NCBI GenBank assembly: GCA_937907245.1
Contig: CALCUM010000003.1
Coordinates: forward strand, 310,001-374,000
DNA length: 64,000 bases
Reading direction: 5' to 3'
Source: an uncultured Rhodobiaceae bacterium
GTDB taxonomy: Bacteria > Pseudomonadota > Alphaproteobacteria > RS24
Shown: positions 1 to 64,000 of the stretch, in pieces
Position numbering within the stretch: the first letter of the stretch is position 1
Layout: each line of letters begins with the position of its first letter
Position numbers and translations under genes: made by a program
The notes under the pieces: generated by a model
Told to the model about the DNA's origin: nothing
The model's database searches: none
What the model saw: only the letters and a program-made list of their open reading frames with translations

Positions 1-512
1 AAATGCGCGCCCGATGTCCAAACTTTTTGACCATTAATAATCCAGTCATCGCCGTCGCGCTCACATTTAGTGCGCAGACCCGCCACATCCGAACCCGCTG
101 CTGGCTCGGAGAATAATTGGCACCATACTTCTTCGCCAAACAAGGCAGGCTTTACAAACCGCTCGTTTTGCTCGGGCGTGGCCCATTTCATCATGGTTGG
201 AATGCACATGCCGAGACCGATTTCAAAGAAACCGCGCGGCACATCATAATTGGCTTCTTCTTGCGAATAGATAACCGATTGGATGGAAGTGCCACCGAGG
301 CCGCCATATTCGGTTGGCCATGTGATGGCGGCGTAACCGGCTTCGGCTTTTTTGGCCTGCCATTCTTTGGCACGAACCAAACGCTCGGCTTCTGATTTCG
401 TGGACACGCCGGCTTTGGCGTTGCTGGTATCGCGCTGACGCGCATTGGCCGACAACCACTCGCGAACTTCGCTGCGGAACTTGGCTTCTTCTGGGGTATC
501 GTTAAAATCCAT
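1..512 (-). CDS. Acyl-CoA dehydrogenase, C-terminus cut by window edge
   Basis: FAD-dependent acyl-CoA dehydrogenase that would introduce an alpha-beta double bond into an acyl-CoA thioester. Only the first 170 codons are inside the window. Translation from the ATG at 512 gives MDFNDTPEEAKFRSEV, then the N-terminal helical domain with TEYGG and the middle-domain motif LFSEPAAGSD that contacts flavin and substrate, followed by NGQKVWTSGA. It lies 46 bases downstream of a second dehydrogenase on the same strand. Adjacent pairs of this kind often form heterotetramers in steroid or side-chain degradation; that role is inferred from the pairing only. Confidence 0.9.
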   Translation of the reverse strand, partial: MDFNDTPEEAKFRSEVREWLSANARQRDTSNAKAGVSTKSEAERLVRAKEWQAKKAEAGYAAITWPTEYGGLGGTSIQSVIYSQEEANYDVPRGFFEIGLGMCIPTMMKWATPEQNERFVKPALFGEEVWCQLFSEPAAGSDVAGLRTKCERDGDDWIINGQKVWTSGAH

Positions 513-558
513 CTTAACTATCCTTCTTTCGTTTTAATACGCTTGTGGCTGGAACGCT

Positions 559-1683
559 TTAGGCCACATTACTTTTTTCAAGCTCGCTAACGAGCCGGTT
601 TTTCCATCGGCTAGCGCTGCCCAAAGACAGAGCCAAAAGTTTTGACCGACGATAATGAAATTGCGGATTGGCTTCCCATGTAAAGCCGATGCCACCATGC
701 ACTTGAATGCATTCTTGCGCGGCAAAGCGATAGGCTTCCGTTGCTGAAATGCGAGCCGAGGCGGCCGCTAATTCAAGGTCTGCGCCTTCTTGGGCTAGCA
801 CCATGGCGCCATAATAGGCGTTGGAACGAGCCAGCTCGAGCTTCACATACATATCGGCTAATTTATGCTTAATCGCTTGGTAAGAGCCGATTTGACGACC
901 AAAAGCATAGCGGTCTAACGAATAGTCTTTCGCCATATTCAGCGCCGCTTCTGTGCCGCCGACTTGTTCAAACGCGACCAGCACAGCCGCGCCCGCTTCG
1001 ACGCGTTTCATCAAAGCCCAGCCTTCGCCAGATACGCCCAATAGGCTTGCATCGGCATTGTCGAAGTTAATCTCAGCATGGCCACGCGTTGGGTCGATGG
1101 TCTCGACGCTCGAGCGAGTGACGCCATCTTGCGTCAAATCAACCACGACCAAAGACACAGCCTGCTCGCCAGTGCCGCCCGTATTGGCCAACACAATCGC
1201 CACCGAGGCGGTTTCGCCATCGGGCACCGGCAGTTTACGGCCGTTCAATTTACCATTGGCGAAAGTTGTTTTTATATTGCGCGGCGATGGTGCGGCTGGG
1301 CCTTCTGCGGCTGCCAATGTGCCGATGATTTCGCCCGATGCCAGCTTCGGCAACCAAGTTTGTTTCAAGGTTTCTGAACCGCCAATCTTTAGGGCTTCCG
1401 CAGCCATATAGATAGAGGAGCTGAACGGCACAGGGGCGGCACAACGACCGAGTTCTTCGGCGACCACACATAGCTCTAGCGCGCCCAGGCCTACGCCTCC
1501 GTATTGTTCGGGAATGGCAGCACCGGTAAAGCCCAGATCGCATAAACCTTGCCAAACCTCATCGTGGTGGCTGGCGTCGCTTTCTAGAACCGTGCGCACA
1601 TCATCATAGCTGCATTTATCTTCCAAGAACTTGCGGGCTTGGTCTTTCAGCATTTTCTGGTCATCGGAAAAATCAAAATTCAT
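559..1683 (-). CDS. Acyl-CoA dehydrogenase (partner subunit type)
   Basis: 374-residue acyl-CoA dehydrogenase. The N-terminal domain shows IPEQYGGVGLG near residue 60 and EELGR near 77. The middle domain is divergent: the usual SEPxAGSD motif is reduced to AAAEGP. The C-terminal helical domain has YAFGRQIGSYQAIKH and QVHGGIGFTWE. I do not see the usual C-terminal YEGT-type catalytic glutamate segment. Together with the adjacent, more canonical dehydrogenase, this suggests a non-identical subunit of a heteromeric enzyme, as in the paired FadE enzymes of sterol catabolism. Substrate is unknown. Confidence 0.88.
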   Translation of the reverse strand: MNFDFSDDQKMLKDQARKFLEDKCSYDDVRTVLESDASHHDEVWQGLCDLGFTGAAIPEQYGGVGLGALELCVVAEELGRCAAPVPFSSSIYMAAEALKIGGSETLKQTWLPKLASGEIIGTLAAAEGPAAPSPRNIKTTFANGKLNGRKLPVPDGETASVAIVLANTGGTGEQAVSLVVVDLTQDGVTRSSVETIDPTRGHAEINFDNADASLLGVSGEGWALMKRVEAGAAVLVAFEQVGGTEAALNMAKDYSLDRYAFGRQIGSYQAIKHKLADMYVKLELARSNAYYGAMVLAQEGADLELAAASARISATEAYRFAAQECIQVHGGIGFTWEANPQFHYRRSKLLALSLGSASRWKNRLVSELEKSNVA

Positions 1684-1776
1684 CCGTAGTTTCCTCCCTA
1701 AGTCGTGTGTCTTACTAATTATCTAATTCGTAAAAAAGGTAGGGCAAGGCGGCACAAGGGTCAATCACTTGATGGC

Positions 1777-4656
1777 CTATGCGTGGAGTGGCAAAACTTC
1801 GTCAAACACGGCATCGACATCGCGCCGATGTTCGTTCAACCTATCGATTAAACGGCTCATATCCGGCTCATTTAACGCCTCCAACAAAACCCCAGCCGTG
1901 GCCAGAACGGGCGTTGCCTCATTATCTTCAAGGCACAGGCTGCCAATTTGTCGCAAAGCCAAAAAGCTTTGAGCCGCCGCATTTAGCCCCTCATAGGCAG
2001 AGGCGCTCAATATACCCAGCTCGGCCAAATCGCTCAAAAGGCGGGTCAACTCACGCGGGCCAACAAGTGCATCATGGGCGTGGGCGTGGCGCAATTGAAG
2101 CGCCTGCGCGATAAATTCAATATCTACCAAGCCGCCATCGCCGCGGCGAATATCAAATGGCCCAGCTTGGGGTTGATGTTCGCGCAAACGGGCACGCATT
2201 TCGACAACATCTTGTATCAATTTTTGTGGCTCGCGCGGGGCCCGAATAAACCCTTCGACCGCGCGCGTTACTTTTTCAGCCAGCCCGGCATCGCCCGCCA
2301 TCACCCGCGCGCGCGTAAGCGCCATATGCTCCCAAGTCCAAGCCTGCTTGGCTTGATACTCAACGAAAGACGATAATTTAGTGACCAATGGCCCCGCATT
2401 GCCCGATGGGCGCAAGCGTGTGTCCACCTCATATAGCCCCCCTTCCGCCGTGGGCGCGCTAAGCCCGCTAGAAAAACGACGCGCCAATCTGGCAAACCAA
2501 GTCTCGGCAGAAATCGGCTTCGGGCCGTCGGAAAGGGCTGAAAAATCTGGCGCATCACAAATCAGAATAATGTCTAAATCCGATTGCAAGGTCATCTCTT
2601 GGCTGCCTAATTTGCCCAGCCCTAACACAAGCATTTCGCCGCTCGCTAGCTTGCCGTATTGGCGCTCTATGTCGGCTTTGGCTGCGGTCAGCATAGCCTC
2701 AATAGAGGTTTGCGCCAGCTGGCTATAGGCCTCGCCAAAGCGCACCGCCATGACCGGGTCGGCCAATACGCGGGTGCCGATGCGAAACTGTTCTTCATGC
2801 ACATAGCGGCGCAATTGGTTCATCGCTGTTTCAAAATTATCTATGTCTAGAACCAAAGCTTGGGGTTGGGCTTCCACCGGCTCTACCAGCACATCTAGGA
2901 GACCTGAGTTAGCTCCTAAAAAAGCCGACAAGCGCGGCGCTACCGTGACGATATCGATGAGCAATTGCAAAACATGCGGGTTCGATTGAAACAGAGAAAA
3001 CACCTGCACGCCGGACGGCAAGCTCTCGAGAAAATTATGGAACCGAATGAAGCCGCCATCGGCATCGCCGCCCAGCGCCAAGCGTTGCAATATCATCGGT
3101 TGCAGACGGGTGAGAATTTCGCGGGCCCGCTGGCTGCGCGTCGCGCCCGTGCGGCCAGCGTGCCAACCGCGGATCAGAGCCGATATCTCTTTGCCGCGAG
3201 CAAAGCCCATATTGGCCAAAGTTTCTAACGTGCCCGGGTCGTCTTCATTGCCGGTGAAAACGAGGTTGCCCTCGCCTCCCGACAGGCTTTCGGATTGCTC
3301 GAATAAAAGCGCATATTCTTGGGTTACCTTGGCCAGTTGCTCGGTGAAATTGGTGGCAAATTCTTCCGCTGTTTTAAAGCCAGCAAAGCGGGCAAAGCCT
3401 GCAAACCCCTCTGGCGAATTCGGCAAAGTCTGGGTCTGTTCGTCTTGGCGCATTTGCAAGCGATGCTCGAGGCGGCGCAAATAATAATAGCACTCGGTCA
3501 AGGTCGCGGCAGCCTCATCTGAAATCCAATTTTTGCGCGCCAGCATGGCCAGCATGTCGACGGTGCGATGGCCCCGCAAATCTGGGTCGCGCCCACCCGC
3601 GATGAGCTGTTGGGTTTGCACGAAAAACTCAATCTCGCGAATGCCGCCACGCCCAAGCTTAAGATTATGTCCCATGGCGGCAATTTCGGCATGGCCGCGA
3701 ACCGCATGGATTTGTCGCTTCATCGAATGGACATCTTCAATGGCCGCAAAGTCAAAATAGCGCCGCCATATATAGGGTTGCAAATCATCGATAAAGCGCT
3801 GGCCCGCCGCCAAGTCTCCGGCCATTGGACGGGCTTTTATATAAACCGCACGCTCCCAATTTTGGCCCATCGATTCATAATAGCCCAGCGCCGCCGAGAC
3901 CGAGACCGTGAGCGGGGTGGCTCCGGGGTCTGGGCGCAGACGCAAATCGACACGAAAAACAAAGCCGTCTTGCGTCACATTTTGCAACATGGCGGTTAAA
4001 TCTTGCACCAAAGTAATGTGGAATTTTCGCATATCGACATTGGGTGCCAGCGGCAAAGCGTCGGGCGTGTAATAGACGACGAAATCAATATCCGACGAAT
4101 AGTTCAACTCCTGCCCGCCGTGTTTTCCTAAGGCCAAGACGACCAAGCCATCGCGCGAGAAACTGGCCAAATGTTTGGCATGCACAGCTTCCTGCAAAAG
4201 AAAATCGAGCGCCGCCGAAACACTCGCATCCGCCAAGTCACTCAGTGCCCGGGTCACTTGTTCGACATCCCAATGATTGGCCAAATCGGCAAGCGCAATC
4301 GACAAAGCCGACTTGTTTCGGGTATGGCGCATCTCGGCCATGGCGATATCGCGCTCGTCACAATCGGCAAGTGTGGCCTGCATCTTAGTTATCAGGCTTG
4401 CATGATAGTCGGTCACCGATTGCTGGCTCAGGTCTTGCAATACATCCGGATAGCGCCGCATCAAGCGGGTGAGAAAGCCGCTGCCTTCGACCACCCAAAG
4501 GAAAAAATCAACATGGGTTTCTAACAGGCTTTGCACATCTGGCGAGGCGGCGGCTTGAATATCGGCCAACAATGCGTGTGTATGTTCAGCGTCCAGCGGT
4601 CGGCGCTCTGGCATGGCCTGCAGCTTAGCAAATAAAGAGAAAGGCGCGGCTGCCAC
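1777..4656 (-). CDS. glnE: Bifunctional glutamine synthetase adenylyltransferase/deadenylase
   Basis: GlnE adenylylates and deadenylylates glutamine synthetase in response to PII, setting nitrogen assimilation. Both nucleotidyltransferase halves are intact: GKHGGQELNYSSDID in the N-terminal half and GLGKLGSQEMTLQSDLD in the C-terminal half, each followed by a GlnD-PII-uridylyltransferase-like helical domain. With the GTG at 4656 the protein is 959 residues, normal for the family. That GTG begins one base after the histidine kinase stop (TAAC-GTG), so translational coupling is likely. An in-frame ATG at 4614 is an alternative start. A longer reading frame to 4797 runs through the kinase gene and is unlikely to be used. 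Confidence 0.95.
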   Translation of the reverse strand: MAAAPFSLFAKLQAMPERRPLDAEHTHALLADIQAAASPDVQSLLETHVDFFLWVVEGSGFLTRLMRRYPDVLQDLSQQSVTDYHASLITKMQATLADCDERDIAMAEMRHTRNKSALSIALADLANHWDVEQVTRALSDLADASVSAALDFLLQEAVHAKHLASFSRDGLVVLALGKHGGQELNYSSDIDFVVYYTPDALPLAPNVDMRKFHITLVQDLTAMLQNVTQDGFVFRVDLRLRPDPGATPLTVSVSAALGYYESMGQNWERAVYIKARPMAGDLAAGQRFIDDLQPYIWRRYFDFAAIEDVHSMKRQIHAVRGHAEIAAMGHNLKLGRGGIREIEFFVQTQQLIAGGRDPDLRGHRTVDMLAMLARKNWISDEAAATLTECYYYLRRLEHRLQMRQDEQTQTLPNSPEGFAGFARFAGFKTAEEFATNFTEQLAKVTQEYALLFEQSESLSGGEGNLVFTGNEDDPGTLETLANMGFARGKEISALIRGWHAGRTGATRSQRAREILTRLQPMILQRLALGGDADGGFIRFHNFLESLPSGVQVFSLFQSNPHVLQLLIDIVTVAPRLSAFLGANSGLLDVLVEPVEAQPQALVLDIDNFETAMNQLRRYVHEEQFRIGTRVLADPVMAVRFGEAYSQLAQTSIEAMLTAAKADIERQYGKLASGEMLVLGLGKLGSQEMTLQSDLDIILICDAPDFSALSDGPKPISAETWFARLARRFSSGLSAPTAEGGLYEVDTRLRPSGNAGPLVTKLSSFVEYQAKQAWTWEHMALTRARVMAGDAGLAEKVTRAVEGFIRAPREPQKLIQDVVEMRARLREHQPQAGPFDIRRGDGGLVDIEFIAQALQLRHAHAHDALVGPRELTRLLSDLAELGILSASAYEGLNAAAQSFLALRQIGSLCLEDNEATPVLATAGVLLEALNEPDMSRLIDRLNEHRRDVDAVFDEVLPLHA

Positions 4657-4657
4657 G

Positions 4658-6001
4658 TTACGCTCGCTTCGGTAAACGTAAAACAGCTTTGAGCCCAGGA
4701 GCCGCGTCGTCAAGTTCGAGCATGCCGCCGTGATGGCGACAAATCGCGGCCACCAGCGACAGCCCCAAACCATTGCCATCGCCCGAGCGGCTTTCATCTA
4801 GCCGCACAAAGCGCTTTTGCACGTCAGTGTATTTATCGGCTGGAATGCCCGTGCCGCCATCGGTAAGCGAGAGCAGAATATCGGTATCGTTTTCCTGCAG
4901 GGCTAAGACGACTTGGCTACCCGCCACGCTAGCGTGGGTGAGTGCGTTTTCCAAAAGATTGGCCAAGGCCTGAACCAGCAAGGGCTCATCGCCTTCAAAA
5001 TCATTCACCGCGACGGCATCCAAAGCCAAATGCATTTGTTTATCGGCAAACACCGCTTCGAATAAATCATGCAAATTGGTTACTAATTCTAGGCCATCGA
5101 GCGGCTGAAGGGTGAGTTTGGCGGCACCGCTTTCCAGACGCGATAGCGCCAGGAGAGCGGTAAAACTATGCAGCAGCCCATCAACATCTTCCAAAGCATC
5201 GGCTAGTTGATCGCGCGCGCGCGCGTCGCTTTGCTCTAGCAAGGCTTCGAGGCGCGCTTTCAGCCGCGTCAGGGGCTTGCGTAAATCATGCGCCAAATTA
5301 TCGCTGACTTGTTTGGTGTCCGCCATCAGGCTTTCGATGCGCGCCAACATGGTGTTGATATGGCTCGCCATCAGCGCCCATTCATCGCCGCTCGCATCGA
5401 TAGACACACGACTGGAAAATTGCCCTTGCAAGACGGGTTGTAATTCTTGGTTTAGTTTGGCGACGCGCGCCAAATTTCGCCGTGCCAAAAAGGTGCCCCC
5501 TGCCAGTCCGAAAACCATTAACCCCAAAAGCGCGAGAGCGAAAAGACGAACCATCGTGGCCAGCAGGTTTTGCGTATCGCGCATATCTTGGCCGAGCAGA
5601 ACCACTAAATCGCTATCGAGGCGGAGAACGCGCGCGCGAATTTGCGTTTCTGATGTGGTGACATAAAACCAGCCATCTTGCGCGACTTGGGTATTTTCAG
5701 GCGACGGAAACGCCGCCAGATTACCAGCTAAATACACCCCCAGCGCGTTCGAGAGACGCAGCACAAAACCCTGATTTAAATCTGATTTTAGGGCTACCAG
5801 CGCGGCTAGGCTTTGCGTGCCTTCTTGTTCATAGACGCGCGAAAGATTAGCAGCTTCGCGCCAAAGAACCGCGTCTTGCATATCTAATAAGCGCTGCTCG
5901 AGGCGCTGGTACAACAGCCCCAAAACGAGAGCCACCGCCAGCGTTAAAGCGGCCGTATAGGCAATGGCGGCGCGAAACGAGGTGGCGCGAAAAAGGCTCA
6001 T
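4658..6001 (-). CDS. Two-component sensor histidine kinase
   Basis: Membrane histidine kinase of 447 residues. A transmembrane helix lies near residues 11-31, a periplasmic sensor region at about 32-150, a second helix near 151-172, then HAMP. The HisKA box NLAHDLRKPL carries the phospho-accepting His near residue 238. The HATPase domain shows the N box NLLENALTHA, TDGGTGIP and GNGLGLSL. Its ATG overlaps the response regulator stop by four bases, and glnE follows one base after its stop. The ligand is not evident; the periplasmic domain has no motif I recognise. Confidence 0.93.
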   Translation of the reverse strand: MSLFRATSFRAAIAYTAALTLAVALVLGLLYQRLEQRLLDMQDAVLWREAANLSRVYEQEGTQSLAALVALKSDLNQGFVLRLSNALGVYLAGNLAAFPSPENTQVAQDGWFYVTTSETQIRARVLRLDSDLVVLLGQDMRDTQNLLATMVRLFALALLGLMVFGLAGGTFLARRNLARVAKLNQELQPVLQGQFSSRVSIDASGDEWALMASHINTMLARIESLMADTKQVSDNLAHDLRKPLTRLKARLEALLEQSDARARDQLADALEDVDGLLHSFTALLALSRLESGAAKLTLQPLDGLELVTNLHDLFEAVFADKQMHLALDAVAVNDFEGDEPLLVQALANLLENALTHASVAGSQVVLALQENDTDILLSLTDGGTGIPADKYTDVQKRFVRLDESRSGDGNGLGLSLVAAICRHHGGMLELDDAAPGLKAVLRLPKRA

Positions 6002-6687
6002 GACGTGGCCGCTTTCAGCACAAACCCCTGCCCGCGCAGCGTGTGCAGCAGCGGCGTTTCAAAGCCTTTATCAAGCTTGGCACGAAGGCGTGAGATATGC
6101 ACATCGACCACATTGGTTTGCATATCCGCACTGTAATTCCAAACATTCTCCAGCAACATAGTGCGCGTGACGGTCTGGTTTTTTTGGCGCAGCAAATATT
6201 CCAGTAGCGTAAATTCGCGCGGGTTTAAGTCCAGCACTATGTCGGCGCGGGTCGCCCGACGCGCCACAACATCAAGGCTTAAATCAGCAAGTTGTAAAAG
6301 CGTTTCTGGGGTTTGGGCTTGGCGTTTGGTGAGGGCGAGAACCCGCGCTTGCAGCTCGGCAAAAGCATAAGGCTTGACCAAATAATCGTCGCCACCAGCA
6401 GCAAATCCATCGACCCTATCTTCGACATCGCCAAGACCGGAGAGAAATAATACCGGCGTCTGTTGGCCTTGTGCGCGCAATTGGCGAACCATCTCGACGC
6501 CGTTTAATTTCGGCATCATGCGGTCTACCACCATCACATCAAAACTCGTGTCTTGTGCCGCCGCCAAACCCAATTCGCCATTGGCCGCATGGGTGACCTC
6601 TAACCCTTCCGCGCGAAATCGCTCAACCAATAATTTGGCAGCTTTAAGGTCGTCTTCGACCAGCAAAAGGCTTAAGGGTGCGTCCAT
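5998..6687 (-). CDS. OmpR-family response regulator
   Basis: 229-residue response regulator. The receiver domain has the acidic pair ED at residues 11-12, phospho-acceptor Asp55 in VVDRMMP, and the conserved Lys in LVKPYAF near 105. The C-terminal winged-helix DNA-binding domain carries LNPREFTLLEYLLR, NVVDVHISRLRAKLD and LHTLRGQGFVL. It pairs with the overlapping kinase. The gene is 16 bases downstream of ccmH, so it is probably transcribed with the cytochrome c maturation genes. In rhizobia, from memory, a similar pair sits between cycHJKL-degP and glnE. Confidence 0.93.
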   Translation of the reverse strand: MDAPLSLLLVEDDLKAAKLLVERFRAEGLEVTHAANGELGLAAAQDTSFDVMVVDRMMPKLNGVEMVRQLRAQGQQTPVLFLSGLGDVEDRVDGFAAGGDDYLVKPYAFAELQARVLALTKRQAQTPETLLQLADLSLDVVARRATRADIVLDLNPREFTLLEYLLRQKNQTVTRTMLLENVWNYSADMQTNVVDVHISRLRAKLDKGFETPLLHTLRGQGFVLKAATS

Positions 6688-6703
6688 CTTGCGAGACTAG
6701 CTT

Positions 6704-7102
6704 TTATTGCGGCGGGGTTGAAGTCTTTTGACGCATCAGACGAAAACCGAAAAATCCGCCGAGCAGCAAAATAACAATCGGCATCGCCCAGAGCGGTACC
6801 GTATGGCTGGCAAGGCGTGGACGGAATAAAGCGAACTCGCCGTAGCGTTCCACCACGGCCGAACGGATTTGCTCGTCGCTATCGCCAGCCAAAAGGCGTG
6901 TCCGCACCATTTGGCGTAAATCACGCGCCAAAGGCGCATCGCTATCATCGATCGATTGATTTTGGCAGACCAGACAGCGCAGCTCTTGGCTGAGGGCGCG
7001 CGCGCGGGTTTCTAATTCATGGTTAGATAGCGCTTCGCCGGGGTCCAGCGCCAGGCTTGGTGTCGCCCAGAGACAAACCAGCAGAAGCAGCCGAGCGATC
7101 AT
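6704..7102 (-). CDS. ccmH: Cytochrome c maturation protein CcmH/CycL
   Basis: 132-residue membrane-anchored thiol oxidoreductase that keeps apocytochrome c cysteines reduced for heme ligation. Visible parts are a signal peptide (MIARLLLLVCLWATPSLA), the LRCLVCQNQ active-site motif with its C-x-x-C pair, the downstream helices ending in YGEF, and a C-terminal transmembrane helix (LWAMPIVILLLGGFF). The ATG at 7102 overlaps the ccmF stop in an ATGA arrangement, which fixes the start. A longer frame upstream lies inside ccmF and was discarded. Confidence 0.95.
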   Translation of the reverse strand: MIARLLLLVCLWATPSLALDPGEALSNHELETRARALSQELRCLVCQNQSIDDSDAPLARDLRQMVRTRLLAGDSDEQIRSAVVERYGEFALFRPRLASHTVPLWAMPIVILLLGGFFGFRLMRQKTSTPPQ

Positions 7103-9042
7103 GCGCCGCGCCTTAATCTGGTGCGCAAGCCAAAGCAGCCGCCCGCTGCCATAAATAAAGAGCCCAGCCAAATGAAAGCCACGTAAGGGTGATACCAAAT
7201 CCGCAAAACGCGCTTGTCATTGGCTGTTTCGCCGACCACCGCATAAAGATGACCCGTCAAATCTGTGGTGATGGCGGCCTCGGTGGTTTGCGAGCGTTCG
7301 GCTTCATAGAAGCGACGTTCGGGAAATAAATAGCTGCCCGCATGAGGGCCGGTGAGATAGCTCAAGCGCGCTTGCTCGGCGCGATAATTGGGCCCATCTA
7401 TTTCGCGCAAACCGTCATAGCGCAAAGTAATGGAGGCGATGTCTATTTCTTGCCCCGGGCTGGCCGCCACCACAATTTCTTCGCGCCATTGCGTCGCGGC
7501 TAGAATGCCCAACATTAAAACGCCCAAGCCGCCATGCGCCAGAGGGGCGGAAAACGCGGTGGACGGCAGTGTCCAGAAACGCCAAAGCTTGGCCCGGTGC
7601 GGGCGAAGTTTACGATATAAATCGAGACTTGCGCCCAGCACCAACCAAAAAGACGCCGCGAATAAAGCCAACACCATAATCGAGTGAGGCCCGCGCAGCA
7701 GCACAAGGATAAAAGTAAGCAATAAAGCCGCCGCCGCGCCCATGACCAAGTAACCCCGCAAAGGTGCCAATTGGCCTTGGCGCCACGTCAGCAAGGGCCC
7801 CAGCGGCAAGAGAATAGCAAATGGCACGGCAAGAGGCGCGAATACGGCATTGAAATACGGCGCGCCGACCGAAATTTTACCCATGCCCAGACCATCCAAA
7901 ACCAGCGGGTAAATAGTGCCAACAAAAACCGTGACCGTGGCCGTGGCGAGGAAAATATTATTGGCCAACAAAAGCCCCTCGCGGCTTATCGGCTGAAACG
8001 CGCCATCGGGCGCCAATTTGGGCAGTCGATAGGCGTAAAGTGCCAAGGCGCCTGCGGTGAAGCCAACCAATATGGCGAGAATATAAATGCCGCGCTCGGG
8101 GTCATTGGCGAAAGCATGCACCGAGGTTAAGACGCCAGAGCGAACCAAAAATGTGCCGGACAAAGACAAAGCAAAAGTGACGATGGCCAGCAATAGCGTC
8201 CAGCGTTTTAGCGTGTCGCGGGTTTCAGCGACCAGCGCCGAATGCAGCAAAGCCGTGCCCGCCAGCCACGGCATCAGCGAGGCGTTTTCCACCGGATCCC
8301 AAAACCAAAACCCGCCCCAGCCTAATTCGTAATAAGCCCAATAAGAGCCAAGTGCGATGCCCAAGGTTAGGAAAATCCAGGCGGTTAAAATCCATGGCCG
8401 CATCCAGCGCGCCCAATTATTATCGCGCCCATTTTGAGGCTCGCCGGCAGTGGCTAAAGCGGCAATGGCAAAAGCAAAGCTCATGGAAAAGCCAACATAG
8501 CCCGCATAAAGCAACGGCGGATGCGCCGCCAAAGCCGGGTCCTGCAAAATCGGCGTCAGGCCTTGGCCGGCAAATGGCGCGGGCAAAAGACGGGCAAATG
8601 GATTGGAGGTAAATAAAAGGAAAGAGAGAAACGCCGAGCCCAAGAGGCCTTGGGTCACCATGACAAATGAAGAAAACCGCGCGGGCAGGTTTTTGGCCGT
8701 CAGGGCGAAAGCGGCGCCATATGCGGCTAATATTAGCGTCCATAAAAGCATCGAGCCCTCATGGTTGCCCCAAACACCAGCGATTTTATAAATCATCGGC
8801 TTGGCGGCATGGCTATTGGCGAAAACCACCATCAGGGAAAAGTCGGAGCGCACGAAAGCGTATGTTAGGGCGGCGAAAGAAGCGCCGATTAGGAGCACTT
8901 GCAGATAAGAAGCCCGGGCCGCAAACCGAAAAGCGAGGTCGCTGCCAGTCTCGTGGCGTAAAAAAGCCAGCGGCACCAGCGCTTGTACGAAGGCGACGAC
9001 GAGCGCCAAGACCAAAACAAAATGACCAAGCTCAGCAATCAT
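7099..9042 (-). CDS. ccmF: Heme lyase CcmF/CycK
   Basis: 647-residue polytopic membrane protein that transfers heme from holo-CcmE to apocytochrome c with CcmH and CcmI. The tryptophan-rich periplasmic signature GWGGFWFWDPVENASLMPWL lies near residue 240, with many transmembrane segments on both sides and a C-terminal periplasmic part (residues about 515-615) before the last helix. Length is typical. It overlaps ccmE upstream and ccmH downstream by four bases each. The order I-E-F-H matches the cycHJKL block of alphaproteobacteria; ccmG and ccmABCD are not in this window. Confidence 0.96.
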   Translation of the reverse strand: MIAELGHFVLVLALVVAFVQALVPLAFLRHETGSDLAFRFAARASYLQVLLIGASFAALTYAFVRSDFSLMVVFANSHAAKPMIYKIAGVWGNHEGSMLLWTLILAAYGAAFALTAKNLPARFSSFVMVTQGLLGSAFLSFLLFTSNPFARLLPAPFAGQGLTPILQDPALAAHPPLLYAGYVGFSMSFAFAIAALATAGEPQNGRDNNWARWMRPWILTAWIFLTLGIALGSYWAYYELGWGGFWFWDPVENASLMPWLAGTALLHSALVAETRDTLKRWTLLLAIVTFALSLSGTFLVRSGVLTSVHAFANDPERGIYILAILVGFTAGALALYAYRLPKLAPDGAFQPISREGLLLANNIFLATATVTVFVGTIYPLVLDGLGMGKISVGAPYFNAVFAPLAVPFAILLPLGPLLTWRQGQLAPLRGYLVMGAAAALLLTFILVLLRGPHSIMVLALFAASFWLVLGASLDLYRKLRPHRAKLWRFWTLPSTAFSAPLAHGGLGVLMLGILAATQWREEIVVAASPGQEIDIASITLRYDGLREIDGPNYRAEQARLSYLTGPHAGSYLFPERRFYEAERSQTTEAAITTDLTGHLYAVVGETANDKRVLRIWYHPYVAFIWLGSLFMAAGGCFGLRTRLRRGA

Positions 9043-9512
9043 TTCGATGCGCCTGCGGCATTGCCCGGATGGGGTTGATTATATTTTCCAGATTTCTCGA
9101 GCGCCTCGGCAACCTCTGGCGGCATGTAGGTTTCATCATGTTTGGCTAAAACCGTATCGGCCACAAACAGGCCTTGGCCATTAAACCGACCTTCGGCGAC
9201 AACCCCTTGGCCCTCGCGGAACAAGTCTGGCAGCATGCCCTCATAAGAAACACTTATATTATGGGCCAAATCAGTGACTTCAAATTTTGCGCGCAAGCCA
9301 TCTCGAGCCACGCTGCCTTCGCGCACCAAACCGCCCACGCGCATCGCCTCTCCCGGGGTAGCAGGATTGGCGGCTAATTCGCTGGGCGAGCGGAAGAACA
9401 CGATGTTATCTTCCAGCGCTGTGAGCGCTAGTCCTGCCGCCACAGCCAGGAAAGCAAAGCCGCCGACAATCGCCGCCAGTCGAGTTTGTTTGGGAGATAA
9501 TTTTGCCATCAT
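9039..9512 (-). CDS. ccmE: Heme chaperone CcmE/CycJ
   Basis: Periplasmic membrane-anchored heme chaperone that covalently carries heme from CcmC to CcmF. It has an N-terminal anchor (AAIVGGFAFLAVAAGLALTAL), an OB-fold with DNIVFFRSPSE, GGLVREGS and GVVAEGRF, and the heme-attachment motif LAKHDETYMPPE with the binding His and Tyr. The stop overlaps ccmF. Start is uncertain: ATGs at 9512 and 9509 and a GTG at 9539 are in frame, none with a strong ribosome site; 9512 gives 157 residues with the usual short cytoplasmic head. Confidence 0.93.
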   Translation of the reverse strand: MMAKLSPKQTRLAAIVGGFAFLAVAAGLALTALEDNIVFFRSPSELAANPATPGEAMRVGGLVREGSVARDGLRAKFEVTDLAHNISVSYEGMLPDLFREGQGVVAEGRFNGQGLFVADTVLAKHDETYMPPEVAEALEKSGKYNQPHPGNAAGASK

Positions 9513-9580
9513 GACCACAGTATACGCTTTTGCAGTCACGCTTGGCTATGGCCATGCAGGCTGCCGAAGGGTGGCTCGTT

Positions 9581-9622
9581 GCCGCAGGTTTGGGGCCGCA
9601 GGTTTAGGGCCGCAAGTTTATG
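9581..9622. repeat. 14-bp tandem repeat, three copies
   Basis: Three head-to-tail units of GCCGCAGGTTTGGG with one to three changes (9581-9594, 9595-9608, 9609-9622) fill the gap between ccmI and ccmE. There is no long palindrome in the unit. It is one of several short tandem duplications near gene ends in this window. Confidence 0.85.
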
Positions 9623-9626
9623 GTGA

Positions 9627-10286
9627 CTAATTTGGTTGGGAAACTTGCTTATCTAGCATTTTGGCCAGTGGCGCTTCGTCAGGCAAATTGGCGCGAAGAT
9701 TTTGCCAAATCACGCGAGCTTTTTCACCCTCGCCTTGTTGCACGTAAGCTTGCGCGCGCCAAAATTGCGCCAGTACATGATTGGCATCTTCTTTTAACAC
9801 GCCATCTAAAAGCGCGACGGCAACTTCATTTATCACGCCGCCATCTTGTTCAATCAGCGATTGCGCCAACCCTACTTGCGCTTCCGTATCAATGGGTTTT
9901 ATGGCCGCCGTTAGCTCCATCACGCGCTGCCAAGCATCGCCGGCTTTCGCGTGCTGGCCCACTGTGGTGCGCAAACGCGCCAACAAACGCCAGCCTTCGA
10001 CATCTTGCGGCCGCACCCGAATTTCATTTTCCAATCGCGCCATAATCGCCGCAGGTGGCAAATCTGCCAAGGCCCCATCAAGGCGTGGCGAGAGAGGTTG
10101 GTCGGGGGTTTGTGGGTTGCCCAAATAAAGGTAAAGCGCGAGCGCCAAACTGGGCACCACAAAAAGAACCCCAAGTAAGAAGGCGGTTTTCTGCCCGTCC
10201 CGAAACGGAACGGCCAGCGCATAAGCCACGCCAAAAGCGACAAGCGCACTGCCCGCCCAGAGGGCTATCTCGGATAGCTCGCCCAC
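9627..10286 (-). CDS. ccmI: Cytochrome c maturation protein CcmI/CycH
   Basis: 219-residue apocytochrome c chaperone. Two N-terminal transmembrane helices (residues about 7-26 and 34-54) are followed by a periplasmic TPR region with AIMARLENEIRVRPQDVEGWRLLARLR and further helix pairs to WRAQAYVQQGEGEKARVIW. It is shorter than many CcmI proteins because it lacks the extra C-terminal peptide-binding domain. The start is a GTG directly after the nitroreductase stop (TAA-GTG), implying translational coupling. Confidence 0.88.
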   Translation of the reverse strand: MGELSEIALWAGSALVAFGVAYALAVPFRDGQKTAFLLGVLFVVPSLALALYLYLGNPQTPDQPLSPRLDGALADLPPAAIMARLENEIRVRPQDVEGWRLLARLRTTVGQHAKAGDAWQRVMELTAAIKPIDTEAQVGLAQSLIEQDGGVINEVAVALLDGVLKEDANHVLAQFWRAQAYVQQGEGEKARVIWQNLRANLPDEAPLAKMLDKQVSQPN

Positions 10287-10982
10287 TTAAAAGCCCAGAT
10301 ATTGGACCATCTCGTCCGTCGGTGCGCGCGGGCTTTCTAGCGTATTCACGGGGGCATCAGGGTCGGCATAGCCAAGCGCGAGACCACAAAATAGCGTCAT
10401 GTCATCTGAAATATCGAGATGCGCCTTCACCGTTGGCGCCCAAATGGCCCAAGCTTCTTGCGGGCAAGTGTGCAGCCCACGCTCGCGCGCTAGCAGCATC
10501 ATGGTTTGAATGAGCATGCCCATGTCCGACCATTGGCCTTCTTGCATGGTTTTATCGAGCGCGAAAAACATGCCGACAGGGGCGTTGAAAAACGTGAAAT
10601 TGCTAGCCAGCCAAGCAAAGCGAGCGGCTTTATCGTCGCGCGCCACGCCCATCGATTCATACATTTTTTCGCCAAGTTCAAACCGGCGATTGGTGTAGGG
10701 AGATTTAAGCTTCGGCGGGTAAATATTATATTCCGAACCCTCGCCAGCCGGGTTTTGCAAGCCCTTTTCAGCAATGGTTTGCACCAATTGATCGCGCGGC
10801 TCGCCTTGCAAAACATACACATGCCACGGCTGCAAATTGCCCCCTGACGGCGCGCGCATCGCTGTGTCGACAATGTATTTCACATCATCTTGGGCAACGG
10901 GTTTATCGAGAAAAGCGCGGCAAGAAAAACGGCTTTGAATGGCTTCGCTAACGCTCGGGGCTTTTGTGGTCAATCGTGACAT
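10287..10982 (-). CDS. Nitroreductase family FMN oxidoreductase
   Basis: 231-residue nitroreductase-fold protein, probably an FMN-dependent NAD(P)H oxidoreductase acting on nitro or quinone compounds. The FMN-binding segment RFSCRAFLDKPV is at the N-terminus, RAPSGGNLQPWHVYVL follows, and the C-terminal part has ERGLHTCPQEAWA and LFCGLALGYADPDAPVN. The ATG at 10982 has a strong GGAGG five bases upstream and was preferred over longer in-frame starts. It heads the minus-strand run leading into ccmI. Physiological substrate cannot be told. Confidence 0.9.
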   Translation of the reverse strand: MSRLTTKAPSVSEAIQSRFSCRAFLDKPVAQDDVKYIVDTAMRAPSGGNLQPWHVYVLQGEPRDQLVQTIAEKGLQNPAGEGSEYNIYPPKLKSPYTNRRFELGEKMYESMGVARDDKAARFAWLASNFTFFNAPVGMFFALDKTMQEGQWSDMGMLIQTMMLLARERGLHTCPQEAWAIWAPTVKAHLDISDDMTLFCGLALGYADPDAPVNTLESPRAPTDEMVQYLGF

Positions 10983-11060
10983 AACTTCCTCCAGAATATG
11001 CCTCAACATATCACAGACCTTGAGCATGGCTAGTTGAAAGACACCGGAAAGAGCGTGGGC

Positions 11061-11133
11061 TTTATGTCGCGTGCGCGGGCGTTATGTCGCGTGCGCGGGC
11101 TTTATGTCGCTTGCGCGGGCGTTATGTCGCGTC
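11061..11133. repeat. 20-bp tandem repeat, about 3.6 copies
   Basis: Units of TTATGTCGCGTGCGCGGGCG repeat at 20-base spacing (11061-11080, 11081-11100, 11101-11120, partial 11121-11133) with only single-base changes. A further degenerate half-unit precedes it at 11051-11060. The array begins at the stop codon of the DUF2793 remnant and lies between it and the nitroreductase start. Confidence 0.9.
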
Positions 11134-11559
11134 TGGTATCGGCAGGCGCAAATAATAAATCGCAATAGCGATGCGCCCCTTGGTAAACTTGCCATTAATC
11201 GGCGTTGCCAAAATCGGCGTGTTGTTCCAGTAAACCACCGATGGATCCGCAGGGCCCCGTATCTCACTGCCAGCACTCAGCGATAGCCAATTGCCAAACC
11301 GATTGGTGCCCTCAGCTACCCCCAAGCTCCAGCTCTGGGCGCCCTCAATAGCCTCCAGCACTTTTACCGCAGCGCCAAAAAATATTGTGTGCGAGGGAAG
11401 GCTAATCAGCTTCGGATCGGTGATATCCACCACCGCCTCCAACGTGGTAATAAGACTGGAGGCAGCGCTGTCTTGAGGCAAAACCGAGTGCCAGTCTGCG
11501 CCATTAAAAATTAGAAAATCTTGGCTCTCTTCGTCCCAAAGTCGCCAGCCGGGGCGCTG
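11122..11559 (-). pseudogene. 5'-truncated DUF2793 (phage/GTA-tail-associated) remnant
   Basis: The frame is open from just after a TGA at 11560-11562 to a TAA at 11122 and reads QRPGWRLWDEESQDFLIFNGADW, then a beta-rich C-terminal half including FFGAAVKVLEAIEGAQSW and TKGRIAIAIYYLRLPIPDA. This matches the C-terminal part of DUF2793 proteins, seen by memory in alphaproteobacterial phage or gene-transfer-agent loci; the large N-terminal part is missing. No good start codon with a ribosome site precedes it. The upstream side is AT-rich and is bounded by two copies of ATCTAATTTTTT (about 11571 and 11679). A short functional gene starting at TTG 11481 is possible but less likely. Confidence 0.6.
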
Positions 11560-11679
11560 TCAAACGAAATATCTAATTTTTTATTGTTTTTCAATGGCTT
11601 ACTTGCCTACTACGTGTATATCGTGCGGGTATTTTGAAAAAAATACTCAAAAAACAAGGACTTGGAAAACGCGCGAAAT

Positions 11680-12135
11680 CTAATTTTTTTCGTCTAACGG
11701 CCACACCACAACGTGATTTTCGACGTCTTCATCGCCATCGCCCTCCGGAATCACGCGGCCATGAACCGACATGCCCGCGGCCACCACACTATCCGGCCTC
11801 CCACTGAGGAGCGGATGCCAATCAGGCAAAGGCTGGCCCTCATTTAGCAATCGGTAGGCACAGCTTGGCGGCATGAAATCAATTTGCGCAAGATTATCTT
11901 TGGTCAGCTTCACGCAATCGGAAACGATTTCTGTGCGTTGGTCATAGGTTTTACAGCGGCAAGTGCCCAAGTCCAATTGACGACATGCCAGATTGGTAAA
12001 AGCCAGCTCGCCCGTGTCTTCGTCTTGCAATTTCACCAAACAGCATTTGGCGCAGCCGTCGCATACGGCCTCCCATTGCGCGTCATCCATATCTGCCAAA
12101 GATGTGGTTTGCCAAAATGGCGCTTGGTTTTTCAT
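11680..12135 (-). CDS. YcgN/YkgJ-type cysteine-cluster protein (UPF0260)
   Basis: 151-residue protein of the UPF0260/YcgN family. The conserved cysteines appear as CDGCAKCCLVKL near residue 25, LACRQLDLGTCRCKTY near 50, a lone Cys in VSDCVKL, and MPPSCAYRLL near 90, which suggests a metal or Fe-S site. The C-terminal VHGRVIPE and VVWPL segments are also typical. Function is not established for the family. It is transcribed divergently from the ABC importer that starts 103 bases away. Confidence 0.88.
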   Translation of the reverse strand: MKNQAPFWQTTSLADMDDAQWEAVCDGCAKCCLVKLQDEDTGELAFTNLACRQLDLGTCRCKTYDQRTEIVSDCVKLTKDNLAQIDFMPPSCAYRLLNEGQPLPDWHPLLSGRPDSVVAAGMSVHGRVIPEGDGDEDVENHVVVWPLDEKN

Positions 12136-12238
12136 CCGCTGTCCTTTTCCCTAATTGACGCCCCCGCATGGGTCTGGCAGTTTGAGGCCATAGCTCGCCC
12201 ATTTAAAGCATTAAAACGGCAAGTCGAGAAAGCTTAAT

Positions 12239-13255
12239 ATGTTGCACCTCACGACCCTTTTGAAGACGCCTTTTATTAGCGCTTGCGCTCTATTCATGCT
12301 GCTGAGTTTGGCACCCGCGCGCGCGCTCGAATCCGTTACCTTTGCCACCGATTGGAAGGCCCAAGCCGAGCAGGGCGGCTTTTACCAAGCCAAAGCGCTG
12401 GGGCTTTATAAACAAGCCGGCCTAGACGTTACCCTACGCGGTGGTGGGCCAGGCGTTAATATTCCGCAATTATTGGGCGCTGGCGCCATTGATTTCGGCA
12501 TGGGGTCGAATAGCTTTATTCCGCTCAATATGGTGCGCGCTGGTGTGCCCGCCAAAGCCGTCATGGCCGCTTTTCAAAAAGACCCGCAAGTTCTTATCAC
12601 CCATCCGCGCACCGATGTTCAAAACCTCGCCGACATCAAAGGCAAGCCGGTGATGATTGCCGATGCGTCCGCCAATGCATTTTGGGTTTGGTTGAAAGCC
12701 AAATATGATTTCTCCGATCGTCAAATCCGAAAATACACATTTAATCTGGCACCTTTTCTGGTCGATAAATCAGCCATTCAGCAAGGCTATGTGACATCGG
12801 AGCCCTATACGATTGAAACTCGGGGCGGAGTAAGCCCGCAGGTATTTTTACTGTCCGACTATGGCTACCCGAGTTATGCCGCTATGGTTTTGGCGCAAAA
12901 CCGGATGATTATCGAACAGCCAGAGATTGTGCAGGCCTTCGTTAATGCCTCGATAGAGGGCTGGCGCAGCTATATTTATGGCGATCCAACGCCAGGCAAT
13001 CAGCTCATCCTGCAAGCCAATCCGGACATGACCCAAGACATCATCGACCAAGCGATTGAGCAAATACGCGAGCGCGGCATGTTGCTCCCCCAGGCCACAA
13101 AAGCCAGTCAAGGCACGGCCGGTATGGGCACGATGAGCGAGGCACGCTGGCAATCTTTCTTCACCACGATGGCGGAAAACGGCGTTTATCCAAAAAGCTT
13201 GAACTGGCGCGACGCGTTCACCACGCGCTTCGTCCAGCAAGGCACATCACAATGA
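12239..13255 (+). CDS. NitT/TauT-family ABC substrate-binding protein (NMT1/THI5-like)
   Basis: 338-residue periplasmic solute-binding protein. A signal peptide ends at PARA-LE near residue 30, followed by the family opening FATDWKAQAEQGGFYQAKALGLYKQAGL. The NMT1/THI5-like domain includes GAIDFGMGSNSF and LADIKGKPVMI. Candidate ligands are pyrimidine precursors of thiamine, sulfonates or similar small molecules; no TPP riboswitch-like sequence is visible upstream, so a thiamine role is unsupported. The stop overlaps the ATPase start by four bases. Confidence 0.88.
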   Translation: MLHLTTLLKTPFISACALFMLLSLAPARALESVTFATDWKAQAEQGGFYQAKALGLYKQAGLDVTLRGGGPGVNIPQLLGAGAIDFGMGSNSFIPLNMVRAGVPAKAVMAAFQKDPQVLITHPRTDVQNLADIKGKPVMIADASANAFWVWLKAKYDFSDRQIRKYTFNLAPFLVDKSAIQQGYVTSEPYTIETRGGVSPQVFLLSDYGYPSYAAMVLAQNRMIIEQPEIVQAFVNASIEGWRSYIYGDPTPGNQLILQANPDMTQDIIDQAIEQIRERGMLLPQATKASQGTAGMGTMSEARWQSFFTTMAENGVYPKSLNWRDAFTTRFVQQGTSQ

Positions 13256-14076
13256 CACGCATAAGGCCACACTCAGTGCCACACTTAGTGCCACATGGCC
13301 CCGAGCTGGCCTTAAGCCGGCTTGGCCTGCGCTATCCGCAAAGAGGAAGCGAGGCGGAGGTTGTGGCCTTGCGCGATATCACGGCGTCTTTTCCTGCGGG
13401 CAGTTTCACCGCTTTGGTGGGGCCTTCAGGCTGTGGCAAATCGAGCTTGCTGCGATTATTGGCAGGCTTGCTAAGCCCAACCGACGGCGAAATGTCGGCC
13501 GTGACGCAAAGCGATATTGGCTTTGTGTTTCAAGAACCAACTTTACTGGCGTGGCGCAGCGTCTATGAAAATGTCGCCCTGCCGTTGAAAATAGCCAATC
13601 GAAAATTGGGTCTGAGTGCGCAAGAAATCGACACGCGGGTCAGCGAAGCCCTTGCTTTGGTGGGCCTCGATGCGCGTGCCAAAGCCCTGCCGCGAGAATT
13701 ATCAGGGGGTATGAAAATGCGCGTGTCGCTAGCTCGCGCCTTGGCCAAACGCCCTCCCATATTGCTGATGGACGAGCCCTTCGCCGCCCTAGATGAGCTG
13801 ACGCGGTTTCGCCTCGACGATGATTTGCGCGCCATCTGGCAGCAGCAAAAGCCAACGATTATTTTCGTGACCCATAGTGTTACCGAAGCCGCCTATCTGG
13901 CCGAACGCGCCTTGGTGATGCGCGCGGGAACCCTTCACGCTGAGATTAAAATTGAGCGCCCCAAAGAGGAGCGTCCCGAAAACGACGCAGATAATTTCCG
14001 CGCCGCGCCAAATTTCCATGCGGCCTGTGCAGCCATTAGCGAAGCCCTAGCAGAACCCAGTGGGAGGGCTTCTTGA
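13252..14076 (+). CDS. ABC importer ATP-binding protein, NitT/TauT type
   Basis: 274-residue ABC ATPase. Walker A is GPSGCGKSSLLRLLAG, Q-loop GFVFQEPTLLAWRSV, signature LSGGMKMRVSLARAL, Walker B PPILLMDEPFAALDE and switch His in IFVTHSVTEA. These are typical of the nitrate/sulfonate/taurine importer ATPases. The N-terminal 20 residues contain a duplicated HSVPHLVPH segment encoded by a 12-base tandem repeat (13267-13290), so the functional start may lie further in. The end overlaps the permease start. Confidence 0.93.
   Translation: MTRIRPHSVPHLVPHGPELALSRLGLRYPQRGSEAEVVALRDITASFPAGSFTALVGPSGCGKSSLLRLLAGLLSPTDGEMSAVTQSDIGFVFQEPTLLAWRSVYENVALPLKIANRKLGLSAQEIDTRVSEALALVGLDARAKALPRELSGGMKMRVSLARALAKRPPILLMDEPFAALDELTRFRLDDDLRAIWQQQKPTIIFVTHSVTEAAYLAERALVMRAGTLHAEIKIERPKEERPENDADNFRAAPNFHAACAAISEALAEPSGRAS
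13267..13290. repeat. 12-bp tandem repeat, two copies, in coding sequence
   Basis: CCACACTCAGTG is followed directly by CCACACTTAGTG and then by CCACATGG. It encodes the HSVPHLVPH segment at the extreme N-terminus of the ATPase, just past the end of the substrate-binding gene. The period is a multiple of three, so the frame is kept. Confidence 0.75.
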
Positions 14077-14858
14077 TGCATGCAAGTTTGCTCCGCCTCA
14101 TTCCGTTCGGCGTTGGTATCGCCATGCTTGGCATTTGGGAGCTGAGTGTCCACCTCACCCAAGTGCCAATTTTCGTGCTGCCGCCCCCCTCGGCTATCGG
14201 CGACGCGCTGGTTGATAATTTCGCCACGCTCATGGGCTCGCTTTGGGTGACTTTGCGGATTACCGCTTTGGCTTTTTTCTGGGCGCTGGTCAGCGGTCTA
14301 ACTTTGGCGATTATCTTCACCCGCGCACGGCTGATTGAAATGGCGCTTTACCCTTATGTCGTCACCTTGCAAGTCACGCCCGTGGTTGCCATCGCGCCCC
14401 TCATTCTTATCTGGGTGGGCTTTGACCATGTCGATCGCGCGCTAGTCATCATCGCTTGGATTGTTGCTTTTTTCCCCATGCTAACCAATGCCGTGCAGGG
14501 CCTAAGAAGCACCGAGCCGCAATTGCACGATGTCATGACGCTGGCTGGCGCGAGCTGGTGGCAGCGATTGTATTATCTCGAGCTGCCTGCCGCCCTGCCC
14601 GCCATGCTGACCGGCGCCAAAATATCGGGCGGTCTGGCGCTCATCGGCGCTGTGGTGGCAGAGTTTGTGGCTGGCTCCGGCGCCAGCACCGGGCTGGCCT
14701 GGCGTATTATCGAGGCGGGCAATCGCTTAGAAATAGCTACTTTATTTGCCGCTTTGGCGCTTTTATCAGCGCTCGGCATCGCGCTGTTTTACGCACTCAC
14801 TTTATTAGAATGGTTGGTCTTGCGGCGCTGGCACGACAGCTTTGCGAATACCAAGTAG
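14076..14858 (+). CDS. ABC importer permease, NitT/TauT type
   Basis: 260-residue inner-membrane permease with about six transmembrane helices and the BPD_transp_1 coupling segment LRSTEPQLHDVMTLAGASWWQRLYYLELPAALPAMLTGAKISGGLALIGAVVAEF, which carries the EAA-like loop touching the ATPase. The N-terminal ILPPPSAI-like stretch (FVLPPPSAIGDALVDNF) is typical of SsuC/TauC/ThiX permeases. The ATG at 14076 overlaps the ATPase stop (TGATG) and has GGGAGG upstream, which decides the start. Confidence 0.93.
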   Translation: MHASLLRLIPFGVGIAMLGIWELSVHLTQVPIFVLPPPSAIGDALVDNFATLMGSLWVTLRITALAFFWALVSGLTLAIIFTRARLIEMALYPYVVTLQVTPVVAIAPLILIWVGFDHVDRALVIIAWIVAFFPMLTNAVQGLRSTEPQLHDVMTLAGASWWQRLYYLELPAALPAMLTGAKISGGLALIGAVVAEFVAGSGASTGLAWRIIEAGNRLEIATLFAALALLSALGIALFYALTLLEWLVLRRWHDSFANTK

Positions 14859-14884
14859 CCAGCTATTAATACAGTTATATCTTG

Positions 14885-14937
14885 TAGATTAAATCTAACT
14901 ACATCAAGTTGACGGATAATAGGAAAATATGCATTAT
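14885..14937 (+). promoter_or_regulatory. Candidate promoter and operator of the reductase operon
   Basis: A 13-base palindrome, TAGATT-A-AATCTA (14885-14897), lies 11 bases upstream of a sigma-70-like pair: TTGACG at 14909-14914 and CATTAT at 14932-14937, spaced 17 bases. The DUF2849 start is 27 bases further on. The arrangement fits a regulator-bound promoter, but the regulator is unknown and the boxes are only partial consensus matches. Confidence 0.45.
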
Positions 14938-14963
14938 CCGGCTGAGTTTTAGAGGATTCTTTC

Positions 14964-15296
14964 ATGGCACAACACAGCTCCAAGGGCGCCCGTTTTCAGG
15001 CCGTCACCGCCAATCGCCTCAGCGATGGCGAGGTGGTTTATTTGACCGCAGACAATCAATGGGCCGAGACATTCCCCGCCGCTGATATTGCCGATGGGCC
15101 AGAAGCTGGCGACGCGCTGATGGCGCGTGCCCTGCCGGCTGACTTTGAGCTGCATGTCCTAGAGCCCTATTTGTTTGAAGTGCTGCAAGACGGCACTGAC
15201 TATAAGCCCGCCAGCGTGCGCGAAATCATTCGCGCGGCCGGCCCCACAGTGCGCCTAGATTTGGGCAAACAAGCCGACGCGAAACGGGAGAGCTAG
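14964..15296 (+). CDS. DUF2849 protein linked to sulfite reductase
   Basis: 110-residue soluble protein of the DUF2849 family. Characteristic stretches are VTANRLSDGEVVYLTADNQWAE near residues 13-34 and a C-terminal LEPYLFEV. In many alphaproteobacteria this small gene lies directly upstream of the hemoprotein sulfite reductase, sometimes after siroheme synthase. It ends four bases before the reductase start here, so the two are co-translated. An accessory role in sulfite reduction is inferred from context. Confidence 0.85.
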   Translation: MAQHSSKGARFQAVTANRLSDGEVVYLTADNQWAETFPAADIADGPEAGDALMARALPADFELHVLEPYLFEVLQDGTDYKPASVREIIRAAGPTVRLDLGKQADAKRES

Positions 15297-15299
15297 ACC

Positions 15300-16955
15300 A
15301 TGTATCGTTATGACGAATTTGATCATCAATTGGTTGGCGACCGCGTAAAGCAGTTTCGCGGCCAAGTGGAGCGGCGTGTCTCTGGCGAGCTGACCGAAGA
15401 CGCTTTTAAGCCTTTGCGCTTGATGAACGGCGTCTATTTGCAACTGCACGCCTATATGCTTCGTGTGGCCATTCCCTATGGCACTTTGTCGTCGAAGCAA
15501 TTGCGGATGCAGGCCCATATTGCGCGCAAATACGACCGTGGCTACGGCCATTTCACCACTCGCCAGAACATCCAGTTTAATTGGCCAGCGCTCGATAAAA
15601 TTCCAGACCTATTGGAAGAACTCGCGACCGTCGAGATGCATGCCATTCAAACCTCAGGCAATTGCATTCGCAATGTAACGTCCGATCAATATGCGGCGGC
15701 CATTGATGGCGAAGTAGAGGACCCACGGATTATTTCCGAGATTATTCGTCAATGGTCGACCTTCCATCCCGAGTTCACCTATCTGCCGCGCAAATTTAAA
15801 ATCGCCGTGACCGGACATGATAACGACCGCGCGGCCATTAAGCTGCACGACATTGGCATTGTGATTAAACAAAATGAGCTGGGCGATGTTGGCTATGAAA
15901 TTCATGTCGGCGGCGGCCAAGGTCGCACGCCGTTCATCGCCAAAAAAATGGCCGACTTCGTACCAAAAGCCCAATTGCTGGCTTATTTAGAAGCCGTGAT
16001 GCGGGTCTATAATATGCTAGGTCGGCGCGACAATAGTTATAAAGCGCGGATTAAAATTATGGTTCACGAGACTGGTGAAGTGGAGATGCGCCGCCTCATC
16101 GAAGCCGAATTTGCCAAGATTGATGCCTCGCAAATGCTGGCCGTACCGCAAGCCGAGATCGACCGCATTAGTGCTTATTTCGCCAGTCCAGAGTTCGAAA
16201 CCCTGCCTGCCACCAGCCCCGCGCTGGATGCGGCAAAAACCCAAGACGCCGATTTCGCGCGTTGGGTGCGTGCCAATGTTGTGGCCCATAAACAAGATGG
16301 CTATGCCATCGTCAATATTTCGCTCAAGCCCATCGGCGGCGTACCAGGCGATGCGACCGACGTGCAAATGGAAGCGGTGGCAGATTTGGCCGAGCGCTAT
16401 AGTTTTGACGAGATACGCGTTACCCATGAGCAAAACCTCGTGCTGCCACATATTCGTTTGGATGATTTAAAAACCGTCTATGACGCGCTCAATGCCCATG
16501 AACTAGCCACCGCCAATCTAGGCCTTATTTCCGATACGATTGCCTGCCCGGGACTTGATTATTGCAACCTTGCCAACGCGCGGTCTATCCCGCTGGCGCA
16601 AGAAATCTCCGAACGCTTTGCCGATCTCGATCGCCAATATGATATCGGCGAGCTGAAAATTAAAATCTCCGGCTGCATCAATGCTTGCGGTCACCATCAT
16701 GTCGGTCATATCGGCATTTTGGGCGTCGATAAAAAAGGCACGGAATTTTATCAAATCTCGCTCGGGGGGTCCGCCGATGAAAACGCCAGCATTGGCACCA
16801 TCACCGGCCGCGCCTTTACCGAAGAGACCATCGTCGATGCGATTGAAACCGTGGTCACGACCTATACGGACATGCGCCAAACCGATGAACGCTTTATCGA
16901 CACCTTTCGCCGCGTCGGGCTAGACCCATTTAAGGAGCGCCTCTATGCCGAATGA
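15300..16955 (+). CDS. Siroheme/4Fe-4S sulfite or nitrite reductase
   Basis: 551-residue hemoprotein, probably the assimilatory sulfite reductase (CysI-like), reducing sulfite to sulfide; nitrite reductase is the alternative. It has two ferredoxin-like half domains and the siroheme/iron-sulfur ligands C-x5-C in IACPGLDYC (about residue 415) and C-x3-C in GCINACGHHHVGHIGILG (about 460). The RKYDRGYGHFTTRQNIQFNW segment near residue 80 belongs to substrate and siroheme binding. DUF934 overlaps its 3' end. No flavoprotein subunit is encoded nearby, so ferredoxin or another small carrier may donate electrons. Confidence 0.9.
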   Translation: MYRYDEFDHQLVGDRVKQFRGQVERRVSGELTEDAFKPLRLMNGVYLQLHAYMLRVAIPYGTLSSKQLRMQAHIARKYDRGYGHFTTRQNIQFNWPALDKIPDLLEELATVEMHAIQTSGNCIRNVTSDQYAAAIDGEVEDPRIISEIIRQWSTFHPEFTYLPRKFKIAVTGHDNDRAAIKLHDIGIVIKQNELGDVGYEIHVGGGQGRTPFIAKKMADFVPKAQLLAYLEAVMRVYNMLGRRDNSYKARIKIMVHETGEVEMRRLIEAEFAKIDASQMLAVPQAEIDRISAYFASPEFETLPATSPALDAAKTQDADFARWVRANVVAHKQDGYAIVNISLKPIGGVPGDATDVQMEAVADLAERYSFDEIRVTHEQNLVLPHIRLDDLKTVYDALNAHELATANLGLISDTIACPGLDYCNLANARSIPLAQEISERFADLDRQYDIGELKIKISGCINACGHHHVGHIGILGVDKKGTEFYQISLGGSADENASIGTITGRAFTEETIVDAIETVVTTYTDMRQTDERFIDTFRRVGLDPFKERLYAE

Positions 16956-17466
16956 GTATCAGCTGATGAAAGATGGCGCGCTGTGCCAAGACGAGTGGAC
17001 CTATAGCGATGATGAAACGGCGCTACCCGATGCCCCCACAATTATCTCGCTGACGCGCCTGAAGGCTGAGGCCGAAAGTTTGCGCGCCCGTAATGCTAAA
17101 TTGGGCGTGCAGTTATTGGCAGATGGCAATGGCAAAACCAAATTAGGCGAAGACGTAGCCGAGCTGGAGCCTTATCTCGACATGCTGTCGCTGGTCTCCA
17201 TTGCCTTTCCAACTTACCGCAATGGGCGTGGCTTTTCGGCGGCGCGGGTCTTGCGAGAGCAGTTTAACTTTGAAGGGGAGCTGCGCGCCTCTGGCGAAGT
17301 GTTGCATGACCAATGGGCCATGATGCGGCGCTGCGGCATCACCGCTTTTGAGCTGGCGCCGAGTGTCAGCCTAGAGACGTTTACGGCGGCGATGGGCGAG
17401 CTATCGAACGCCTATCAACCCGCAGCTGACGACCAACGCGGCGCGCTTTGGCAGCGTCATAAATAG
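16945..17466 (+). CDS. DUF934 sulfite-reductase-associated protein
   Basis: 173-residue DUF934 protein. The family core FPTYRNGRGFSAARVLREQFNFEGELRASGEVLHDQWAMMRRCGITAFEL is intact at about residues 91-140. In other proteobacteria it is nearly always next to the sulfite reductase hemoprotein and cysH; a carrier or assembly role has been suggested but is not proven. The ATG overlaps the reductase by 11 bases and has AAGGAG upstream. The last codons lie in a 12-base tandem repeat that continues past the stop. Confidence 0.88.
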   Translation: MPNEYQLMKDGALCQDEWTYSDDETALPDAPTIISLTRLKAEAESLRARNAKLGVQLLADGNGKTKLGEDVAELEPYLDMLSLVSIAFPTYRNGRGFSAARVLREQFNFEGELRASGEVLHDQWAMMRRCGITAFELAPSVSLETFTAAMGELSNAYQPAADDQRGALWQRHK

Positions 17467-17529
17467 CGCCATAAGTAGCGCCATAAGTAGCGTCATAAAT
17501 AGCGTCATAAATAGCGCCATAAAACTAGC
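17458..17529. repeat. 12-bp tandem repeat, five copies plus a degenerate sixth
   Basis: Units of CATAAATAGCGC with A/G and C/T variants follow one another at 17458, 17470, 17482, 17494 and 17506, with a degraded copy at 17518. The first unit contains the last two codons and stop of DUF934 (CAT AAA TAG), so each later unit repeats the stop in the same frame. The array ends just before the convergent MscS gene. Confidence 0.9.
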
Positions 17530-17534
17530 AAGTC

Positions 17535-18641
17535 TTACAGGCTGGTGGTATCCGCACTCGGCGTTTCGATATAAATAGAGCGACTGGGGAAAGCAAAACC
17601 TGTGCCCGCCTCTTCGACCAATTTTTTAATCGCGAACAATAAGCCTTGTTTGGCATCCAGCCAGTCTAGCCAATCGGTAGAAGCGGTAAAGCAATAGACC
17701 ATCAGGTCTATGGAGCTGGCGTTAAAGCTTTCCACCCGCACCACGCAAGAGACATTTTCATCGCCCGTCACAAAGCGCGGATCCTCAATCAGCCATTGCT
17801 CAATACCTGCGCGCACTTTTTCTAGCTGTTCCGCTGTGCTGCTATACTCTAGGCCGATAGTCCATTTCACTCGCCGTTGGGTCATATTCGAGTAATTAAT
17901 CAACGCGTGATCGGAGAAGGTATTATTGGGCACGATAACAGGCACTCGATCGAAACGGCGCACGCGAGTGGAACGAAAGCCGATTTGCTCAATCACGCCC
18001 TCGACAACGCCCGTCACCTCAATGCGATCGCCGATTTGAAACCGTCGCTCCACCAAAATAGACACGCCACCAAGTAAATTCTTGAACAAGTCCTGCGCGC
18101 CCAAAGCCACCGCCACGCCAAATAATCCAAAACCCGCCACGATAGGGCCAATTTGAATACCCCAGATTTGCAGCACCGTCGCCCCGCCCGTCAGGCCTAT
18201 GCCCCACCGCACCAGCGTCATCAGCCAGCCGATAATCTCGGGCGACAGAAGGTCTCCGATTTGTTTCAATGCCACATGGGCAGGCGTGATGGCGGCATAA
18301 AAAGTCCAAAAAATACCCACCGCAATGAGCGAGCGCATCACCTTATCGGCCAGCTCTTCGGGCAGTCCCGTAAGCGGCAAGGCTTCCAACGCAAAAAACA
18401 CGCCCAAAATGAGAAAGAAGAATTTGATCGGGCGCTCGATGGCCTCTCGCAACATGTCGTCGATTTCGTTCTTTGTCCGCTTGGTCACACGCTCCAGCGC
18501 GTTTAACACAAAACGGGTGAACAGGCCGCGCAAGACAGCAAAGATTAAAAAGATGGCCAGCGCCGTCAGCAGATCTGAAGCACTCAACCCAAAAGAGCCC
18601 GAACTCCAAACATCCCCCACTAAGTTGATAAATTCCTGCAT
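17535..18641 (-). CDS. Small-conductance mechanosensitive channel (MscS family)
   Basis: 368-residue channel protein with four to five transmembrane helices. The pore-lining TM3 and beta domain are visible as GFGLFGVAVALGAQDLFKNLLGGVSILVERRFQIGDRIEV (about residues 172-212), then VEGVIEQIGFRSTRVRRFDRVPVIVPNNTF, the classic MscS beta domain. A C-terminal alpha/beta domain follows. It releases solutes upon hypo-osmotic shock. The 3' end converges on the DUF934 repeat array. Confidence 0.93.
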   Translation of the reverse strand: MQEFINLVGDVWSSGSFGLSASDLLTALAIFLIFAVLRGLFTRFVLNALERVTKRTKNEIDDMLREAIERPIKFFFLILGVFFALEALPLTGLPEELADKVMRSLIAVGIFWTFYAAITPAHVALKQIGDLLSPEIIGWLMTLVRWGIGLTGGATVLQIWGIQIGPIVAGFGLFGVAVALGAQDLFKNLLGGVSILVERRFQIGDRIEVTGVVEGVIEQIGFRSTRVRRFDRVPVIVPNNTFSDHALINYSNMTQRRVKWTIGLEYSSTAEQLEKVRAGIEQWLIEDPRFVTGDENVSCVVRVESFNASSIDLMVYCFTASTDWLDWLDAKQGLLFAIKKLVEEAGTGFAFPSRSIYIETPSADTTSL

Positions 18642-18658
18642 TACTATTTACCTCTTCC

Positions 18659-19003
18659 TCAAGACCAATTGCCGTCTAGTTTTTCGTCTAAAAAGTGCCG
18701 CCCTGCAACATCTTCTATATCTATCACCCAAATATCTGGGTCGCGCGATAATTCGCGCGATAGATGCGCATCTATATCTGGCTCCGCCGTCCCTGGTTCC
18801 AAAACGACGCGCGCCAAACGCTCGCCATCCATATTGGTAAACAAAGACAATAAGCCCCCCGTGCCGTCCAACCGGTTAACGCGCACAAAAATAACCCCAG
18901 CATCCGTGTCGCCTCGCTTAGCGACATAGGCAGCCGCCAAAGCTCCGTTAACGCGGCGCACCAACGCTTGCACATAAAGTTCAGATTTAAGACGCATAAA
19001 CAT
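18659..19003 (-). CDS. DUF1491 protein
   Basis: 114-residue protein of the DUF1491 family, a small alphaproteobacterial group without known function. Recognisable parts are MRLKSELYVQALVRRVN at the start, GDTDAGVIFVRVNRLDG in the middle and the C-terminal LSRELSRDPDIWVIDIEDVAGRHFL. ATGs at 19003 and 18997 are both possible starts. It lies 17 bases upstream of the MscS gene on the same strand and is divergent from sufE. Confidence 0.82.
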   Translation of the reverse strand: MFMRLKSELYVQALVRRVNGALAAAYVAKRGDTDAGVIFVRVNRLDGTGGLLSLFTNMDGERLARVVLEPGTAEPDIDAHLSRELSRDPDIWVIDIEDVAGRHFLDEKLDGNWS

Positions 19004-19117
19004 GTTCTTTGTTTACCATGATTGCGCGGCTTCTTTACACACTTGCTTTCCCTTATAGCTCGGCTTAATTTTGCGATAATCGCGCCCCATTGGATTGGCG
19101 CCGAAAGGAAGCTGAAC

Positions 19118-19525
19118 ATGTCGCTGGAAACGCTACTCGAAGATTTCGCCCTATTTGACGATTGGGAAGAGCGCTATCGCTTCATCATCGAGCTTGGCAG
19201 TGGCTTGGCCCCCTTGAGCGATGCCGAACATAATGAAGCCAATAAAGTGCCAGGCTGTGTCAGTCAGGTTTGGCTCGTCACGCAAGTTGAGGGCGAAACT
19301 CTGCACTTTCGTGGCGATAGCGACGCCCATATCGTGCGCGGTCTGGTAGCTATTTTGCTCGATCTTTATAACGGTAAAAGCCGCGCGGAGATTGTCGGCT
19401 TTGACGCCGAAAGCGCTTTTGCCCAGCTTGGCCTCAGCGAACACCTTACCCCACAACGCTCCAATGGGTTTTACGCCATGGTTCAGCGCATCCGAAACGA
19501 TGCGGCAGCGGCGGCAGTCGATTGA
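19118..19525 (+). CDS. sufE: Cysteine desulfuration protein SufE
   Basis: 135-residue sulfur acceptor that takes persulfide sulfur from SufS and passes it to SufB for Fe-S cluster assembly. The catalytic Cys is in NKVPGCVSQVWL near residue 47; LHFRGDSDAHIVRGLVAILLDLYNGKS follows as in the family. The ATG at 19118 has AAAGGAAGC upstream and was preferred over a longer frame starting at 19022. It is separate from any suf operon. The 3' end overlaps the convergent DUF6456 gene by about 43 bases. Confidence 0.93.
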   Translation: MSLETLLEDFALFDDWEERYRFIIELGSGLAPLSDAEHNEANKVPGCVSQVWLVTQVEGETLHFRGDSDAHIVRGLVAILLDLYNGKSRAEIVGFDAESAFAQLGLSEHLTPQRSNGFYAMVQRIRNDAAAAAVD

Positions 19526-20247
19526 AGCCCATAATGCACCGATAAACGCATGAGGGCCATTTTGAGCATCAGCTTGCCGGAGCGTTTGGGTAAAGCAAAA
19601 CCACGTTCGCAATCTTCCAAACCAACTTCAGCACAACAAATCGCGACCGCCACATCTGATAAGCCGGGGCCGATATAGGCCAAGGCAGCGTCCAGTCTTT
19701 TACGCGCGTCCAAAAGGTGCCCAGCAAAATTTGGCTCGCCAGAGGACGGCGTCCCATCGACAAAAACAGGGCGTAGCCAATCCATCGTTTGTCGGGGTTG
19801 GTATGCGGCACAATCATAATCTTGGCCAAGCCGGTTCCCCGCCTCAAACTCTATATCTTGAAGCCCGAAGCGTTTGTCTTGTCGGCGCGCTTGCAACCAT
19901 TGCAAAGGGGTTGTCTGGGTCTGTTTCGCTGGAGCTTCGGGCCCCGCTTTGCTCAGCCCTTTGTGTTGCGCAATAAACAAGCCCCCTGCCTGAAAACGGC
20001 GTAAATGAGCAAGGCCTTGCGGCGATATTTCAAAACAATCATCTTCTTGCAAATGGAGCTCTTGCAAAAGATCCGCTTTGTGCCAAGCCAAAACGTAAGT
20101 AGCCTCGATGGTGGCTTGCGGCCTCGTCGATTTTTGGCCTTGGCGAAACAAACCGAAACTGTCTTGGCCCAGGCCTTTGAGATAGGCTTTTGGGGTCGTC
20201 AGTTTCTTGGCGTGCTGGCGAAACACCCGCTCACTCGCCGGAGTCAT
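19483..20247 (-). CDS. DUF6456 protein
   Basis: 254-residue protein. The C-terminal half matches DUF6456: TPLQWLQARRQDKRFGLQDIEFEAGNRLGQDY, TMDWLRPVF, DARKRLDAALAYIGPGLSDVAVAICCAEVGLEDCERGFALPKRSGKLMLKMALMRLSVHYG. The N-terminal half has a basic segment and may carry a DNA-binding part, but I do not recognise it. The ATG at 20247 has GGAAGG upstream and lies 17 bases inside the end of the DnaA-like gene, so the pair is translationally coupled. Function is unknown; a regulatory role is inferred from the partner. Confidence 0.75.
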   Translation of the reverse strand: MTPASERVFRQHAKKLTTPKAYLKGLGQDSFGLFRQGQKSTRPQATIEATYVLAWHKADLLQELHLQEDDCFEISPQGLAHLRRFQAGGLFIAQHKGLSKAGPEAPAKQTQTTPLQWLQARRQDKRFGLQDIEFEAGNRLGQDYDCAAYQPRQTMDWLRPVFVDGTPSSGEPNFAGHLLDARKRLDAALAYIGPGLSDVAVAICCAEVGLEDCERGFALPKRSGKLMLKMALMRLSVHYGLQSTAAAAASFRMR

Positions 20248-20638
20248 TGGATGCCTTCCAACTGGTGGCAAATAGCTCCGCCAAAGCCAGTTCTGCAAAA
20301 TGCATCGCCCGGTCCAGTTCGGGCGCGTCGCGGCCATCCTCTAGCCGTGTCACCCCATGCGCCACGCTGGTGCGGTCCCGCGTGATCATTTGGCCAATAT
20401 GGGTATAGCTCATGCCAAACCCCACGTGAGAAAGGTAATAAACAACATGTCTGGCCTGCGATAAATGCTGACTCCCTCGACTGGGGCCCAAAAGATATTC
20501 CGGCAAAATATTATTGGCGGCACGAACATAAGAAACGATTAAGCTAAATTGCGCCTCTCGCTGTATCGCTTCGAGCGAGGTCGATAGCTGTTCTGCAACA
20601 AGATCTGGTTTACCAATTATTCTTCGACGAGCGGGCAT
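20231..20638 (-). CDS. Orphan DnaA domain-IV-like helix-turn-helix protein
   Basis: 135-residue protein whose centre resembles the DnaA C-terminal DNA-binding domain (Bac_DnaA_C): ARHVVYYLSHVGFGMSYTHIGQMITRDRTSVAHGVTRLED. The RDRTSVAHG stretch corresponds to the DnaA signature DHTTVLHA that contacts the DnaA box. There is no AAA+ domain. It probably binds DNA; whether it recognises DnaA boxes is unknown. Its ATG has GAGGTT upstream, and its 3' end overlaps DUF6456. A 221-base AT-rich gap separates it from the divergent winged-helix gene. Confidence 0.78.
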   Translation of the reverse strand: MPARRRIIGKPDLVAEQLSTSLEAIQREAQFSLIVSYVRAANNILPEYLLGPSRGSQHLSQARHVVYYLSHVGFGMSYTHIGQMITRDRTSVAHGVTRLEDGRDAPELDRAMHFAELALAELFATSWKASNDSGE

Positions 20639-20859
20639 AAGAACCTCTTTTTTTTACAGTATGAACAATCGCCAGCCCCCGAGCATGACTGCCGAATAAT
20701 AACGCGAAAACACAGGCTTAAGAAAAACAAAAACACACGTGCCCAGACCCTTCACTTGAAACCCTCAGGTTATTCATTGAAAAGAAAAAACTTAACTTGA
20801 AGCTTTTAACCGAACCTCTAGAGTAAGAATTCATAAAAATAAAAATAAAAGGATTAATA
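20639..20859. other. AT-rich divergent intergenic region
   Basis: 221 bases between the DnaA-like gene (minus) and the winged-helix gene (plus). It is markedly A-rich on the plus strand, with two CTTGAA motifs and a run of AAAAATAAAAATAAAAGG just before the downstream start. It probably holds promoters for both genes. I could not define boxes with confidence and saw no long palindrome. Confidence 0.5.
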
Positions 20860-21330
20860 ATGGCTAGACGTCAGAACCATAAATTATCTGCAAAGGCTGC
20901 GGAAAAAGAAATTTTTACCCTCCCCAATCAAATCACCAAACCCATCCTTGGTCTTGAAAATGATGCACAAGACTTCATCAACACTCTTTTGCTCAGCTAT
21001 CGTTTTGGGAACCATATTTTCGACACGCAAACACCGCATCATGAAGACTGGATTATGCTCTTCGTCATCCTCACCAATGAGGCGGAAGGCCGCGCGACAG
21101 TGACCAAGAATATCGTTGAGATTACCGGTCGCGCCTATGGCACGGTGCGCGCTTCTTTGCAGCGCTTTGAAGAGCTTGGCTACATCGAACCCAATCAGCG
21201 CATTGGCCGATCCGAGCTTTATGTGCCAACGCAAAAAATGAAGAAAGCGGTAAACGCTTTTGCCAAAACCTTCTGGCCAAATGTTGCGCGCGCCCGCACC
21301 AACCAAACGCGCGTGAAAGACCCTGCATAG
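20860..21330 (+). CDS. MarR-like winged-helix protein
   Basis: 156-residue protein with a probable winged helix-turn-helix. The segment DWIMLFVILTNEAEGRATVTKNIVEITGRAYGTVRASLQRFEELGYIEPNQRIGRSELYVPTQ (about residues 63-126) has the helix-turn-helix pattern followed by the beta-wing of MarR-type regulators. The basic N-terminus (RRQNHKLSAKAAEKE) could also contact DNA. Target is unknown. It stands between the DnaA-like gene and an MFS transporter, either of which could be its target. Confidence 0.7.
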   Translation: MARRQNHKLSAKAAEKEIFTLPNQITKPILGLENDAQDFINTLLLSYRFGNHIFDTQTPHHEDWIMLFVILTNEAEGRATVTKNIVEITGRAYGTVRASLQRFEELGYIEPNQRIGRSELYVPTQKMKKAVNAFAKTFWPNVARARTNQTRVKDPA

Positions 21331-21395
21331 ACACCCGTCAATCGATTATCCTTTGGTTCCACCGCCTATTTTGTGTTACGCCACAAATCATCTTT

Positions 21396-21405
21396 GATTT
21401 AAATC
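21396..21405. promoter_or_regulatory. Palindrome upstream of MFS gene
   Basis: GATTTAAATC is a perfect 10-base palindrome 21 bases before the MFS start. A second inverted repeat, TTTGTG-ttacgc-CACAAA, sits at 21370-21387. Either could be an operator for the neighbouring winged-helix regulator; this is inference from position only. Confidence 0.3.
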
Positions 21406-21426
21406 GTCCGTGGCGATGGAGCTAGC

Positions 21427-22680
21427 ATGACCCAAGAGAGTGAAATTTTAACGCCACGTTGGGGCGTCAATCCGATGTTTGCCTATCTTGGCGGCATCGC
21501 CACATGGTTTACCTCGCATGGGCTGCAATTCGTCATGGTGCCAACTTTGGTTATTGTCACCCTGGGGGGCACGGCCGCTCAATTGGCGGCGGCACAAGTG
21601 GCGCTGGCCTTGCCGCAGGTTTTTTTAATGCTTTATGCGGGCAGCATCGCCGATAAAAACGATTCCCGAACCATTCTCATTTGGGTCAATTTACTGGCTG
21701 CCATCCCCCCAATTGCCTTGGGGTGGATTACCTATATGCAGCTTTTGGAATATTGGCACATCTTGCTTTTCGCAATGATGATGAGCGTCACTTTTGCCTT
21801 CATGGTGCCAACACGCGACGCGCTTTTATCGCGGGTCACGGACACCCATATTCAAGGCGCCGTCATGATGGCGCTCATCGCCCAATTTGGCGCCCAGCTT
21901 TTGGGCTATGTTTTGGCTGGCACGGCCTCGGCCTTTGCGGGCCCATGGGCTTTGCTAGCCTTGCAGGCCATGGCGCTGCTGGTCGGCTTTGGGTTCACGC
22001 TTATGCTGCCCAACTTCCCGCCTATGAAACAGCCTGAGTTGGCTGAGGGAGAGGTAAACGACCAAAGCTGGCGTGCCGGTTTCACAATCGTTTGGAACTC
22101 GCCCATCATGCGTCCGGTGATTATTTCCTCCATCGGAACGGGCATTTTCTTCATTGGCATCTTCATGGTTACTTTGCCGCTCATCGTCACCCAAATTTTT
22201 GGCGGCGGTCAGCTGGAGATTTCTATTCTGAATTTCTGCTTCTGGGGCGGTACTATTTTCTCCACCCTTTTAATGATGATGCGCCGCCCGGTCGAGCGCC
22301 GCGGCCGCGCCATGACGGGCGCGCTTATCATTGGCTGTTTCGCTTTAATGGGCGTGCCCTTGGCACCCGACTTTGCGTCTCTATGTGCGATTGCCGCCAT
22401 TTGGGGCATTGCGGCAGGGGTGAATATGACCATGGCGCGCACGATTGTTCAAATTGAAGCCCCGGCCGAGGCCCGCGGTCGCGTATTGGCTTTTTACAGC
22501 CTCGGCTTCATGGGTTCGGCGCCCGTAGGGGCCACGCTCACCGGTATCATGACCGAGATTATTGGGCCATTAGCGGCCACTTTCATCTCTGCTTTCCTGA
22601 TGATGGTGCTGATACTCGCCCTCATTGCGCTAACGCCAGTGTGGCAAATTATGCGCCGTGAGGACGAGCTGACTTCCTAA
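21427..22680 (+). CDS. MFS transporter (EntS/MFS_3-like exporter)
   Basis: 417-residue major facilitator with about twelve transmembrane helices. The A-like motif GSIADKNDSRTIL between helices 2 and 3 (residue about 72), a VPTRDALLSRV segment before helix 5, and the C-terminal EAPAEARGRVLAFYSLGFMG are typical of the EntS-type MFS_3 group, which exports siderophores or drugs. No siderophore genes are nearby. A regulator gene precedes it by 97 bases. Confidence 0.88.
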   Translation: MTQESEILTPRWGVNPMFAYLGGIATWFTSHGLQFVMVPTLVIVTLGGTAAQLAAAQVALALPQVFLMLYAGSIADKNDSRTILIWVNLLAAIPPIALGWITYMQLLEYWHILLFAMMMSVTFAFMVPTRDALLSRVTDTHIQGAVMMALIAQFGAQLLGYVLAGTASAFAGPWALLALQAMALLVGFGFTLMLPNFPPMKQPELAEGEVNDQSWRAGFTIVWNSPIMRPVIISSIGTGIFFIGIFMVTLPLIVTQIFGGGQLEISILNFCFWGGTIFSTLLMMMRRPVERRGRAMTGALIIGCFALMGVPLAPDFASLCAIAAIWGIAAGVNMTMARTIVQIEAPAEARGRVLAFYSLGFMGSAPVGATLTGIMTEIIGPLAATFISAFLMMVLILALIALTPVWQIMRREDELTS

Positions 22681-22702
22681 GCAAACCGATTGGCTTACGT
22701 AT

Positions 22703-23614
22703 TTAGCTGTATTTCTTTTCATCCCACCAAGGGTAGAAATCCGGCATATCGCGGCTCGGCTTATTAGCAAATTCGGGCGGGCGTTTTTCCAAGAAGGAAA
22801 CGACACCTTCTTTCGCATCCGACTGACGGCCCCTGCCAAACACGGCCTTGCTGTCTACTTTATGCGCTTCCATAGGATGGTCCGCGCCCATCATGCGCCA
22901 CAGCATTTGGCGCGTCATGGCTACCGAAACAGGCGAGCTCATCTGGGTCATTTGCAAAGCAATTTCTTTGGCTCGGGCCAGCAAATCTGCCTGTGGCACA
23001 ATCTCGCTCACCAGACCGCCATCGAGGGCTTCTTGGGCATTAAACACTTCGCCCGAATAGCACCATTGCAGGGCTTTCGAGATGCCGACAAGGCGCGGCA
23101 AAAACCAGCTCGAGCAGGCCTCTGGCACAATGCCGCGACGCGCAAACACAAATCCAAAACGCGCATTATCGGAGGCAATTCGAATATCCATCGGCAATTG
23201 CATCGTCGCGCCAATACCCACAGCCGCGCCGTTGATGGCGCCAATGACAGGCTTAATGCTCTCGAAAATGCGCAAGGTAACGCGACCGCCGCTATCGCGA
23301 ATATCTTCGCTCGACCAATCAATGGCGCCGTCCGCGCCAACCACTGTTTTCTTTTCGCCAGCATCTTCGCGCTCGGCATAATCGAACGTTTTATCGCCTT
23401 CCGACAAATCGGCACCGGCACAAAAGGCACGCTCGCCCTCGCCCGTGATAATAATCGCACGAACCTTGTCGTCGGCATCGGCGGCATCAAAGGCGTCGAT
23501 AATCTCATACATCATTCGTCCGGTAAAAGCGTTCATCACTTTCGGACGGTTTAAGGTCAGCACAAAGATGCCATCCGCATCCACTTCGGTTTTGATTTGT
23601 TGATATTCTGACAT
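22703..23614 (-). CDS. Enoyl-CoA hydratase/isomerase family protein
   Basis: 303-residue crotonase-fold protein. The oxyanion-hole segments are AFCAGADLSEG (about residue 66) and AINGAAVGIGATMQLPMDIRIAS (about 130); the region GIVPEACSSWFLPRLVG holds one conserved glutamate (PEA) used by hydratases. The extra C-terminal length with DFYPWWDEKKYS is usual for a subgroup annotated as enoyl-CoA hydratases. The ATG at 23614 has GGGGAG upstream. It is divergent from an acyl-CoA synthetase, pointing to a shared acyl-CoA pathway. Confidence 0.9.
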   Translation of the reverse strand: MSEYQQIKTEVDADGIFVLTLNRPKVMNAFTGRMMYEIIDAFDAADADDKVRAIIITGEGERAFCAGADLSEGDKTFDYAEREDAGEKKTVVGADGAIDWSSEDIRDSGGRVTLRIFESIKPVIGAINGAAVGIGATMQLPMDIRIASDNARFGFVFARRGIVPEACSSWFLPRLVGISKALQWCYSGEVFNAQEALDGGLVSEIVPQADLLARAKEIALQMTQMSSPVSVAMTRQMLWRMMGADHPMEAHKVDSKAVFGRGRQSDAKEGVVSFLEKRPPEFANKPSRDMPDFYPWWDEKKYS

Positions 23615-23712
23615 TTTTCTCCCCAAAACTGTCTAAAACTTACATATCCGTGACTTGCCGAAACGTCCCATATCTCTATAGTTCCTGCAATAGTACTTTT
23701 TGGGAGAAACAG

Positions 23713-25269
23713 ATGCATCCGTATATTCATGCGCAAAACAATCCGCAACACCCAGCCTTTATTATGGCTGCTACCGACGAGGTTGTGACTTACAAACAGC
23801 TAAATGATTACTCGAATCAAATAGCCCAACTGGCCCGCGCACGCGGGCTACAAGTCGGAGATGGCATTGCTATCTTCATGGATAACAATAAACATTTTCT
23901 GGAAATTTGCTGGGCCGCGCAACGCGCTGGACTTTATTTTACAGCTGTCTCGTCGCGCCTTACCGCGCCAGAAGTTGAGTATGTCGTGAAAGACTGCGGC
24001 GCAAAATTGCTGTTCACCTCTGACTACATGAAAGACACAGCGGTCGAGTTACTGGACTTGCTGCCCGATATGGCGGGTCTATTTATGGTGGGCGATGCCG
24101 CCGATGGTTATGAAGACTATCTCACCGCACGCGATGGCCAACCCGCCGAGCCGGTAGCCGATGAAACGCGTGGCATGGATATGTTGTATTCGTCTGGCAC
24201 AACCGGGCGACCCAAAGGTATTCGTCGGGCGCTTCCAGGCGATGCTATTGATGAGGCGGATCCGCTGTTCAGCCTTGTGTCGCTGCTTTACGGTTTCGAC
24301 GAAAGCACCACTTATTTATCGCCAGCGCCGCTCTATCATGCCGCCCCTTTGCGCTACAATATGTGTGCGCAGCAATTGGGTGCCACTTGCATCATCATGG
24401 AAAATTTCGACCCCGAGGAAGCCTTGGCTTTAATCGAGAAGCACAAGTGCAACAAAAGCCAATGGGTGCCCACCATGTTCGTCCGGATGCTGAAATTACC
24501 AGAAGAAGTCCGCACGAAATATGATGTCTCCAGCATGCAAACCGCCATTCACGCGGCTGCGCCCTGCCCCGTGCCGATCAAAGAAAAAATGATCGATTGG
24601 TGGGGCCCCGTGATTTACGAATATTATGCGGGCAGCGAAGGCAATGGTTTCACGCAGCTAAACTCAGAAGAATGGCTCGGCCATAAAGGTTCGGTCGGGA
24701 AAGCCCTGACAGGAATTTTGCACATTTGCGACGACGAAGGCAACGAATTGCCAGTCGGCGAAAGCGGTGCCATTTTCTTCGAACAACCAATGGAAGCCCC
24801 GGGGTTTGAATATTACAATGACCCGAAAAAAACCGCCGAAAGCCGACACCCCGTGCATCCTAATTGGAGCACATTGGGCGACGTCGGGCGTCTCGACGAA
24901 GAAGGCTATCTCTATCTCACCGACCGCAAAGCCTTCATGATTATCTCTGGCGGTGTGAATATTTACCCGCAAGAGACCGAAAACTTGCTCATCACCCACC
25001 CGAAAGTGGCCGATGTAGCGGTAATTGGCGTGCCAAACGAAGACTTCGGCGAAGAGGTCAAAGCCGTGGTGCAGCCTGCCGATTGGTCGGCTTCGGGCCC
25101 CGAGCTGGAAGCCGAGCTCATCGCATTTTGCAAAGAAAGCCTATCGGCTATCAAATGCCCACGATCGGTTGATTTTGACAAAGAACTACCGCGCCACCCC
25201 ACAGGAAAACTATACAAGCGGTTGGTTCGAGACCGCTATTGGGGTAATAAGAACTCAAAGATTGTCTAA
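23713..25269 (+). CDS. Acyl-CoA synthetase (AMP-forming)
   Basis: 518-residue ANL-superfamily ligase that activates a carboxylic acid to its CoA thioester via an acyl-AMP. P-loop YSSGTTGRPKGIRRALPGD near residue 160, EYYAGSEGNGFT (A5-like), LGDVGRLDEEGYLYLTDRKAFMIISGGVNIYPQE (A7-A8) and the catalytic lysine in LPRHPTGKLYKR are all present. The insert after the P-loop (EADPLFSLVSLLYGFDESTTYLSPAPLYH) resembles ligases for bulky acids. The ATG at 23713 has GGGAGA upstream. Substrate is unknown. Confidence 0.92.
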   Translation: MHPYIHAQNNPQHPAFIMAATDEVVTYKQLNDYSNQIAQLARARGLQVGDGIAIFMDNNKHFLEICWAAQRAGLYFTAVSSRLTAPEVEYVVKDCGAKLLFTSDYMKDTAVELLDLLPDMAGLFMVGDAADGYEDYLTARDGQPAEPVADETRGMDMLYSSGTTGRPKGIRRALPGDAIDEADPLFSLVSLLYGFDESTTYLSPAPLYHAAPLRYNMCAQQLGATCIIMENFDPEEALALIEKHKCNKSQWVPTMFVRMLKLPEEVRTKYDVSSMQTAIHAAAPCPVPIKEKMIDWWGPVIYEYYAGSEGNGFTQLNSEEWLGHKGSVGKALTGILHICDDEGNELPVGESGAIFFEQPMEAPGFEYYNDPKKTAESRHPVHPNWSTLGDVGRLDEEGYLYLTDRKAFMIISGGVNIYPQETENLLITHPKVADVAVIGVPNEDFGEEVKAVVQPADWSASGPELEAELIAFCKESLSAIKCPRSVDFDKELPRHPTGKLYKRLVRDRYWGNKNSKIV

Positions 25270-25283
25270 CGGTTTAGACAATC
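25260..25283 (+). other. Perfect 10-bp hairpin across the synthetase stop codon
   Basis: GATTGTCTAA and its complement TTAGACAATC flank a four-base CGGT loop; the synthetase TAA is at 25267-25269 in the left arm. No U-run follows, so this is not a standard intrinsic terminator. It could stabilise or mark a processing point in the mRNA ahead of the maoC-like gene. Confidence 0.6.
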
Positions 25284-25314
25284 CGCCACCACACGAATTG
25301 AAGAGGAGATACTC

Positions 25315-25767
25315 ATGCGTGTTTTTGAAAATCTAGAAGAATATGCCGCAGCCGTCGGCGAAGAATTAGGGGTCAGCGATTGGGTTGAAATCGACCAAGA
25401 CCAAGTCAATCTATTCGCAGATGCCACAGGCGATCACCAGTGGATTCACCTCGATGCAGAACGCACCCAAAAAGAATTGGGCATGGGCACAATCGCACAT
25501 GGCTTTTTGACCCTGTCTTTGCTGCCAGTTTTGATGGGCCAAATCTCGGGCGTGAAAAGCGTTACTCGTGGCATTAACTATGGCTCCAACAAAACTCGTT
25601 TTGTTTCCATGGTTCCAGTCGGCTCCAAAGTGCGCGGTCGCGCAACCTTGAAAGCCGCTGAGCCAAAAGCAGGTGGCATGTTGTTCACATCTGAAGTTAC
25701 CGTTGAAATCGATGGTTCGGAAATGCCGGCCCTGGTGTCAGAAAACCTGACCCTGTTGTTTCAATAG
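25315..25767 (+). CDS. MaoC-like (R)-specific enoyl-CoA hydratase
   Basis: 150-residue hot-dog-fold protein of the MaoC/NodN type. The hydratase signature is FADATGDHQWIHLDAERTQ near residue 40 with catalytic Asp and His, followed by GTIAHGFLTLSLLP. It would hydrate a 2-enoyl-CoA. It is 45 bases downstream of the acyl-CoA synthetase and 30 bases upstream of msrB, all on the plus strand, so co-transcription is likely. Confidence 0.9.
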   Translation: MRVFENLEEYAAAVGEELGVSDWVEIDQDQVNLFADATGDHQWIHLDAERTQKELGMGTIAHGFLTLSLLPVLMGQISGVKSVTRGINYGSNKTRFVSMVPVGSKVRGRATLKAAEPKAGGMLFTSEVTVEIDGSEMPALVSENLTLLFQ

Positions 25768-25797
25768 AAACTAGCTTCACGATAAGAGGATAATCCC

Positions 25798-26235
25798 ATG
25801 CGATCCAAAAAAGACGACACTGTTTACCCGGTCACCAAGACCGATCAGGAATGGCGCGAGCAGCTCACCGATGAGCAATTTCACGTCACCCGCAAAGCGG
25901 GAACAGAGCGCGCCTTTACGGGTCCAAATTGGGATGCCAAAGATGAGGGGCTGTATCACTGCGTTTGCTGTGACAGCCCCTTATTCAAAAGCGATACAAA
26001 ATTTGACAGCGGCACAGGCTGGCCGAGTTTTTGGGAACCCGTTTCCGAAACCGCCGTGGCCGACCGCCCAGACAACACGTTATTCATGCGCCGCACCGAG
26101 AGCGTGTGCAACACTTGCGGCGCGCACCTTGGACATGTTTTTCCAGACGGCCCCCCGCCCACAGGGCAACGCTATTGCATGAATGGCACAGCGATGGTTT
26201 TGAAGAATAAAAACGGCGAGACCATCGGCGAATAA
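25798..26235 (+). CDS. msrB: Peptide-methionine (R)-S-oxide reductase MsrB
   Basis: 145-residue methionine sulfoxide reductase B that repairs R-sulfoxide in proteins with thioredoxin. Structural zinc cysteines are C-x2-C in CVCCDSPLF and C-x2-C in [20 protein letters not shown] and the catalytic Cys in GQRYCMNG complete the family pattern. The stop overlaps the next gene's start by one base (TAATG), so the peptidase is translationally coupled. Confidence 0.96.
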
Positions 26236-28361
26236 TGTCTAACTCTTTTTCTGATTTACGAGCCGGCGCGCCAACGCCCGTCCAAAAACCATTTCAAGAC
26301 ACCCACCACGGCGTCACGCGCACGGACGAATTTGCTTGGCTGCGCGACGATAATTGGCAAGCGGTCATGAAACAACCCAGCGCCCTGGATGGCGACATTC
26401 GGGCCCATTTAGAAGCCGAAAACCAATATACCGATAAAGTGATGGCCCCCACGACAGCGCTGCAAGAAAGCCTATTTAGCGAAATGCGTGGCCGCATTTT
26501 AGAAGATGAAGCCAGCGTTCCAGTTCCCCAAGGCGAACTAGCTTGGGCAACGCGCTATGTGTCTGGCGGCGAACACCCGCTAATTTGCTGCGGCCCGCGC
26601 GAGGCGCAAGTCGAGGACATGCAGGTTCTCATCGACGGTAATCAGCAAGCGCAAGGCAAAGATTTTTTCAAAATCACCCATCATGACCCAGACCCAAAAG
26701 GCCAACTTTTAGCCTGGGCTTATGATGACAAAGGTTCTGAATATTTCACCATCTGCATACGCCGCATTGCCGATGGTACCGACTTGCCCGACAGGCTTTT
26801 AGATACCGGCGGCAGCTTTGGCTGGTCGGCTTGTGGCAGCTATTTATTCTACATTGCGGTCGACGAAAACCATCGCCCCAATCGGGTGTTGCGCCATGCA
26901 CTAGGCTCCGCGCAGGCCGATGATGTCTGCGTTTACGAAGAAAAAGACCCCGGCTTTTTTGTTGGCCTGTCGGCTACCACGTCAGGACGCTTTCTCATTA
27001 TCTCGGCACATGACCATGAAACCGCAGAGGCGCACCTACTCGACGCACACGCCCCTTTGGACGCGCCGACTTGCGTGGCTCCGCGCGAAACAGGCATTGA
27101 ATATGATGTCGATGATGACGCCGCGCGCGACCGCCTGCTGATTGTCACCAATTGGAATGGCGACAACAAAGCCGAAGATTTTCAAATCGTCAGCGCTCCA
27201 ATTGTAAAGGCCCATAGCGACAAAGCGTCATGGCAAGTACTTCGTCCTCATCAGCCTGGTTGTTTGGTGCTAGAGGCTTTGGCGTTTAAAGACCACATGG
27301 CGGTTCTCGTTCGCGAAAACGCTCTCCCGCGCATGGATATTATTTCGTGGGATGGCACACCCGCCCAATCCATAGATTTTGACGAAGAAGCCTATGACCT
27401 GAACTTTGGCTCCTTGGCCGAATATGACACGAAGGTTTTGCGCATCACCTATGCCTCCATGACTAGCCCCAACCGCACCTATGATTTTGATATGGGAACA
27501 GGCGAGCGGGTTTTACGAAAAACCCAAACCGTGCCGTCTGGTCATCAGGCAAGCGATTACATCACGCGGCGGATTTTTGCCACGGGTCATGATGGCGTGC
27601 AAATTCCGGTCTCCGTGCTGCACCATAAAGACACAAAGCTTGATGGCAGCGCGCCCGTGTTGCTTTACGGCTATGGCTCCTATGGCATTACCATTCCAGC
27701 TGGTTTTTCCGTCACCCGCCTCAGCCTTGTCGACCGAGGGTTTATTTACGCCATAGCCCATATTCGCGGCGGCAAAGCTTGCGGCCATGATTGGTTCACC
27801 CAAGGGCGTGGCCCCAAAAAAACCAATACATTTGAAGATTTTGCATCTGCAGCGCGCGACCTCATTGCGCGCGGATGGACGAAGCCGGGCCAGATTACCA
27901 TCCACGGCGGCAGCGCAGGCGGCTTACTCGTCGGCGCAACGCTTAACTTGGCGCCCGAACTATTTTGCGGCGGCGTGGCCGAAGTGCCTTTTGTAGATGT
28001 GCTTACCACTATGCTAGATGCCAGCCTGCCCCTCACCCCGCCAGAATGGCCTGAATGGGGTAACCCTATTGAAAGCCGCGAGGCTTATGAGTTAATCGCT
28101 GGCTATGCGCCTTACGAAAACATTACCGCCAAAGCCTACCCGCATGTTTTGGCAACAGCCGGCCTCACCGACCCGCGCGTGACTTATTGGGAGCCAGCCA
28201 AATGGATCGCCCGCCTACGCGAGACGCGCACGGATGACGGCCTATCGCTGCTGCGTACAGAGATGACGGCAGGGCATGGCGGCAAAGCGGGGCGTTTCAA
28301 CCAATTGCATGAAATCGCCTTCGTTTATGCTTTTGTGCTTCTCATTCATAATAAAAATTAG
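26235..28361 (+). CDS. Prolyl oligopeptidase family (S9A) serine peptidase
   Basis: 708-residue S9A peptidase. An N-terminal beta-propeller (about residues 70-430) is followed by the alpha/beta-hydrolase catalytic domain, with AHIRGG near 515, the nucleophile in IHGGSAGGLLVGA near 560, the acid in GLTDPRVTYWEPAKW and the His in TAGHGGKAGRF. The pattern is closest to oligopeptidase B (PtrB), which cuts after basic residues in short peptides. No signal peptide is visible, so it is cytoplasmic. Confidence 0.93.
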   Translation: MSNSFSDLRAGAPTPVQKPFQDTHHGVTRTDEFAWLRDDNWQAVMKQPSALDGDIRAHLEAENQYTDKVMAPTTALQESLFSEMRGRILEDEASVPVPQGELAWATRYVSGGEHPLICCGPREAQVEDMQVLIDGNQQAQGKDFFKITHHDPDPKGQLLAWAYDDKGSEYFTICIRRIADGTDLPDRLLDTGGSFGWSACGSYLFYIAVDENHRPNRVLRHALGSAQADDVCVYEEKDPGFFVGLSATTSGRFLIISAHDHETAEAHLLDAHAPLDAPTCVAPRETGIEYDVDDDAARDRLLIVTNWNGDNKAEDFQIVSAPIVKAHSDKASWQVLRPHQPGCLVLEALAFKDHMAVLVRENALPRMDIISWDGTPAQSIDFDEEAYDLNFGSLAEYDTKVLRITYASMTSPNRTYDFDMGTGERVLRKTQTVPSGHQASDYITRRIFATGHDGVQIPVSVLHHKDTKLDGSAPVLLYGYGSYGITIPAGFSVTRLSLVDRGFIYAIAHIRGGKACGHDWFTQGRGPKKTNTFEDFASAARDLIARGWTKPGQITIHGGSAGGLLVGATLNLAPELFCGGVAEVPFVDVLTTMLDASLPLTPPEWPEWGNPIESREAYELIAGYAPYENITAKAYPHVLATAGLTDPRVTYWEPAKWIARLRETRTDDGLSLLRTEMTAGHGGKAGRFNQLHEIAFVYAFVLLIHNKN

Positions 28362-28456
28362 TCAGAAAAACGCCTCAAACCCTCTCATAGCAGCCATTTT
28401 TCTTAGGGAACGGCAGAATATATGCTAGCTTTGCAGGCTAATTTGGGAAAGGCCTT

Positions 28457-29692
28457 ATGTCTGAGTATGTATTTGAAGATTGTGAAAAACTAGGGTTTCG
28501 AAGAGAGCGACTGGAAGCGATACCAAAGTTCTTTTCTAGTTATCTCGAGAAAAAGAAATTTGCAGGCCTAAGCCTCTTGGTAGCCCGAGAAGGCAAAATA
28601 GCCTTTCTCTCCCACCAAGGCCAAAGTGCTTTTGAAGGTGGTTTTGATGTCGATGATAGCGCCATCTATCGAATTTATTCGATGACAAAACCGATCACCT
28701 CAGTAGCCCTCATGCAGCTTGTCGAACAAGGCAAGGTGATGCTGACCGACCCGATTACAAAATATATCCCGGCCTTTAAAGACGTGATGGTTTTTGAAAG
28801 TGGCACCGCCAGCGACTTCACCACACGTGCGCCTGACCGAATGATTACCGTGCATGACCTGCTCACCCATCAGTCTGGCATGACCTATGACTTTATGGCC
28901 GAGCATGCCGTCGATGCGATTTATCGCAAAAACGGCATCAACGGCGCCCGCTCAGAGAACCTCGACACGGCAGGCCTATGCGCCAAATTGGCCGAAATGC
29001 CCCTGTTGTTCTCACCCGGGGAGCATTGGAATTATTCCGTCGCAACCGATGTGGTTGGCCATATTGTTGAGCTGGTTTCTGGAATGAGCTTGGATGCTTA
29101 TTTTAAGCAGCACATTCTGGATCCCCTGGGCATGGAAGATACGTTTTTCCATATTCCCGACGACAAACGCCATCGCTTGATGAGCAATTATGCCTATAAT
29201 CCGATAAGCCGCGAGACCAGCTTGGTGGATAGCCCAGAGCGAACCATTTATCGCCCGGGCCGCGAATTCTTGTCTGGGGGCGGTGGCCTTTTGTCGACCA
29301 TGTCCGATTATTTTAAATTTGCCGACATGCTTCATCGGGGTGGCACAGGTGCCAATGGCGCGCTTATTCTCGGTCGCAAAACGGTCGAAAAAATGGCCAG
29401 CAATCAGCTGCCCAACCATCGCACTTTAGAAGACCACGGGTTCGGCGAATTTACGGAAGTCGCCTATCCAGGAACGGGGTTTGGCTTGGGCATGTCAGTC
29501 GTTACCAACCCGAACGTTACCATTGCCACCACATCGAAAGGCAATACAAGCTGGGGCGGTTTGGCCAGCACAATTTATTGGAATGACCCCGTCGAAGACA
29601 TGACGGTGGTATTTATGACCCAGCTCATGCCAGCCAATGCCTACCCGCTGCGCACGCAGTTACAGCAATTAATCTATAGCTCTTTGGTTTAA
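28457..29692 (+). CDS. Class C beta-lactamase-fold serine hydrolase
   Basis: 411-residue protein of the beta-lactamase/EstB esterase group. The S-x-x-K nucleophile motif is SMTK at residues 75-78, and the Tyr motif is in HWNYSVATDV near residue 195, the YSxA form usual for esterases rather than YxN of true AmpC. The region SWGGLASTIYW near the C-terminus corresponds to the third motif. There is no signal peptide, so a cytoplasmic esterase is more likely than an antibiotic resistance enzyme. Confidence 0.9.
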   Translation: MSEYVFEDCEKLGFRRERLEAIPKFFSSYLEKKKFAGLSLLVAREGKIAFLSHQGQSAFEGGFDVDDSAIYRIYSMTKPITSVALMQLVEQGKVMLTDPITKYIPAFKDVMVFESGTASDFTTRAPDRMITVHDLLTHQSGMTYDFMAEHAVDAIYRKNGINGARSENLDTAGLCAKLAEMPLLFSPGEHWNYSVATDVVGHIVELVSGMSLDAYFKQHILDPLGMEDTFFHIPDDKRHRLMSNYAYNPISRETSLVDSPERTIYRPGREFLSGGGGLLSTMSDYFKFADMLHRGGTGANGALILGRKTVEKMASNQLPNHRTLEDHGFGEFTEVAYPGTGFGLGMSVVTNPNVTIATTSKGNTSWGGLASTIYWNDPVEDMTVVFMTQLMPANAYPLRTQLQQLIYSSLV

Positions 29693-29767
29693 GTGTCGAA
29701 GGACTTGCTTTTGAATCGAAAGAACACAATATCTTAACTAATCTAATCATCTACATGGAGAGTATGA

Positions 29768-30739
29768 ATGGCCCTGCCTGAAGTTTTACAAAATAATTTG
29801 CGTATCCCCGTTATCGGTTCCCCCCTATTTCTTGTGTCTGGCCCAGAGCTGGTTATTGCGCAGTGTAAAGCGGGCGTTGTTGGCTCGTTTCCAGCGTTGA
29901 ACGCACGTCCAGCCGCCGTCCTCGACGAGTGGCTAACCCGTATCACCACCGAGCTGAACGAATATAAATTAGCCAACCCAGATAAATATGTAGCGCCATT
30001 TGCGGTGAACCAAATTTGCCACGCATCTAACGATCGCCTGATGGACGATATGGCCATGTGCGTAAAGCATAAAGTGCCGATTATCATTACCAGCCTGCGC
30101 CCACCTGCAGAAGTTGTGGAAGCTGCGCATAGCTATGGCGGTTTGGTTTTCCACGATGTCATTAACGTAAAACACGCCAAAAAAGCCGCCGAACAAGGCG
30201 TCGATGGCCTTATTTTGGTCTGCGCTGGCGCCGGCGGCCATGCCGGCGCTTTGAGCCCATTTGCTTTGGTTCGCGAAGTAAAAGAATGGTTCGATGGCAC
30301 GATTTTATTATCGGGTTCCATCGGCGATGGCTATTGCGTCGCTTCGGCTTTGGCTATGGGCGCTGATTTGGCCTATATTGGCTCGCGCTTCATCGCTACC
30401 GAAGAAGCCAATGCCGACCAAGGCTATAAAGATATGCTGGTAGAATCAGCCGCCGATGACATCGTCTATTCGTCGCTCTTCACCGGCGTTGACGGCAATT
30501 ACCTCAAGCCTTCCATTGCCAAAGCCGGCATGGACCCCGACAATTTGCCAGATGCCGATAAGTCATCGATGAACTTCGGTTCGGGCGGCAACACGAAATC
30601 GAAAGCCTGGAAAGACATTTGGGGCTCGGGACAAGGCATTGGCGGCATTAAAGTCGTGCAATCCGTCGAAGATGTTGTAGCTGAGATGGAACGCGACTAT
30701 AAAGCGGCCGTAGACAGCCTCGTACAGCGCGCGTCTTGA
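29768..30739 (+). CDS. Nitronate monooxygenase
   Basis: 323-residue FMN-dependent TIM-barrel enzyme of the 2-nitropropane dioxygenase family. IPVIGSPLFLVSGPELVIAQCKAGVVGSFPALNAR forms the N-terminal strand and flavin site; the glycine-rich GAGGHAG near residue 158 and LLSGSIGDGYCVASALAMGADLAYIGSRFIAT near 180-210 bind FMN phosphate. It oxidises nitronates such as propionate-3-nitronate, or a related substrate. The next gene begins five bases after its stop. Confidence 0.92.
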   Translation: MALPEVLQNNLRIPVIGSPLFLVSGPELVIAQCKAGVVGSFPALNARPAAVLDEWLTRITTELNEYKLANPDKYVAPFAVNQICHASNDRLMDDMAMCVKHKVPIIITSLRPPAEVVEAAHSYGGLVFHDVINVKHAKKAAEQGVDGLILVCAGAGGHAGALSPFALVREVKEWFDGTILLSGSIGDGYCVASALAMGADLAYIGSRFIATEEANADQGYKDMLVESAADDIVYSSLFTGVDGNYLKPSIAKAGMDPDNLPDADKSSMNFGSGGNTKSKAWKDIWGSGQGIGGIKVVQSVEDVVAEMERDYKAAVDSLVQRAS

Positions 30740-30743
30740 GCCT

Positions 30744-31364
30744 ATGCTAGACTCCGCGCTGCGAAAATGGATGGATGCGCCGCTTAACTTGGCCGCCAAG
30801 CTATTTCCGCAGAAAGTATCTGCTAATAGTATTACTATTGTAGGTTTTTTAATTGGAGTTTTAAGTTTTATTGTAATTATTAAGGGCCAGTTCACGCTGG
30901 CCCTTATTTTTTTGGCTATAAACCGAATTTTAGACGGTCTTGATGGCGCCGTCGCGCGCCGCCATGGCACCACCGACCTAGGCGGCTATCTAGATATCAC
31001 CGCAGACTTCTTGCTATGGGCGCTTTTGCCTCTCGGCTTTGCCATTCATAGCGCCGATACGGCCTTTGCGGCGGCGGTTTTGCTGTCGAGCTTTGCCATG
31101 TCGATGACGGTATTTCTGGCCTTTGCCGTCATGGCCGAAAAACGAGGGGCCAGCACCTCAGCACAAGGCAAAAAGAGTTTGTTTTATCTAGCAGGCATTG
31201 CCGAAGGAGCCGAAACCATAGGTTTCTTCGCTTTTGTATTGGTTTTCCCGCATTATTTCATCCCAGCAGCTCTGATTTTCTCGGCCGTGGTCTATATTTC
31301 CGTACTCGGTCGCCTTATGGTCAGCATTCAGCAGTTAAAGGAACCGGAAAATGGACAAAATTGA
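30744..31364 (+). CDS. CDP-alcohol phosphatidyltransferase
   Basis: 206-residue integral membrane enzyme that transfers a phosphatidyl group from CDP-diacylglycerol to an alcohol acceptor. The family signature D-G-x2-A-R-x8-G-x3-D-x3-D reads DGLDGAVARRHGTTDLGGYLDITAD near residues 63-87. Acceptor is not evident. The gene has an AT-rich island (30816-30884) where all but the last of 23 codons end in A or T, directly followed by a perfect terminator hairpin. It overlaps the carbonic-anhydrase-like gene by 14 bases. Confidence 0.87.
   Translation: MLDSALRKWMDAPLNLAAKLFPQKVSANSITIVGFLIGVLSFIVIIKGQFTLALIFLAINRILDGLDGAVARRHGTTDLGGYLDITADFLLWALLPLGFAIHSADTAFAAAVLLSSFAMSMTVFLAFAVMAEKRGASTSAQGKKSLFYLAGIAEGAETIGFFAFVLVFPHYFIPAALIFSAVVYISVLGRLMVSIQQLKEPENGQN
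30881..30913 (+). terminator. Intrinsic terminator-like hairpin inside a coding sequence
   Basis: TAAGGGCCAG (30881-30890), loop TTCACG and CTGGCCCTTA (30897-30906) form a perfect 10-base stem followed by seven Ts (30907-30913). It lies 137 bases into the CDP-alcohol phosphatidyltransferase gene on the coding strand. Form and T-tract are those of a Rho-independent terminator; whether it works while ribosomes pass is unknown. Confidence 0.7.
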
Positions 31365-31887
31365 TCTTCATGAAAGCACCTGGGTGCATGATACAGCGCT
31401 TCTTTATGGCCATGTGCGTATGGGTGCCGAAAGTTCCGTCTGGCCCAATGTGGTGATGCGAAGCGAGCTCTATCACATTGAAATCGGCGCGCGCACCAAT
31501 ATCCAAGATTTCGTCATGGTACATGTTGGCGGCACCACGCCGACAATAGTGGGCGACGACTGTTCCATTACTCACCACGCGACGCTGCATGGCTGCACGA
31601 TTGGCAATAAATGTCTGATCGGTATCAATGCGACAATTATGGACGGCGCGAAAATCGGTAATAATTGCATCGTCGCTGGCCATAGCATTGTCACGGAGGG
31701 CAGCGAATTTCCCGATAATTCCATCATCGCGGGCGCACCCGCCAAATTGGTAAAGCAGCGCGACAATGGCGAAGCCAACGCCATGAACGCCAAGTTCTAC
31801 GTGCAAAATGCAAAAAACTACGCCAAAGGCCAACATCGCTTTAGCGACGATGACCTTCGCAGTTTTGGCTTTTTACCACCAAAATAA
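31351..31887 (+). CDS. Gamma-carbonic-anhydrase-like left-handed beta-helix protein
   Basis: 178-residue hexapeptide-repeat protein of the gamma-carbonic anhydrase/YrdA/PaaY family. The beta-helix covers about residues 10-145 with repeats such as GAESSVWPNVVMRSEL, IEIGARTNIQDFVMVH and CSITHHATLHGCTIG. The three histidines in VMVHVGG and ITHHATLHG match the metal-binding pattern. True carbonic anhydrase activity is not assured. The ATG at 31351 overlaps the upstream gene and has AAAGGA before it. Confidence 0.9.
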   Translation: MDKIDLHESTWVHDTALLYGHVRMGAESSVWPNVVMRSELYHIEIGARTNIQDFVMVHVGGTTPTIVGDDCSITHHATLHGCTIGNKCLIGINATIMDGAKIGNNCIVAGHSIVTEGSEFPDNSIIAGAPAKLVKQRDNGEANAMNAKFYVQNAKNYAKGQHRFSDDDLRSFGFLPPK

Positions 31888-31937
31888 AAAGCCGACATAG
31901 CCCCCCAATAAAACCAACCCACAAAGAAGGTTGAAAT

Positions 31938-32660
31938 ATGCGACATCTGATAATCACCCTGTTTTGCTTGACGAGTTTCGCCTGCACAAAGGCCCCGTTA
32001 CCGCCCAATATTCATGGTGACTATGTTGTTCTGCTGCATGGCATTGCGCGCAGTAGCTCCCACATGGAAAGTCTAGAGACTTACCTCCATCACCAAGGTT
32101 TTGACGTCATCAACCTCGATTACCCTTCGACGAAACATGATTTACAAACTTTGATACAGGGGGTGCACGAAGATCTGTCCACCCGATTGGTTTTAGACAA
32201 ACCAACGCACTTTGTCGGATATTCGATGGGAGGCCTGCTGGTGCGCGCTATCGCGCATAAATACCCACCGCAAAACAGAGCAAGAGTTGTGCAACTTGCG
32301 CCGCCAAACCATGGCAGCGAAGTCGCGGATTTCATCCAAAACAATTGGCTTTATAAAAAAATCTATGGGCCAGCGGGCCAACAACTCACCACCGATACAG
32401 ACCTATCCAATCTGTTGGGCGAGGTGAATTATGAACTGGGCATTATTGCTGGAAGTCGTAGCATCGACCCAATTTCCTCATTCATTCTGCCCGGTCGAGA
32501 TGATGGCAAGGTAACCATCGCCAGCAGCAAACTAGACGGCATGAAAGACCACATCATCGTCGCGGCGACGCACACGTTTTTTCCCAGCAATAAAACGGTG
32601 CACCGGCAGACAGCCCATTTTTTGAAGCACGGGACGTTTCAAGAGCACAAAAATAAGTAG
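31938..32660 (+). CDS. Lipase-like alpha/beta hydrolase, exported
   Basis: 240-residue alpha/beta hydrolase. The N-terminus MRHLIITLFCLTSFACTKAP looks like a signal peptide ending in Cys, possibly a lipoprotein although the lipobox (SFAC) is not canonical. The HG oxyanion segment VVLLHGIARSSSHM and nucleophile elbow VGYSMGGLLVRAIA near residue 98 are clear; LAPPNHGSE follows as in lipases acting on lipid esters. The final His may be in ATHTFF. The tRNA gene follows on the other strand. Confidence 0.85.
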   Translation: MRHLIITLFCLTSFACTKAPLPPNIHGDYVVLLHGIARSSSHMESLETYLHHQGFDVINLDYPSTKHDLQTLIQGVHEDLSTRLVLDKPTHFVGYSMGGLLVRAIAHKYPPQNRARVVQLAPPNHGSEVADFIQNNWLYKKIYGPAGQQLTTDTDLSNLLGEVNYELGIIAGSRSIDPISSFILPGRDDGKVTIASSKLDGMKDHIIVAATHTFFPSNKTVHRQTAHFLKHGTFQEHKNK

Positions 32661-32666
32661 AAAAAC

Positions 32667-32741
32667 TGGCTGGGGTGGCAGGATTCGAACCTGCGCATGC
32701 CGATACCAAAAACCGGTGCCTTACCACTTGGCTACACCCCA
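32667..32741 (-). tRNA. tRNA-Gln (anticodon UUG)
   Basis: Reading the minus strand from 32741 gives a seven-base acceptor TGGGGTG, D-arm with AGCCAAGTGGTAAGGC, anticodon arm CCGGT-TTTTGGT-ATCGG with TTG at the anticodon, T-arm with GGTTCGAATCC, the pairing 3' acceptor CACCCCA, discriminator G and an encoded CCA (32667-32669). All arms fold. It is a stand-alone gene between a hydrolase gene and the strictosidine-synthase-like gene. Confidence 0.95.
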
Positions 32742-32833
32742 ACTGAGCGCGAAAATATATAAAACCGAGGCTGCGGTCTAGCCCTTAAATAAACTTTATG
32801 GTGCGGCACATAAGCTTCGAGCCAAAGCCCCGC

Positions 32834-33922
32834 CTACGGGGCCTCGAGAATACCAATCGCATGATTGGTAAGGCTGCCTAAATATAACTTTCCTTGGCGC
32901 TCCAAAACGCTGGTCATCATGTAAATATGCCCGCTATCGTCTTCTAGCGAGACCAAAGGTTTTCCGGTCGCATCCAGCTTCACAGCATAGCTATGCTCCA
33001 GCGCTGGCGAGCCACCGGTGAGCTGCAAGAGGCGCCACACGACCTTGCGTAAAAACGGCGAGGGCACCAAAGCATCCAAATCATCCGTGCGAGCAGACAC
33101 CACAGCCACCCAAAAGCTCCCGTTGGGCCCTTCGGTAATATTGTCGATATAGCCTGGCAAATTATCGATAAACACATCCGATGTCCCCGCTTTCGGACCC
33201 TTCAGCCAATACCGCATAATACGATGGTCGAAAGTTTCGTTAATCAGCACAAAATCTTCGCTCTCGCTGAGAGCCACGCCATTGGCAAAATATAAATCAT
33301 CCAGCAGCACCGCCAATGACTTATCGCGCGGATTATAAACCATCAGGCGTCCCGTCGGTCGGCGTTCAAATATCTCGATAATGTCGGCGCCATAGGCGTG
33401 ACGCTGCGAAGCATCTGAAAAATAAATTTTTCCATCTTTGGCTATCGCCAAATCATCGACAAACAACATGCGCTTGCCTTCAAAGTCGGTGGCCAATGTT
33501 TTCACTGTGCCATCCGGCGCCATAGAAATAAGCCCGGCAATTCCATCGGCAATAATCAACTGTCCGCGCGCGTCGAAATCTAGCCCCAAGGGCCGCCCGC
33601 CTGTATTGCCAACCAGCTCAAATCCATCGTCTGATTTTTGGCGCAAAACATCGCCATTATGCAGTCCTGTGTGCAGTCGCCCTTGCGCATCAAAGGCGAT
33701 GCCCTCAGGGCCATGTCCGCTTTCCACCAATTGAGCTTTGGCCAAAGCGTTGTTCTTGGCAAACACGCCAGTGCCCGCAGGATTGGCCGCACGCTCGGGC
33801 CCCGCAACAGGGTCAAATGGCACAGGCCATAAAAGTAGATAGCCAATAAAGAGAGTAAATAGGCCAATTAGAATGGATAGAAGGGGACGTTTTTTCACGC
33901 CCTCCAAGCTCGACTGCGACAT
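32834..33922 (-). CDS. Membrane-anchored SMP-30/strictosidine-synthase-like beta-propeller
   Basis: 362-residue protein with one N-terminal transmembrane helix (LLSILIGLFTLFIGYLLLW) and a six-bladed beta-propeller of the strictosidine synthase/APMAP/gluconolactonase type, including ESGHGPEGIAFDAQGRLHTG, DFDARGQLIIAD, KIYFSDASQRHAYG and DNITEGPNGSFWVAVVS. The DxA-type metal ligands of lactonases seem partly present. Substrate unknown. The ATG at 33922 has GGGGAG about eight bases upstream. Confidence 0.87.
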   Translation of the reverse strand: MSQSSLEGVKKRPLLSILIGLFTLFIGYLLLWPVPFDPVAGPERAANPAGTGVFAKNNALAKAQLVESGHGPEGIAFDAQGRLHTGLHNGDVLRQKSDDGFELVGNTGGRPLGLDFDARGQLIIADGIAGLISMAPDGTVKTLATDFEGKRMLFVDDLAIAKDGKIYFSDASQRHAYGADIIEIFERRPTGRLMVYNPRDKSLAVLLDDLYFANGVALSESEDFVLINETFDHRIMRYWLKGPKAGTSDVFIDNLPGYIDNITEGPNGSFWVAVVSARTDDLDALVPSPFLRKVVWRLLQLTGGSPALEHSYAVKLDATGKPLVSLEDDSGHIYMMTSVLERQGKLYLGSLTNHAIGILEAP

Positions 33923-33986
33923 GACTAAACTCCCCAAATTTTAATCTGAATAAAGTAAAACTCTGCCACGCAGAGCCCCAAAAGTA

Positions 33987-34012
33987 AATCGCGCGCCCTA
34001 AGGCGCGCGATT
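33987..34012 (-). terminator. Hairpin terminator after the DUF4345 gene
   Basis: Perfect 11-base arms AATCGCGCGCC and GGCGCGCGATT with a four-base loop. On the minus strand the stem comes 32 bases after the DUF4345 stop and is followed by TACTTTT, a weak T-tract. It would separate this gene from the propeller gene downstream. Confidence 0.65.
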
Positions 34013-34044
34013 ATTATCTTCCTTGGGAAACCCCGAGGCTCGTT

Positions 34045-34416
34045 CTAAGCTTTTAAAGTGCGGGCGTAAGCTACCAAAATAATTGTGCAGACAATTTCCG
34101 GCCCAATAGCCGAGAACAGCATCGGCGCATCATGCACCAGACCTGCCAAAATACGGAAGGTCGCGGCAAAGCCCAAAAGCATCGCCGCCGCATAAATGAA
34201 ATCCATCCGCTTTTTCAGAGCTCCAACCAATATGGAGACTGAAATCGTCGCGAAGAAAGCCGTAAAATCACCGACTTGCGTATTGCGACCCAGACCCTCC
34301 AAAAGATCCATCTCCAACCGCTTGCCAGCACTTGCTGGATCGAAAATCCAACCAATCGTTGTCACCGCAAAGACCGCGCCAAGCACTAAAACCAAAATGT
34401 GTAAAACCTTATTCAT
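34045..34416 (-). CDS. DUF4345 membrane protein
   Basis: 123-residue membrane protein with about four transmembrane helices: residues 5-23, about 50-65, about 70-90 and 103-118. The pattern WIFDPASAGKRLEMDLLEGLGRNTQVGDF between the first two helices is typical of DUF4345. Function unknown. The ATG at 34416 has GAGGGAG upstream and is better than the longer frame to 34443. Confidence 0.8.
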   Translation of the reverse strand: MNKVLHILVLVLGAVFAVTTIGWIFDPASAGKRLEMDLLEGLGRNTQVGDFTAFFATISVSILVGALKKRMDFIYAAAMLLGFAATFRILAGLVHDAPMLFSAIGPEIVCTIILVAYARTLKA

Positions 34417-34658
34417 GAGAAACTCCCTCTCTGTTATGCACAAAGGCTAGCTAGATTGGCGGGCAGAAGCAAGCCACGCGGCTAGCGTTTTATAGAGCGA
34501 CACTTTATTTCCTGAGGCTCAAAACACCCTCGCGATCGCCTTCGCCTGATTTATGTTGGGCGGCAAATAGCAAACGCAGGGTAAAACGCCTAAAAAAGAC
34601 AGATATGAAATTCCGTGCTACACACAGGAGAGTTTTATTAAAGTGAAAAGAGGCGCAA

Positions 34659-35567
34659 ATGGGCATTCCTTTTGTTACAGAGTTTGAATTTACGTACGGC
34701 AAAGTAGACCGCTTAAGTCCACTCATTCGGCGCGTCATTTGCAACAACCCAGGCCCTTTTACGTTTACCGGCACAGGCACTTACCTCATTGGCAATGGCC
34801 AAGTCGGTGTCATCGACCCGGGCCCTATCGATGACGCGCACATAGAGGCTATTTTGGCAGCGCTCGAGCCTGGCGAGAGTATCAGCCATATTATTATCAC
34901 GCATACCCATGGCGACCACTCGCCTGCCAGCGCCCCGCTAAAACAAAAAACGGGCGCGCCGATTTATGGCCTAACGCCCCCCAAAAGCAAAAATCTGGAA
35001 ATTCATAGCGACGCCCCACAGATGGAAGAAGATGCCGACGACGCCTTCTGCCCAGACGTAGAAGTTGCCCATGGCAGCCTAATCGAAGGCGGCGACTGGT
35101 CGCTAGAATGCGTCTTCACACCCGGCCATATGGCAGGCCATATGTGCTACGCGCTCCGCGAGGAAAAAGCTCTTTTCACCGGCGATCATGTGATGGGCTG
35201 GTCGACCAGCGTCATCATTCCGCCCGATGGCAGCATGTCCGATTATATGGCTTCGCTAGACTTACTGCTGGCGCGCGACGATGAGATTTACTGGCCAACC
35301 CATGGCACTTGCATTCACAAGCCCCAAGATTTCGTGCGCGACTACATCCGCCACCGCAAATCGCGCGAGGCGCAAGTCTTAGCGCGCCTAGAGGCCGGCG
35401 ACAGTGATATTCGAGATATGGTAAAAGTGGTCTATGCCGCGGTCGACAAACGACTGCACCCAGCAGCGGCGCTTTCTATGCTCGCGCATTTGCAAGACTT
35501 AGTGGAGCGCGGTGTCGTGTCGAGCGATGGCGCACCAACGCTCGACACTAAATTTAAACTTGCCTAA
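34659..35567 (+). CDS. Metallo-beta-lactamase-fold hydrolase (LACTB2-like)
   Basis: 302-residue MBL-fold protein. Zinc motif HTHGDHSPAS near residue 87, third His in FTPGHMAGHMCY near 160, bridging Asp in LFTGDHVMGW and last His in YWPTHGTCIHKP. A C-terminal winged-helix-like tail (residues about 230-300) matches the LACTB2-like subgroup, whose members are hydrolases or RNases. Natural substrate not known. Confidence 0.9.
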   Translation: MGIPFVTEFEFTYGKVDRLSPLIRRVICNNPGPFTFTGTGTYLIGNGQVGVIDPGPIDDAHIEAILAALEPGESISHIIITHTHGDHSPASAPLKQKTGAPIYGLTPPKSKNLEIHSDAPQMEEDADDAFCPDVEVAHGSLIEGGDWSLECVFTPGHMAGHMCYALREEKALFTGDHVMGWSTSVIIPPDGSMSDYMASLDLLLARDDEIYWPTHGTCIHKPQDFVRDYIRHRKSREAQVLARLEAGDSDIRDMVKVVYAAVDKRLHPAAALSMLAHLQDLVERGVVSSDGAPTLDTKFKLA

Positions 35568-35599
35568 GCAGTACTATTTCTCAGCAGCGCTATTTGAGA
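35568..35599. repeat. 16-bp imperfect tandem duplication
   Basis: GCAGTACTATTTCTCA is followed directly by GCAGCGCTATTTGAGA (12 of 16 identical). It spans the gap between the convergent MBL gene and DUF1499 and includes the DUF1499 stop. Confidence 0.55.
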
Positions 35600-36315
35600 G
35601 CCGCTAGATAAGTTTCAATGCGGGCAGCATTGGCCCCCAAATCAGATATACCCACGCGAGACGCCGAGCGCACATCCACTTTCGTGGCGCCCGCATCGCT
35701 TGTCAGACGAATAGACACATCGTCCTTAAATCCAAACATAGCCGTTGTCGCGGTGGCTTCTAGGGTGCCAGCAGAGGCATCTTGCGCCACAATATCCCAG
35801 CCCATAGCTTCGGCCGCCGCCAGAGCTTTGGCAAAGTTATCGCTTGGCGAACCGGCTAGACGCAAAGGCGCCAGCTCCGTGTAAAACGCTTTTTGTTGCG
35901 CCTGCACGTCTGCATTAATATCCAAACTATTGTCGCTGGCCGCCCGTGTTGCGGGCACAGCGGAGAACACAGGCGGCGTATCCAAATCTGTGCTGATGTC
36001 ATGAATAGGCGGCACGTTCCCCCCTTTACGAAGGGTCGACAGCGGCATGTAAAGCACCACCAAAGCCAAGACCACGGCGATACCTGCTTTTTGCGTATGC
36101 ACGCCATCGCCACCATAGCCACCCATGAGCGCCAGTAAGGCCAACAGCAAAGCAATAGCGGCCAGCAAAGTAGCCACCGCCACGCCCAGCAAAGGCAAAC
36201 GGAAGTCCATCACACCAAGGCGGAATAAGGCCAATAAAACAATGGCGATAACCGAAGCCGCAATCGCAAGACGCAAGCCCCAAGTGGTTAAAGTTGCAAC
36301 TGAAATACCTAACAT
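35590..36315 (-). CDS. DUF1499 membrane protein
   Basis: 241-residue protein. Three transmembrane helices fill the first 100 residues (AIAVIAIVLLAL, LLGVAVATLLAAIALLLALLALM, AGIAVVLALVVLYM). The C-terminal DUF1499 domain shows IHDISTDLDTPPVFSAV near residue 103, AMGWDIVAQDASAGTLEATATTAMFGFKDDVSIRL and VDVRSASRVGISDLGANAARI. Function is unknown. Its ATG is two bases after the stop of the acyl-CoA synthetase, so the two form an operon. Confidence 0.9.
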   Translation of the reverse strand: MLGISVATLTTWGLRLAIAASVIAIVLLALFRLGVMDFRLPLLGVAVATLLAAIALLLALLALMGGYGGDGVHTQKAGIAVVLALVVLYMPLSTLRKGGNVPPIHDISTDLDTPPVFSAVPATRAASDNSLDINADVQAQQKAFYTELAPLRLAGSPSDNFAKALAAAEAMGWDIVAQDASAGTLEATATTAMFGFKDDVSIRLTSDAGATKVDVRSASRVGISDLGANAARIETYLAALK

Positions 36316-36317
36316 AT

Positions 36318-37961
36318 CTATTCCGCCGCGCTATCTGCAGTTGGCAATTTATAATCGGCAAATTGCGACCGCAGAGTTAGTTTTTGAATTTTGCCCGTTG
36401 CGGTATGCGGAATTTCATCCACGAAAGCCACATCATCTGGCATCCACCATTTGGCAATTTTGCCGTCGAGGAAGCTCAGAATTTCTTCTTTGCTCACATC
36501 GGCACCCTCGTTTTTCACGATGATAAGCAAAGGACGCTCATCCCATTTTGGATGCGCCAAGCCAATAACCGCCGCTTCCATAACGCTTTCATGTGCCACT
36601 GCTACGTTTTCAATCTCGATAGACGAAATCCATTCGCCCCCTGATTTGATAACGTCTTTGGCACGGTCGGTAATTTGCATAAAGCCAAGCGGGTCGATCG
36701 TGGCCACATCGCCTGTATCAAAGAAACCGTTCTCATCCAAAATATTGCCGCCATCGCCTTTAATATATTCGCCGACAATAAATGGCCCACGAACCATTAG
36801 GTGACCAAAAGCCACGCCATCGCGCGGCAATTCTTTGCCCTCATCATCGGTGATTTTCATTTCCACACCGAAAGGCGCGCGGCCTTGTTTCACTTTAATG
36901 TCCATCTGTTCATCAAAGGTCATGTTTTCCATGCCTGATTTGAAGCTCGCAATGGTGCCCAGCGGAGACAATTCTGTCATGCCCCAAGCATGTTTCACGG
37001 AAACCTCATAATCGCGCTCAAATTTTTCGAGCATGACGCGTGGCACCGCAGAGCCACCAATGGTCACATCTTTCAGCACTGGCAATTTGAGATTATTGGC
37101 TTCCATATGTTGCAGCAACATCAGCCAAACAGTTGGCACGGCAGCGGTGAAAGTCACGGCTTCATCGGTCAACAATTGATAGATGCTTTCGCCGTCCATA
37201 TTCGGGCCAGGGTTTACAATTTTCGAGCCCGCCGCTGGCGCGCTGAGCGCAAGGCCCCAAGCATTAGCATGGAACATCGGCACAACCGGCATAATGGAAT
37301 CGGTGCTTTTCAGCCCCATCACATCGGCTGAATTGCCAACCAATGTGTGTAACACGTTGGAGCGATGGGTATAGCAAACGCCTTTCGGATTACCTGTGGT
37401 GCCAGATGTGTAGCACATGCCGCAAGGCGCGCGCTCATCGACTTCCACCCAATTAAAATCGCCATTTTGGCTATCTATAAGGTCTTCATAGCAATGCACA
37501 TGGGTCAGGCTCGTGTCTGGCATGTGGGCCGCATCGGTCATAATGATGATGCCTTTCACATGGGTCAGCTGATCTTGAATGGCTTCGAGAATTGGCACGA
37601 AGGTCAAATCGGTGAAGATTAATTTATCTTCCGCATGATTGATAATATAAACCAATTGCTCGGGGAAAAGACGCGGGTTCAGCGTATGGTAAACCCCGCC
37701 AATACCGGTAATGCCATACCAAGCTTCGATATGGCGGTGCGTGTTCCAAGCCAGCGTAGCAATCACATCGCCTTGCCCCATGCCAAGCCCTTGCAAGGCC
37801 TGGCTGAGTTTGCGGGCGCGCAAATGCGCATCGGCATAAGTCTCGCGGTGAATATTGCCCTCAACCAAACGAGAAACAATCTCGCGCTCGCCGTGGTTAA
37901 CCATCGCATGATCCAAAATACGGTTCATCAATAGGGGTACATCTTGCATTTGACCGAACAT
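36318..37961 (-). CDS. Acyl-CoA synthetase, AlkK/DmdB-like
   Basis: 547-residue ANL ligase. P-loop [19 protein letters not shown] near residue 183, [22 protein letters not shown] near 340, [35 protein letters not shown] near 430 and the catalytic Lys in TATGKIQKL. The opening [19 protein letters not shown] and overall order resemble medium-chain ligases and the marine methylmercaptopropionate-CoA ligase DmdB. A DMSP role cannot be asserted: no dmdA, dmdC or dmdD is adjacent. Divergent from the amidase. Confidence 0.9.
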
Positions 37962-38053
37962 AAATTCCTCCTTATCGTCTTTCTCAGACGCTGTTCATTG
38001 TGGCGTAGATTGCCCAAACTGGGGCCATATGTCTATAGGACGGAGATATAAAA

Positions 38054-39508
38054 ATGAGTTTACATACGCTTTCTGCACAAGACATCGCGGCGCAAATTAA
38101 AGCCAAAAAAATATCCGCCCAAGATGCTCTGACTTATTTCATCACTCGCATAGAAAAACACAACCCTACACTCAACGCCGTCGTTGCCACCCGCTTTGAC
38201 GAGGCCAGCGCAGACGCGAAAAAGGCCGACGAAAAACAAGCCCGTGGCGAACCCCTCGCGGCCTTGCACGGCGTACCCATGACCCTAAAAGACGCCTTCG
38301 AAGTCAAAGGTCTAACCTGCGATGTCGGCGCGCCTAATTTTGCCGGCAAAATATCAACCCAAGATAGCCTCGTGACCGAGCGAATGAAAAGCGCGGGCGC
38401 CATTATCATGGGCAAAACCAACACGCCTATTTTTTGCGGCGATTGGCAGAGTTTTAACGATGTGCATGGCACCACCAACAATCCCTATAACCTCGAGCAT
38501 ACGCCCGGCGGCTCATCAGGTGGCGCGGCGGCAGCCCTTTCGGCTGGCCTGACACCAATGGAATACGGCAGCGATATCGGCGGCTCTATTCGCATTCCAG
38601 CGCATTATTGTGGCCTATTCGGACACAAACCAACGCACGGCTTAGTGCCGCAAATTGGCCATGTACCGCCTGTGCATGGCGCCCTCGCAGAAGGCGATTT
38701 AGCCGTGGTTGGGCCCTTGGCCAAAACAGTCGATGATTTAGAAACCTTGCTTGATGCCACCGTCGGCACCCATGGCAGCATGGCGCAAGCCATGCAGATA
38801 GCTTTGCAAGGGCCAAGGTTTCAAAACGCCCACGGCCTGCGTGTTGGCATTTGGGCCGATGACAGCTATTGCCCCGTCGACCCCGAAATGGCCAGCGCGA
38901 TTGAAACAGCCGGCAAAGCCCTAGAAAAAATGGGCGCCGAGGTAAAAACTCTAAAGCCCGATTTTGATTTGGCATGGAATACACAAATTTACGCGCTTCT
39001 GCTGAACCCCATCATGGGCCGCGGATTTTCAGACAGCGTTCACCAGCGGATGCAAAAAACCGTCGATGCGGCCAGCGAAGACGATATGTCTTACGCCACG
39101 TTGCAAGCTCGCGGCATTCGTTTGCTGCATAAAGATTGGCTGATGTGGGACGAGCATCGCGCGCAATTGGCTGCCAAATGGCGCGCCTATTTCGAGCAAG
39201 TCGACGTGCTGCTGTGCCCCGTCTCGCCCTCGCCTGCTATGGCGCACGCGCAAGACCCAAATGTTTACGCCCGCCCCTTCTTGGTCAATGGCGAGGCGCG
39301 AAACTATATGGAAAACATTGTTTGGCCTGGTGTCGCCACGGTATGCAATTTGCCTGCCACCAGCGTGCCCTTGCCCCAACATAGCTCTGGTTTGCCTATG
39401 GGCATGCAAATCGTCGGGCCGGCTTATGAAGACAAAACCCCGATTGGCGTCGCGCGCTTGCTGGAGCAAGCCGGTTATGGCTTTACGGCTCCGCCTGCGT
39501 TTTCTTAA
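38054..39508 (+). CDS. Amidase signature enzyme
   Basis: 484-residue amidase with the Ser-cisSer-Lys triad: Lys in VPMTLKDAFEVKG (about residue 78), cis-Ser in HTPGGSSGGAAAALSAG (about 155) and nucleophile Ser in GSDIGGSIRIPAHYCGLFGHKPTHG (about 178). The C-terminal LCPVSPSPA and LPMGMQIVGPAYED are typical. It hydrolyses amides or acts on a carbamoyl substrate; it is not GatA, as no gatB/gatC is nearby and the substrate loop differs. Confidence 0.9.
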   Translation: MSLHTLSAQDIAAQIKAKKISAQDALTYFITRIEKHNPTLNAVVATRFDEASADAKKADEKQARGEPLAALHGVPMTLKDAFEVKGLTCDVGAPNFAGKISTQDSLVTERMKSAGAIIMGKTNTPIFCGDWQSFNDVHGTTNNPYNLEHTPGGSSGGAAAALSAGLTPMEYGSDIGGSIRIPAHYCGLFGHKPTHGLVPQIGHVPPVHGALAEGDLAVVGPLAKTVDDLETLLDATVGTHGSMAQAMQIALQGPRFQNAHGLRVGIWADDSYCPVDPEMASAIETAGKALEKMGAEVKTLKPDFDLAWNTQIYALLLNPIMGRGFSDSVHQRMQKTVDAASEDDMSYATLQARGIRLLHKDWLMWDEHRAQLAAKWRAYFEQVDVLLCPVSPSPAMAHAQDPNVYARPFLVNGEARNYMENIVWPGVATVCNLPATSVPLPQHSSGLPMGMQIVGPAYEDKTPIGVARLLEQAGYGFTAPPAFS

Positions 39509-39523
39509 AAATGAGTTTAAAAA

Positions 39524-40474
39524 TTAGCTTTGTTGCAGGTCGGTAAGCTCTTCGTGGCCTTGGGGGTCTTGATGCACCAAAACTTCGGCGCCAGGAAACG
39601 CCCGCATTACAGAGGCCTCTACCTGATCTGAAATCTTATGCGCCTGGTTGAGCGTCATCGAGCCGTCCAACTCGATATGGCATTGGATGAAACTCGACAA
39701 GCCAGCGCGGCGCGTGCGCAAATCATGCAAGCCCAAAACATCCGGATGCGAAAGAATGATTTGTTTGATTTTATCGCGCGTTTCATCCTCCAGCTCACTA
39801 TCCATCAATTGGTCGGCGGCGGCGGTAAAAACCTGCCAAGCGCTCCTGGCCAAAAGGCCAGCCACAAACACACCCAACACAGGGTCGGCATAAACAAAGC
39901 CCATAGGGCCCGACAACACCAAAGCGCCAAGCACGCCCACATTTATATATAAGTCGCCCGCGTAATGCGCACTATCGGCATGAACCGCAACCGAATGAGT
40001 GGCTTTGGCAACACGGCGTTGCACCACCACCAAACCGAAGGTCAGCACAATCGATATGCCAATGACGATAATCCCAATGTTGGTCTCGCTTAAAACTTGC
40101 GGGTTTCGAAACGCCTTCGCCGATTCATAAACCAAAAATAAAGCGGCAAGCGATAGCATGGCGCCTTGTACCAGCGCGGCCAAAGCTTCGGCTTTACCAT
40201 GGCCGAAACGGTGTTCTTTATCGGCGGGGGTTTGCGCGTGGCGGATGGCAAAAAAATTCATCACCGACAACGATAAGTCCATGATGGAATCGAGAAACGA
40301 GCCCAATAAAGCTACCGATCCGGTTAGCACCCAAGCGCCGCCCTTCAGCACAATCATCACGCTGGCGACCAAAATGGCTAAAAGCGCTGCGCCTTGCACG
40401 CGCTTTCCCGGCTCCAAAGCCAAGGGGTCATGGTGCAAACTAGGGTCGGGGGGTGTCTCGTGATTATGTTTCAT
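39524..40474 (-). CDS. Cation diffusion facilitator (zinc/iron efflux)
   Basis: 316-residue CDF transporter with about six transmembrane helices. Metal-site residues appear as LDSIMDLSLS in helix 2 and HADSAHYAGDLYIN in helix 5 (H-x3-D), with DKEHRFGHGKAEALAAL between helices 2 and 3. The cytoplasmic C-terminal domain includes DLRTRRAGLSSFIQCHIELDGSMTL. It resembles FieF-type divalent metal efflux. An in-frame extension to 40801 runs antisense across pdxH and was dropped for the ATG at 40474. Confidence 0.92.
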   Translation of the reverse strand: MKHNHETPPDPSLHHDPLALEPGKRVQGAALLAILVASVMIVLKGGAWVLTGSVALLGSFLDSIMDLSLSVMNFFAIRHAQTPADKEHRFGHGKAEALAALVQGAMLSLAALFLVYESAKAFRNPQVLSETNIGIIVIGISIVLTFGLVVVQRRVAKATHSVAVHADSAHYAGDLYINVGVLGALVLSGPMGFVYADPVLGVFVAGLLARSAWQVFTAAADQLMDSELEDETRDKIKQIILSHPDVLGLHDLRTRRAGLSSFIQCHIELDGSMTLNQAHKISDQVEASVMRAFPGAEVLVHQDPQGHEELTDLQQS

Positions 40475-40505
40475 AGCCTGTCTTACCGCATCCAGCCTTT
40501 TGGTT

Positions 40506-41132
40506 CTATGGGTAAAGCCTTTGGGTCGTCCAATCAGCCGTCTCATCGGTGCGGCTATAGACCAAACGGTCATGCAGGCGATGGTCGCCATCTTGCCAAA
40601 ACTCAAAGCGTAAAGGCGTAACGCGCCGCCCCGACCAATGCGGCGGGCGCGGAATATCTTCGCCCGGATATTTCTTTTCCACCGCCGCATAGGCTGCTTC
40701 CAATTCAGCTCGCGAGGCCAACGGACGTGATTGTATCGAGGCCCAGGCCCCCAAACGGCTTTGGCGACCGCGCGAGTTGAAATAAGCATCGGCCTCCGCA
40801 TCCTCCACCGCGCTCACCAAACCTTGCACTCGTACTTGGCGGTGTAGGCTTTTCCAATGAAAACATAAAGCAGCTTTGGGCGCTTGTATCAGCTCATCCC
40901 CTTTGCGGCTTTCCAAATTTGTATAAAACACCAGTCCGCGCGCATCATGGCCTTTCAACAAAACCATCCGCACATTCGGCATACCCTCGCCCGACACCGT
41001 GGCCAAAGACATAGCGTTCGGGTCATTGGGTTCACTGGCGCCAGCTTCGTTCAGCCAATCGTCGAACACCTCCATCGGCTGGCGCGGCAATTGGCTTGGG
41101 TCTGAAATATCAAAAATACGCGCATGGCTCAT
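40506..41132 (-). CDS. pdxH: Pyridoxamine 5'-phosphate oxidase
   Basis: 208-residue FMN enzyme that makes pyridoxal 5'-phosphate from PNP or PMP. Typical elements are AMSLATVSGEGMPNVRMVLLKGHDARGLVFYTNLESRKGDEL (FMN and substrate site), ALCFHWKSLHRQVRVQGLV, SRGRQSRLGAWASIQS and the C-terminal RLHDRLVYSR with WTTQRLYP. ATG 41132 has AAGGAACG upstream. Divergent from the Sel1 lipoprotein gene. Confidence 0.95.
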   Translation of the reverse strand: MSHARIFDISDPSQLPRQPMEVFDDWLNEAGASEPNDPNAMSLATVSGEGMPNVRMVLLKGHDARGLVFYTNLESRKGDELIQAPKAALCFHWKSLHRQVRVQGLVSAVEDAEADAYFNSRGRQSRLGAWASIQSRPLASRAELEAAYAAVEKKYPGEDIPRPPHWSGRRVTPLRFEFWQDGDHRLHDRLVYSRTDETADWTTQRLYP

Positions 41133-41174
41133 GGGGCGTTCCTTTATCGCTTGGGTTGATTTATATATAGCCTC

Positions 41175-41681
41175 ATGTCTCACGCATGCAAATTACTGAT
41201 ATTTTTATCGCTCACCGGCGCCGCGCTGTCGGCTTGCACGACGCCGCTAAATGGGCTCGAAAGAGCGCAAGTTTTCAACGCCGCCACGGCCGCCTATGAT
41301 GCGGGAGACTATCAGACTGCGCTGAGCCAATGGTCTATTTTGGCTGAACAAACCGACCCTGCCGCCATGCGCAATATCGGCCATTTATACCGAAACGGCC
41401 TAGGGGTGGCCAAAAATGCCGAGACAGCCCGCGACTATTACACAAAAGCCGCCCGCCTTGGTTTTGCGCCCGCGCAAATGAATTTGGCGATGATGTATTT
41501 CTCTGGCACGCCCAAAGGCAAAATTAGCGCTGATAGGCTGGCTTATGATGCAAAACAAGGCTTGTTCTGGCTCAAGCGTTCTGCCGAAGGTGGCTATGCT
41601 CCCGCGATAGAACGCTTACGCCGGCTTGAAATCAGCCTAACCCCCAACTATCACCCCAACAATCACCCCAACAATCAATAG
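41175..41681 (+). CDS. Sel1-repeat lipoprotein
   Basis: 168-residue predicted lipoprotein: signal peptide MSHACKLLIFLSLTGAALSAC with lipobox LSAC at Cys21. It has Sel1-like helical repeats at about 52-90 (NIGHLYRNGLGVAKNAETARDYYTKAARLG) and 91-145 (FWLKRSAEGGYAPA). Such repeats usually bind proteins. The C-terminal YHPNNHPNNQ is encoded by a 12-base tandem repeat ending at the stop. It is translated from a start 43 bases away from the divergent pdxH start. Confidence 0.85.
   Translation: MSHACKLLIFLSLTGAALSACTTPLNGLERAQVFNAATAAYDAGDYQTALSQWSILAEQTDPAAMRNIGHLYRNGLGVAKNAETARDYYTKAARLGFAPAQMNLAMMYFSGTPKGKISADRLAYDAKQGLFWLKRSAEGGYAPAIERLRRLEISLTPNYHPNNHPNNQ
41640..41681. repeat. 12-bp tandem repeat at a gene 3' end
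   Basis: CACCCCAACAAT occurs twice in direct succession (41652-41663, 41664-41675), preceded by a similar degraded copy and followed by CAATAG, the end of the Sel1 gene. It encodes HPNNHPNNQ. Confidence 0.8.
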
Positions 41682-41766
41682 CCCGCGAAAATATCTGCCA
41701 CGCTCTAGGCTTTTGCGGCGGGGCAGTTTATAGATAGAGCATCTTAATCATTCCAGTGAGAACACG

Positions 41767-42585
41767 ATGAGCCAGAAACTAATGCAAGGAAAACGAGGCC
41801 TAATTATGGGCGTCGCCAATAAAAACTCAATCGCATGGGGTATCGCACAAGCTTGTGCCGATGCTGGCGCCGAATTGGCCTTCACCTATCAGGGCGAAGT
41901 TTTGCAACGCCGCGTCCAGCCTTTGGCCGAGAGCGTGGGCTCTGATTTCATCGAGCCTTGCGATGTTACCGATGAAGCCAGCCTGGATGCTTTGTTCGAA
42001 AAGCTGGAAGCCAAATGGGGCAAATTAGACTTCGTTGTCCACGCCATCGCTTTTGCGGGCAAAGAAGAGCTGATGGGTCGCTACGTCGACACCTCCTCGC
42101 AAGCCTTCGATAAAGCGCTGAACATTAGCTGCTATAGCTTTACGGCCGTGGCCTGTCGTGCCGAAAAAATGATGGGCGAAGGCGGCTCTATGCTGACGCT
42201 GTCTTATTATGGCGCGGCAAAAGTCATCCCGCATTACAATGTTATGGGCGTGGCCAAAGCGGCTCTCGAGGCCTCGGTGCGCTATTTGGCGTCTGATTTG
42301 GGGCCCAAAGGCATTCGCGTGAACTCTATCTCGGCTGGCCCTATTCGCACTTTGGCGGCGGCTGGTATTGGCGATTTCCGCGAAATGCTAAAATGGAACG
42401 AAGCCAACGCGCCAATGCGCCGCAATGTGACGCAAGAACAAGTCGGCCGCTCGGCGGTCTATTTACTCTCCGATATGTCGGAAGGCGTATCGGGCGAAAT
42501 TCACTATGTCGACATGGGCTATAACACCATCGGCATGTCCGCGTTTGATGAACTAAAAGACGCGAAAAACCAACAAAGCGAATAG
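41767..42585 (+). CDS. fabI: Enoyl-[acyl-carrier-protein] reductase (NADH)
   Basis: 272-residue short-chain dehydrogenase that performs the last step of fatty acid elongation. The FabI cofactor motif [14 protein letters not shown] is near residue 17; the catalytic Y-x6-K is YNVMGVAK near 160, with LSYYGA ahead of it; the substrate-binding [18 protein letters not shown] loop follows. This is the triclosan-target form. The next gene, aroC, begins ten bases after its stop. Confidence 0.95.
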
Positions 42586-42595
42586 AAAGCACCCC

Positions 42596-43702
42596 ATGTC
42601 GCATAATAGTTTTGGTCATTTATTCCGTGTTACCACCTGGGGCGAAAGCCATGGGCCAGCTTTAGGCTGCGTCATCGACGGCGCTCCCGCGCGCCTGCCC
42701 CTAACCGAAGCGGATATTCAAACCTATCTCGACAAACGCAAACCAGGTCAAAATCGCTTCACCACCCAGCGACAAGAAGCCGATGCGGTAAAAATTCTAT
42801 CCGGTGTTTTCCAAGACCCCGAAACCGGTGAGCAAGTAACCACGGGCACGCCCATTCAGCTATTGATTGAGAACACCGACCAGCGGTCGAAGGACTATGG
42901 CGACATTAAAGACAAATATCGCCCGGGCCATGCCGACTTCACCTATATGGAAAAATACGGCATTCGCGATTATCGCGGCGGCGGGCGCTCCTCGGCGCGC
43001 GAGACGGCTGCCCGCGTGGCCGCCTCTGCTGTTGCGCGCCAAGTTTTAAGCGGCGTCACCATTCGTGGCGCTTTGGTGCAAATGGGCCCGCATAAAATTA
43101 ATCGCGACAATTGGAACTGGGATGAAGTTGAAAATAATCCCTTCTGGTGCCCCGATGCCGAAGCCGCCAGCCAATGGGAAAGCTATCTCGATGGCGTGCG
43201 CAAAGCCGGCTCGAGCTGCGGAGCGATTATCGAAGTGGTCGCCAGCGGCGTGCCTGTTGGATGGGGCGCGCCCGTTTACGGCAAACTGGATGCCGATTTA
43301 GCCGCCGCCATGATGAGCATTAACGCCGTAAAAGGCGTGGAGATTGGCGAAGGGTTCGACGCCGCCGCGCTATCTGGCGAAGCCAATGCCGATGAAATGA
43401 GCCAAGCGGGTTTTGATAGCAATCATGCGGGCGGTATTTTGGGCGGTATTTCTACCGGCCAAGACATTCGCGTGCGCTTTGCCGTGAAGCCGACCTCCTC
43501 CATTTTAACACCGCGCAAAACCGTGGATGTTGAGGGGCAAGAAACCGAAATTATCACCAAAGGTCGCCACGACCCTTGCGTGGGCATTCGCGCTGTGCCC
43601 GTTGGCGAAGCGATGATGGCTTGCGTTTTGGCCGACCATAAAATGCGCCATCTTGGCCAGCTTATGGGCAATTCGATGAACCTTCCCGAGAGCGGCAAAT
43701 AG
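42596..43702 (+). CDS. aroC: Chorismate synthase
   Basis: 368-residue FMN-requiring enzyme converting 5-enolpyruvylshikimate-3-phosphate to chorismate. Family signatures [17 protein letters not shown] (N-terminus), [23 protein letters not shown] near residue 125, and [30 protein letters not shown] near 275-305 are intact. Part of the fabI-aroC-thiE run on the plus strand. Confidence 0.97.
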
Positions 43703-43733
43703 CCAACTCTCTCCTCCAACTTATGGAACCCCT

Positions 43734-44402
43734 ATGACCCGTCCGGCAACGAGGCTTTATCTAATTACGCCGCCAAAAATCGATCTCGATAGTTTCGCGC
43801 CGCTTTTAGACGCGACCCTAGTGGCGGGCGATGTGGCCAGTTTGCAATTGCGCCTAAAGCCAGCCAGCGACGACGAAATAATCGTTGCCACCCAAACCTT
43901 AATGCCGATAGCCCATGCGCATGATGTGGCGTTTATTTTGAACGACCGCGCCGATTTAGCCAAACAGCTAGATTGCGACGGCGTCCACCTGGGCCAAGAC
44001 GATATGGACTATGGGCAAGCGCGCGCGCTTTTGGGCGACGATAAAATCATTGGCATCACCTGTCATAACTCACGCCATATGGCCATGTTAGCTGGCGAAG
44101 CTGGCGCCGATTATGTCGCTTTTGGTGCGTTTTACGAAACCCAAACCAAAGCCGCCAAAACCACCGCGCCGGCGAATATTTTAACCTGGTGGCAAGAAAT
44201 GATGCAGCCACCTTGCGTTGCCATCGGCGGTATTACGCCGAAAAACGCCGAGCCGCTGATTATGGCTGGCGCTGATTTTATCGCAGCCTCCAGTGGCGTC
44301 TGGCAACATCCGGGTGGGCCAGAAGCGGGTGTGGTGACTTTCAATAAACTATTCGCCTCGCTGTTCAATCGACTAGAAGACACATTGCCGTCTGAAGAAT
44401 AA
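43734..44402 (+). CDS. thiE: Thiamine-phosphate synthase
   Basis: 222-residue TIM-barrel enzyme joining HMP-pyrophosphate and thiazole phosphate. Typical ThiE stretches are LYLITPP at the start, [48 protein letters not shown] near 70-100, [29 protein letters not shown] and [30 protein letters not shown]. No TPP riboswitch is visible before it. TenI is the alternative, but the HLGQDD motif favours ThiE. Confidence 0.9.
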
Positions 44403-44495
44403 TTTCGGCGGGTGCCAAAATCCGATAAATGATTTTGCCGCATGGGGGCTGCCATGCTATCCAACCCTCACCATGGTTCAACAAAGGCAAGTCGC

Positions 44496-45059
44496 ATGAA
44501 AATTAATGGCAATGAAATTCGTCCCGGAAATGTTATCCAGCACAATACAGAGCTATGGGTGGCAGTGAAATTGCAACACGTAAAGCCTGGCAAAGGTGGG
44601 GCTTTCGCGCAAGTCGAGTTGAAAAACTTGGTCAATGGCTCGAAGCTTAATGAGCGCTTTCGTTCAGCCGATAAAGTCGAACGCGTGCGCCTAGAGCAAA
44701 CCGATTACCAATTCCTCTACGAGTCGGATGGCATGTTGGCCTTCATGGATACAACGAGCTACGAGCAGATTGAGCTACAAGCTGAATTTGTGGGGGAGCG
44801 GGCCGCGTTTTTACAAGACGGCATGATGGTCGTCGTTGAAAGCCATGAAGGCAAGCCGATTGGCGTGCGACTGCCCGACCAAGTGACGCTCGAAATTACC
44901 GAAACCGAGCCCGTGGTAAAGGGGCAAACTGCCGCCTCCTCAAACAAACCAGCCATTTGCAATAATGGCGTGCGGGTGATGGTGCCGCCGTTTTTAGCCG
45001 TCGGAGATAATATTATCGTCGATACAAATGAAGTCACTTATCTGAAGCGAGCCGAGTAA
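44496..45059 (+). CDS. efp: Translation elongation factor P
   Basis: 187-residue EF-P that relieves ribosome stalling at polyproline. Three beta-barrel domains with [16 protein letters not shown], the exposed lysine loop [16 protein letters not shown] near residue 32, [20 protein letters not shown] and [35 protein letters not shown]. The modifiable Lys is present. The start at 44496 follows a weak AAGGCAAG. suhB begins two bases after its stop. Confidence 0.96.
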
Positions 45060-45060
45060 T

Positions 45061-45849
45061 ATGGCACAGTCCCCCATTATGAATGTTATGCGCGGCGCCG
45101 TCGAAAAGGCTGGCCGCGCGCTACGCCGCGACTTCGGCGAAATTGAAAATCTACAAGTTTCCAAAAAAGGCCCCGGCGATTTCGTTACCAATGCCGATCT
45201 AAAAGCCGAGAAAATTCTATTCGAAGAGCTTTCCGAGGCACGTCCCGGCTATGGCTTCTTGCTGGAAGAAAAAGGCAAAATTGAGGGAGCGGATAAAACC
45301 CACCGCTGGATTATTGACCCGCTCGACGGCACCACGAACTTCATGCACGGCTTGCCGCATTTCGCCATTTCTGTGGCGCTAGAGCGCGATGGTACTTTGG
45401 TTTCAGGCATGATTTACAACCCGATTACGGACGAGATGTTTTACGGCGAACGCGGCCAAGGCGCCTATGGCCCTGGCGGTCGTTTGCGCGTCGCGGGACG
45501 CCAAAAACTACAAGACTGCGTTATCTCAAGTGGCATGCTTTTGCACGACACAAAGAACGGTCGTATCGACAGCCCTATTTCGGCCGACAACCTCGTGCCT
45601 TTGGTTGGCGATTTCCGCACTATGGGATCCGCGGCCCTTGACCTTGCCTATGTCGCGGCAGGTCGCCTCGATGGCTATGTTGAAATTGGTCTCTCGCCAT
45701 GGAATATGGCGGCCGGCATCGTGCTATTGCGCGAAGCGGGCGGTCTGGTCAGCGATGAGAAAAACCGTAACAAAAGCTTACTGTCTGGCAATGTCGTAGC
45801 TGGCAATGAAGCTGTTCATGGCGCGCTTCTCAGCCACCTAATTAAATAA
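45061..45849 (+). CDS. suhB: Inositol monophosphatase family protein (SuhB-like)
   Basis: 262-residue Mg-dependent phosphatase. Metal motif LLEEKGKIEG corresponds to the usual GEE-like site; WIIDPLDGTTNFMHGLPHFAISVAL is the DPxDGTxN signature near residue 87; SPWNMAAGIVLLREAGG near 215 carries the last metal Asp/Asn position (WNMAAG, where WDxAAG is usual). In this lineage suhB commonly follows efp. SuhB also takes part in rRNA antitermination in E. coli; here that is untested. Confidence 0.9.
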   Translation: MAQSPIMNVMRGAVEKAGRALRRDFGEIENLQVSKKGPGDFVTNADLKAEKILFEELSEARPGYGFLLEEKGKIEGADKTHRWIIDPLDGTTNFMHGLPHFAISVALERDGTLVSGMIYNPITDEMFYGERGQGAYGPGGRLRVAGRQKLQDCVISSGMLLHDTKNGRIDSPISADNLVPLVGDFRTMGSAALDLAYVAAGRLDGYVEIGLSPWNMAAGIVLLREAGGLVSDEKNRNKSLLSGNVVAGNEAVHGALLSHLIK

Positions 45850-45855
45850 TTAAAT

Positions 45856-47673
45856 CTATTCAGCGGCTTGCTGATTGAACTGCAAATTAGCAAGGCGCGC
45901 ATAAAGCCCGCCTTGTTTTAGCAGCTCTTCGTGGCGACCCATGGCCGTTACCGCACCATTTTCCATCACGATAATCCGGTCAGCTTTCAAGACTGTGGCC
46001 AAGCGATGGGCGATAACCAAAGTGGTGCGCCCCTCCATCAAATGGGTCAGGGCTTTTTGCACTAAAGTTTCGCTTTCGGCATCCAGCGCACTGGTCGCTT
46101 CATCGAGCAAAAGAACTGGCGCATTGCGCAACAGCGCGCGAGCAATGGCGATACGTTGGCGTTGGCCGCCAGACAGCGTCACCCCGCGTTCGCCAAGCTC
46201 GGTCTCATAGCCTTCTGGTAAACGGGTAATAAATTCATCCGCTTGCGCAGCTTTAGCGGCTTGAATAACCTCTTCCGCAGTTGCCTCGGGGCGGCCAAAG
46301 CGGATGTTGTCCATCACGGTTTTCGCAAACACCACGGTTTCTTGGGGCACCACAGAAAGGGCGCCGCGCACGGTTTGCGGCGTCATATCGCAAAGGCCAA
46401 TGCCATCGATGGAAACAGTTCCTTGCTGGGGGTCATAAAACCGCGATAGCAATTGAAACACAGTGCTTTTACCCGCGCCTGAAGCGCCCACCAAAGCCAC
46501 GGTTTCTCCCGGACTTACCTCCAGGGAGAACCCAGCCAAGGCAGAAATATCGGGGCGCGTAGGATACTGAAACGTAATATCTTCAAACCGAATAGAACCT
46601 TTGGCCGGTTGCGCCAAAGCCTTCGGATTTTCAGGCGCTTTAATATCGGGCTCAACTTGCAATATCTCGACCAGGCGCTCGGTCGCGCCCGCAGCCAGTT
46701 GAACTTCGCCCCAAACTTCCGACAAAGCACCGATAGACGTTGCACAAAGAACCGCATAGAGAATGAATTGCCCTAAAGTGCCCCCCGTCATCTCGCCTTG
46801 CAAAACGTTCTGCGCGCCGAGCCATAAAATGCCCACCACGCCAGAGAAAATAAGTACAATGGCAATGGCGGTCATGCCCGCGCGAGCCAAAATACGCAAT
46901 TTGGCAGTGATAAAAGAGCCTTCCACAGCCTCCCCAAAAGCGGCGCGGTCTTGGGCTTCATGGGTAAAACTTTGCACGGTTTGCATGGCACCAATGGTTT
47001 CGGCGGCATGGCTGGCCGTATCGGCAATGCGGTCTTGGCTGGCGCGCGCTAGGCGGCGCACCATGCGGCCAAAAACAATCACGGGCACCACGACGGCAGG
47101 CAACGTCAATGCCGCCAACCCAGCCAAGCCCGCGCTGGTATAAACCAACATGATGGCCGAACCGACAAACATAAATGCGTTGCGAAGCGCGATGGAGGCC
47201 GAGGAGCCAACCACGGTTTTAATCAGCGTCACATCGGCGGTGAGGCGGGATAATACCTCGCCGGTGCGGGTTACTTCAAAAAACGAAGGCGATAGAGTGG
47301 TGATATGGGCATAAACGGCGCTGCGCAAATCTGCGGTGACGCGCTCCCCAATCCAGGAAACAAAATAAAACCGCGTGGCACTGGCTACGCCCAAAACCAC
47401 GGCCACGCCAAACATAGCTAGAAAGTAGCGGTCGATGGAGGCGGCATCTTCAGACGAAAACCCATTGTCGATCATAAAGCGCACCGCAATCGGCATGGCC
47501 AAAGTGGCGGCTGTAGCGGTCAGTAGCGCCAAAAAAGCGGCTAAAACGCGGCCTGGGTATTGGGCGATAAAGGGCACAAGGGTTCGTAAGGGCCTAACGC
47601 TGCGCGTCTTCGGACGGCGTTTGGCATCTTCTTCCATTTGCGTAACGGCTTGCGCCGCGTCATTTCTCGACAC
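45856..47673 (-). CDS. ABC exporter with fused TM and ATPase domains (MsbA/ABCB-like)
   Basis: 605-residue half-transporter. Six transmembrane helices (about residues 38-330) precede an ATPase with Walker [20 protein letters not shown]-loop [13 protein letters not shown], signature [16 protein letters not shown], Walker [13 protein letters not shown] and H-loop IAHRLATV. Closest in pattern to lipid or drug exporters of the MsbA/LmrA type. GTG 47673 with AGGTGAT just upstream is the chosen start. Divergent from rpmE, a gene pair common in alphaproteobacteria. Confidence 0.92.
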
Positions 47674-47730
47674 ATATCACCTGTTGCTTCTCTGGCCAGC
47701 TTATAGCAGCCTGTTTGACCAGCGACCAGC

Positions 47731-47800
47731 CCTGATTAAACAGGCTTGCGCCACCCTGATTAAACAGGCTTGCGCCACCCTGATTAAACAGGCTTGCGCC
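47731..47800. repeat. 24-bp tandem repeat, 2.9 copies
   Basis: Three units at 47731, 47755 and 47779 (the last lacks two bases) are identical over their shared length. Each unit starts CCTGATTAAACAGG, a small hairpin with CCTG/CAGG arms, then TTGCGCCAC. A preceding GCCTGTTT (about 47709) can pair with AAACAGGC in any unit. The array lies between the divergent ABC exporter and rpmE starts. Confidence 0.9.
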
Positions 47801-47882
47801 GTTGCCCCGTGTCCGTTATATAGTGCGTCACGCGAGTTTTATTAGCCCCTTATTTAGCCCCTTTGGGGCGAGGATTGAAAAG

Positions 47883-48107
47883 ATGAAAAAAGATATTCAT
47901 CCAGATTATCACATGATTACCGTAGCGATGACCGATGGCACGACCTATCAGACGCGCTCGACTTATGGCGAGGAAGGCACAACGCTAACCCTCGACATCG
48001 ACCCGACCACGCACCCAGCCTGGACCAAAGGCACAGGCGCCTTGGTTGACCGCGCCGGCCGCGTCAGTCGCTTTAACAAGAAATTCGACAGCTTTATGGG
48101 CGAATAA
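47883..48107 (+). CDS. rpmE: 50S ribosomal protein bL31 (zinc-free form)
   Basis: 74-residue ribosomal protein bL31: [32 protein letters not shown], then [16 protein letters not shown] and [15 protein letters not shown]. There is no cysteine, so it is the zinc-independent form. ATG 47883 follows GAGGATTGAAAAG; an upstream in-frame extension was rejected because it covers the leader. A terminator follows at 48133. Confidence 0.96.
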
Positions 48108-48122
48108 TCCGCCTCAAACCTG

Positions 48123-48314
48123 TTATGTATTGAAAAGGGCTTCTGCATCGCTGCGGGAGCCCTTTTTGCTTTCGTGCATCGCTTTGGCGCGGGCAATTTC
48201 GCGCTCCAGCAAAACCACGCGCTCTTCCAGCTCTTCCAAGCCTTGCAGCGTTAAATCCTGCATCGCAAGCTGGGCTAGCAGGCTGCCCTTCGGGGCTTCA
48301 ATTTCTTCTTCCAT
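48123..48314 (-). CDS. DUF1192 small protein
   Basis: 63-residue protein with MEEEIEAPKGSLLAQLAMQDLTLQGLEELEERVVLLEREIARAKAMHESKKGSRSDAEALF. The C-terminal half is a coiled coil with the LEERVVLLEREIARAK core of DUF1192, an alphaproteobacterial family of unknown function. ATG 48314 was chosen over a longer frame to 48347 on family length. Its last 35 bases hold the rpmE terminator. Confidence 0.85.
   Translation of the reverse strand: MEEEIEAPKGSLLAQLAMQDLTLQGLEELEERVVLLEREIARAKAMHESKKGSRSDAEALFNT
48133..48167 (+). terminator. rpmE terminator embedded in convergent DUF1192
   Basis: AAAAGGGCT and AGCCCTTTT form a nine-base stem with a 16-base loop, followed by T and GC-rich sequence. It starts 25 bases after the rpmE stop and lies wholly within the DUF1192 coding region on the other strand. 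The A-run on one side and T-run on the other could serve both directions. Confidence 0.7.
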
Positions 48315-48375
48315 CGTCTCTCGGCCCTTCCTATAGTCTGCCTTCACTTGTTTAGTTTATCTGAAAGTTTAAAAG

Positions 48376-49377
48376 ATGTCTGAAAATCTGCCCAAAACCA
48401 TGCGCGCCATTGCCATCGGCGAGGATAAAACCCCCGACAGTCTGTTTATTGAAGAGACCGCTTTGCCGAGCTATGGCGACGATGAAATACTCGTCCGCAT
48501 CGGCGCGGCTGGCGTTAACCGGGGCGATTGCATGCAGCGCATCGGTTTCTACCCCCCGCCTCCCGGGGCCTCTCACATTATGGGATTAGAATTTTCGGGC
48601 ACCGTGGTAGCTATGGGCAAAAACGTAGACACTTGGCAAATCGGCGACCGCGTGGCGGCACTCGTGGCTGGCGGCGGCTATGCCGATTACGCCACAGTAC
48701 ACCAACACCACGCCCTGCCTGTGCCCGAGGACATGAGCCTTACCGATGCCGCCGCCTTGCCCGAGACAATTTTCACCGTCTGGGCCAATGTGTTTGAAGG
48801 CGGCGCTCTGCAATCTGGCGAGACCCTGCTCATCCATGGCGGCTCCAGCGGCATTGGCACGACCGCCATTCAAATGGCTAAACATTTTGGCGCCAAAGTT
48901 ATCGTGACCGCAGGCTCGCCAGAGAAATGCGCGGCTTGCCTCGATTTGGGAGCGGACTTGGCGATTGATTATAAATCCCAAGACTTTGTTGAGGCTTGTG
49001 ACAGTTTCACCCAAGGGCAAGGCGTCAACGTCATCCTCGATATGGTAGGCGGCGAGTATGTGAATCGCAATATTCAAGCGACAGCCATTGGCGGACGCAT
49101 TGTTAATATCGCGCATATGGCTGGCTTTGAAACGCAAGTGAACTTTCTGCCGGTAATGCTGAAACGCCTCACCTTAACGGCCTCTACTTTGCGCGCCCGC
49201 CCGACGGAAGAAAAAACTCGCCTAACGAAAGCCGTCGCCAAAAAAATATGGCCTTCGCTAGGGGTAAGCGTAAAGCCTGTGGTCGATAGCGTCGTGCCTT
49301 TGGCAGAAGCTGGAAAAGCCCATGCCCGAATGGAAACCAGTCAACATATTGGTAAAATCATTCTTGATTGCCAGTAA
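48376..49377 (+). CDS. NAD(P)H quinone oxidoreductase (zinc-free MDR family)
   Basis: 333-residue medium-chain dehydrogenase of the quinone oxidoreductase/PIG3 type. GVNRGDCMQRIGFYPPPPGASHIMGLEFSGTV is in the catalytic domain, and the Rossmann motif is LLIHGGSSGIGTTAIQMAKHFGAKVIVTAGSPEKC near residue 150. GGEYVNRNIQATAIGGRIVNIA follows. No zinc ligands are seen. It likely reduces quinones or enones with NADPH. Confidence 0.92.
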   Translation: MSENLPKTMRAIAIGEDKTPDSLFIEETALPSYGDDEILVRIGAAGVNRGDCMQRIGFYPPPPGASHIMGLEFSGTVVAMGKNVDTWQIGDRVAALVAGGGYADYATVHQHHALPVPEDMSLTDAAALPETIFTVWANVFEGGALQSGETLLIHGGSSGIGTTAIQMAKHFGAKVIVTAGSPEKCAACLDLGADLAIDYKSQDFVEACDSFTQGQGVNVILDMVGGEYVNRNIQATAIGGRIVNIAHMAGFETQVNFLPVMLKRLTLTASTLRARPTEEKTRLTKAVAKKIWPSLGVSVKPVVDSVVPLAEAGKAHARMETSQHIGKIILDCQ

Positions 49378-49380
49378 ATC

Positions 49381-49406
49381 AAAACGAAGCCCTAAAACGA
49401 AGCACA
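49381..49406. repeat. 13-bp tandem duplication after a gene
   Basis: AAAACGAAGCCCT is followed directly by AAAACGAAGCACA (11 of 13 identical), four bases after the quinone oxidoreductase stop. Nothing else is recognisable in the 198-base gap to trcR. Confidence 0.6.
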
Positions 49407-49575
49407 AAAACTTTGCAGCCATGCGCTTTCTCGTCTATAGAAAAGCATATCCTATAAATTAAGTGCCCAAAGGATGCATAAGACCATGCATCCCGAAAGC
49501 TCGCACATAGGACAAAGTTTCAGCTGGGTAGCCTATCCAATTAGGCAAACCGCCCAATAAATTATGGAGAGCAAA

Positions 49576-50328
49576 ATGACTGCACCCTTGATGCCGAAAG
49601 CCACCGCCGTGTGGTTGGTTGACAATACAGCCCTGACTTTTGATCAAATTGCCCTGTTTTGCGGTCTGCATCCGCTTGAAGTTAAAGGCATTGCCAATGG
49701 CGATGTTGCGGCTGGCATTAAAGGCACAGACCCAATCTCCAATGGTCAATTGACCCGCGCCGAAATTGAACGCTGTCAAGAAGACCCAACCGCACAAATG
49801 CAATTGGCCGAAGCCAAGCGCGATATTCCGCCGCCCAAGCCCCGCAAAGGCTCGCGCTACACACCGCTATCCAAACGCCAAGAGCGCCCAGACGCCATCG
49901 CTTGGTTGGTTCGCAATCATCCAGAACTCAACGACGCCGAAGTGGGCCGCCTCGTCGGCACTACCAAGCCAACCATTCAAAGTGTGCGCGAGCGCAATCA
50001 CTGGAACATGGCCAATATCACGCCAGTCGATCCAGTAACTTTGGGTCTTTGCTCGCAAATTGAGTTGGATGAAAATGTAGCCAAAGCGGCTGTGCGCGAA
50101 GAACGTCGCCTCAAGCGCCTCGCGCGCGAAGCCGAGAAAAATGGCGAAGTGTTGAAAGATGCTACCGAAACCACGGCCTTGCAAAGCGAGCCAGCGCCAG
50201 AGTTTGTATCTTCCGCTCCTGGCAAACGGGTAGACGATAGTAATGTGTTCTCGGATATCCCAACCACGCCAGCCGCGGCAGAGGAAACCGAAGAAGCCTT
50301 GCGTCCAGAAGACGTCTTTAAAGAATAA
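49576..50328 (+). CDS. trcR: DUF1013/TrcR-type cell cycle transcriptional regulator
   Basis: 250-residue protein matching the DUF1013 family, named TrcR (cell cycle transcriptional regulator) in alphaproteobacteria. The N-terminal segment LMPKATAVWLVDNTALTFDQIALFCGLHPLEVKGIANGD and middle RQERPDAIAWLVRNHPELNDAEVGRLVGTTKPTIQSVRERNHWNMANITPVDPVTLGLCSQIELD are highly typical and hold two helix-turn-helix-like units. The acidic C-terminal tail is variable. ATG 49576 has GGAGA five bases upstream; an earlier ATG at 49564 overlaps that site. Confidence 0.88.
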   Translation: MTAPLMPKATAVWLVDNTALTFDQIALFCGLHPLEVKGIANGDVAAGIKGTDPISNGQLTRAEIERCQEDPTAQMQLAEAKRDIPPPKPRKGSRYTPLSKRQERPDAIAWLVRNHPELNDAEVGRLVGTTKPTIQSVRERNHWNMANITPVDPVTLGLCSQIELDENVAKAAVREERRLKRLAREAEKNGEVLKDATETTALQSEPAPEFVSSAPGKRVDDSNVFSDIPTTPAAAEETEEALRPEDVFKE

Positions 50329-50494
50329 CTTGATGCTGCAAAGCAGAAATTTGTTCTTTAACCGCCAGTTTTTTGCGCTTTAGCGTCCACGTGTCGAGGC
50401 TATCGGTCGATAGGTCGGTACGGCTGCGTTCGATGTCCTCTTCCAGCTGTTTATGCTGGCGCAGAAGACTATTCAGTCGGGCATCTTTGCTCAT
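50318..50494 (-). CDS. YdcH family (DUF465) small protein
   Basis: 58-residue protein read from the minus strand: starts MSKDARLNSLLRQHKQLEED, has ERSRTDLSTDSLDTWTLKRKKLAVKEQISAL, and ends HQVIL. The pattern of two helices with LKRKKLxxKEQI is the DUF465/YdcH family, a small coiled-coil protein of unknown function. A GGGAGTGAG ribosome site precedes the ATG. Its last 11 bases overlap the end of trcR on the other strand. Confidence 0.85.
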   Translation of the reverse strand: MSKDARLNSLLRQHKQLEEDIERSRTDLSTDSLDTWTLKRKKLAVKEQISALQHQVIL

Positions 50495-50593
50495 AAAACA
50501 CTCACTCCCTTATACTACTTGATAAGCATGGCCGTTTTACGGGCCACGTGTCTAATTAAAAATCACCTTGAGCCGCCCTCAAATGGATAACCA

Positions 50594-50622
50594 TTGTCAT
50601 TTGTTGCAATTTGGCTTGATAT
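50594..50622 (+). promoter_or_regulatory. Weak candidate promoter for purEK
   Basis: TTGTCA (50594-50599) and TGATAT (50617-50622) are spaced 17 bases and lie 60 bases before the purE start. The -35-like box matches five of six consensus positions and the -10-like box only three, so this is a weak suggestion. Confidence 0.25.
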
Positions 50623-50682
50623 GAAGTGGTAAATGCGGTTACATCCGCGCTTTCTAAGAGCTATCCAAAGGCGGAAGAAAAC

Positions 50683-51174
50683 ATGAGTGACACGGCAAAA
50701 ATTGGAATCATCATGGGCAGCCAGTCCGATTGGCCAACCATGAAACATGCAAGCGACATTTTGGACGAACTGGGCATTGCCCATGAGGTCAAAATCGTTT
50801 CCGCGCATCGCACTCCCGACAGAATGTATGACTATGCCAAAGCCGCCAAAGGCCGCGGCCTGAAAGTGATTATTGCAGGCGCAGGCGGCGCGGCGCATCT
50901 ACCTGGCATGACGGCCGCCCTCACCAGCGTGCCTGTGTTGGGCGTTCCGGTGCAATCTCGTGCTTTATCGGGCCAAGACTCGTTGCTTTCCATTGTTCAA
51001 ATGCCAGCCGGCATTCCCGTCGGCACTTTGGCTATTGGCGATGCGGGCGCAAAAAATGCTGCCCTCTTGGCCGCTGCCATTGTTGCCAATGAAGATGATG
51101 CCTTGAGCACCCGCCTAGAGGCCTGGCGCGCCGCGCGCACTGCCGATGTAGAAGAGAGCCCACGTGACGCCTAA
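50683..51174 (+). CDS. purE: N5-carboxyaminoimidazole ribonucleotide mutase
   Basis: 163-residue class I PurE that converts N5-CAIR to CAIR in purine synthesis. [25 protein letters not shown] near the start, [27 protein letters not shown] and [33 protein letters not shown] are all typical. ATG 50683 has GGCGGAAG upstream. The 3' end overlaps purK by 11 bases. Confidence 0.97.
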
Positions 51175-52255
51175 GCCGACCCTTCCGCTCGTTTTATCGC
51201 CCGGTGCCTGCATCGGCATTGTCGGGGGTGGCCAATTGGGCCGCATGCTGGCTTTGGCCGCAGCCGAGCTTGGTTTCCAGACGCATATTTTTTGTCCTGA
51301 AGAAAATTCGCCCGCCAGCCAAGTCGCAACTTTCTCGACGCAAGCCAATTATGACGATAAATCTGCGCTCGATAGATTCGCCAATAGCGTCGATGTGGTG
51401 ACCTATGAGTTTGAAAACATTCCCGTTCCCACCGTTGCCCATATTGAAACCACAAAACCCGTCTTGCCGTCTGCCAAAGCTTTGGAAGTCGCGCAAGATC
51501 GCTGGGTAGAAAAAACCTTCATGCGCGATCTGGGTCTGGGCGTCGCAGACTTCCATGACATTACCTCGGTACAAGATTTGCGCGCCGCGCTAGATGCCAC
51601 CCAAGGCGAAGGCATTTTGAAAACCCGCCGATTTGGCTACGATGGCAAAGGCCAATGGCGCTTGCGGGCCGACACCGACCTAGACGCCATTATGGCCGAA
51701 CTAGACGGCCAGCCAGCCATTTTAGAAGCCCTCGTGCCTTTCGAGCGCGAGATATCCCTGCTTGTGGCGCGCAATCCAGTGGGCGACACAGCCACCTATG
51801 ACGCCTTGGAGAACGTGCATAAAAATCACATCCTGCACACTTCCACCCTGCCCGCGACTTTGACCCAACCCCAAGCAAAGGCCGCGCAGGCGATGGCGGC
51901 AAAGATTGCCAATGCGCTCGATTACGTCGGCGTTCTGGCCATCGAATGTTTCGTCACACCGCAAGGTCTGCTGGTCAATGAAATCGCGCCACGGGTGCAT
52001 AATTCGGGCCATCTCACGCAAGACGCCTGCCATTGCGGACAATTCGAGCAACACATTCGCGCCATCGCGGGCTGGCCGTTAGGCGATGCCAGCGCGCACT
52101 CGCAAGCGGTGATGACCAACCTCTTGGGCGATGAAATTAATGACTGGCAAAACTGGGCTGCACAGGAGGCCACCTACTTGCATTTTTACGGCAAGACCGA
52201 AGCCAAGCCCGGCCGCAAAATGGCGCATGTCACACGCTTAACGCCGCGCGGGTAA
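51164..52255 (+). CDS. purK: N5-carboxyaminoimidazole ribonucleotide synthase
   Basis: 363-residue ATP-grasp enzyme making N5-CAIR from AIR, bicarbonate and ATP, feeding PurE. Signatures are [21 protein letters not shown] at the N-terminus, [24 protein letters not shown] near residue 145, [14 protein letters not shown] and [31 protein letters not shown] near 265. GTG start at 51164 overlaps purE. Convergent with the COQ9 gene. Confidence 0.97.
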
Positions 52256-52267
52256 ATCAGGATTATT

Positions 52268-52933
52268 TCACGAGCGATAGCGCATTTTTGCGAGGCTCGA
52301 CATAATGCCTTCAAAAGGCGCTTTGTCACCGTGCAGCTTGTCTGACCAAGCGGTGGCTTTGGCTTTGAGTTTTTCAAATTGCATGACATTTTCAATGCGA
52401 CGTTCCAAAAACGCGCGGGTTTTGGCGTCGCCTTCGCTATCATCGTCAAACCAAGTCAGGCGGGTGGTCGCAATCACGCCACTTAGAATCACCCGTTTAG
52501 AATAATAATTATAATCCGTGGCCGTATCGCCAGCCCAGCGCCACATTTGATTGGCGCTTTCAAAAAGTAATTTAGCCCCCAGCTTTTGGCGCGACGGCAA
52601 GGCCAACCAACCCGCAGCCCGGCGCGAAGCCTCTTTATGCTCCGCATCCACGCTTAAACGCGTCCACACGGCTTCGGTAATGCGTTCACGAATTTTCAGA
52701 CTGTCGCCCTCTGGCAAAGCCGCCATCATGCGAGCATCACCATCGGCAGAGAACAGCCGAATTAGGCCGCCAACCCCTTTGGGAAAAGCCAAAACCGCCA
52801 TGTTTTCGTCAACACCTGAGCTGGCAATCGCGCCTTGCAGCAATTTATCTGACCAGCCATCAAAAGCCACATTGGGCAAGGCAGCGGCCAAAACCTGCTG
52901 CTGGGTTTCTAAATAGGGGGTTTCATGGCTCAT
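52268..52933 (-). CDS. COQ9 family protein (RpsU-divergent)
   Basis: 221-residue COQ9-family protein, the bacterial homologue of the mitochondrial lipid-binding COQ9 that assists ubiquinone hydroxylation. The family C-terminus MWRWAGDTATDYNYYSKRVILSGVIATTRLTWFDDDSEGDAKTRAFLERRIENVMQFEKLKAK is intact at about residues 135-200. In alphaproteobacteria it is typically divergent from rpsU, as here. Start ATG 52933 is preferred but an ATG at 52954 is possible. Confidence 0.9.
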   Translation of the reverse strand: MSHETPYLETQQQVLAAALPNVAFDGWSDKLLQGAIASSGVDENMAVLAFPKGVGGLIRLFSADGDARMMAALPEGDSLKIRERITEAVWTRLSVDAEHKEASRRAAGWLALPSRQKLGAKLLFESANQMWRWAGDTATDYNYYSKRVILSGVIATTRLTWFDDDSEGDAKTRAFLERRIENVMQFEKLKAKATAWSDKLHGDKAPFEGIMSSLAKMRYRS

Positions 52934-53098
52934 AGGCAGAATATGGAGTTTCAAGACCTGAAATACAAGTCACAATTAGACCCAGAAGAAGCCCTGCCCC
53001 TACTAGACAAAGCCCACGCAACTTGCTACACAATGCGTCAAGTGAAGGCACGGCTTTGGTTGTGCCATCTCTAATCTATTTTGAAAGGGTGATGAAAC

Positions 53099-53323
53099 GT
53101 GCAAGTTTCCGTTCGTGATAATAACGTCGATCAGGCTTATAAAGTCCTGAAGAAAAAGCTTCAACGAGAAGGTGTCTTCCGTGAAATGAAGCTTCGTGGC
53201 CACTACGAAAAACCTTCTGAAAAGCGGGCTCGTGAGCAAGCCGAATCGGTTCGCCGGGTTCGTAAGCTGGCTCGCAAAGCCGCACAACGCGAAGGCGTTG
53301 TTTTGGGCAAGCGCAAATACTAA
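53099..53323 (+). CDS. rpsU: 30S ribosomal protein bS21
   Basis: 74-residue bS21: [60 protein letters not shown]. The start is GTG at 53099 with GAAAGGGTGATG upstream. A strong terminator follows 24 bases after the stop. A small hairpin GGCAC/GTGCC precedes the ribosome site in the leader and may be regulatory. Confidence 0.97.
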
Positions 53324-53347
53324 GCCCAGCTTTCTAAACAAATAAAA

Positions 53348-53380
53348 AAGCCCCGATCGAGAGATCGGGGCTTTTCTTTT
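53348..53380. terminator. Intrinsic terminator of rpsU, possibly bidirectional
   Basis: AAGCCCCGATC and GATCGGGGCTT form a perfect 11-base stem with a GAGA loop, followed by TTCTTTT and preceded by an A-run on the other side. It lies between rpsU and the convergent pntB gene. Confidence 0.9.
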
Positions 53381-53439
53381 GGGCTCATATCTTTTGAGCT
53401 CATAGAGCCGTTTCTTGAAGGCGCGAATAACGCCAAGAC

Positions 53440-54852
53440 CTAGAAGGCCTTGACGATATTCTCGACCATTTTCTTCGCATCCGAGAACAACATCATCGTG
53501 TTGTCACGGAAGAACAATTCGTTCTCTACGCCAGCATAACCAGCCGCCATGCCGCGCTTGATGAACAGCACCGTATTGGCACGTTCAACATCAAGAATAG
53601 GCATGCCATAAATAGCACTGGTTGGGTCTGTTTTCGCGGCCGGATTGGTCACATCATTGGCGCCAATCACAAAAGCCACATCGGCTTGTGCGAACTCAGA
53701 GTTAATGTCTTCCAGCTCATGCACATCATCATATGGCACGTTGGCTTCCGCCAGCAGCACATTCATATGGCCTGGCATACGCCCTGCCACAGGGTGAATG
53801 GCATAGCTGACCTTAACGCCTTGCTTTTTCAGCTCATCCGCCATCTCGCGCAAAGCATGCTGGGCTTGCGCCACCGCCATGCCGTAGCCTGGAACAATGA
53901 TAACCGAAGAAGCATTTTTCATAATGAACGCCGCATCTTCTGCAGAGCCACGCTTCACAGGGCGTGTTTCCACAGCGCCGCCGCCGCCAGCTACCACATC
54001 GTCGCCACCAAAGCCGCCGAGGATAACCGAGAAGAATGACCGGTTCATCGCCTTACACATAATGTAAGACAAAATAGCGCCTGAAGACCCAACCAACGAA
54101 CCCGTGATGATGAGCGCCAGGTTTCCTAAAGTAAAACCAATACCGGCAGCCGCCCAACCCGAATAAGAGTTTAGCATCGACACAACCACTGGCATATCCG
54201 CGCCACCGATTGGAATGATAATCAAGAAGCCAATAACAAATGACAGCACGGTAATGAATAAGAATACCTCTGGCAGCTGATTGGCAGGATCCATGCATAG
54301 GTAAGCGATACCGCCAAGAATGCTGAGGAGCAGAATAAGGTTAATGGCATGACGCTGTGGCAACATAATCGGCGCGCCTGACATCGTGCCTTGCAGCTTG
54401 GCAAAGGCGATGATGGAGCCCGAGAAGGTAATGGCGCCAATTGCGGCTCCCAAAGACATCTCCACGAGACTTGCCGCATGAATATGGCCATTGGCATCTA
54501 CAATGCCGAAAGCTTCGGGCGATAGGAAAGCAGCCCAAGCCACCAGCACAGCGGCCAAGCCGACCAGCGAGTGAAACGCTGCCACGAGTTGTGGCATGTC
54601 CGTCATGGCGATGCGACGTGCCGTCACCGCGCCAATAAGGGCACCAATGCCGATACCAGCCGCAATAATGCCGAAGCTTTCCATGTCTTTGCTTTGCAGC
54701 AAAAACAATGTGGTGGTGATGGCAATGGCCATACCCACCATGCCAAAATAGTTACCTTGGCGTGATGTCTCTGGTGACGAAAGGCCACGCAGCGACAGAA
54801 CAAAGAACACGCCAGAGGCGAGATAAAGTAGCGAAGATAGATTTGCACTCAT
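53440..54852 (-). CDS. pntB: NAD(P) transhydrogenase subunit beta
   Basis: 470-residue beta subunit of the proton-translocating transhydrogenase. About nine transmembrane helices fill residues 1-265; the NADP-binding domain III begins near 285 and has VIIVPGYGMAVAQAQHALREMADELKKQG, YAIHPVAGRMPGHMNVLLAEANVPYD and VIGANDVTNPAAKTDPTSAIYGMPILDVERANTVLFIKRGMAAGYAGV. Uses the proton gradient to reduce NADP with NADH. It is last in a pntAA-pntAB-pntB operon. Confidence 0.97.
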   Translation of the reverse strand: MSANLSSLLYLASGVFFVLSLRGLSSPETSRQGNYFGMVGMAIAITTTLFLLQSKDMESFGIIAAGIGIGALIGAVTARRIAMTDMPQLVAAFHSLVGLAAVLVAWAAFLSPEAFGIVDANGHIHAASLVEMSLGAAIGAITFSGSIIAFAKLQGTMSGAPIMLPQRHAINLILLLSILGGIAYLCMDPANQLPEVFLFITVLSFVIGFLIIIPIGGADMPVVVSMLNSYSGWAAAGIGFTLGNLALIITGSLVGSSGAILSYIMCKAMNRSFFSVILGGFGGDDVVAGGGGAVETRPVKRGSAEDAAFIMKNASSVIIVPGYGMAVAQAQHALREMADELKKQGVKVSYAIHPVAGRMPGHMNVLLAEANVPYDDVHELEDINSEFAQADVAFVIGANDVTNPAAKTDPTSAIYGMPILDVERANTVLFIKRGMAAGYAGVENELFFRDNTMMLFSDAKKMVENIVKAF

Positions 54853-54864
54853 GGGGTCAGGCCT

Positions 54865-55173
54865 CTACTTGTCTTTTTTGCGGTACATGGCGAGCATGCG
54901 CTGGGTTACCAGGAAGCCACCAAAAATATTGATCGAGGCCAGCACTACAGCGCCAAAGCCAAGCCAACGCGTCATTTGGCCCGAAATGTCATTGGTGCCG
55001 ACTTCAGCGCCAATGGCCACCAAAGCGCCAACAATAATAACGGAGGAAATAGCATTCGTAACCGACATCAGCGGTGTATGAAGAGCCGGCGTAACCGACC
55101 AAACCACGTAGTAACCGACAAATACGGCCATCACGAAAATGCTCAATAGATAGACAAAAACATCAGCGTTCAT
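54865..55173 (-). CDS. pntAB: NAD(P) transhydrogenase subunit alpha, membrane part
   Basis: 102-residue membrane subunit (alpha2) with three to four helices. [35 protein letters not shown] is the conserved core shared with the C-terminus of E. coli PntA. The split alpha arrangement is the Rhodospirillum-type three-gene form. The ATG overlaps the pntAA stop by one base, and pntB follows 12 bases after its stop. Confidence 0.95.
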
Positions 55174-56450
55174 TATTTCGCTCCCTTAGCAGCCGCTTTT
55201 TTAGCGGTAGGTTTTTTCGCGGCAGGTTTCTTAGCCGCTGCTTTTTTTGCAGGCGCTTTCTTTGCGCTCGGCTTTTTCTTTGCCACTGGTGTCTGTTGGT
55301 CGGCTTCGGCCGCAGGTTTGGAAACCAGCGCAGGATGCACAATACTACCGTTTTTGGTCAGGCCAATACCGGCAATAATTTCATCTTCCCAATCGAGCGC
55401 CAGTGACTTTTTATCTTTGTTATAAAATGCGTCCAAAAAGTTAAACAAATTGCGCGAATACAGCTCAGACGCATTGCCCGCCAAGCGGCCCGGCACATTT
55501 TCATGCGCCACAAGCTTCACGCCTTTATGCTCGGTAATCGTGCCCATTTTGGACAAACGGCAATTGCCGCCTTGTTCCACGGCCAAATCAACCAGCACAG
55601 AGCCTGGCTTCATGCCTTCGAGCATTTTTTTCGTTACCAGCTCCGGAGCCGGACGACCCGGGATCAGCGCGGTGCAAATAACAATGTCTTGCTTGGCAAT
55701 ATGCTCGGTTACCAAAGCCGCTTGGCGCTTTTTATAGTCAGCACTCATCTCTTTGGCATAGCCGCCAGCGGTTTCGCCGCTATCGTCTTCGTCGGCTTCC
55801 ACCATAACAAAAGTGCCGCCAAGACTTTCTACTTGCTCGGCTGCGGCACGGCGAACATCCGTTGCCGACACAATGGCACCGAGGCGTTTGGCCGTCGCAA
55901 TGGCTTGCAAACCAGCCACACCCGCACCCATAACAAAAATACGTGCGGCTGGGATAGTCCCCGCTGCCGTCATCATCATCGGCAAAGCCCGGCCATATTC
56001 ATGGGTCGCATCTAGCACAGCTTTATAGCCAGATAGGTTGGACTGCGAAGACAGAACATCCATCGACTGCGCCCGCGTAATACGAGGCATCAACTCCATG
56101 GACATGGCTTGAATTTTAGCGGCCGCGTAAGCTTTAACCTGCGCGCCACTTTGATATGGGTTCAACGTCGCAATTAAAACCGCATTGGCTTTCATAGCCT
56201 TCACGTTGGCAGCACTTGGTGCGCGCACGCCCAAAACCACATCCGATTTTTTTAACGCAGCGGAGATACCTTTGGTTACGCTCGCCCCCGCGCCCTTATA
56301 GGCAGCATCGGTAAACCCAGAAGCCGCACCGGCTCCCGCTTCCACAGTGACTGAAATGCCCATAGCGGACATTTTCTTTACCGTCTCCGGCGTGGCGGCA
56401 ACCCGCGTTTCGCTGGTTGCTTCCTTTAAAACAGTTAGGCTGACAGCCAT
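55173..56450 (-). CDS. pntAA: NAD(P) transhydrogenase subunit alpha 1 with Lys/Ala-rich tail
   Basis: 425-residue NAD-binding alpha1 subunit. Residues 1-375 are a normal alanine-dehydrogenase-like fold with [19 protein letters not shown], the NAD Rossmann motif [28 protein letters not shown] near 170 and [40 protein letters not shown]. From residue 382 the protein carries an added tail of Lys, Ala and Pro (15 Lys in the last 37 residues), like histone-H1 or AlgP repeats. I do not know of such a tail on other transhydrogenases. ATG 56450 has GGAGATAC upstream. Confidence 0.95.
55176..55286 (-). other. Encoded Lys/Ala/Pro-rich repeat tail of PntAA
   Basis: 111 bases encode repeats of the type [12 protein letters not shown]. 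Both AAA and AAG codons occur for Lys and several for Ala, so the repeat is at the protein level more than at the DNA level. Position is immediately before the pntAA stop, just upstream of pntAB. Confidence 0.85.
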
Positions 56451-56522
56451 ATGTATCTCCTCGAAATATCAAAAACCCTCTCTCCAAAAGGAAACAGGGC
56501 GTCGGGAATTAGGGTCTAAGCT

Positions 56523-56675
56523 CTAGTTGTAAACAAACACGAGCAAGAATACCAAAATCAGGGCTACGACAATGCAGCCCCATTTGCTGTAAGCAAGAAA
56601 ACTTTCATAAGTTGTTTCGTGCTCAGGGCGGTTCATTTCTTCGCCCCAGTCCTGGCCGTTTGTGTCGTCACTCAT
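56523..56675 (-). CDS. aa3-type cytochrome c oxidase subunit IV
   Basis: 50-residue protein with a short acidic N-terminus (MSDDTNGQDWGEEMNRPEHETTYESFLAYSKW) and one transmembrane helix (GCIVVALILVFLLVFVY). The EHExTYxxFxxxxKWG pattern is the bacterial aa3-oxidase subunit IV family. ATG 56675 has GGAGAAAAC upstream; a longer frame lacks a site. The core oxidase genes are elsewhere. Confidence 0.85.
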   Translation of the reverse strand: MSDDTNGQDWGEEMNRPEHETTYESFLAYSKWGCIVVALILVFLLVFVYN

Positions 56676-56756
56676 AGTTTTCTCCAAGCTTGAATATCGG
56701 CGCGAATATAGCAGATGCCTGCGTCTGGGCAAGCACCAGTTTCTATCTAAAATTTA

Positions 56757-57575
56757 TTAATCCTTAGAAGTCGCAGCATCATGCACGGAGCCGTAATGGG
56801 CCACAACTCCAAGACCCTCAAGGCGAACCGCACGTTGCAAAATAGCCACCATATGCGTGGCCCATTTATGTTGCCCCGCCTCATCGCCCACCTCATCTTG
56901 ACGCAACTCAATCAGCGCATGCGCCAACCCCTGTCGGGTGCCGTGGCGGTAAAGGCAATCATTTTTCAACCGCCCTGAATACGGCGTGTTGTCGCCATAA
57001 CAAATATCGGGAAACCCAGCCATATAGGCATCTACCACAAGCTTCAGCCTATCATCTTTATCCCACAGAACCGCCGTGTGCCATGGCCGTGGCTGGCCAC
57101 GCCAAACGGGCGTAAAACTGTGTATGGCCATAATAATCGGCGCGATTCCATCGGCTTTCGCCGCCGCAATCGCCGCCGCAATGGCCTGGTCATAGGGCCG
57201 ATAAAACTGCTCAACCCGCGCCTGCCACTGCGCTTTATCTTGAAATGGGTCAACCTTGGCATTGGCCGGAATAATCGCCCCATCAGATAGTTTCATGACC
57301 AAAGTCGGATCATCCAAACCCCGATTGGGGTCAATCAATAGGCGCGAAAACTGCGATGCCACCAAAGGACACCCCAGAGCCTCCGAAATGCGCAAGGCCA
57401 CGGGCAAAGCACCTGGGTCATAAGCAATATGTCGCGTAAGCTCATCTGGCGCGAGGCCGAGACCATTCAGCTCTGGTGGAATATAATTGCTGGCATGGTC
57501 GCACAGAATAAGAAAGCGTCTATCGCCGTCCAAATGACGGGTTAAAAAAGCAGGTACCTTGGAGGCCGCTGACAC
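56757..57575 (-). CDS. N-formylglutamate amidohydrolase family protein
   Basis: 272-residue protein of the FGase (HutG-like) family. ILCDHASNYIPPELNGLGL near the N-terminus, THIxYD-like RHIAYDPGA, FSRLLIDPNRGLDDPTLV and MAIHSFTPVWRGQPRPWHTAVLWDKDDRL are characteristic and supply the metal ligands. No hut genes adjoin, so a histidine role is not implied; many alphaproteobacteria carry this stand-alone form. GTG start at 57575. Confidence 0.88.
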   Translation of the reverse strand: MSAASKVPAFLTRHLDGDRRFLILCDHASNYIPPELNGLGLAPDELTRHIAYDPGALPVALRISEALGCPLVASQFSRLLIDPNRGLDDPTLVMKLSDGAIIPANAKVDPFQDKAQWQARVEQFYRPYDQAIAAAIAAAKADGIAPIIMAIHSFTPVWRGQPRPWHTAVLWDKDDRLKLVVDAYMAGFPDICYGDNTPYSGRLKNDCLYRHGTRQGLAHALIELRQDEVGDEAGQHKWATHMVAILQRAVRLEGLGVVAHYGSVHDAATSKD

Positions 57576-57591
57576 GATACGCCCAAAGCCC

Positions 57592-58626
57592 CTATTTCGC
57601 TTTCACAAGCTGATGCTTGCCAGGGGTCACTTTGCCATCTTTGAGAAAGCGCAACACTTGCGCGGTAATCTCCCTCTGCCAAGTATGGTGCAGCAAATGA
57701 CCTGCGCCGACCAGCTCAATCAGCTCGACATCGGGTCGTTTGGCCAAGAATGGCACGGCGTTATAATCAATAGAAACGGTTGGATCGCTGTCGCCATGCA
57801 AAATCATCAATTTGCCTTGTGTGCCCGGCATGTCTTCGTAAGTGGTTTGCATATCGGCCAAATGATGTCGCAAGTTCAGGGCATAAACGGCATTGGTGAT
57901 AAAGGCTTTCGGCTGCAAAATAAGCGCCAGCGCGCTGTCTCTTACATATCCATCTGGTGTTACTTCCGGATGCGCAGCCCCAGCCGCACCCGAGTCTAAT
58001 TGCGTTGCCCCATATTTACCCAAGGTAATATGAGTGAAAATTGTGCCAATAATCGGCGTCGTAGCCAATCGATAAGCCCAAAAATCTGGGCCATACCAAG
58101 GAATTATCGGCGGTGCCAGCATAATCGACGCGGTGATTTCAGGCCCCATACTATGCGCATAGGCCAAAGCGACAGAGCCGCCCCAGCTTTGTCCAATCAC
58201 CACCGGCTGCTCAAAGCCTAAGGCTTGCACGGCTTGATGAATTTCACGCGCCTGTTGGCGCGGGTCCGACATTTCCAGATTGTCTATTTTATTGAGCGAG
58301 CGACCAATGCCAGGGCGGTCAAAGGCCAAAACCGTGCCATGCGGAGACAATGTCTCGCCCAAGGCCAGCATCATGTCTTGCGCATTGGCACTCGAGCCAT
58401 GAATAAGCACGAAGACGGGCTGTTTTTTAGATTTTTTATTTGGGGTGTCCCAGTCACGACGCAAATAATGCAGCGTGGCATTATCGGTCTCGATAAATTG
58501 TCCTTGCGGGGGCAAATTCGACAGCAATTGGCTACGCACGCGAATATCATGCAGCCAAAGGCCGATACCTAAAACGAAGATAATAGCGAAGACGCTAACC
58601 AAAACTTTAACAATAAGACCGCTCAT
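57592..58626 (-). CDS. Alpha/beta hydrolase, membrane-anchored
   Basis: 344-residue alpha/beta hydrolase with an N-terminal transmembrane helix (VKVLVSVFAIIFVLGIGLWL). Oxyanion segment VFVLIHGSSANAQDMM, nucleophile elbow VVIGQSWGGSVALAYA near residue 140, acid in LHGDSDPTVS and catalytic His in VGAGHLLHHTW. Substrate unknown. ATG 58626 has AAAGGAGAG upstream, a strong site. It lies between rpmJ and the formylglutamate hydrolase gene. Confidence 0.9.
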   Translation of the reverse strand: MSGLIVKVLVSVFAIIFVLGIGLWLHDIRVRSQLLSNLPPQGQFIETDNATLHYLRRDWDTPNKKSKKQPVFVLIHGSSANAQDMMLALGETLSPHGTVLAFDRPGIGRSLNKIDNLEMSDPRQQAREIHQAVQALGFEQPVVIGQSWGGSVALAYAHSMGPEITASIMLAPPIIPWYGPDFWAYRLATTPIIGTIFTHITLGKYGATQLDSGAAGAAHPEVTPDGYVRDSALALILQPKAFITNAVYALNLRHHLADMQTTYEDMPGTQGKLMILHGDSDPTVSIDYNAVPFLAKRPDVELIELVGAGHLLHHTWQREITAQVLRFLKDGKVTPGKHQLVKAK

Positions 58627-58665
58627 GACGCTCTCCTTTAAAAGGCGCACCAAACCGGGAGTTAC

Positions 58666-58791
58666 TTAACCTTGGCGGGCTTTAAAACGCTTATTTGTTT
58701 TGTTGATGATGTATAGACGACCACGGCGGCGCACCAGTTGATTTTTCTGGTGGCGATCACGCAAGGATTTAAGCGAATTGCGGACTTTCAT
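58666..58791 (-). CDS. rpmJ: 50S ribosomal protein bL36 (zinc-free type B)
   Basis: 41-residue bL36: [41 protein letters not shown]. No cysteines, so it is the zinc-independent form with the extended C-terminus. ATG 58791 follows TATGGAGCCGACG. The longer in-frame extension to 58866 does not fit the family. Stands alone as usual in alphaproteobacteria. Confidence 0.95.
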
Positions 58792-58979
58792 CGTCGGCTC
58801 CATAAGTTTTTGATGGGGGTACTCCCCAGAAGCCGAGAACATATGGGACAAGCGCCCAGCTGTCAAGCGGCCGCATCAGACAAACATGTGCGCTTCCACA
58901 GGTCTATAAAACAGGCTTGGCAAGGCGGCGAAATGGTGTAATTTCTGGCCATCTTATCCCCCCAATCAGGAGCCAAAGG

Positions 58980-59951
58980 ATGAAAGCGTTAAATGGAGGC
59001 CAGCAAGACTTGCTGCCCAAAGGCGAACTTATTGATTTTGAGCCCGAGTGGTTTCAAAAAGCCATTGCCCAGACCCCGCAAGATCATTACGTGGCTTTTC
59101 AAGATGCCAAATTGCATTACCGCAGATGGGACGGCCCGTCAGCAAAGGCCCCCAATATGGTGCTCGTGCATGGCGGCGGCGCGCATGCGCGTTGGTATGA
59201 TTTCATCGCCCCCCAGCTCACCCCCTATTACAATGTCATCGCGCTAGACCTGCCGGGCATGGGCGACAGCGGCTGGCTGCAAGCCTATAAGCGCGAAATT
59301 ATGGCGGAAGCGGTCATCACGATGATCCGAGATGCCAATTTCCCATCCAAACCAGCCCTCATCGGCCACAGTATGGGCGGCATGGTATCGCTGATGACGG
59401 CACATAATTTTGCGCCAGACTTGGCTGCCTTGATGATTTGCGACTTCTACGTCAAACCCCCGCATGCACAAGAAGAATGGTACATGGAAGAAGACGAGAA
59501 TGGCGAATTGCGCCCGCGTCCAACCATGGACACGCGCGTCTATGAAGATTACGAAACAGCTTTGGGTCGCTTTCGTCTGCAACCCGAGCAACCATGCGCC
59601 AATCAATTCATTGTCGATTACATCGGCGCGCATTCTTTGCGCGAAGTCGAAGGCGGCTGGACTTGGAAGTTTGACCCGCACATGTATCGTAATTTTCCAA
59701 TAGGCAATGATTGGTCCAAAATGTATGAAAACCTGCCGCTACCTCTGTCTTGCATGTATGGCGAGCTGGCCAGTGATTACGAAAAAATTAGTCGCAAAGA
59801 TGTGATTGCTTTCATGCAGTCCTTGCGCCCCGACGCCCCGCACTTTGACCTGCTGGGCGCCCGCCACCATGTCTTGCTCGACCAACCTTTGGCTTTTGCG
59901 TCCACTTTGGTTTTGCAAATGCAGGCTTGGAAAGCGCAAGGGGTTTTCTAG
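58980..59951 (+). CDS. Alpha/beta hydrolase
   Basis: 323-residue cytoplasmic alpha/beta hydrolase. NMVLVHGGGAHARWYDFIAPQL near residue 60, nucleophile elbow ALIGHSMGGMVSLMTAHNF near 130, and C-terminal DLLGARHHVLLDQPLAF with the catalytic His. The lid region (about 160-240) is rich in acidic residues. Probably an epoxide-hydrolase or esterase type; substrate unknown. ATG 58980 follows AGGAGCCAAAGG. Confidence 0.88.
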   Translation: MKALNGGQQDLLPKGELIDFEPEWFQKAIAQTPQDHYVAFQDAKLHYRRWDGPSAKAPNMVLVHGGGAHARWYDFIAPQLTPYYNVIALDLPGMGDSGWLQAYKREIMAEAVITMIRDANFPSKPALIGHSMGGMVSLMTAHNFAPDLAALMICDFYVKPPHAQEEWYMEEDENGELRPRPTMDTRVYEDYETALGRFRLQPEQPCANQFIVDYIGAHSLREVEGGWTWKFDPHMYRNFPIGNDWSKMYENLPLPLSCMYGELASDYEKISRKDVIAFMQSLRPDAPHFDLLGARHHVLLDQPLAFASTLVLQMQAWKAQGVF

Positions 59952-59971
59952 ACAAATTTTGGGTTGAGGCT

Positions 59972-61258
59972 TTACTGATGACCCGAAGGGCGCGACAGCG
60001 TTTCTTCTTCCACTTCATCCACATCGATTTTGGCCTCCAGCATATCCAGCTGAGGCGAGCGCGTGGTAAACAGCATGACGGCCGATAAAATCAGGGCCAC
60101 CACAAATGGGCCGGTTGGTGCGATAAGATAAAGCGGCATAATAAAAATAGGCACAAAGATAATCCCTACCGCCGCCGTAGAGCTATTCAACCCTGCCACT
60201 GCCCCTTGTTCTTCTGGGGATACCGCCAAAGAGCCACCCGCCGCTACAGCCGGGCGCATAAGCCCACTGCCAAAACCCTGCAAGGTAAGAGACAGCGCAA
60301 AGAGAGCGGAATTCATTGGCAAAATAAGCAGAGATATGCCGATAGTATTGATTAAAATACCCCAAAATAAAAGACTGCGGACCGAGGCGTGAAGGCGCGG
60401 AATGATTACCAATTGCGCGAATAAAGTCGCCATCGCCATCGCCATCATAGCCACGCCCACCACTTGCGCGGTTTCTTGCCCGCTCAAATGCATCGTATCC
60501 ATTACAAAGAAAGCCGCCACTTGCATAATCGCCGCGCTGGTGGTGGAAACCGCGACGCCCATGAATAAAAATAGTCGAATGCGCTTGTCTAAAATTTTCA
60601 ATCGCGGGCCTTGCTTATAGCTGCCTGCGGGTCGGCGCCGCTCGGGTAAGAACATCGCAATAGCAATGGCTCCACCCAAGGCAAAAATCGCCAGCGCGAA
60701 AAATGGTGCCAATAAATGATAAGCCGCCAAAGCGGCCGCAAAACCTGGGCCCAAAATAGTGCCCATACCAAAGGCGGCCCCAATGGCGGCAACCCCGCTG
60801 GTGCGTTCTTCGCGCGACGTGCGATCGGCAATATAAGCCTGCGCAGCCGAGGGCGTACCAGAGCCAAATAGGCCGAAAATCGCCCGCACTAAAATCATTA
60901 ATATATAGAGGCTCATCAGCGGCAAAATACCCTCATCGCCCAAAACCAACAAAATACCGAAGCCGCCCGTCGATATGCCAAAGCCCGCAAGCCCCAGCAG
61001 GATGACCGGTTTACGGCCCCAAACGTCACTACGTCGTCCCCAAAATGGGCTCATCACCACCCATAAAACCGCAGATAATGTGAAAATGGCGCTCACTTGA
61101 ATTTCGCTCAGCCCTAAGTCTCTAGCGACCGGCGGAAAAATAGCAAAGAACAAAGACTGACCCATGCCAAGTGCCATCAAGCTGACGAATAGCAAAATCA
61201 TGCCGCGCCGGCGTTCTGTGGCCGAGGTAAAAGTATCTTTCTCTAACGTCACTTGCAT
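59972..61258 (-). CDS. MFS transporter (drug-efflux-like)
   Basis: 428-residue major facilitator with twelve predicted helices. The loop motif A WGRRSDVWGRKPVILLGLAGFG near residue 75 and GSGTPSAAQAYIADRTSREERTSG (motif C-like region) are typical of drug:proton antiporter type 1 transporters. The central loop LPERRRPAGSYKQGPRLKILDKRIRLF is cytoplasmic. Substrate unknown. The pcs gene is nine bases upstream. Confidence 0.9.
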   Translation of the reverse strand: MQVTLEKDTFTSATERRRGMILLFVSLMALGMGQSLFFAIFPPVARDLGLSEIQVSAIFTLSAVLWVVMSPFWGRRSDVWGRKPVILLGLAGFGISTGGFGILLVLGDEGILPLMSLYILMILVRAIFGLFGSGTPSAAQAYIADRTSREERTSGVAAIGAAFGMGTILGPGFAAALAAYHLLAPFFALAIFALGGAIAIAMFLPERRRPAGSYKQGPRLKILDKRIRLFLFMGVAVSTTSAAIMQVAAFFVMDTMHLSGQETAQVVGVAMMAMAMATLFAQLVIIPRLHASVRSLLFWGILINTIGISLLILPMNSALFALSLTLQGFGSGLMRPAVAAGGSLAVSPEEQGAVAGLNSSTAAVGIIFVPIFIMPLYLIAPTGPFVVALILSAVMLFTTRSPQLDMLEAKIDVDEVEEETLSRPSGHQ

Positions 61259-61267
61259 TCCATTCTG

Positions 61268-62014
61268 TTATTTTTCTCCCGCCAATTTAACTGAACGCCA
61301 CGCACTTAGGAAAACAAAATAAAACGACAGAGCCCAGAATAAAAATCGGACAAAGGCCGGCAGGTCCGCCACGGCATTGCCTTGATGGCCATTCCATAAA
61401 TGCCCCCCCACCAAACCCGTCCAGACAATCAAAGCCGGAATGGTTAGCCGTCGCATGGAGATAACCCGTATCGGATGCGCCACCAAGATGGGGGCGAAAA
61501 CCATGACCGATAAAAATACGATAAGCCCCAAATTAGTCATTGGGCTGGTTTCGAACATAATCATATAGAACACAACAATGTTCCAAAGAGCGGGAAACCC
61601 ACGAAAATCATTCTCGGCTGTCTTCAACTCGCGATTGGCAAACGTGTAAAGCGAAGACATCAACAAAACAGACGTCGCCGCCATCGTCCAGCCTTCTGGT
61701 ACCAAATCAAACCGATAAACAATCAGGGCCGGAATAAAGCAATAAGACACATAGTCGATGACATGATCGAGAATAGCACCATCAATTTGCGGCAGATGCT
61801 TCGACACTTCCAAATGACGCGCCAAGGGGCCATCCAAACCATCGACAATCATAGCCAAGGCCAACCAGAGTAGCGCCAAATAAGCCTCCCCTTGCCAAAT
61901 GGCATCCACGGAAAACATCACCGGAATAAGACCCGTAGCGGTAAACACATGTACCCACGCAGCAGCGACTTGTTGTTTCTTAGAAGTTTTTTCGATTGAA
62001 GGTTTATCTGTCAT
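61268..62014 (-). CDS. pcs: Phosphatidylcholine synthase
   Basis: 248-residue membrane enzyme that joins choline to CDP-diacylglycerol directly. CDP-alcohol signature DGLDGPLARHLEVSKHLPQIDGAILDHVIDY near residues 59-90 has all conserved Asp; the NRELKTAENDFRGFPALWNIVVFYM segment and eight hydrophobic helices match bacterial Pcs. ATG 62014 overlaps the upstream gene's stop by one base. Presence implies phosphatidylcholine in the membrane if choline is available. Confidence 0.88.
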   Translation of the reverse strand: MTDKPSIEKTSKKQQVAAAWVHVFTATGLIPVMFSVDAIWQGEAYLALLWLALAMIVDGLDGPLARHLEVSKHLPQIDGAILDHVIDYVSYCFIPALIVYRFDLVPEGWTMAATSVLLMSSLYTFANRELKTAENDFRGFPALWNIVVFYMIMFETSPMTNLGLIVFLSVMVFAPILVAHPIRVISMRRLTIPALIVWTGLVGGHLWNGHQGNAVADLPAFVRFLFWALSFYFVFLSAWRSVKLAGEK

Positions 62015-63051
62015 TAGTACCAAGCCTGTTCCTTGCCCGCGCGTTCCAAATCGCTCTGCGCCATCATTGTTACCAAGGCTTCAAAATCCACACTGGGTTC
62101 CCAATTTAATTTTTCTTTCGCCTTGCTAGCGTCACCCACCATTGGGTCTGGCTCGCTCGGCCGATAAAAACTCTTACTAACCCCAATCATTTGGCGGCCC
62201 GTTTTCCGGTCTATGCCTTTGGCCTCAAGGCCCTCGCCTTCAAATTCAATATCCAAGCCAACTGCTTTTGCGGCCAGCTCAACAAATTGTTTTACGGTGT
62301 GGGTTTTCCCTGTGGCGACAACATAATTATCGGCTTCGGGCTGCTGTAGCATAGCCCACATAGCTTCCACGTAATCGCCCGCAAAGCCCCAGTCGCGCGC
62401 ATTGTCGAGATTGCCCAGCATTAGGGTCTGTTGTCCGCCAGAGGCAATTTGCGCCAAGGTCGCGGTAATCTTGCGGGTAACAAATTCCATGCCACGCAAA
62501 GGGCTTTCATGGTTGAACATAATACCGTTCGAGACATGCAAGCCATAGGCTTCGCGATAATTAACCACGGCCCAATAGGCAAATAATTTGGCCACCCCAT
62601 AAGGCGAGCGCGGATGAAAGTCTTGGCTCTCATTCACCACGCCGCTACCTTTCAAACCGAAAATCTCGCTACTCGAGGCCTCAAATAGGCGCGCCTCTGG
62701 CAGCACTAATTTGACCGCCTCCATTAGACGCAAGCACCCCATGCCAGAGGTTTCCCCGGTATAAAGCGGTTGTTGGAAACTGGCCTGTACCGAGCTTTGG
62801 CCACCGAGATTATATATCTCATCGGGCCCAACCTCTTCGATAAGCCGCACGATAGAGGTAAAGTCCTGCATATCGAGTGTTTTCAACTCGACCTCTTGCG
62901 CCACTTCGAGGGACACCAATCGGGGCAGGTTTAGGGTCGAGCTGCGCCTTACGGCTCCTACCACGCGATAGCCTTTATCGACGAGCGAGCGAGCAAGATA
63001 AGCTCCATCTTGACCAGTTATTCCGGTAATAAGGGCGGTTTTTTGGGTCAC
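62014..63051 (-). CDS. GDP-mannose 4,6-dehydratase-like SDR
   Basis: 345-residue extended short-chain dehydrogenase. NAD motif [15 protein letters not shown] at the N-terminus, catalytic SSSEIF near residue 123 and [20 protein letters not shown] near 148 (Y-x3-K), then NHESPLRGMEFVTRKI and GNLDNARDWGFAGDYVEAMW. It differs from the neighbouring paralogue at RRSSTLNLPRLVSL and in its ASSSEIFGLKGSG loop, so the product sugar may differ. GTG start at 63051. Confidence 0.88.
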   Translation of the reverse strand: MTQKTALITGITGQDGAYLARSLVDKGYRVVGAVRRSSTLNLPRLVSLEVAQEVELKTLDMQDFTSIVRLIEEVGPDEIYNLGGQSSVQASFQQPLYTGETSGMGCLRLMEAVKLVLPEARLFEASSSEIFGLKGSGVVNESQDFHPRSPYGVAKLFAYWAVVNYREAYGLHVSNGIMFNHESPLRGMEFVTRKITATLAQIASGGQQTLMLGNLDNARDWGFAGDYVEAMWAMLQQPEADNYVVATGKTHTVKQFVELAAKAVGLDIEFEGEGLEAKGIDRKTGRQMIGVSKSFYRPSEPDPMVGDASKAKEKLNWEPSVDFEALVTMMAQSDLERAGKEQAWY

Positions 63052-63204
63052 GTGTCACTCTTCTGTTTGGGCTGAGGGCAAACTATACAATCTGCCCTTG
63101 CTGTGCAACGACAATGGCGAGACTAGCTGGGCAATAGACAAACCCTCGCGAACGCGATACCTAATAAAGAAGTCAGTCAGATATTGTAAATTGCGGAGAT
63201 TATC
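63052..63204. other. Divergent promoter region of two dehydratase genes
   Basis: 153 bases between head-to-head genes. It contains AGGGCA-N12-TGCCCT (about 63075-63100) and a short TCGCG-AA-CGCGA palindrome (about 63145-63160). Each could be an operator or part of a leader. No clear promoter boxes were found. Confidence 0.4.
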
Positions 63205-64000
63205 GTGGGACAGAAAAAAGCTCTTATTACCGGTGTAACGGGCCAAGATGGTGCCTACCTCGCCCGCCTTTTGCTTGGCAAAGGCTATGAAGTCCATGGC
63301 ATGAAGCGTCGCGCTTCGTCGTTTAACACACAGCGTGTCGACGGCATTTACGCCGACCCGCATGACAGCGAAACCAACTTCCACATGCATTATGGCGATA
63401 TGACCGACAGCAGCAATATTATGCGCTTGGTGCAATCCATCGAACCCGATGAGATTTATAATCTGGCCGCCCAAAGCCACGTGCAAGTTAGCTTTGAGAC
63501 AGCCGAATATACCGCCAATGCCGATGCTTTTGGCACGCTACGGTTTTTAGAGGCCATCCGCACTTTGGGTCTGGTCGAAAAAACCCGCTTCTATCAAGCC
63601 TCGACTTCGGAGCTTTACGGTAAAGTACAAGAAGTGCCACAAAGCGAAACCACCCCGTTTTACCCACGCAGCCCTTATGCGGTGGCGAAGCTTTATGCTT
63701 ATTGGATTTGCGTCAATTATCGCGAAGCCTACGGCATGCATGTCTCGAACGGTATTTTGTTCAACCATGAAAGCCCAATGCGTGGCGAAACTTTTGTGAC
63801 GCAAAAAATCGCTATGGCTGCCGCCGCCATTGAAGCAGGCCACCAAGAAAAACTCTACCTCGGCAATTTAGACGCCAAACGAGATTGGGGCCATGCGCGC
63901 GAATATGTAGAGGGCATGCACGCGATTATTAATCATAAAGAAGGCGATGATTTTGTGCTGGCAACAGGGCGCACAGAAACCGTTCGTCGTTTCGTGGAGC
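63205..64000 (+). CDS. gmd: GDP-mannose 4,6-dehydratase, C-terminus cut by window edge
   Basis: The first 265 residues of a canonical GMD, which turns GDP-mannose into GDP-4-keto-6-deoxymannose for fucose, rhamnose or perosamine sugars. [88 protein letters not shown] and [16 protein letters not shown] are all present, including the Thr/Ser, Glu and Y-x3-K catalytic residues. Start is GTG 63205 with GCGGAG upstream. Confidence 0.95.

Follow-up and report, generated by a model that had tools for sequence, protein, structure and literature searches.

Terminator-like hairpins at two alternative sites within a CDP-alcohol phosphatidyltransferase gene of an uncultured alphaproteobacterial genus

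The locus and the element within it

The window analysed here is a stretch of 64,000 nucleotides from a 1.80-Mb genome assembled in three contigs, whose named relatives in GTDB are uncultured Rhodobiaceae and Alphaproteobacteria. The locus comprises genes for a beta-lactamase-like protein, nitronate monooxygenase (NMO), a CDP-alcohol phosphatidyltransferase (CDPAP, third in order) and a gamma-carbonic-anhydrase-like hexapeptide protein (Table 1). This four-gene order is common to the genus and to sister genus g6; in sister genus g4, CDPAP is present and the carbonic-anhydrase-like gene is absent at that place. Upstream of NMO (29700-29740), the motif CTTGC(C/T)TT followed about 17 nt downstream by an A/T-rich box recurred throughout the family, as judged by eye, and is likely the NMO promoter. 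NMO has a strong Shine-Dalgarno sequence of its own, with a duplex energy of -6.8 in the window, compared with -1.9 for CDPAP, which has no good Shine-Dalgarno sequence and starts 4 nt after the NMO stop codon. The same layout was found across the genus, with the CDPAP start overlapping the NMO stop or lying 4 nt past it, and with duplex energies of -1.9 to -2.8 for CDPAP compared with -6.4 to -10 for NMO. This junction suggests that CDPAP translation probably depends on reinitiation.

Table 1. Features of the NMO-CDPAP locus in window coordinates
Feature	Position	Strand	Evidence or remark
Putative NMO promoter (TTGCTT, 17 nt, AATATC)	29705..29733	+	18 upstream sequences compared
NMO gene, upstream	29768..30739	+	ORF; Pfam PF03060, E 1.2e-21
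CDPAP gene, host of the putative terminator	30744..31364	+	ORF; Pfam PF01066, E 4.2e-13
Synonymous-constraint block, codons 21-57, four-species clade	30804..30914	+	Ends at T-run; segment scan
AT-rich stretch, 23 codons	30816..30884	+	15/69 G+C
Hairpin P1, AATAGT-ATT-ACTATT core	30818..30846	+	Core invariant in clade; weak, about -7 to -8.5 kcal/mol
Counterpart of the eight-member terminator (CCGCCAATAG/CTATTGGCGG + T-run)	30820..30850	+	No strong terminator here; P1 at that site
Hairpin P2, possible	30850..30879	+	One pair U-A / U-G / C-G across clade
Hairpin P3, terminator stem-loop, -18.3 kcal/mol	30881..30906	+	Direct reading; pairing across clade
T-run TTTTTTT, seven Ts	30907..30913	+	Present in 4/4 clade members
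Gamma-carbonic-anhydrase-like hexapeptide gene, overlapping CDPAP end	31351..31887	+	ORF; Pfam PF00132, E 9.5e-17

Within CDPAP lies an AT-rich stretch in which 22 of the 23 codons end in A or T, the sole exception being AAG, and which contains several rare codons (e.g., GGA). Its final four bases overlap the stem of hairpin P3, a perfect 10-bp stem formed by TAAGGGCCAG (30881-30890) and CTGGCCCTTA (30897-30906) around the six-base loop TTCACG (30891-30896). With 11 pairs counted, six of them G-C, a short loop and seven directly adjoining Ts, P3 has the sequence of an intrinsic terminator. A preliminary description had reported the 23 AT-rich codons, the stem, the loop and the T-run, and all of these were confirmed base for base. 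The segment from 30816 to 30920 had an RNA folding z-score of -4.2.

We surveyed 454 kb of the same genome (403 genes, called with a simple in-house gene caller). Defined by a G+C content this low and no more than one G/C-ending codon per 23 codons, the AT-rich stretch was the only one of its kind among 129,766 stretches of this length. The called genes contained eight sense terminator-like sites; three of the sites other than P3 lay within 10 nt of a called start, and these starts are probably misplaced. P3 was the only sense terminator of -18 kcal/mol or stronger located more than 100 nt inside a coding sequence.

Three further features were seen in this genome. A long-range pairing was predicted between GACUCC at the CDPAP start (30747-30755) and GGAGUUU in the AT-rich stretch (30855-30866) in G000 (the window genome) and two relatives (G005 and G001); on these predictions it may hide the CDPAP start region, or may be due to chance. 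A strong perfect palindrome, AATCGCGCGCCCTAAGGCGCGCGATT, occupies intergenic positions 33987-34012, and two genes with the same EF-Tu-like N-terminus occur in the one genome (G000:C3:100394-101584 and 116807-117997).

Terminators and synonymous constraint across the genus

We compared the locus in 12 members of the genus (13 rows) and seven relatives from two sister genera; the genomes are few and mostly metagenome-assembled, and the contig of G004 begins at codon 23. In G009 the whole locus is present twice, as diverged copies on separate contigs (C19 and C80; L037 and L039); this genome is probably a mixed metagenome bin. A strong intrinsic terminator sequence was present within CDPAP in all 12 genus members, with energies of -14.4 to -18.3 kcal/mol and positions between codons 25 and 58, at one of two alternative sites. 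Four of the 12 have it at the P3 site, namely G000, G005, G001 and G004, and the latter three carry the AT-rich stretch as well as P3. NMO is 97.5-98% identical in the two other members of this clade where it was read. The remaining eight have it about 60 nt upstream of P3, where a perfect terminator, CCGCCAATAG-CATCA-CTATTGGCGG-TTTTTT with variants, occupies codons 26-36; its sequence is unrelated to P3, and it is homologous in place to the weak hairpin P1. The hairpins of both clades fall within the codons for the first membrane helix. In a tree of NMO and CDPAP, the two terminator types form sister clades, so that either an ancestral upstream site may have weakened and been replaced by the downstream one, or each may have arisen once. 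A strong terminator in CDPAP was found in none of the seven relatives, and it counts against the terminator reading that these sister genera do without one despite the shared gene order.

Pairing was preserved in both clades. All 11 pairs of P3 form in every sequence of the four-species clade; two species have U-A and two have G-C as the outer pair, through the substitutions I46M and I55L, and one further change from C-G to U-G keeps the pairing. All nine counted pairs of the other terminator form in the eight sequences, with A-U changed to C-G in three. The count of covarying pairs was reached by 409 of 500 and 216 of 500 shuffles in the two clades; most pairs are invariant in so few sequences (four and eight), so that covariation is thin and the pair counts carry little weight by themselves.

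Synonymous sites elsewhere in CDPAP differ widely within the four-species clade, and codons 27-57 are nearly frozen. The fraction of identical codons among same-residue pairs was 0.88 for codons 21-57 vs 0.52 elsewhere in this clade, and 0.82 for codons 8-36 vs 0.56 elsewhere in the eight-species clade; in 20,000 random draws of codon columns, no set reached either fraction. An unsupervised segment scan returned a single block per clade (codons 21-57 in the four species and 11-37 in the eight), each stopping at the T-run of its own clade, and none of 300 permutations, which treat codons as independent, scored as high in either clade. The same scan found no constrained segment in the sister genera (176 of 300 permutations as high). 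Among 170 orthologous genes compared between G000 and G005, the segment ranked among the top four, beside ribosomal protein L11-like and NusG-like genes. Codon bias was rejected as an explanation of the constraint, as the stretch uses rare codons. The preliminary description had proposed weighing retention of the stem and T-run in close relatives against synonymous drift; both were kept in all four clade members while other synonymous sites diverged, which favours function. At the T-run of the eight-species clade, Leu is encoded by TTA in six of the seven rows with Leu there vs 18 of 239 Leu codons elsewhere. This clade also shows weaker synonymous conservation (0.70-0.80) in a second patch, at codons 117-139 (window 31092-31160), which may be a promoter or a signal serving the gene downstream.

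A partial terminator and its alternatives

The reading we favour, and think probable, is that CDPAP contains a maintained partial intrinsic terminator, which would end the NMO mRNA there, be overridden by a reinitiating ribosome and set the output of the two downstream genes. Retention across the genus at two nearby places suggests that selection keeps the terminator as a dimmer switch between neighbouring genes. NMO and CDPAP leave no room between them, which would explain a terminator inside the downstream ORF, where selection on synonymous sites would maintain it. A polymerase leaving NMO would meet the hairpin 174 nt beyond the stop codon of that gene. Without reinitiation at the CDPAP start, the hairpin would fold and some transcripts would end as NMO-only mRNA; if a ribosome is close behind, the hairpin could not fold, and CDPAP and the carbonic-anhydrase-like gene would be transcribed. 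The terminator would thereby determine how strongly the two downstream genes are expressed relative to NMO. Intrinsic terminators are blocked by a closely following ribosome (PMC5021804), and it is this effect, together with the weak-initiation junction, that leads us to favour a partial terminator gated by translation. Termination in the cell, its gating by translation and the direction of the effect are inferred.

In both clades the constraint extends 60-90 nt upstream of the stem, which a bare terminator does not need and which counts against it; chiefly for this reason, readings as a small RNA or a structured attenuator stay alive. Rho and Hfq are both encoded in this genome, so that other means of polarity are available and a small RNA is still to be considered. 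The preliminary description had offered either a translation-coupled attenuator governing CDPAP and the carbonic-anhydrase-like gene relative to NMO, or a small RNA of the upstream mRNA with its 3' end at this point. The conserved stem and T-run, the terminator of the sister clade and a junction layout that fits translation gating bear this out in part, and sequence alone does not separate the two options.

The main rival, which we regard as unlikely, is a small RNA whose body corresponds to the block under constraint. Such an RNA would be either internal to the ORF or derived from the 3' end of the NMO mRNA, would finish at the terminator and would act on other RNAs, probably together with Hfq; its 3' end would be generated by termination within CDPAP. 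The constrained block has the size of a small RNA (80-110 nt) and stops at the T-run, and Hfq is encoded in this genome. The four-species clade has a U-rich sequence followed by a moderate stem and seven Ts, and terminators of Hfq-binding small RNAs have seven or more Ts (PMC5558911), but the eight-species clade is without the U-rich stretch and has mostly five or six Ts. Wobble positions are conserved in both clades in the manner of the ORF-internal small RNA FtsO of E. coli (PMC7815308); however, almost no body sequence is common to the two clades, which argues against a common seed, codons 1-5 are not conserved in the eight-species clade, so that no conserved promoter is evident there, and no Rfam family matched at threshold. 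It is also conceivable, if doubtful, that in the four-species clade the whole P1/P2/P3 block is a new structured regulatory RNA in membrane-protein codons, which drew the codons of the first membrane helix toward Ile, Phe and Val and took the place of an older terminator in CDPAP.

A true attenuator that switches between structures in response to a ligand, a protein or ribosome position appears improbable; the structures would be P1, P2 and P3 in the four-species clade, and hairpin A with the terminator in the eight-species clade. It would suit such an attenuator that the constraint in each clade reaches beyond the terminator on its upstream side, that the P1 and P2 pairs are kept in the four-species clade, and that a GC hairpin, CCGCCGC-TCAAT-GCGGCGG, precedes the terminator of the eight-species clade and is invariant or nearly so there. 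A pairing of GGCGGGGAUU with AAUCUCCGCC in the nascent RNA, in competition with the terminator stem, was predicted for G011 and G009b but not for G008, G010 or G006, so that no antiterminator is conserved; a conserved trp-like antiterminator in the eight-species clade was rejected, being predicted in some members only. No Rfam riboswitch or leader matched above threshold. The Rfam resemblances found were below the gathering thresholds (L20_leader, 24.4 vs 58.7; DapZ, 20.6 vs 56; ncS54, 19.6 vs 43; suhB/mmgR, 16.4 vs 41) and reflect A+T-rich sequence plus a terminator, and membership of a known RNA family was rejected.

Selection of the hairpin for translation, for example through ribosome pausing as the first membrane helix emerges, with no termination of transcription, is very improbable: both hairpins lie in the codons for that helix and the AT-rich stretch has rare codons, but pausing needs no T-run, and yet both hairpins have one, the constraint stops there and Leu TTA is enriched at it.

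Chance combined with incomplete divergence, or with recent transfer of this segment between members of the four-species clade, is equally remote. Synonymous-codon shuffles of all genes gave 2.4 sense sites when every accepted strength was counted, and about 0.1 sites of P3 strength per 454 kb (two in 20 shuffles); P3 alone could thus be an accident occurring once per few genomes. The clade comprises only four close genomes, and half of the stem (GGC CAG TTC ACG) is ordinary codon choice for GQFT, found also in an Ffh-like gene of the relatives. Against this, CDPAP of the eight other genus members holds a different terminator with the same pattern of constraint, the differences within the segment preserve pairs, and the permutation tests speak against it. 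When synonymous codons of the window CDPAP were resampled, a hairpin as strong as P3 arose in four of 40,000 draws; resampling across each clade, with the proteins kept, gave about 1e-4 (four-species clade, -18 kcal/mol or stronger) and 2.5e-4 to 6e-4 (other clade, -15 or stronger). On these comparisons, chance is excluded by conservation and not by hairpin strength.

Several other candidates were rejected. The element is single-copy in the genome and is neither a repeat nor a mobile element. Palindromic repeat elements of the Rickettsia type, inserted in coding sequences, occur in multiple genomic copies and add residues to the protein; the element is single-copy and the CDPAP protein aligns without gaps with its relatives. 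Matches of 19-20 nt to the stem in seven genomes are GQFTL codons in the Ffh-like gene rather than relocated copies. A CtrA-type TTAA-N7-TTAA site in the AT-rich stretch was discarded, the spacing being 8 and the second half-site not kept, as was a promoter within the stretch, where no conserved pair of boxes was seen by eye.

Relation to known systems

Intrinsic terminators within coding sequences are commonly seen as accidents that are avoided or are unmasked under stress. Ribosome-mediated attenuators of the pyrBI/trp type place an intrinsic terminator before the genes they control, with its use set by the position of the ribosome. The putative partial terminator in CDPAP resembles them in being an intrinsic terminator that precedes controlled genes and whose proposed use depends on the ribosome; it differs in having no separate leader peptide, in lying inside a controlled gene after a co-transcribed first gene, and in that no conserved, mutually exclusive antiterminator was found.

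ORF-internal intrinsic terminators in E. coli rsxC and narY and in a pyrL reporter were revealed by uncoupling of translation (Elgamal et al. 2016, PMC5021804). The likeness to rsxC and narY lies in a hairpin and U-run within a translated ORF that would act or not according to whether a ribosome follows RNA polymerase. The rsxC and narY sites are predicted genome features that were unmasked by ribosome stalling at polyproline motifs (PMC5021804), whereas the CDPAP site, just past an operon junction of poor initiation, is synonymously constrained and occurs in 12 of 12 genus members at two alternative places. FtsO, an ORF-internal small RNA, was shown to be a sponge with a partner (Adams et al. 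2021, PMC7815308). Wobble positions are more conserved over a short stretch of coding sequence in both cases; unlike FtsO, the CDPAP element is known from its sequence and differs between clades, the common feature being the terminator.

The CDPAP terminator appears to be kept throughout the genus while its site shifts, and synonymous constraint stops at the end of each T-run. Blocks of synonymous constraint ending at a T-run offer a route by which such sites may be sought from sequence. If the reading is true, compact genomes can place an operon's internal stop signal within the next gene, whose protein sequence has adjusted to it.
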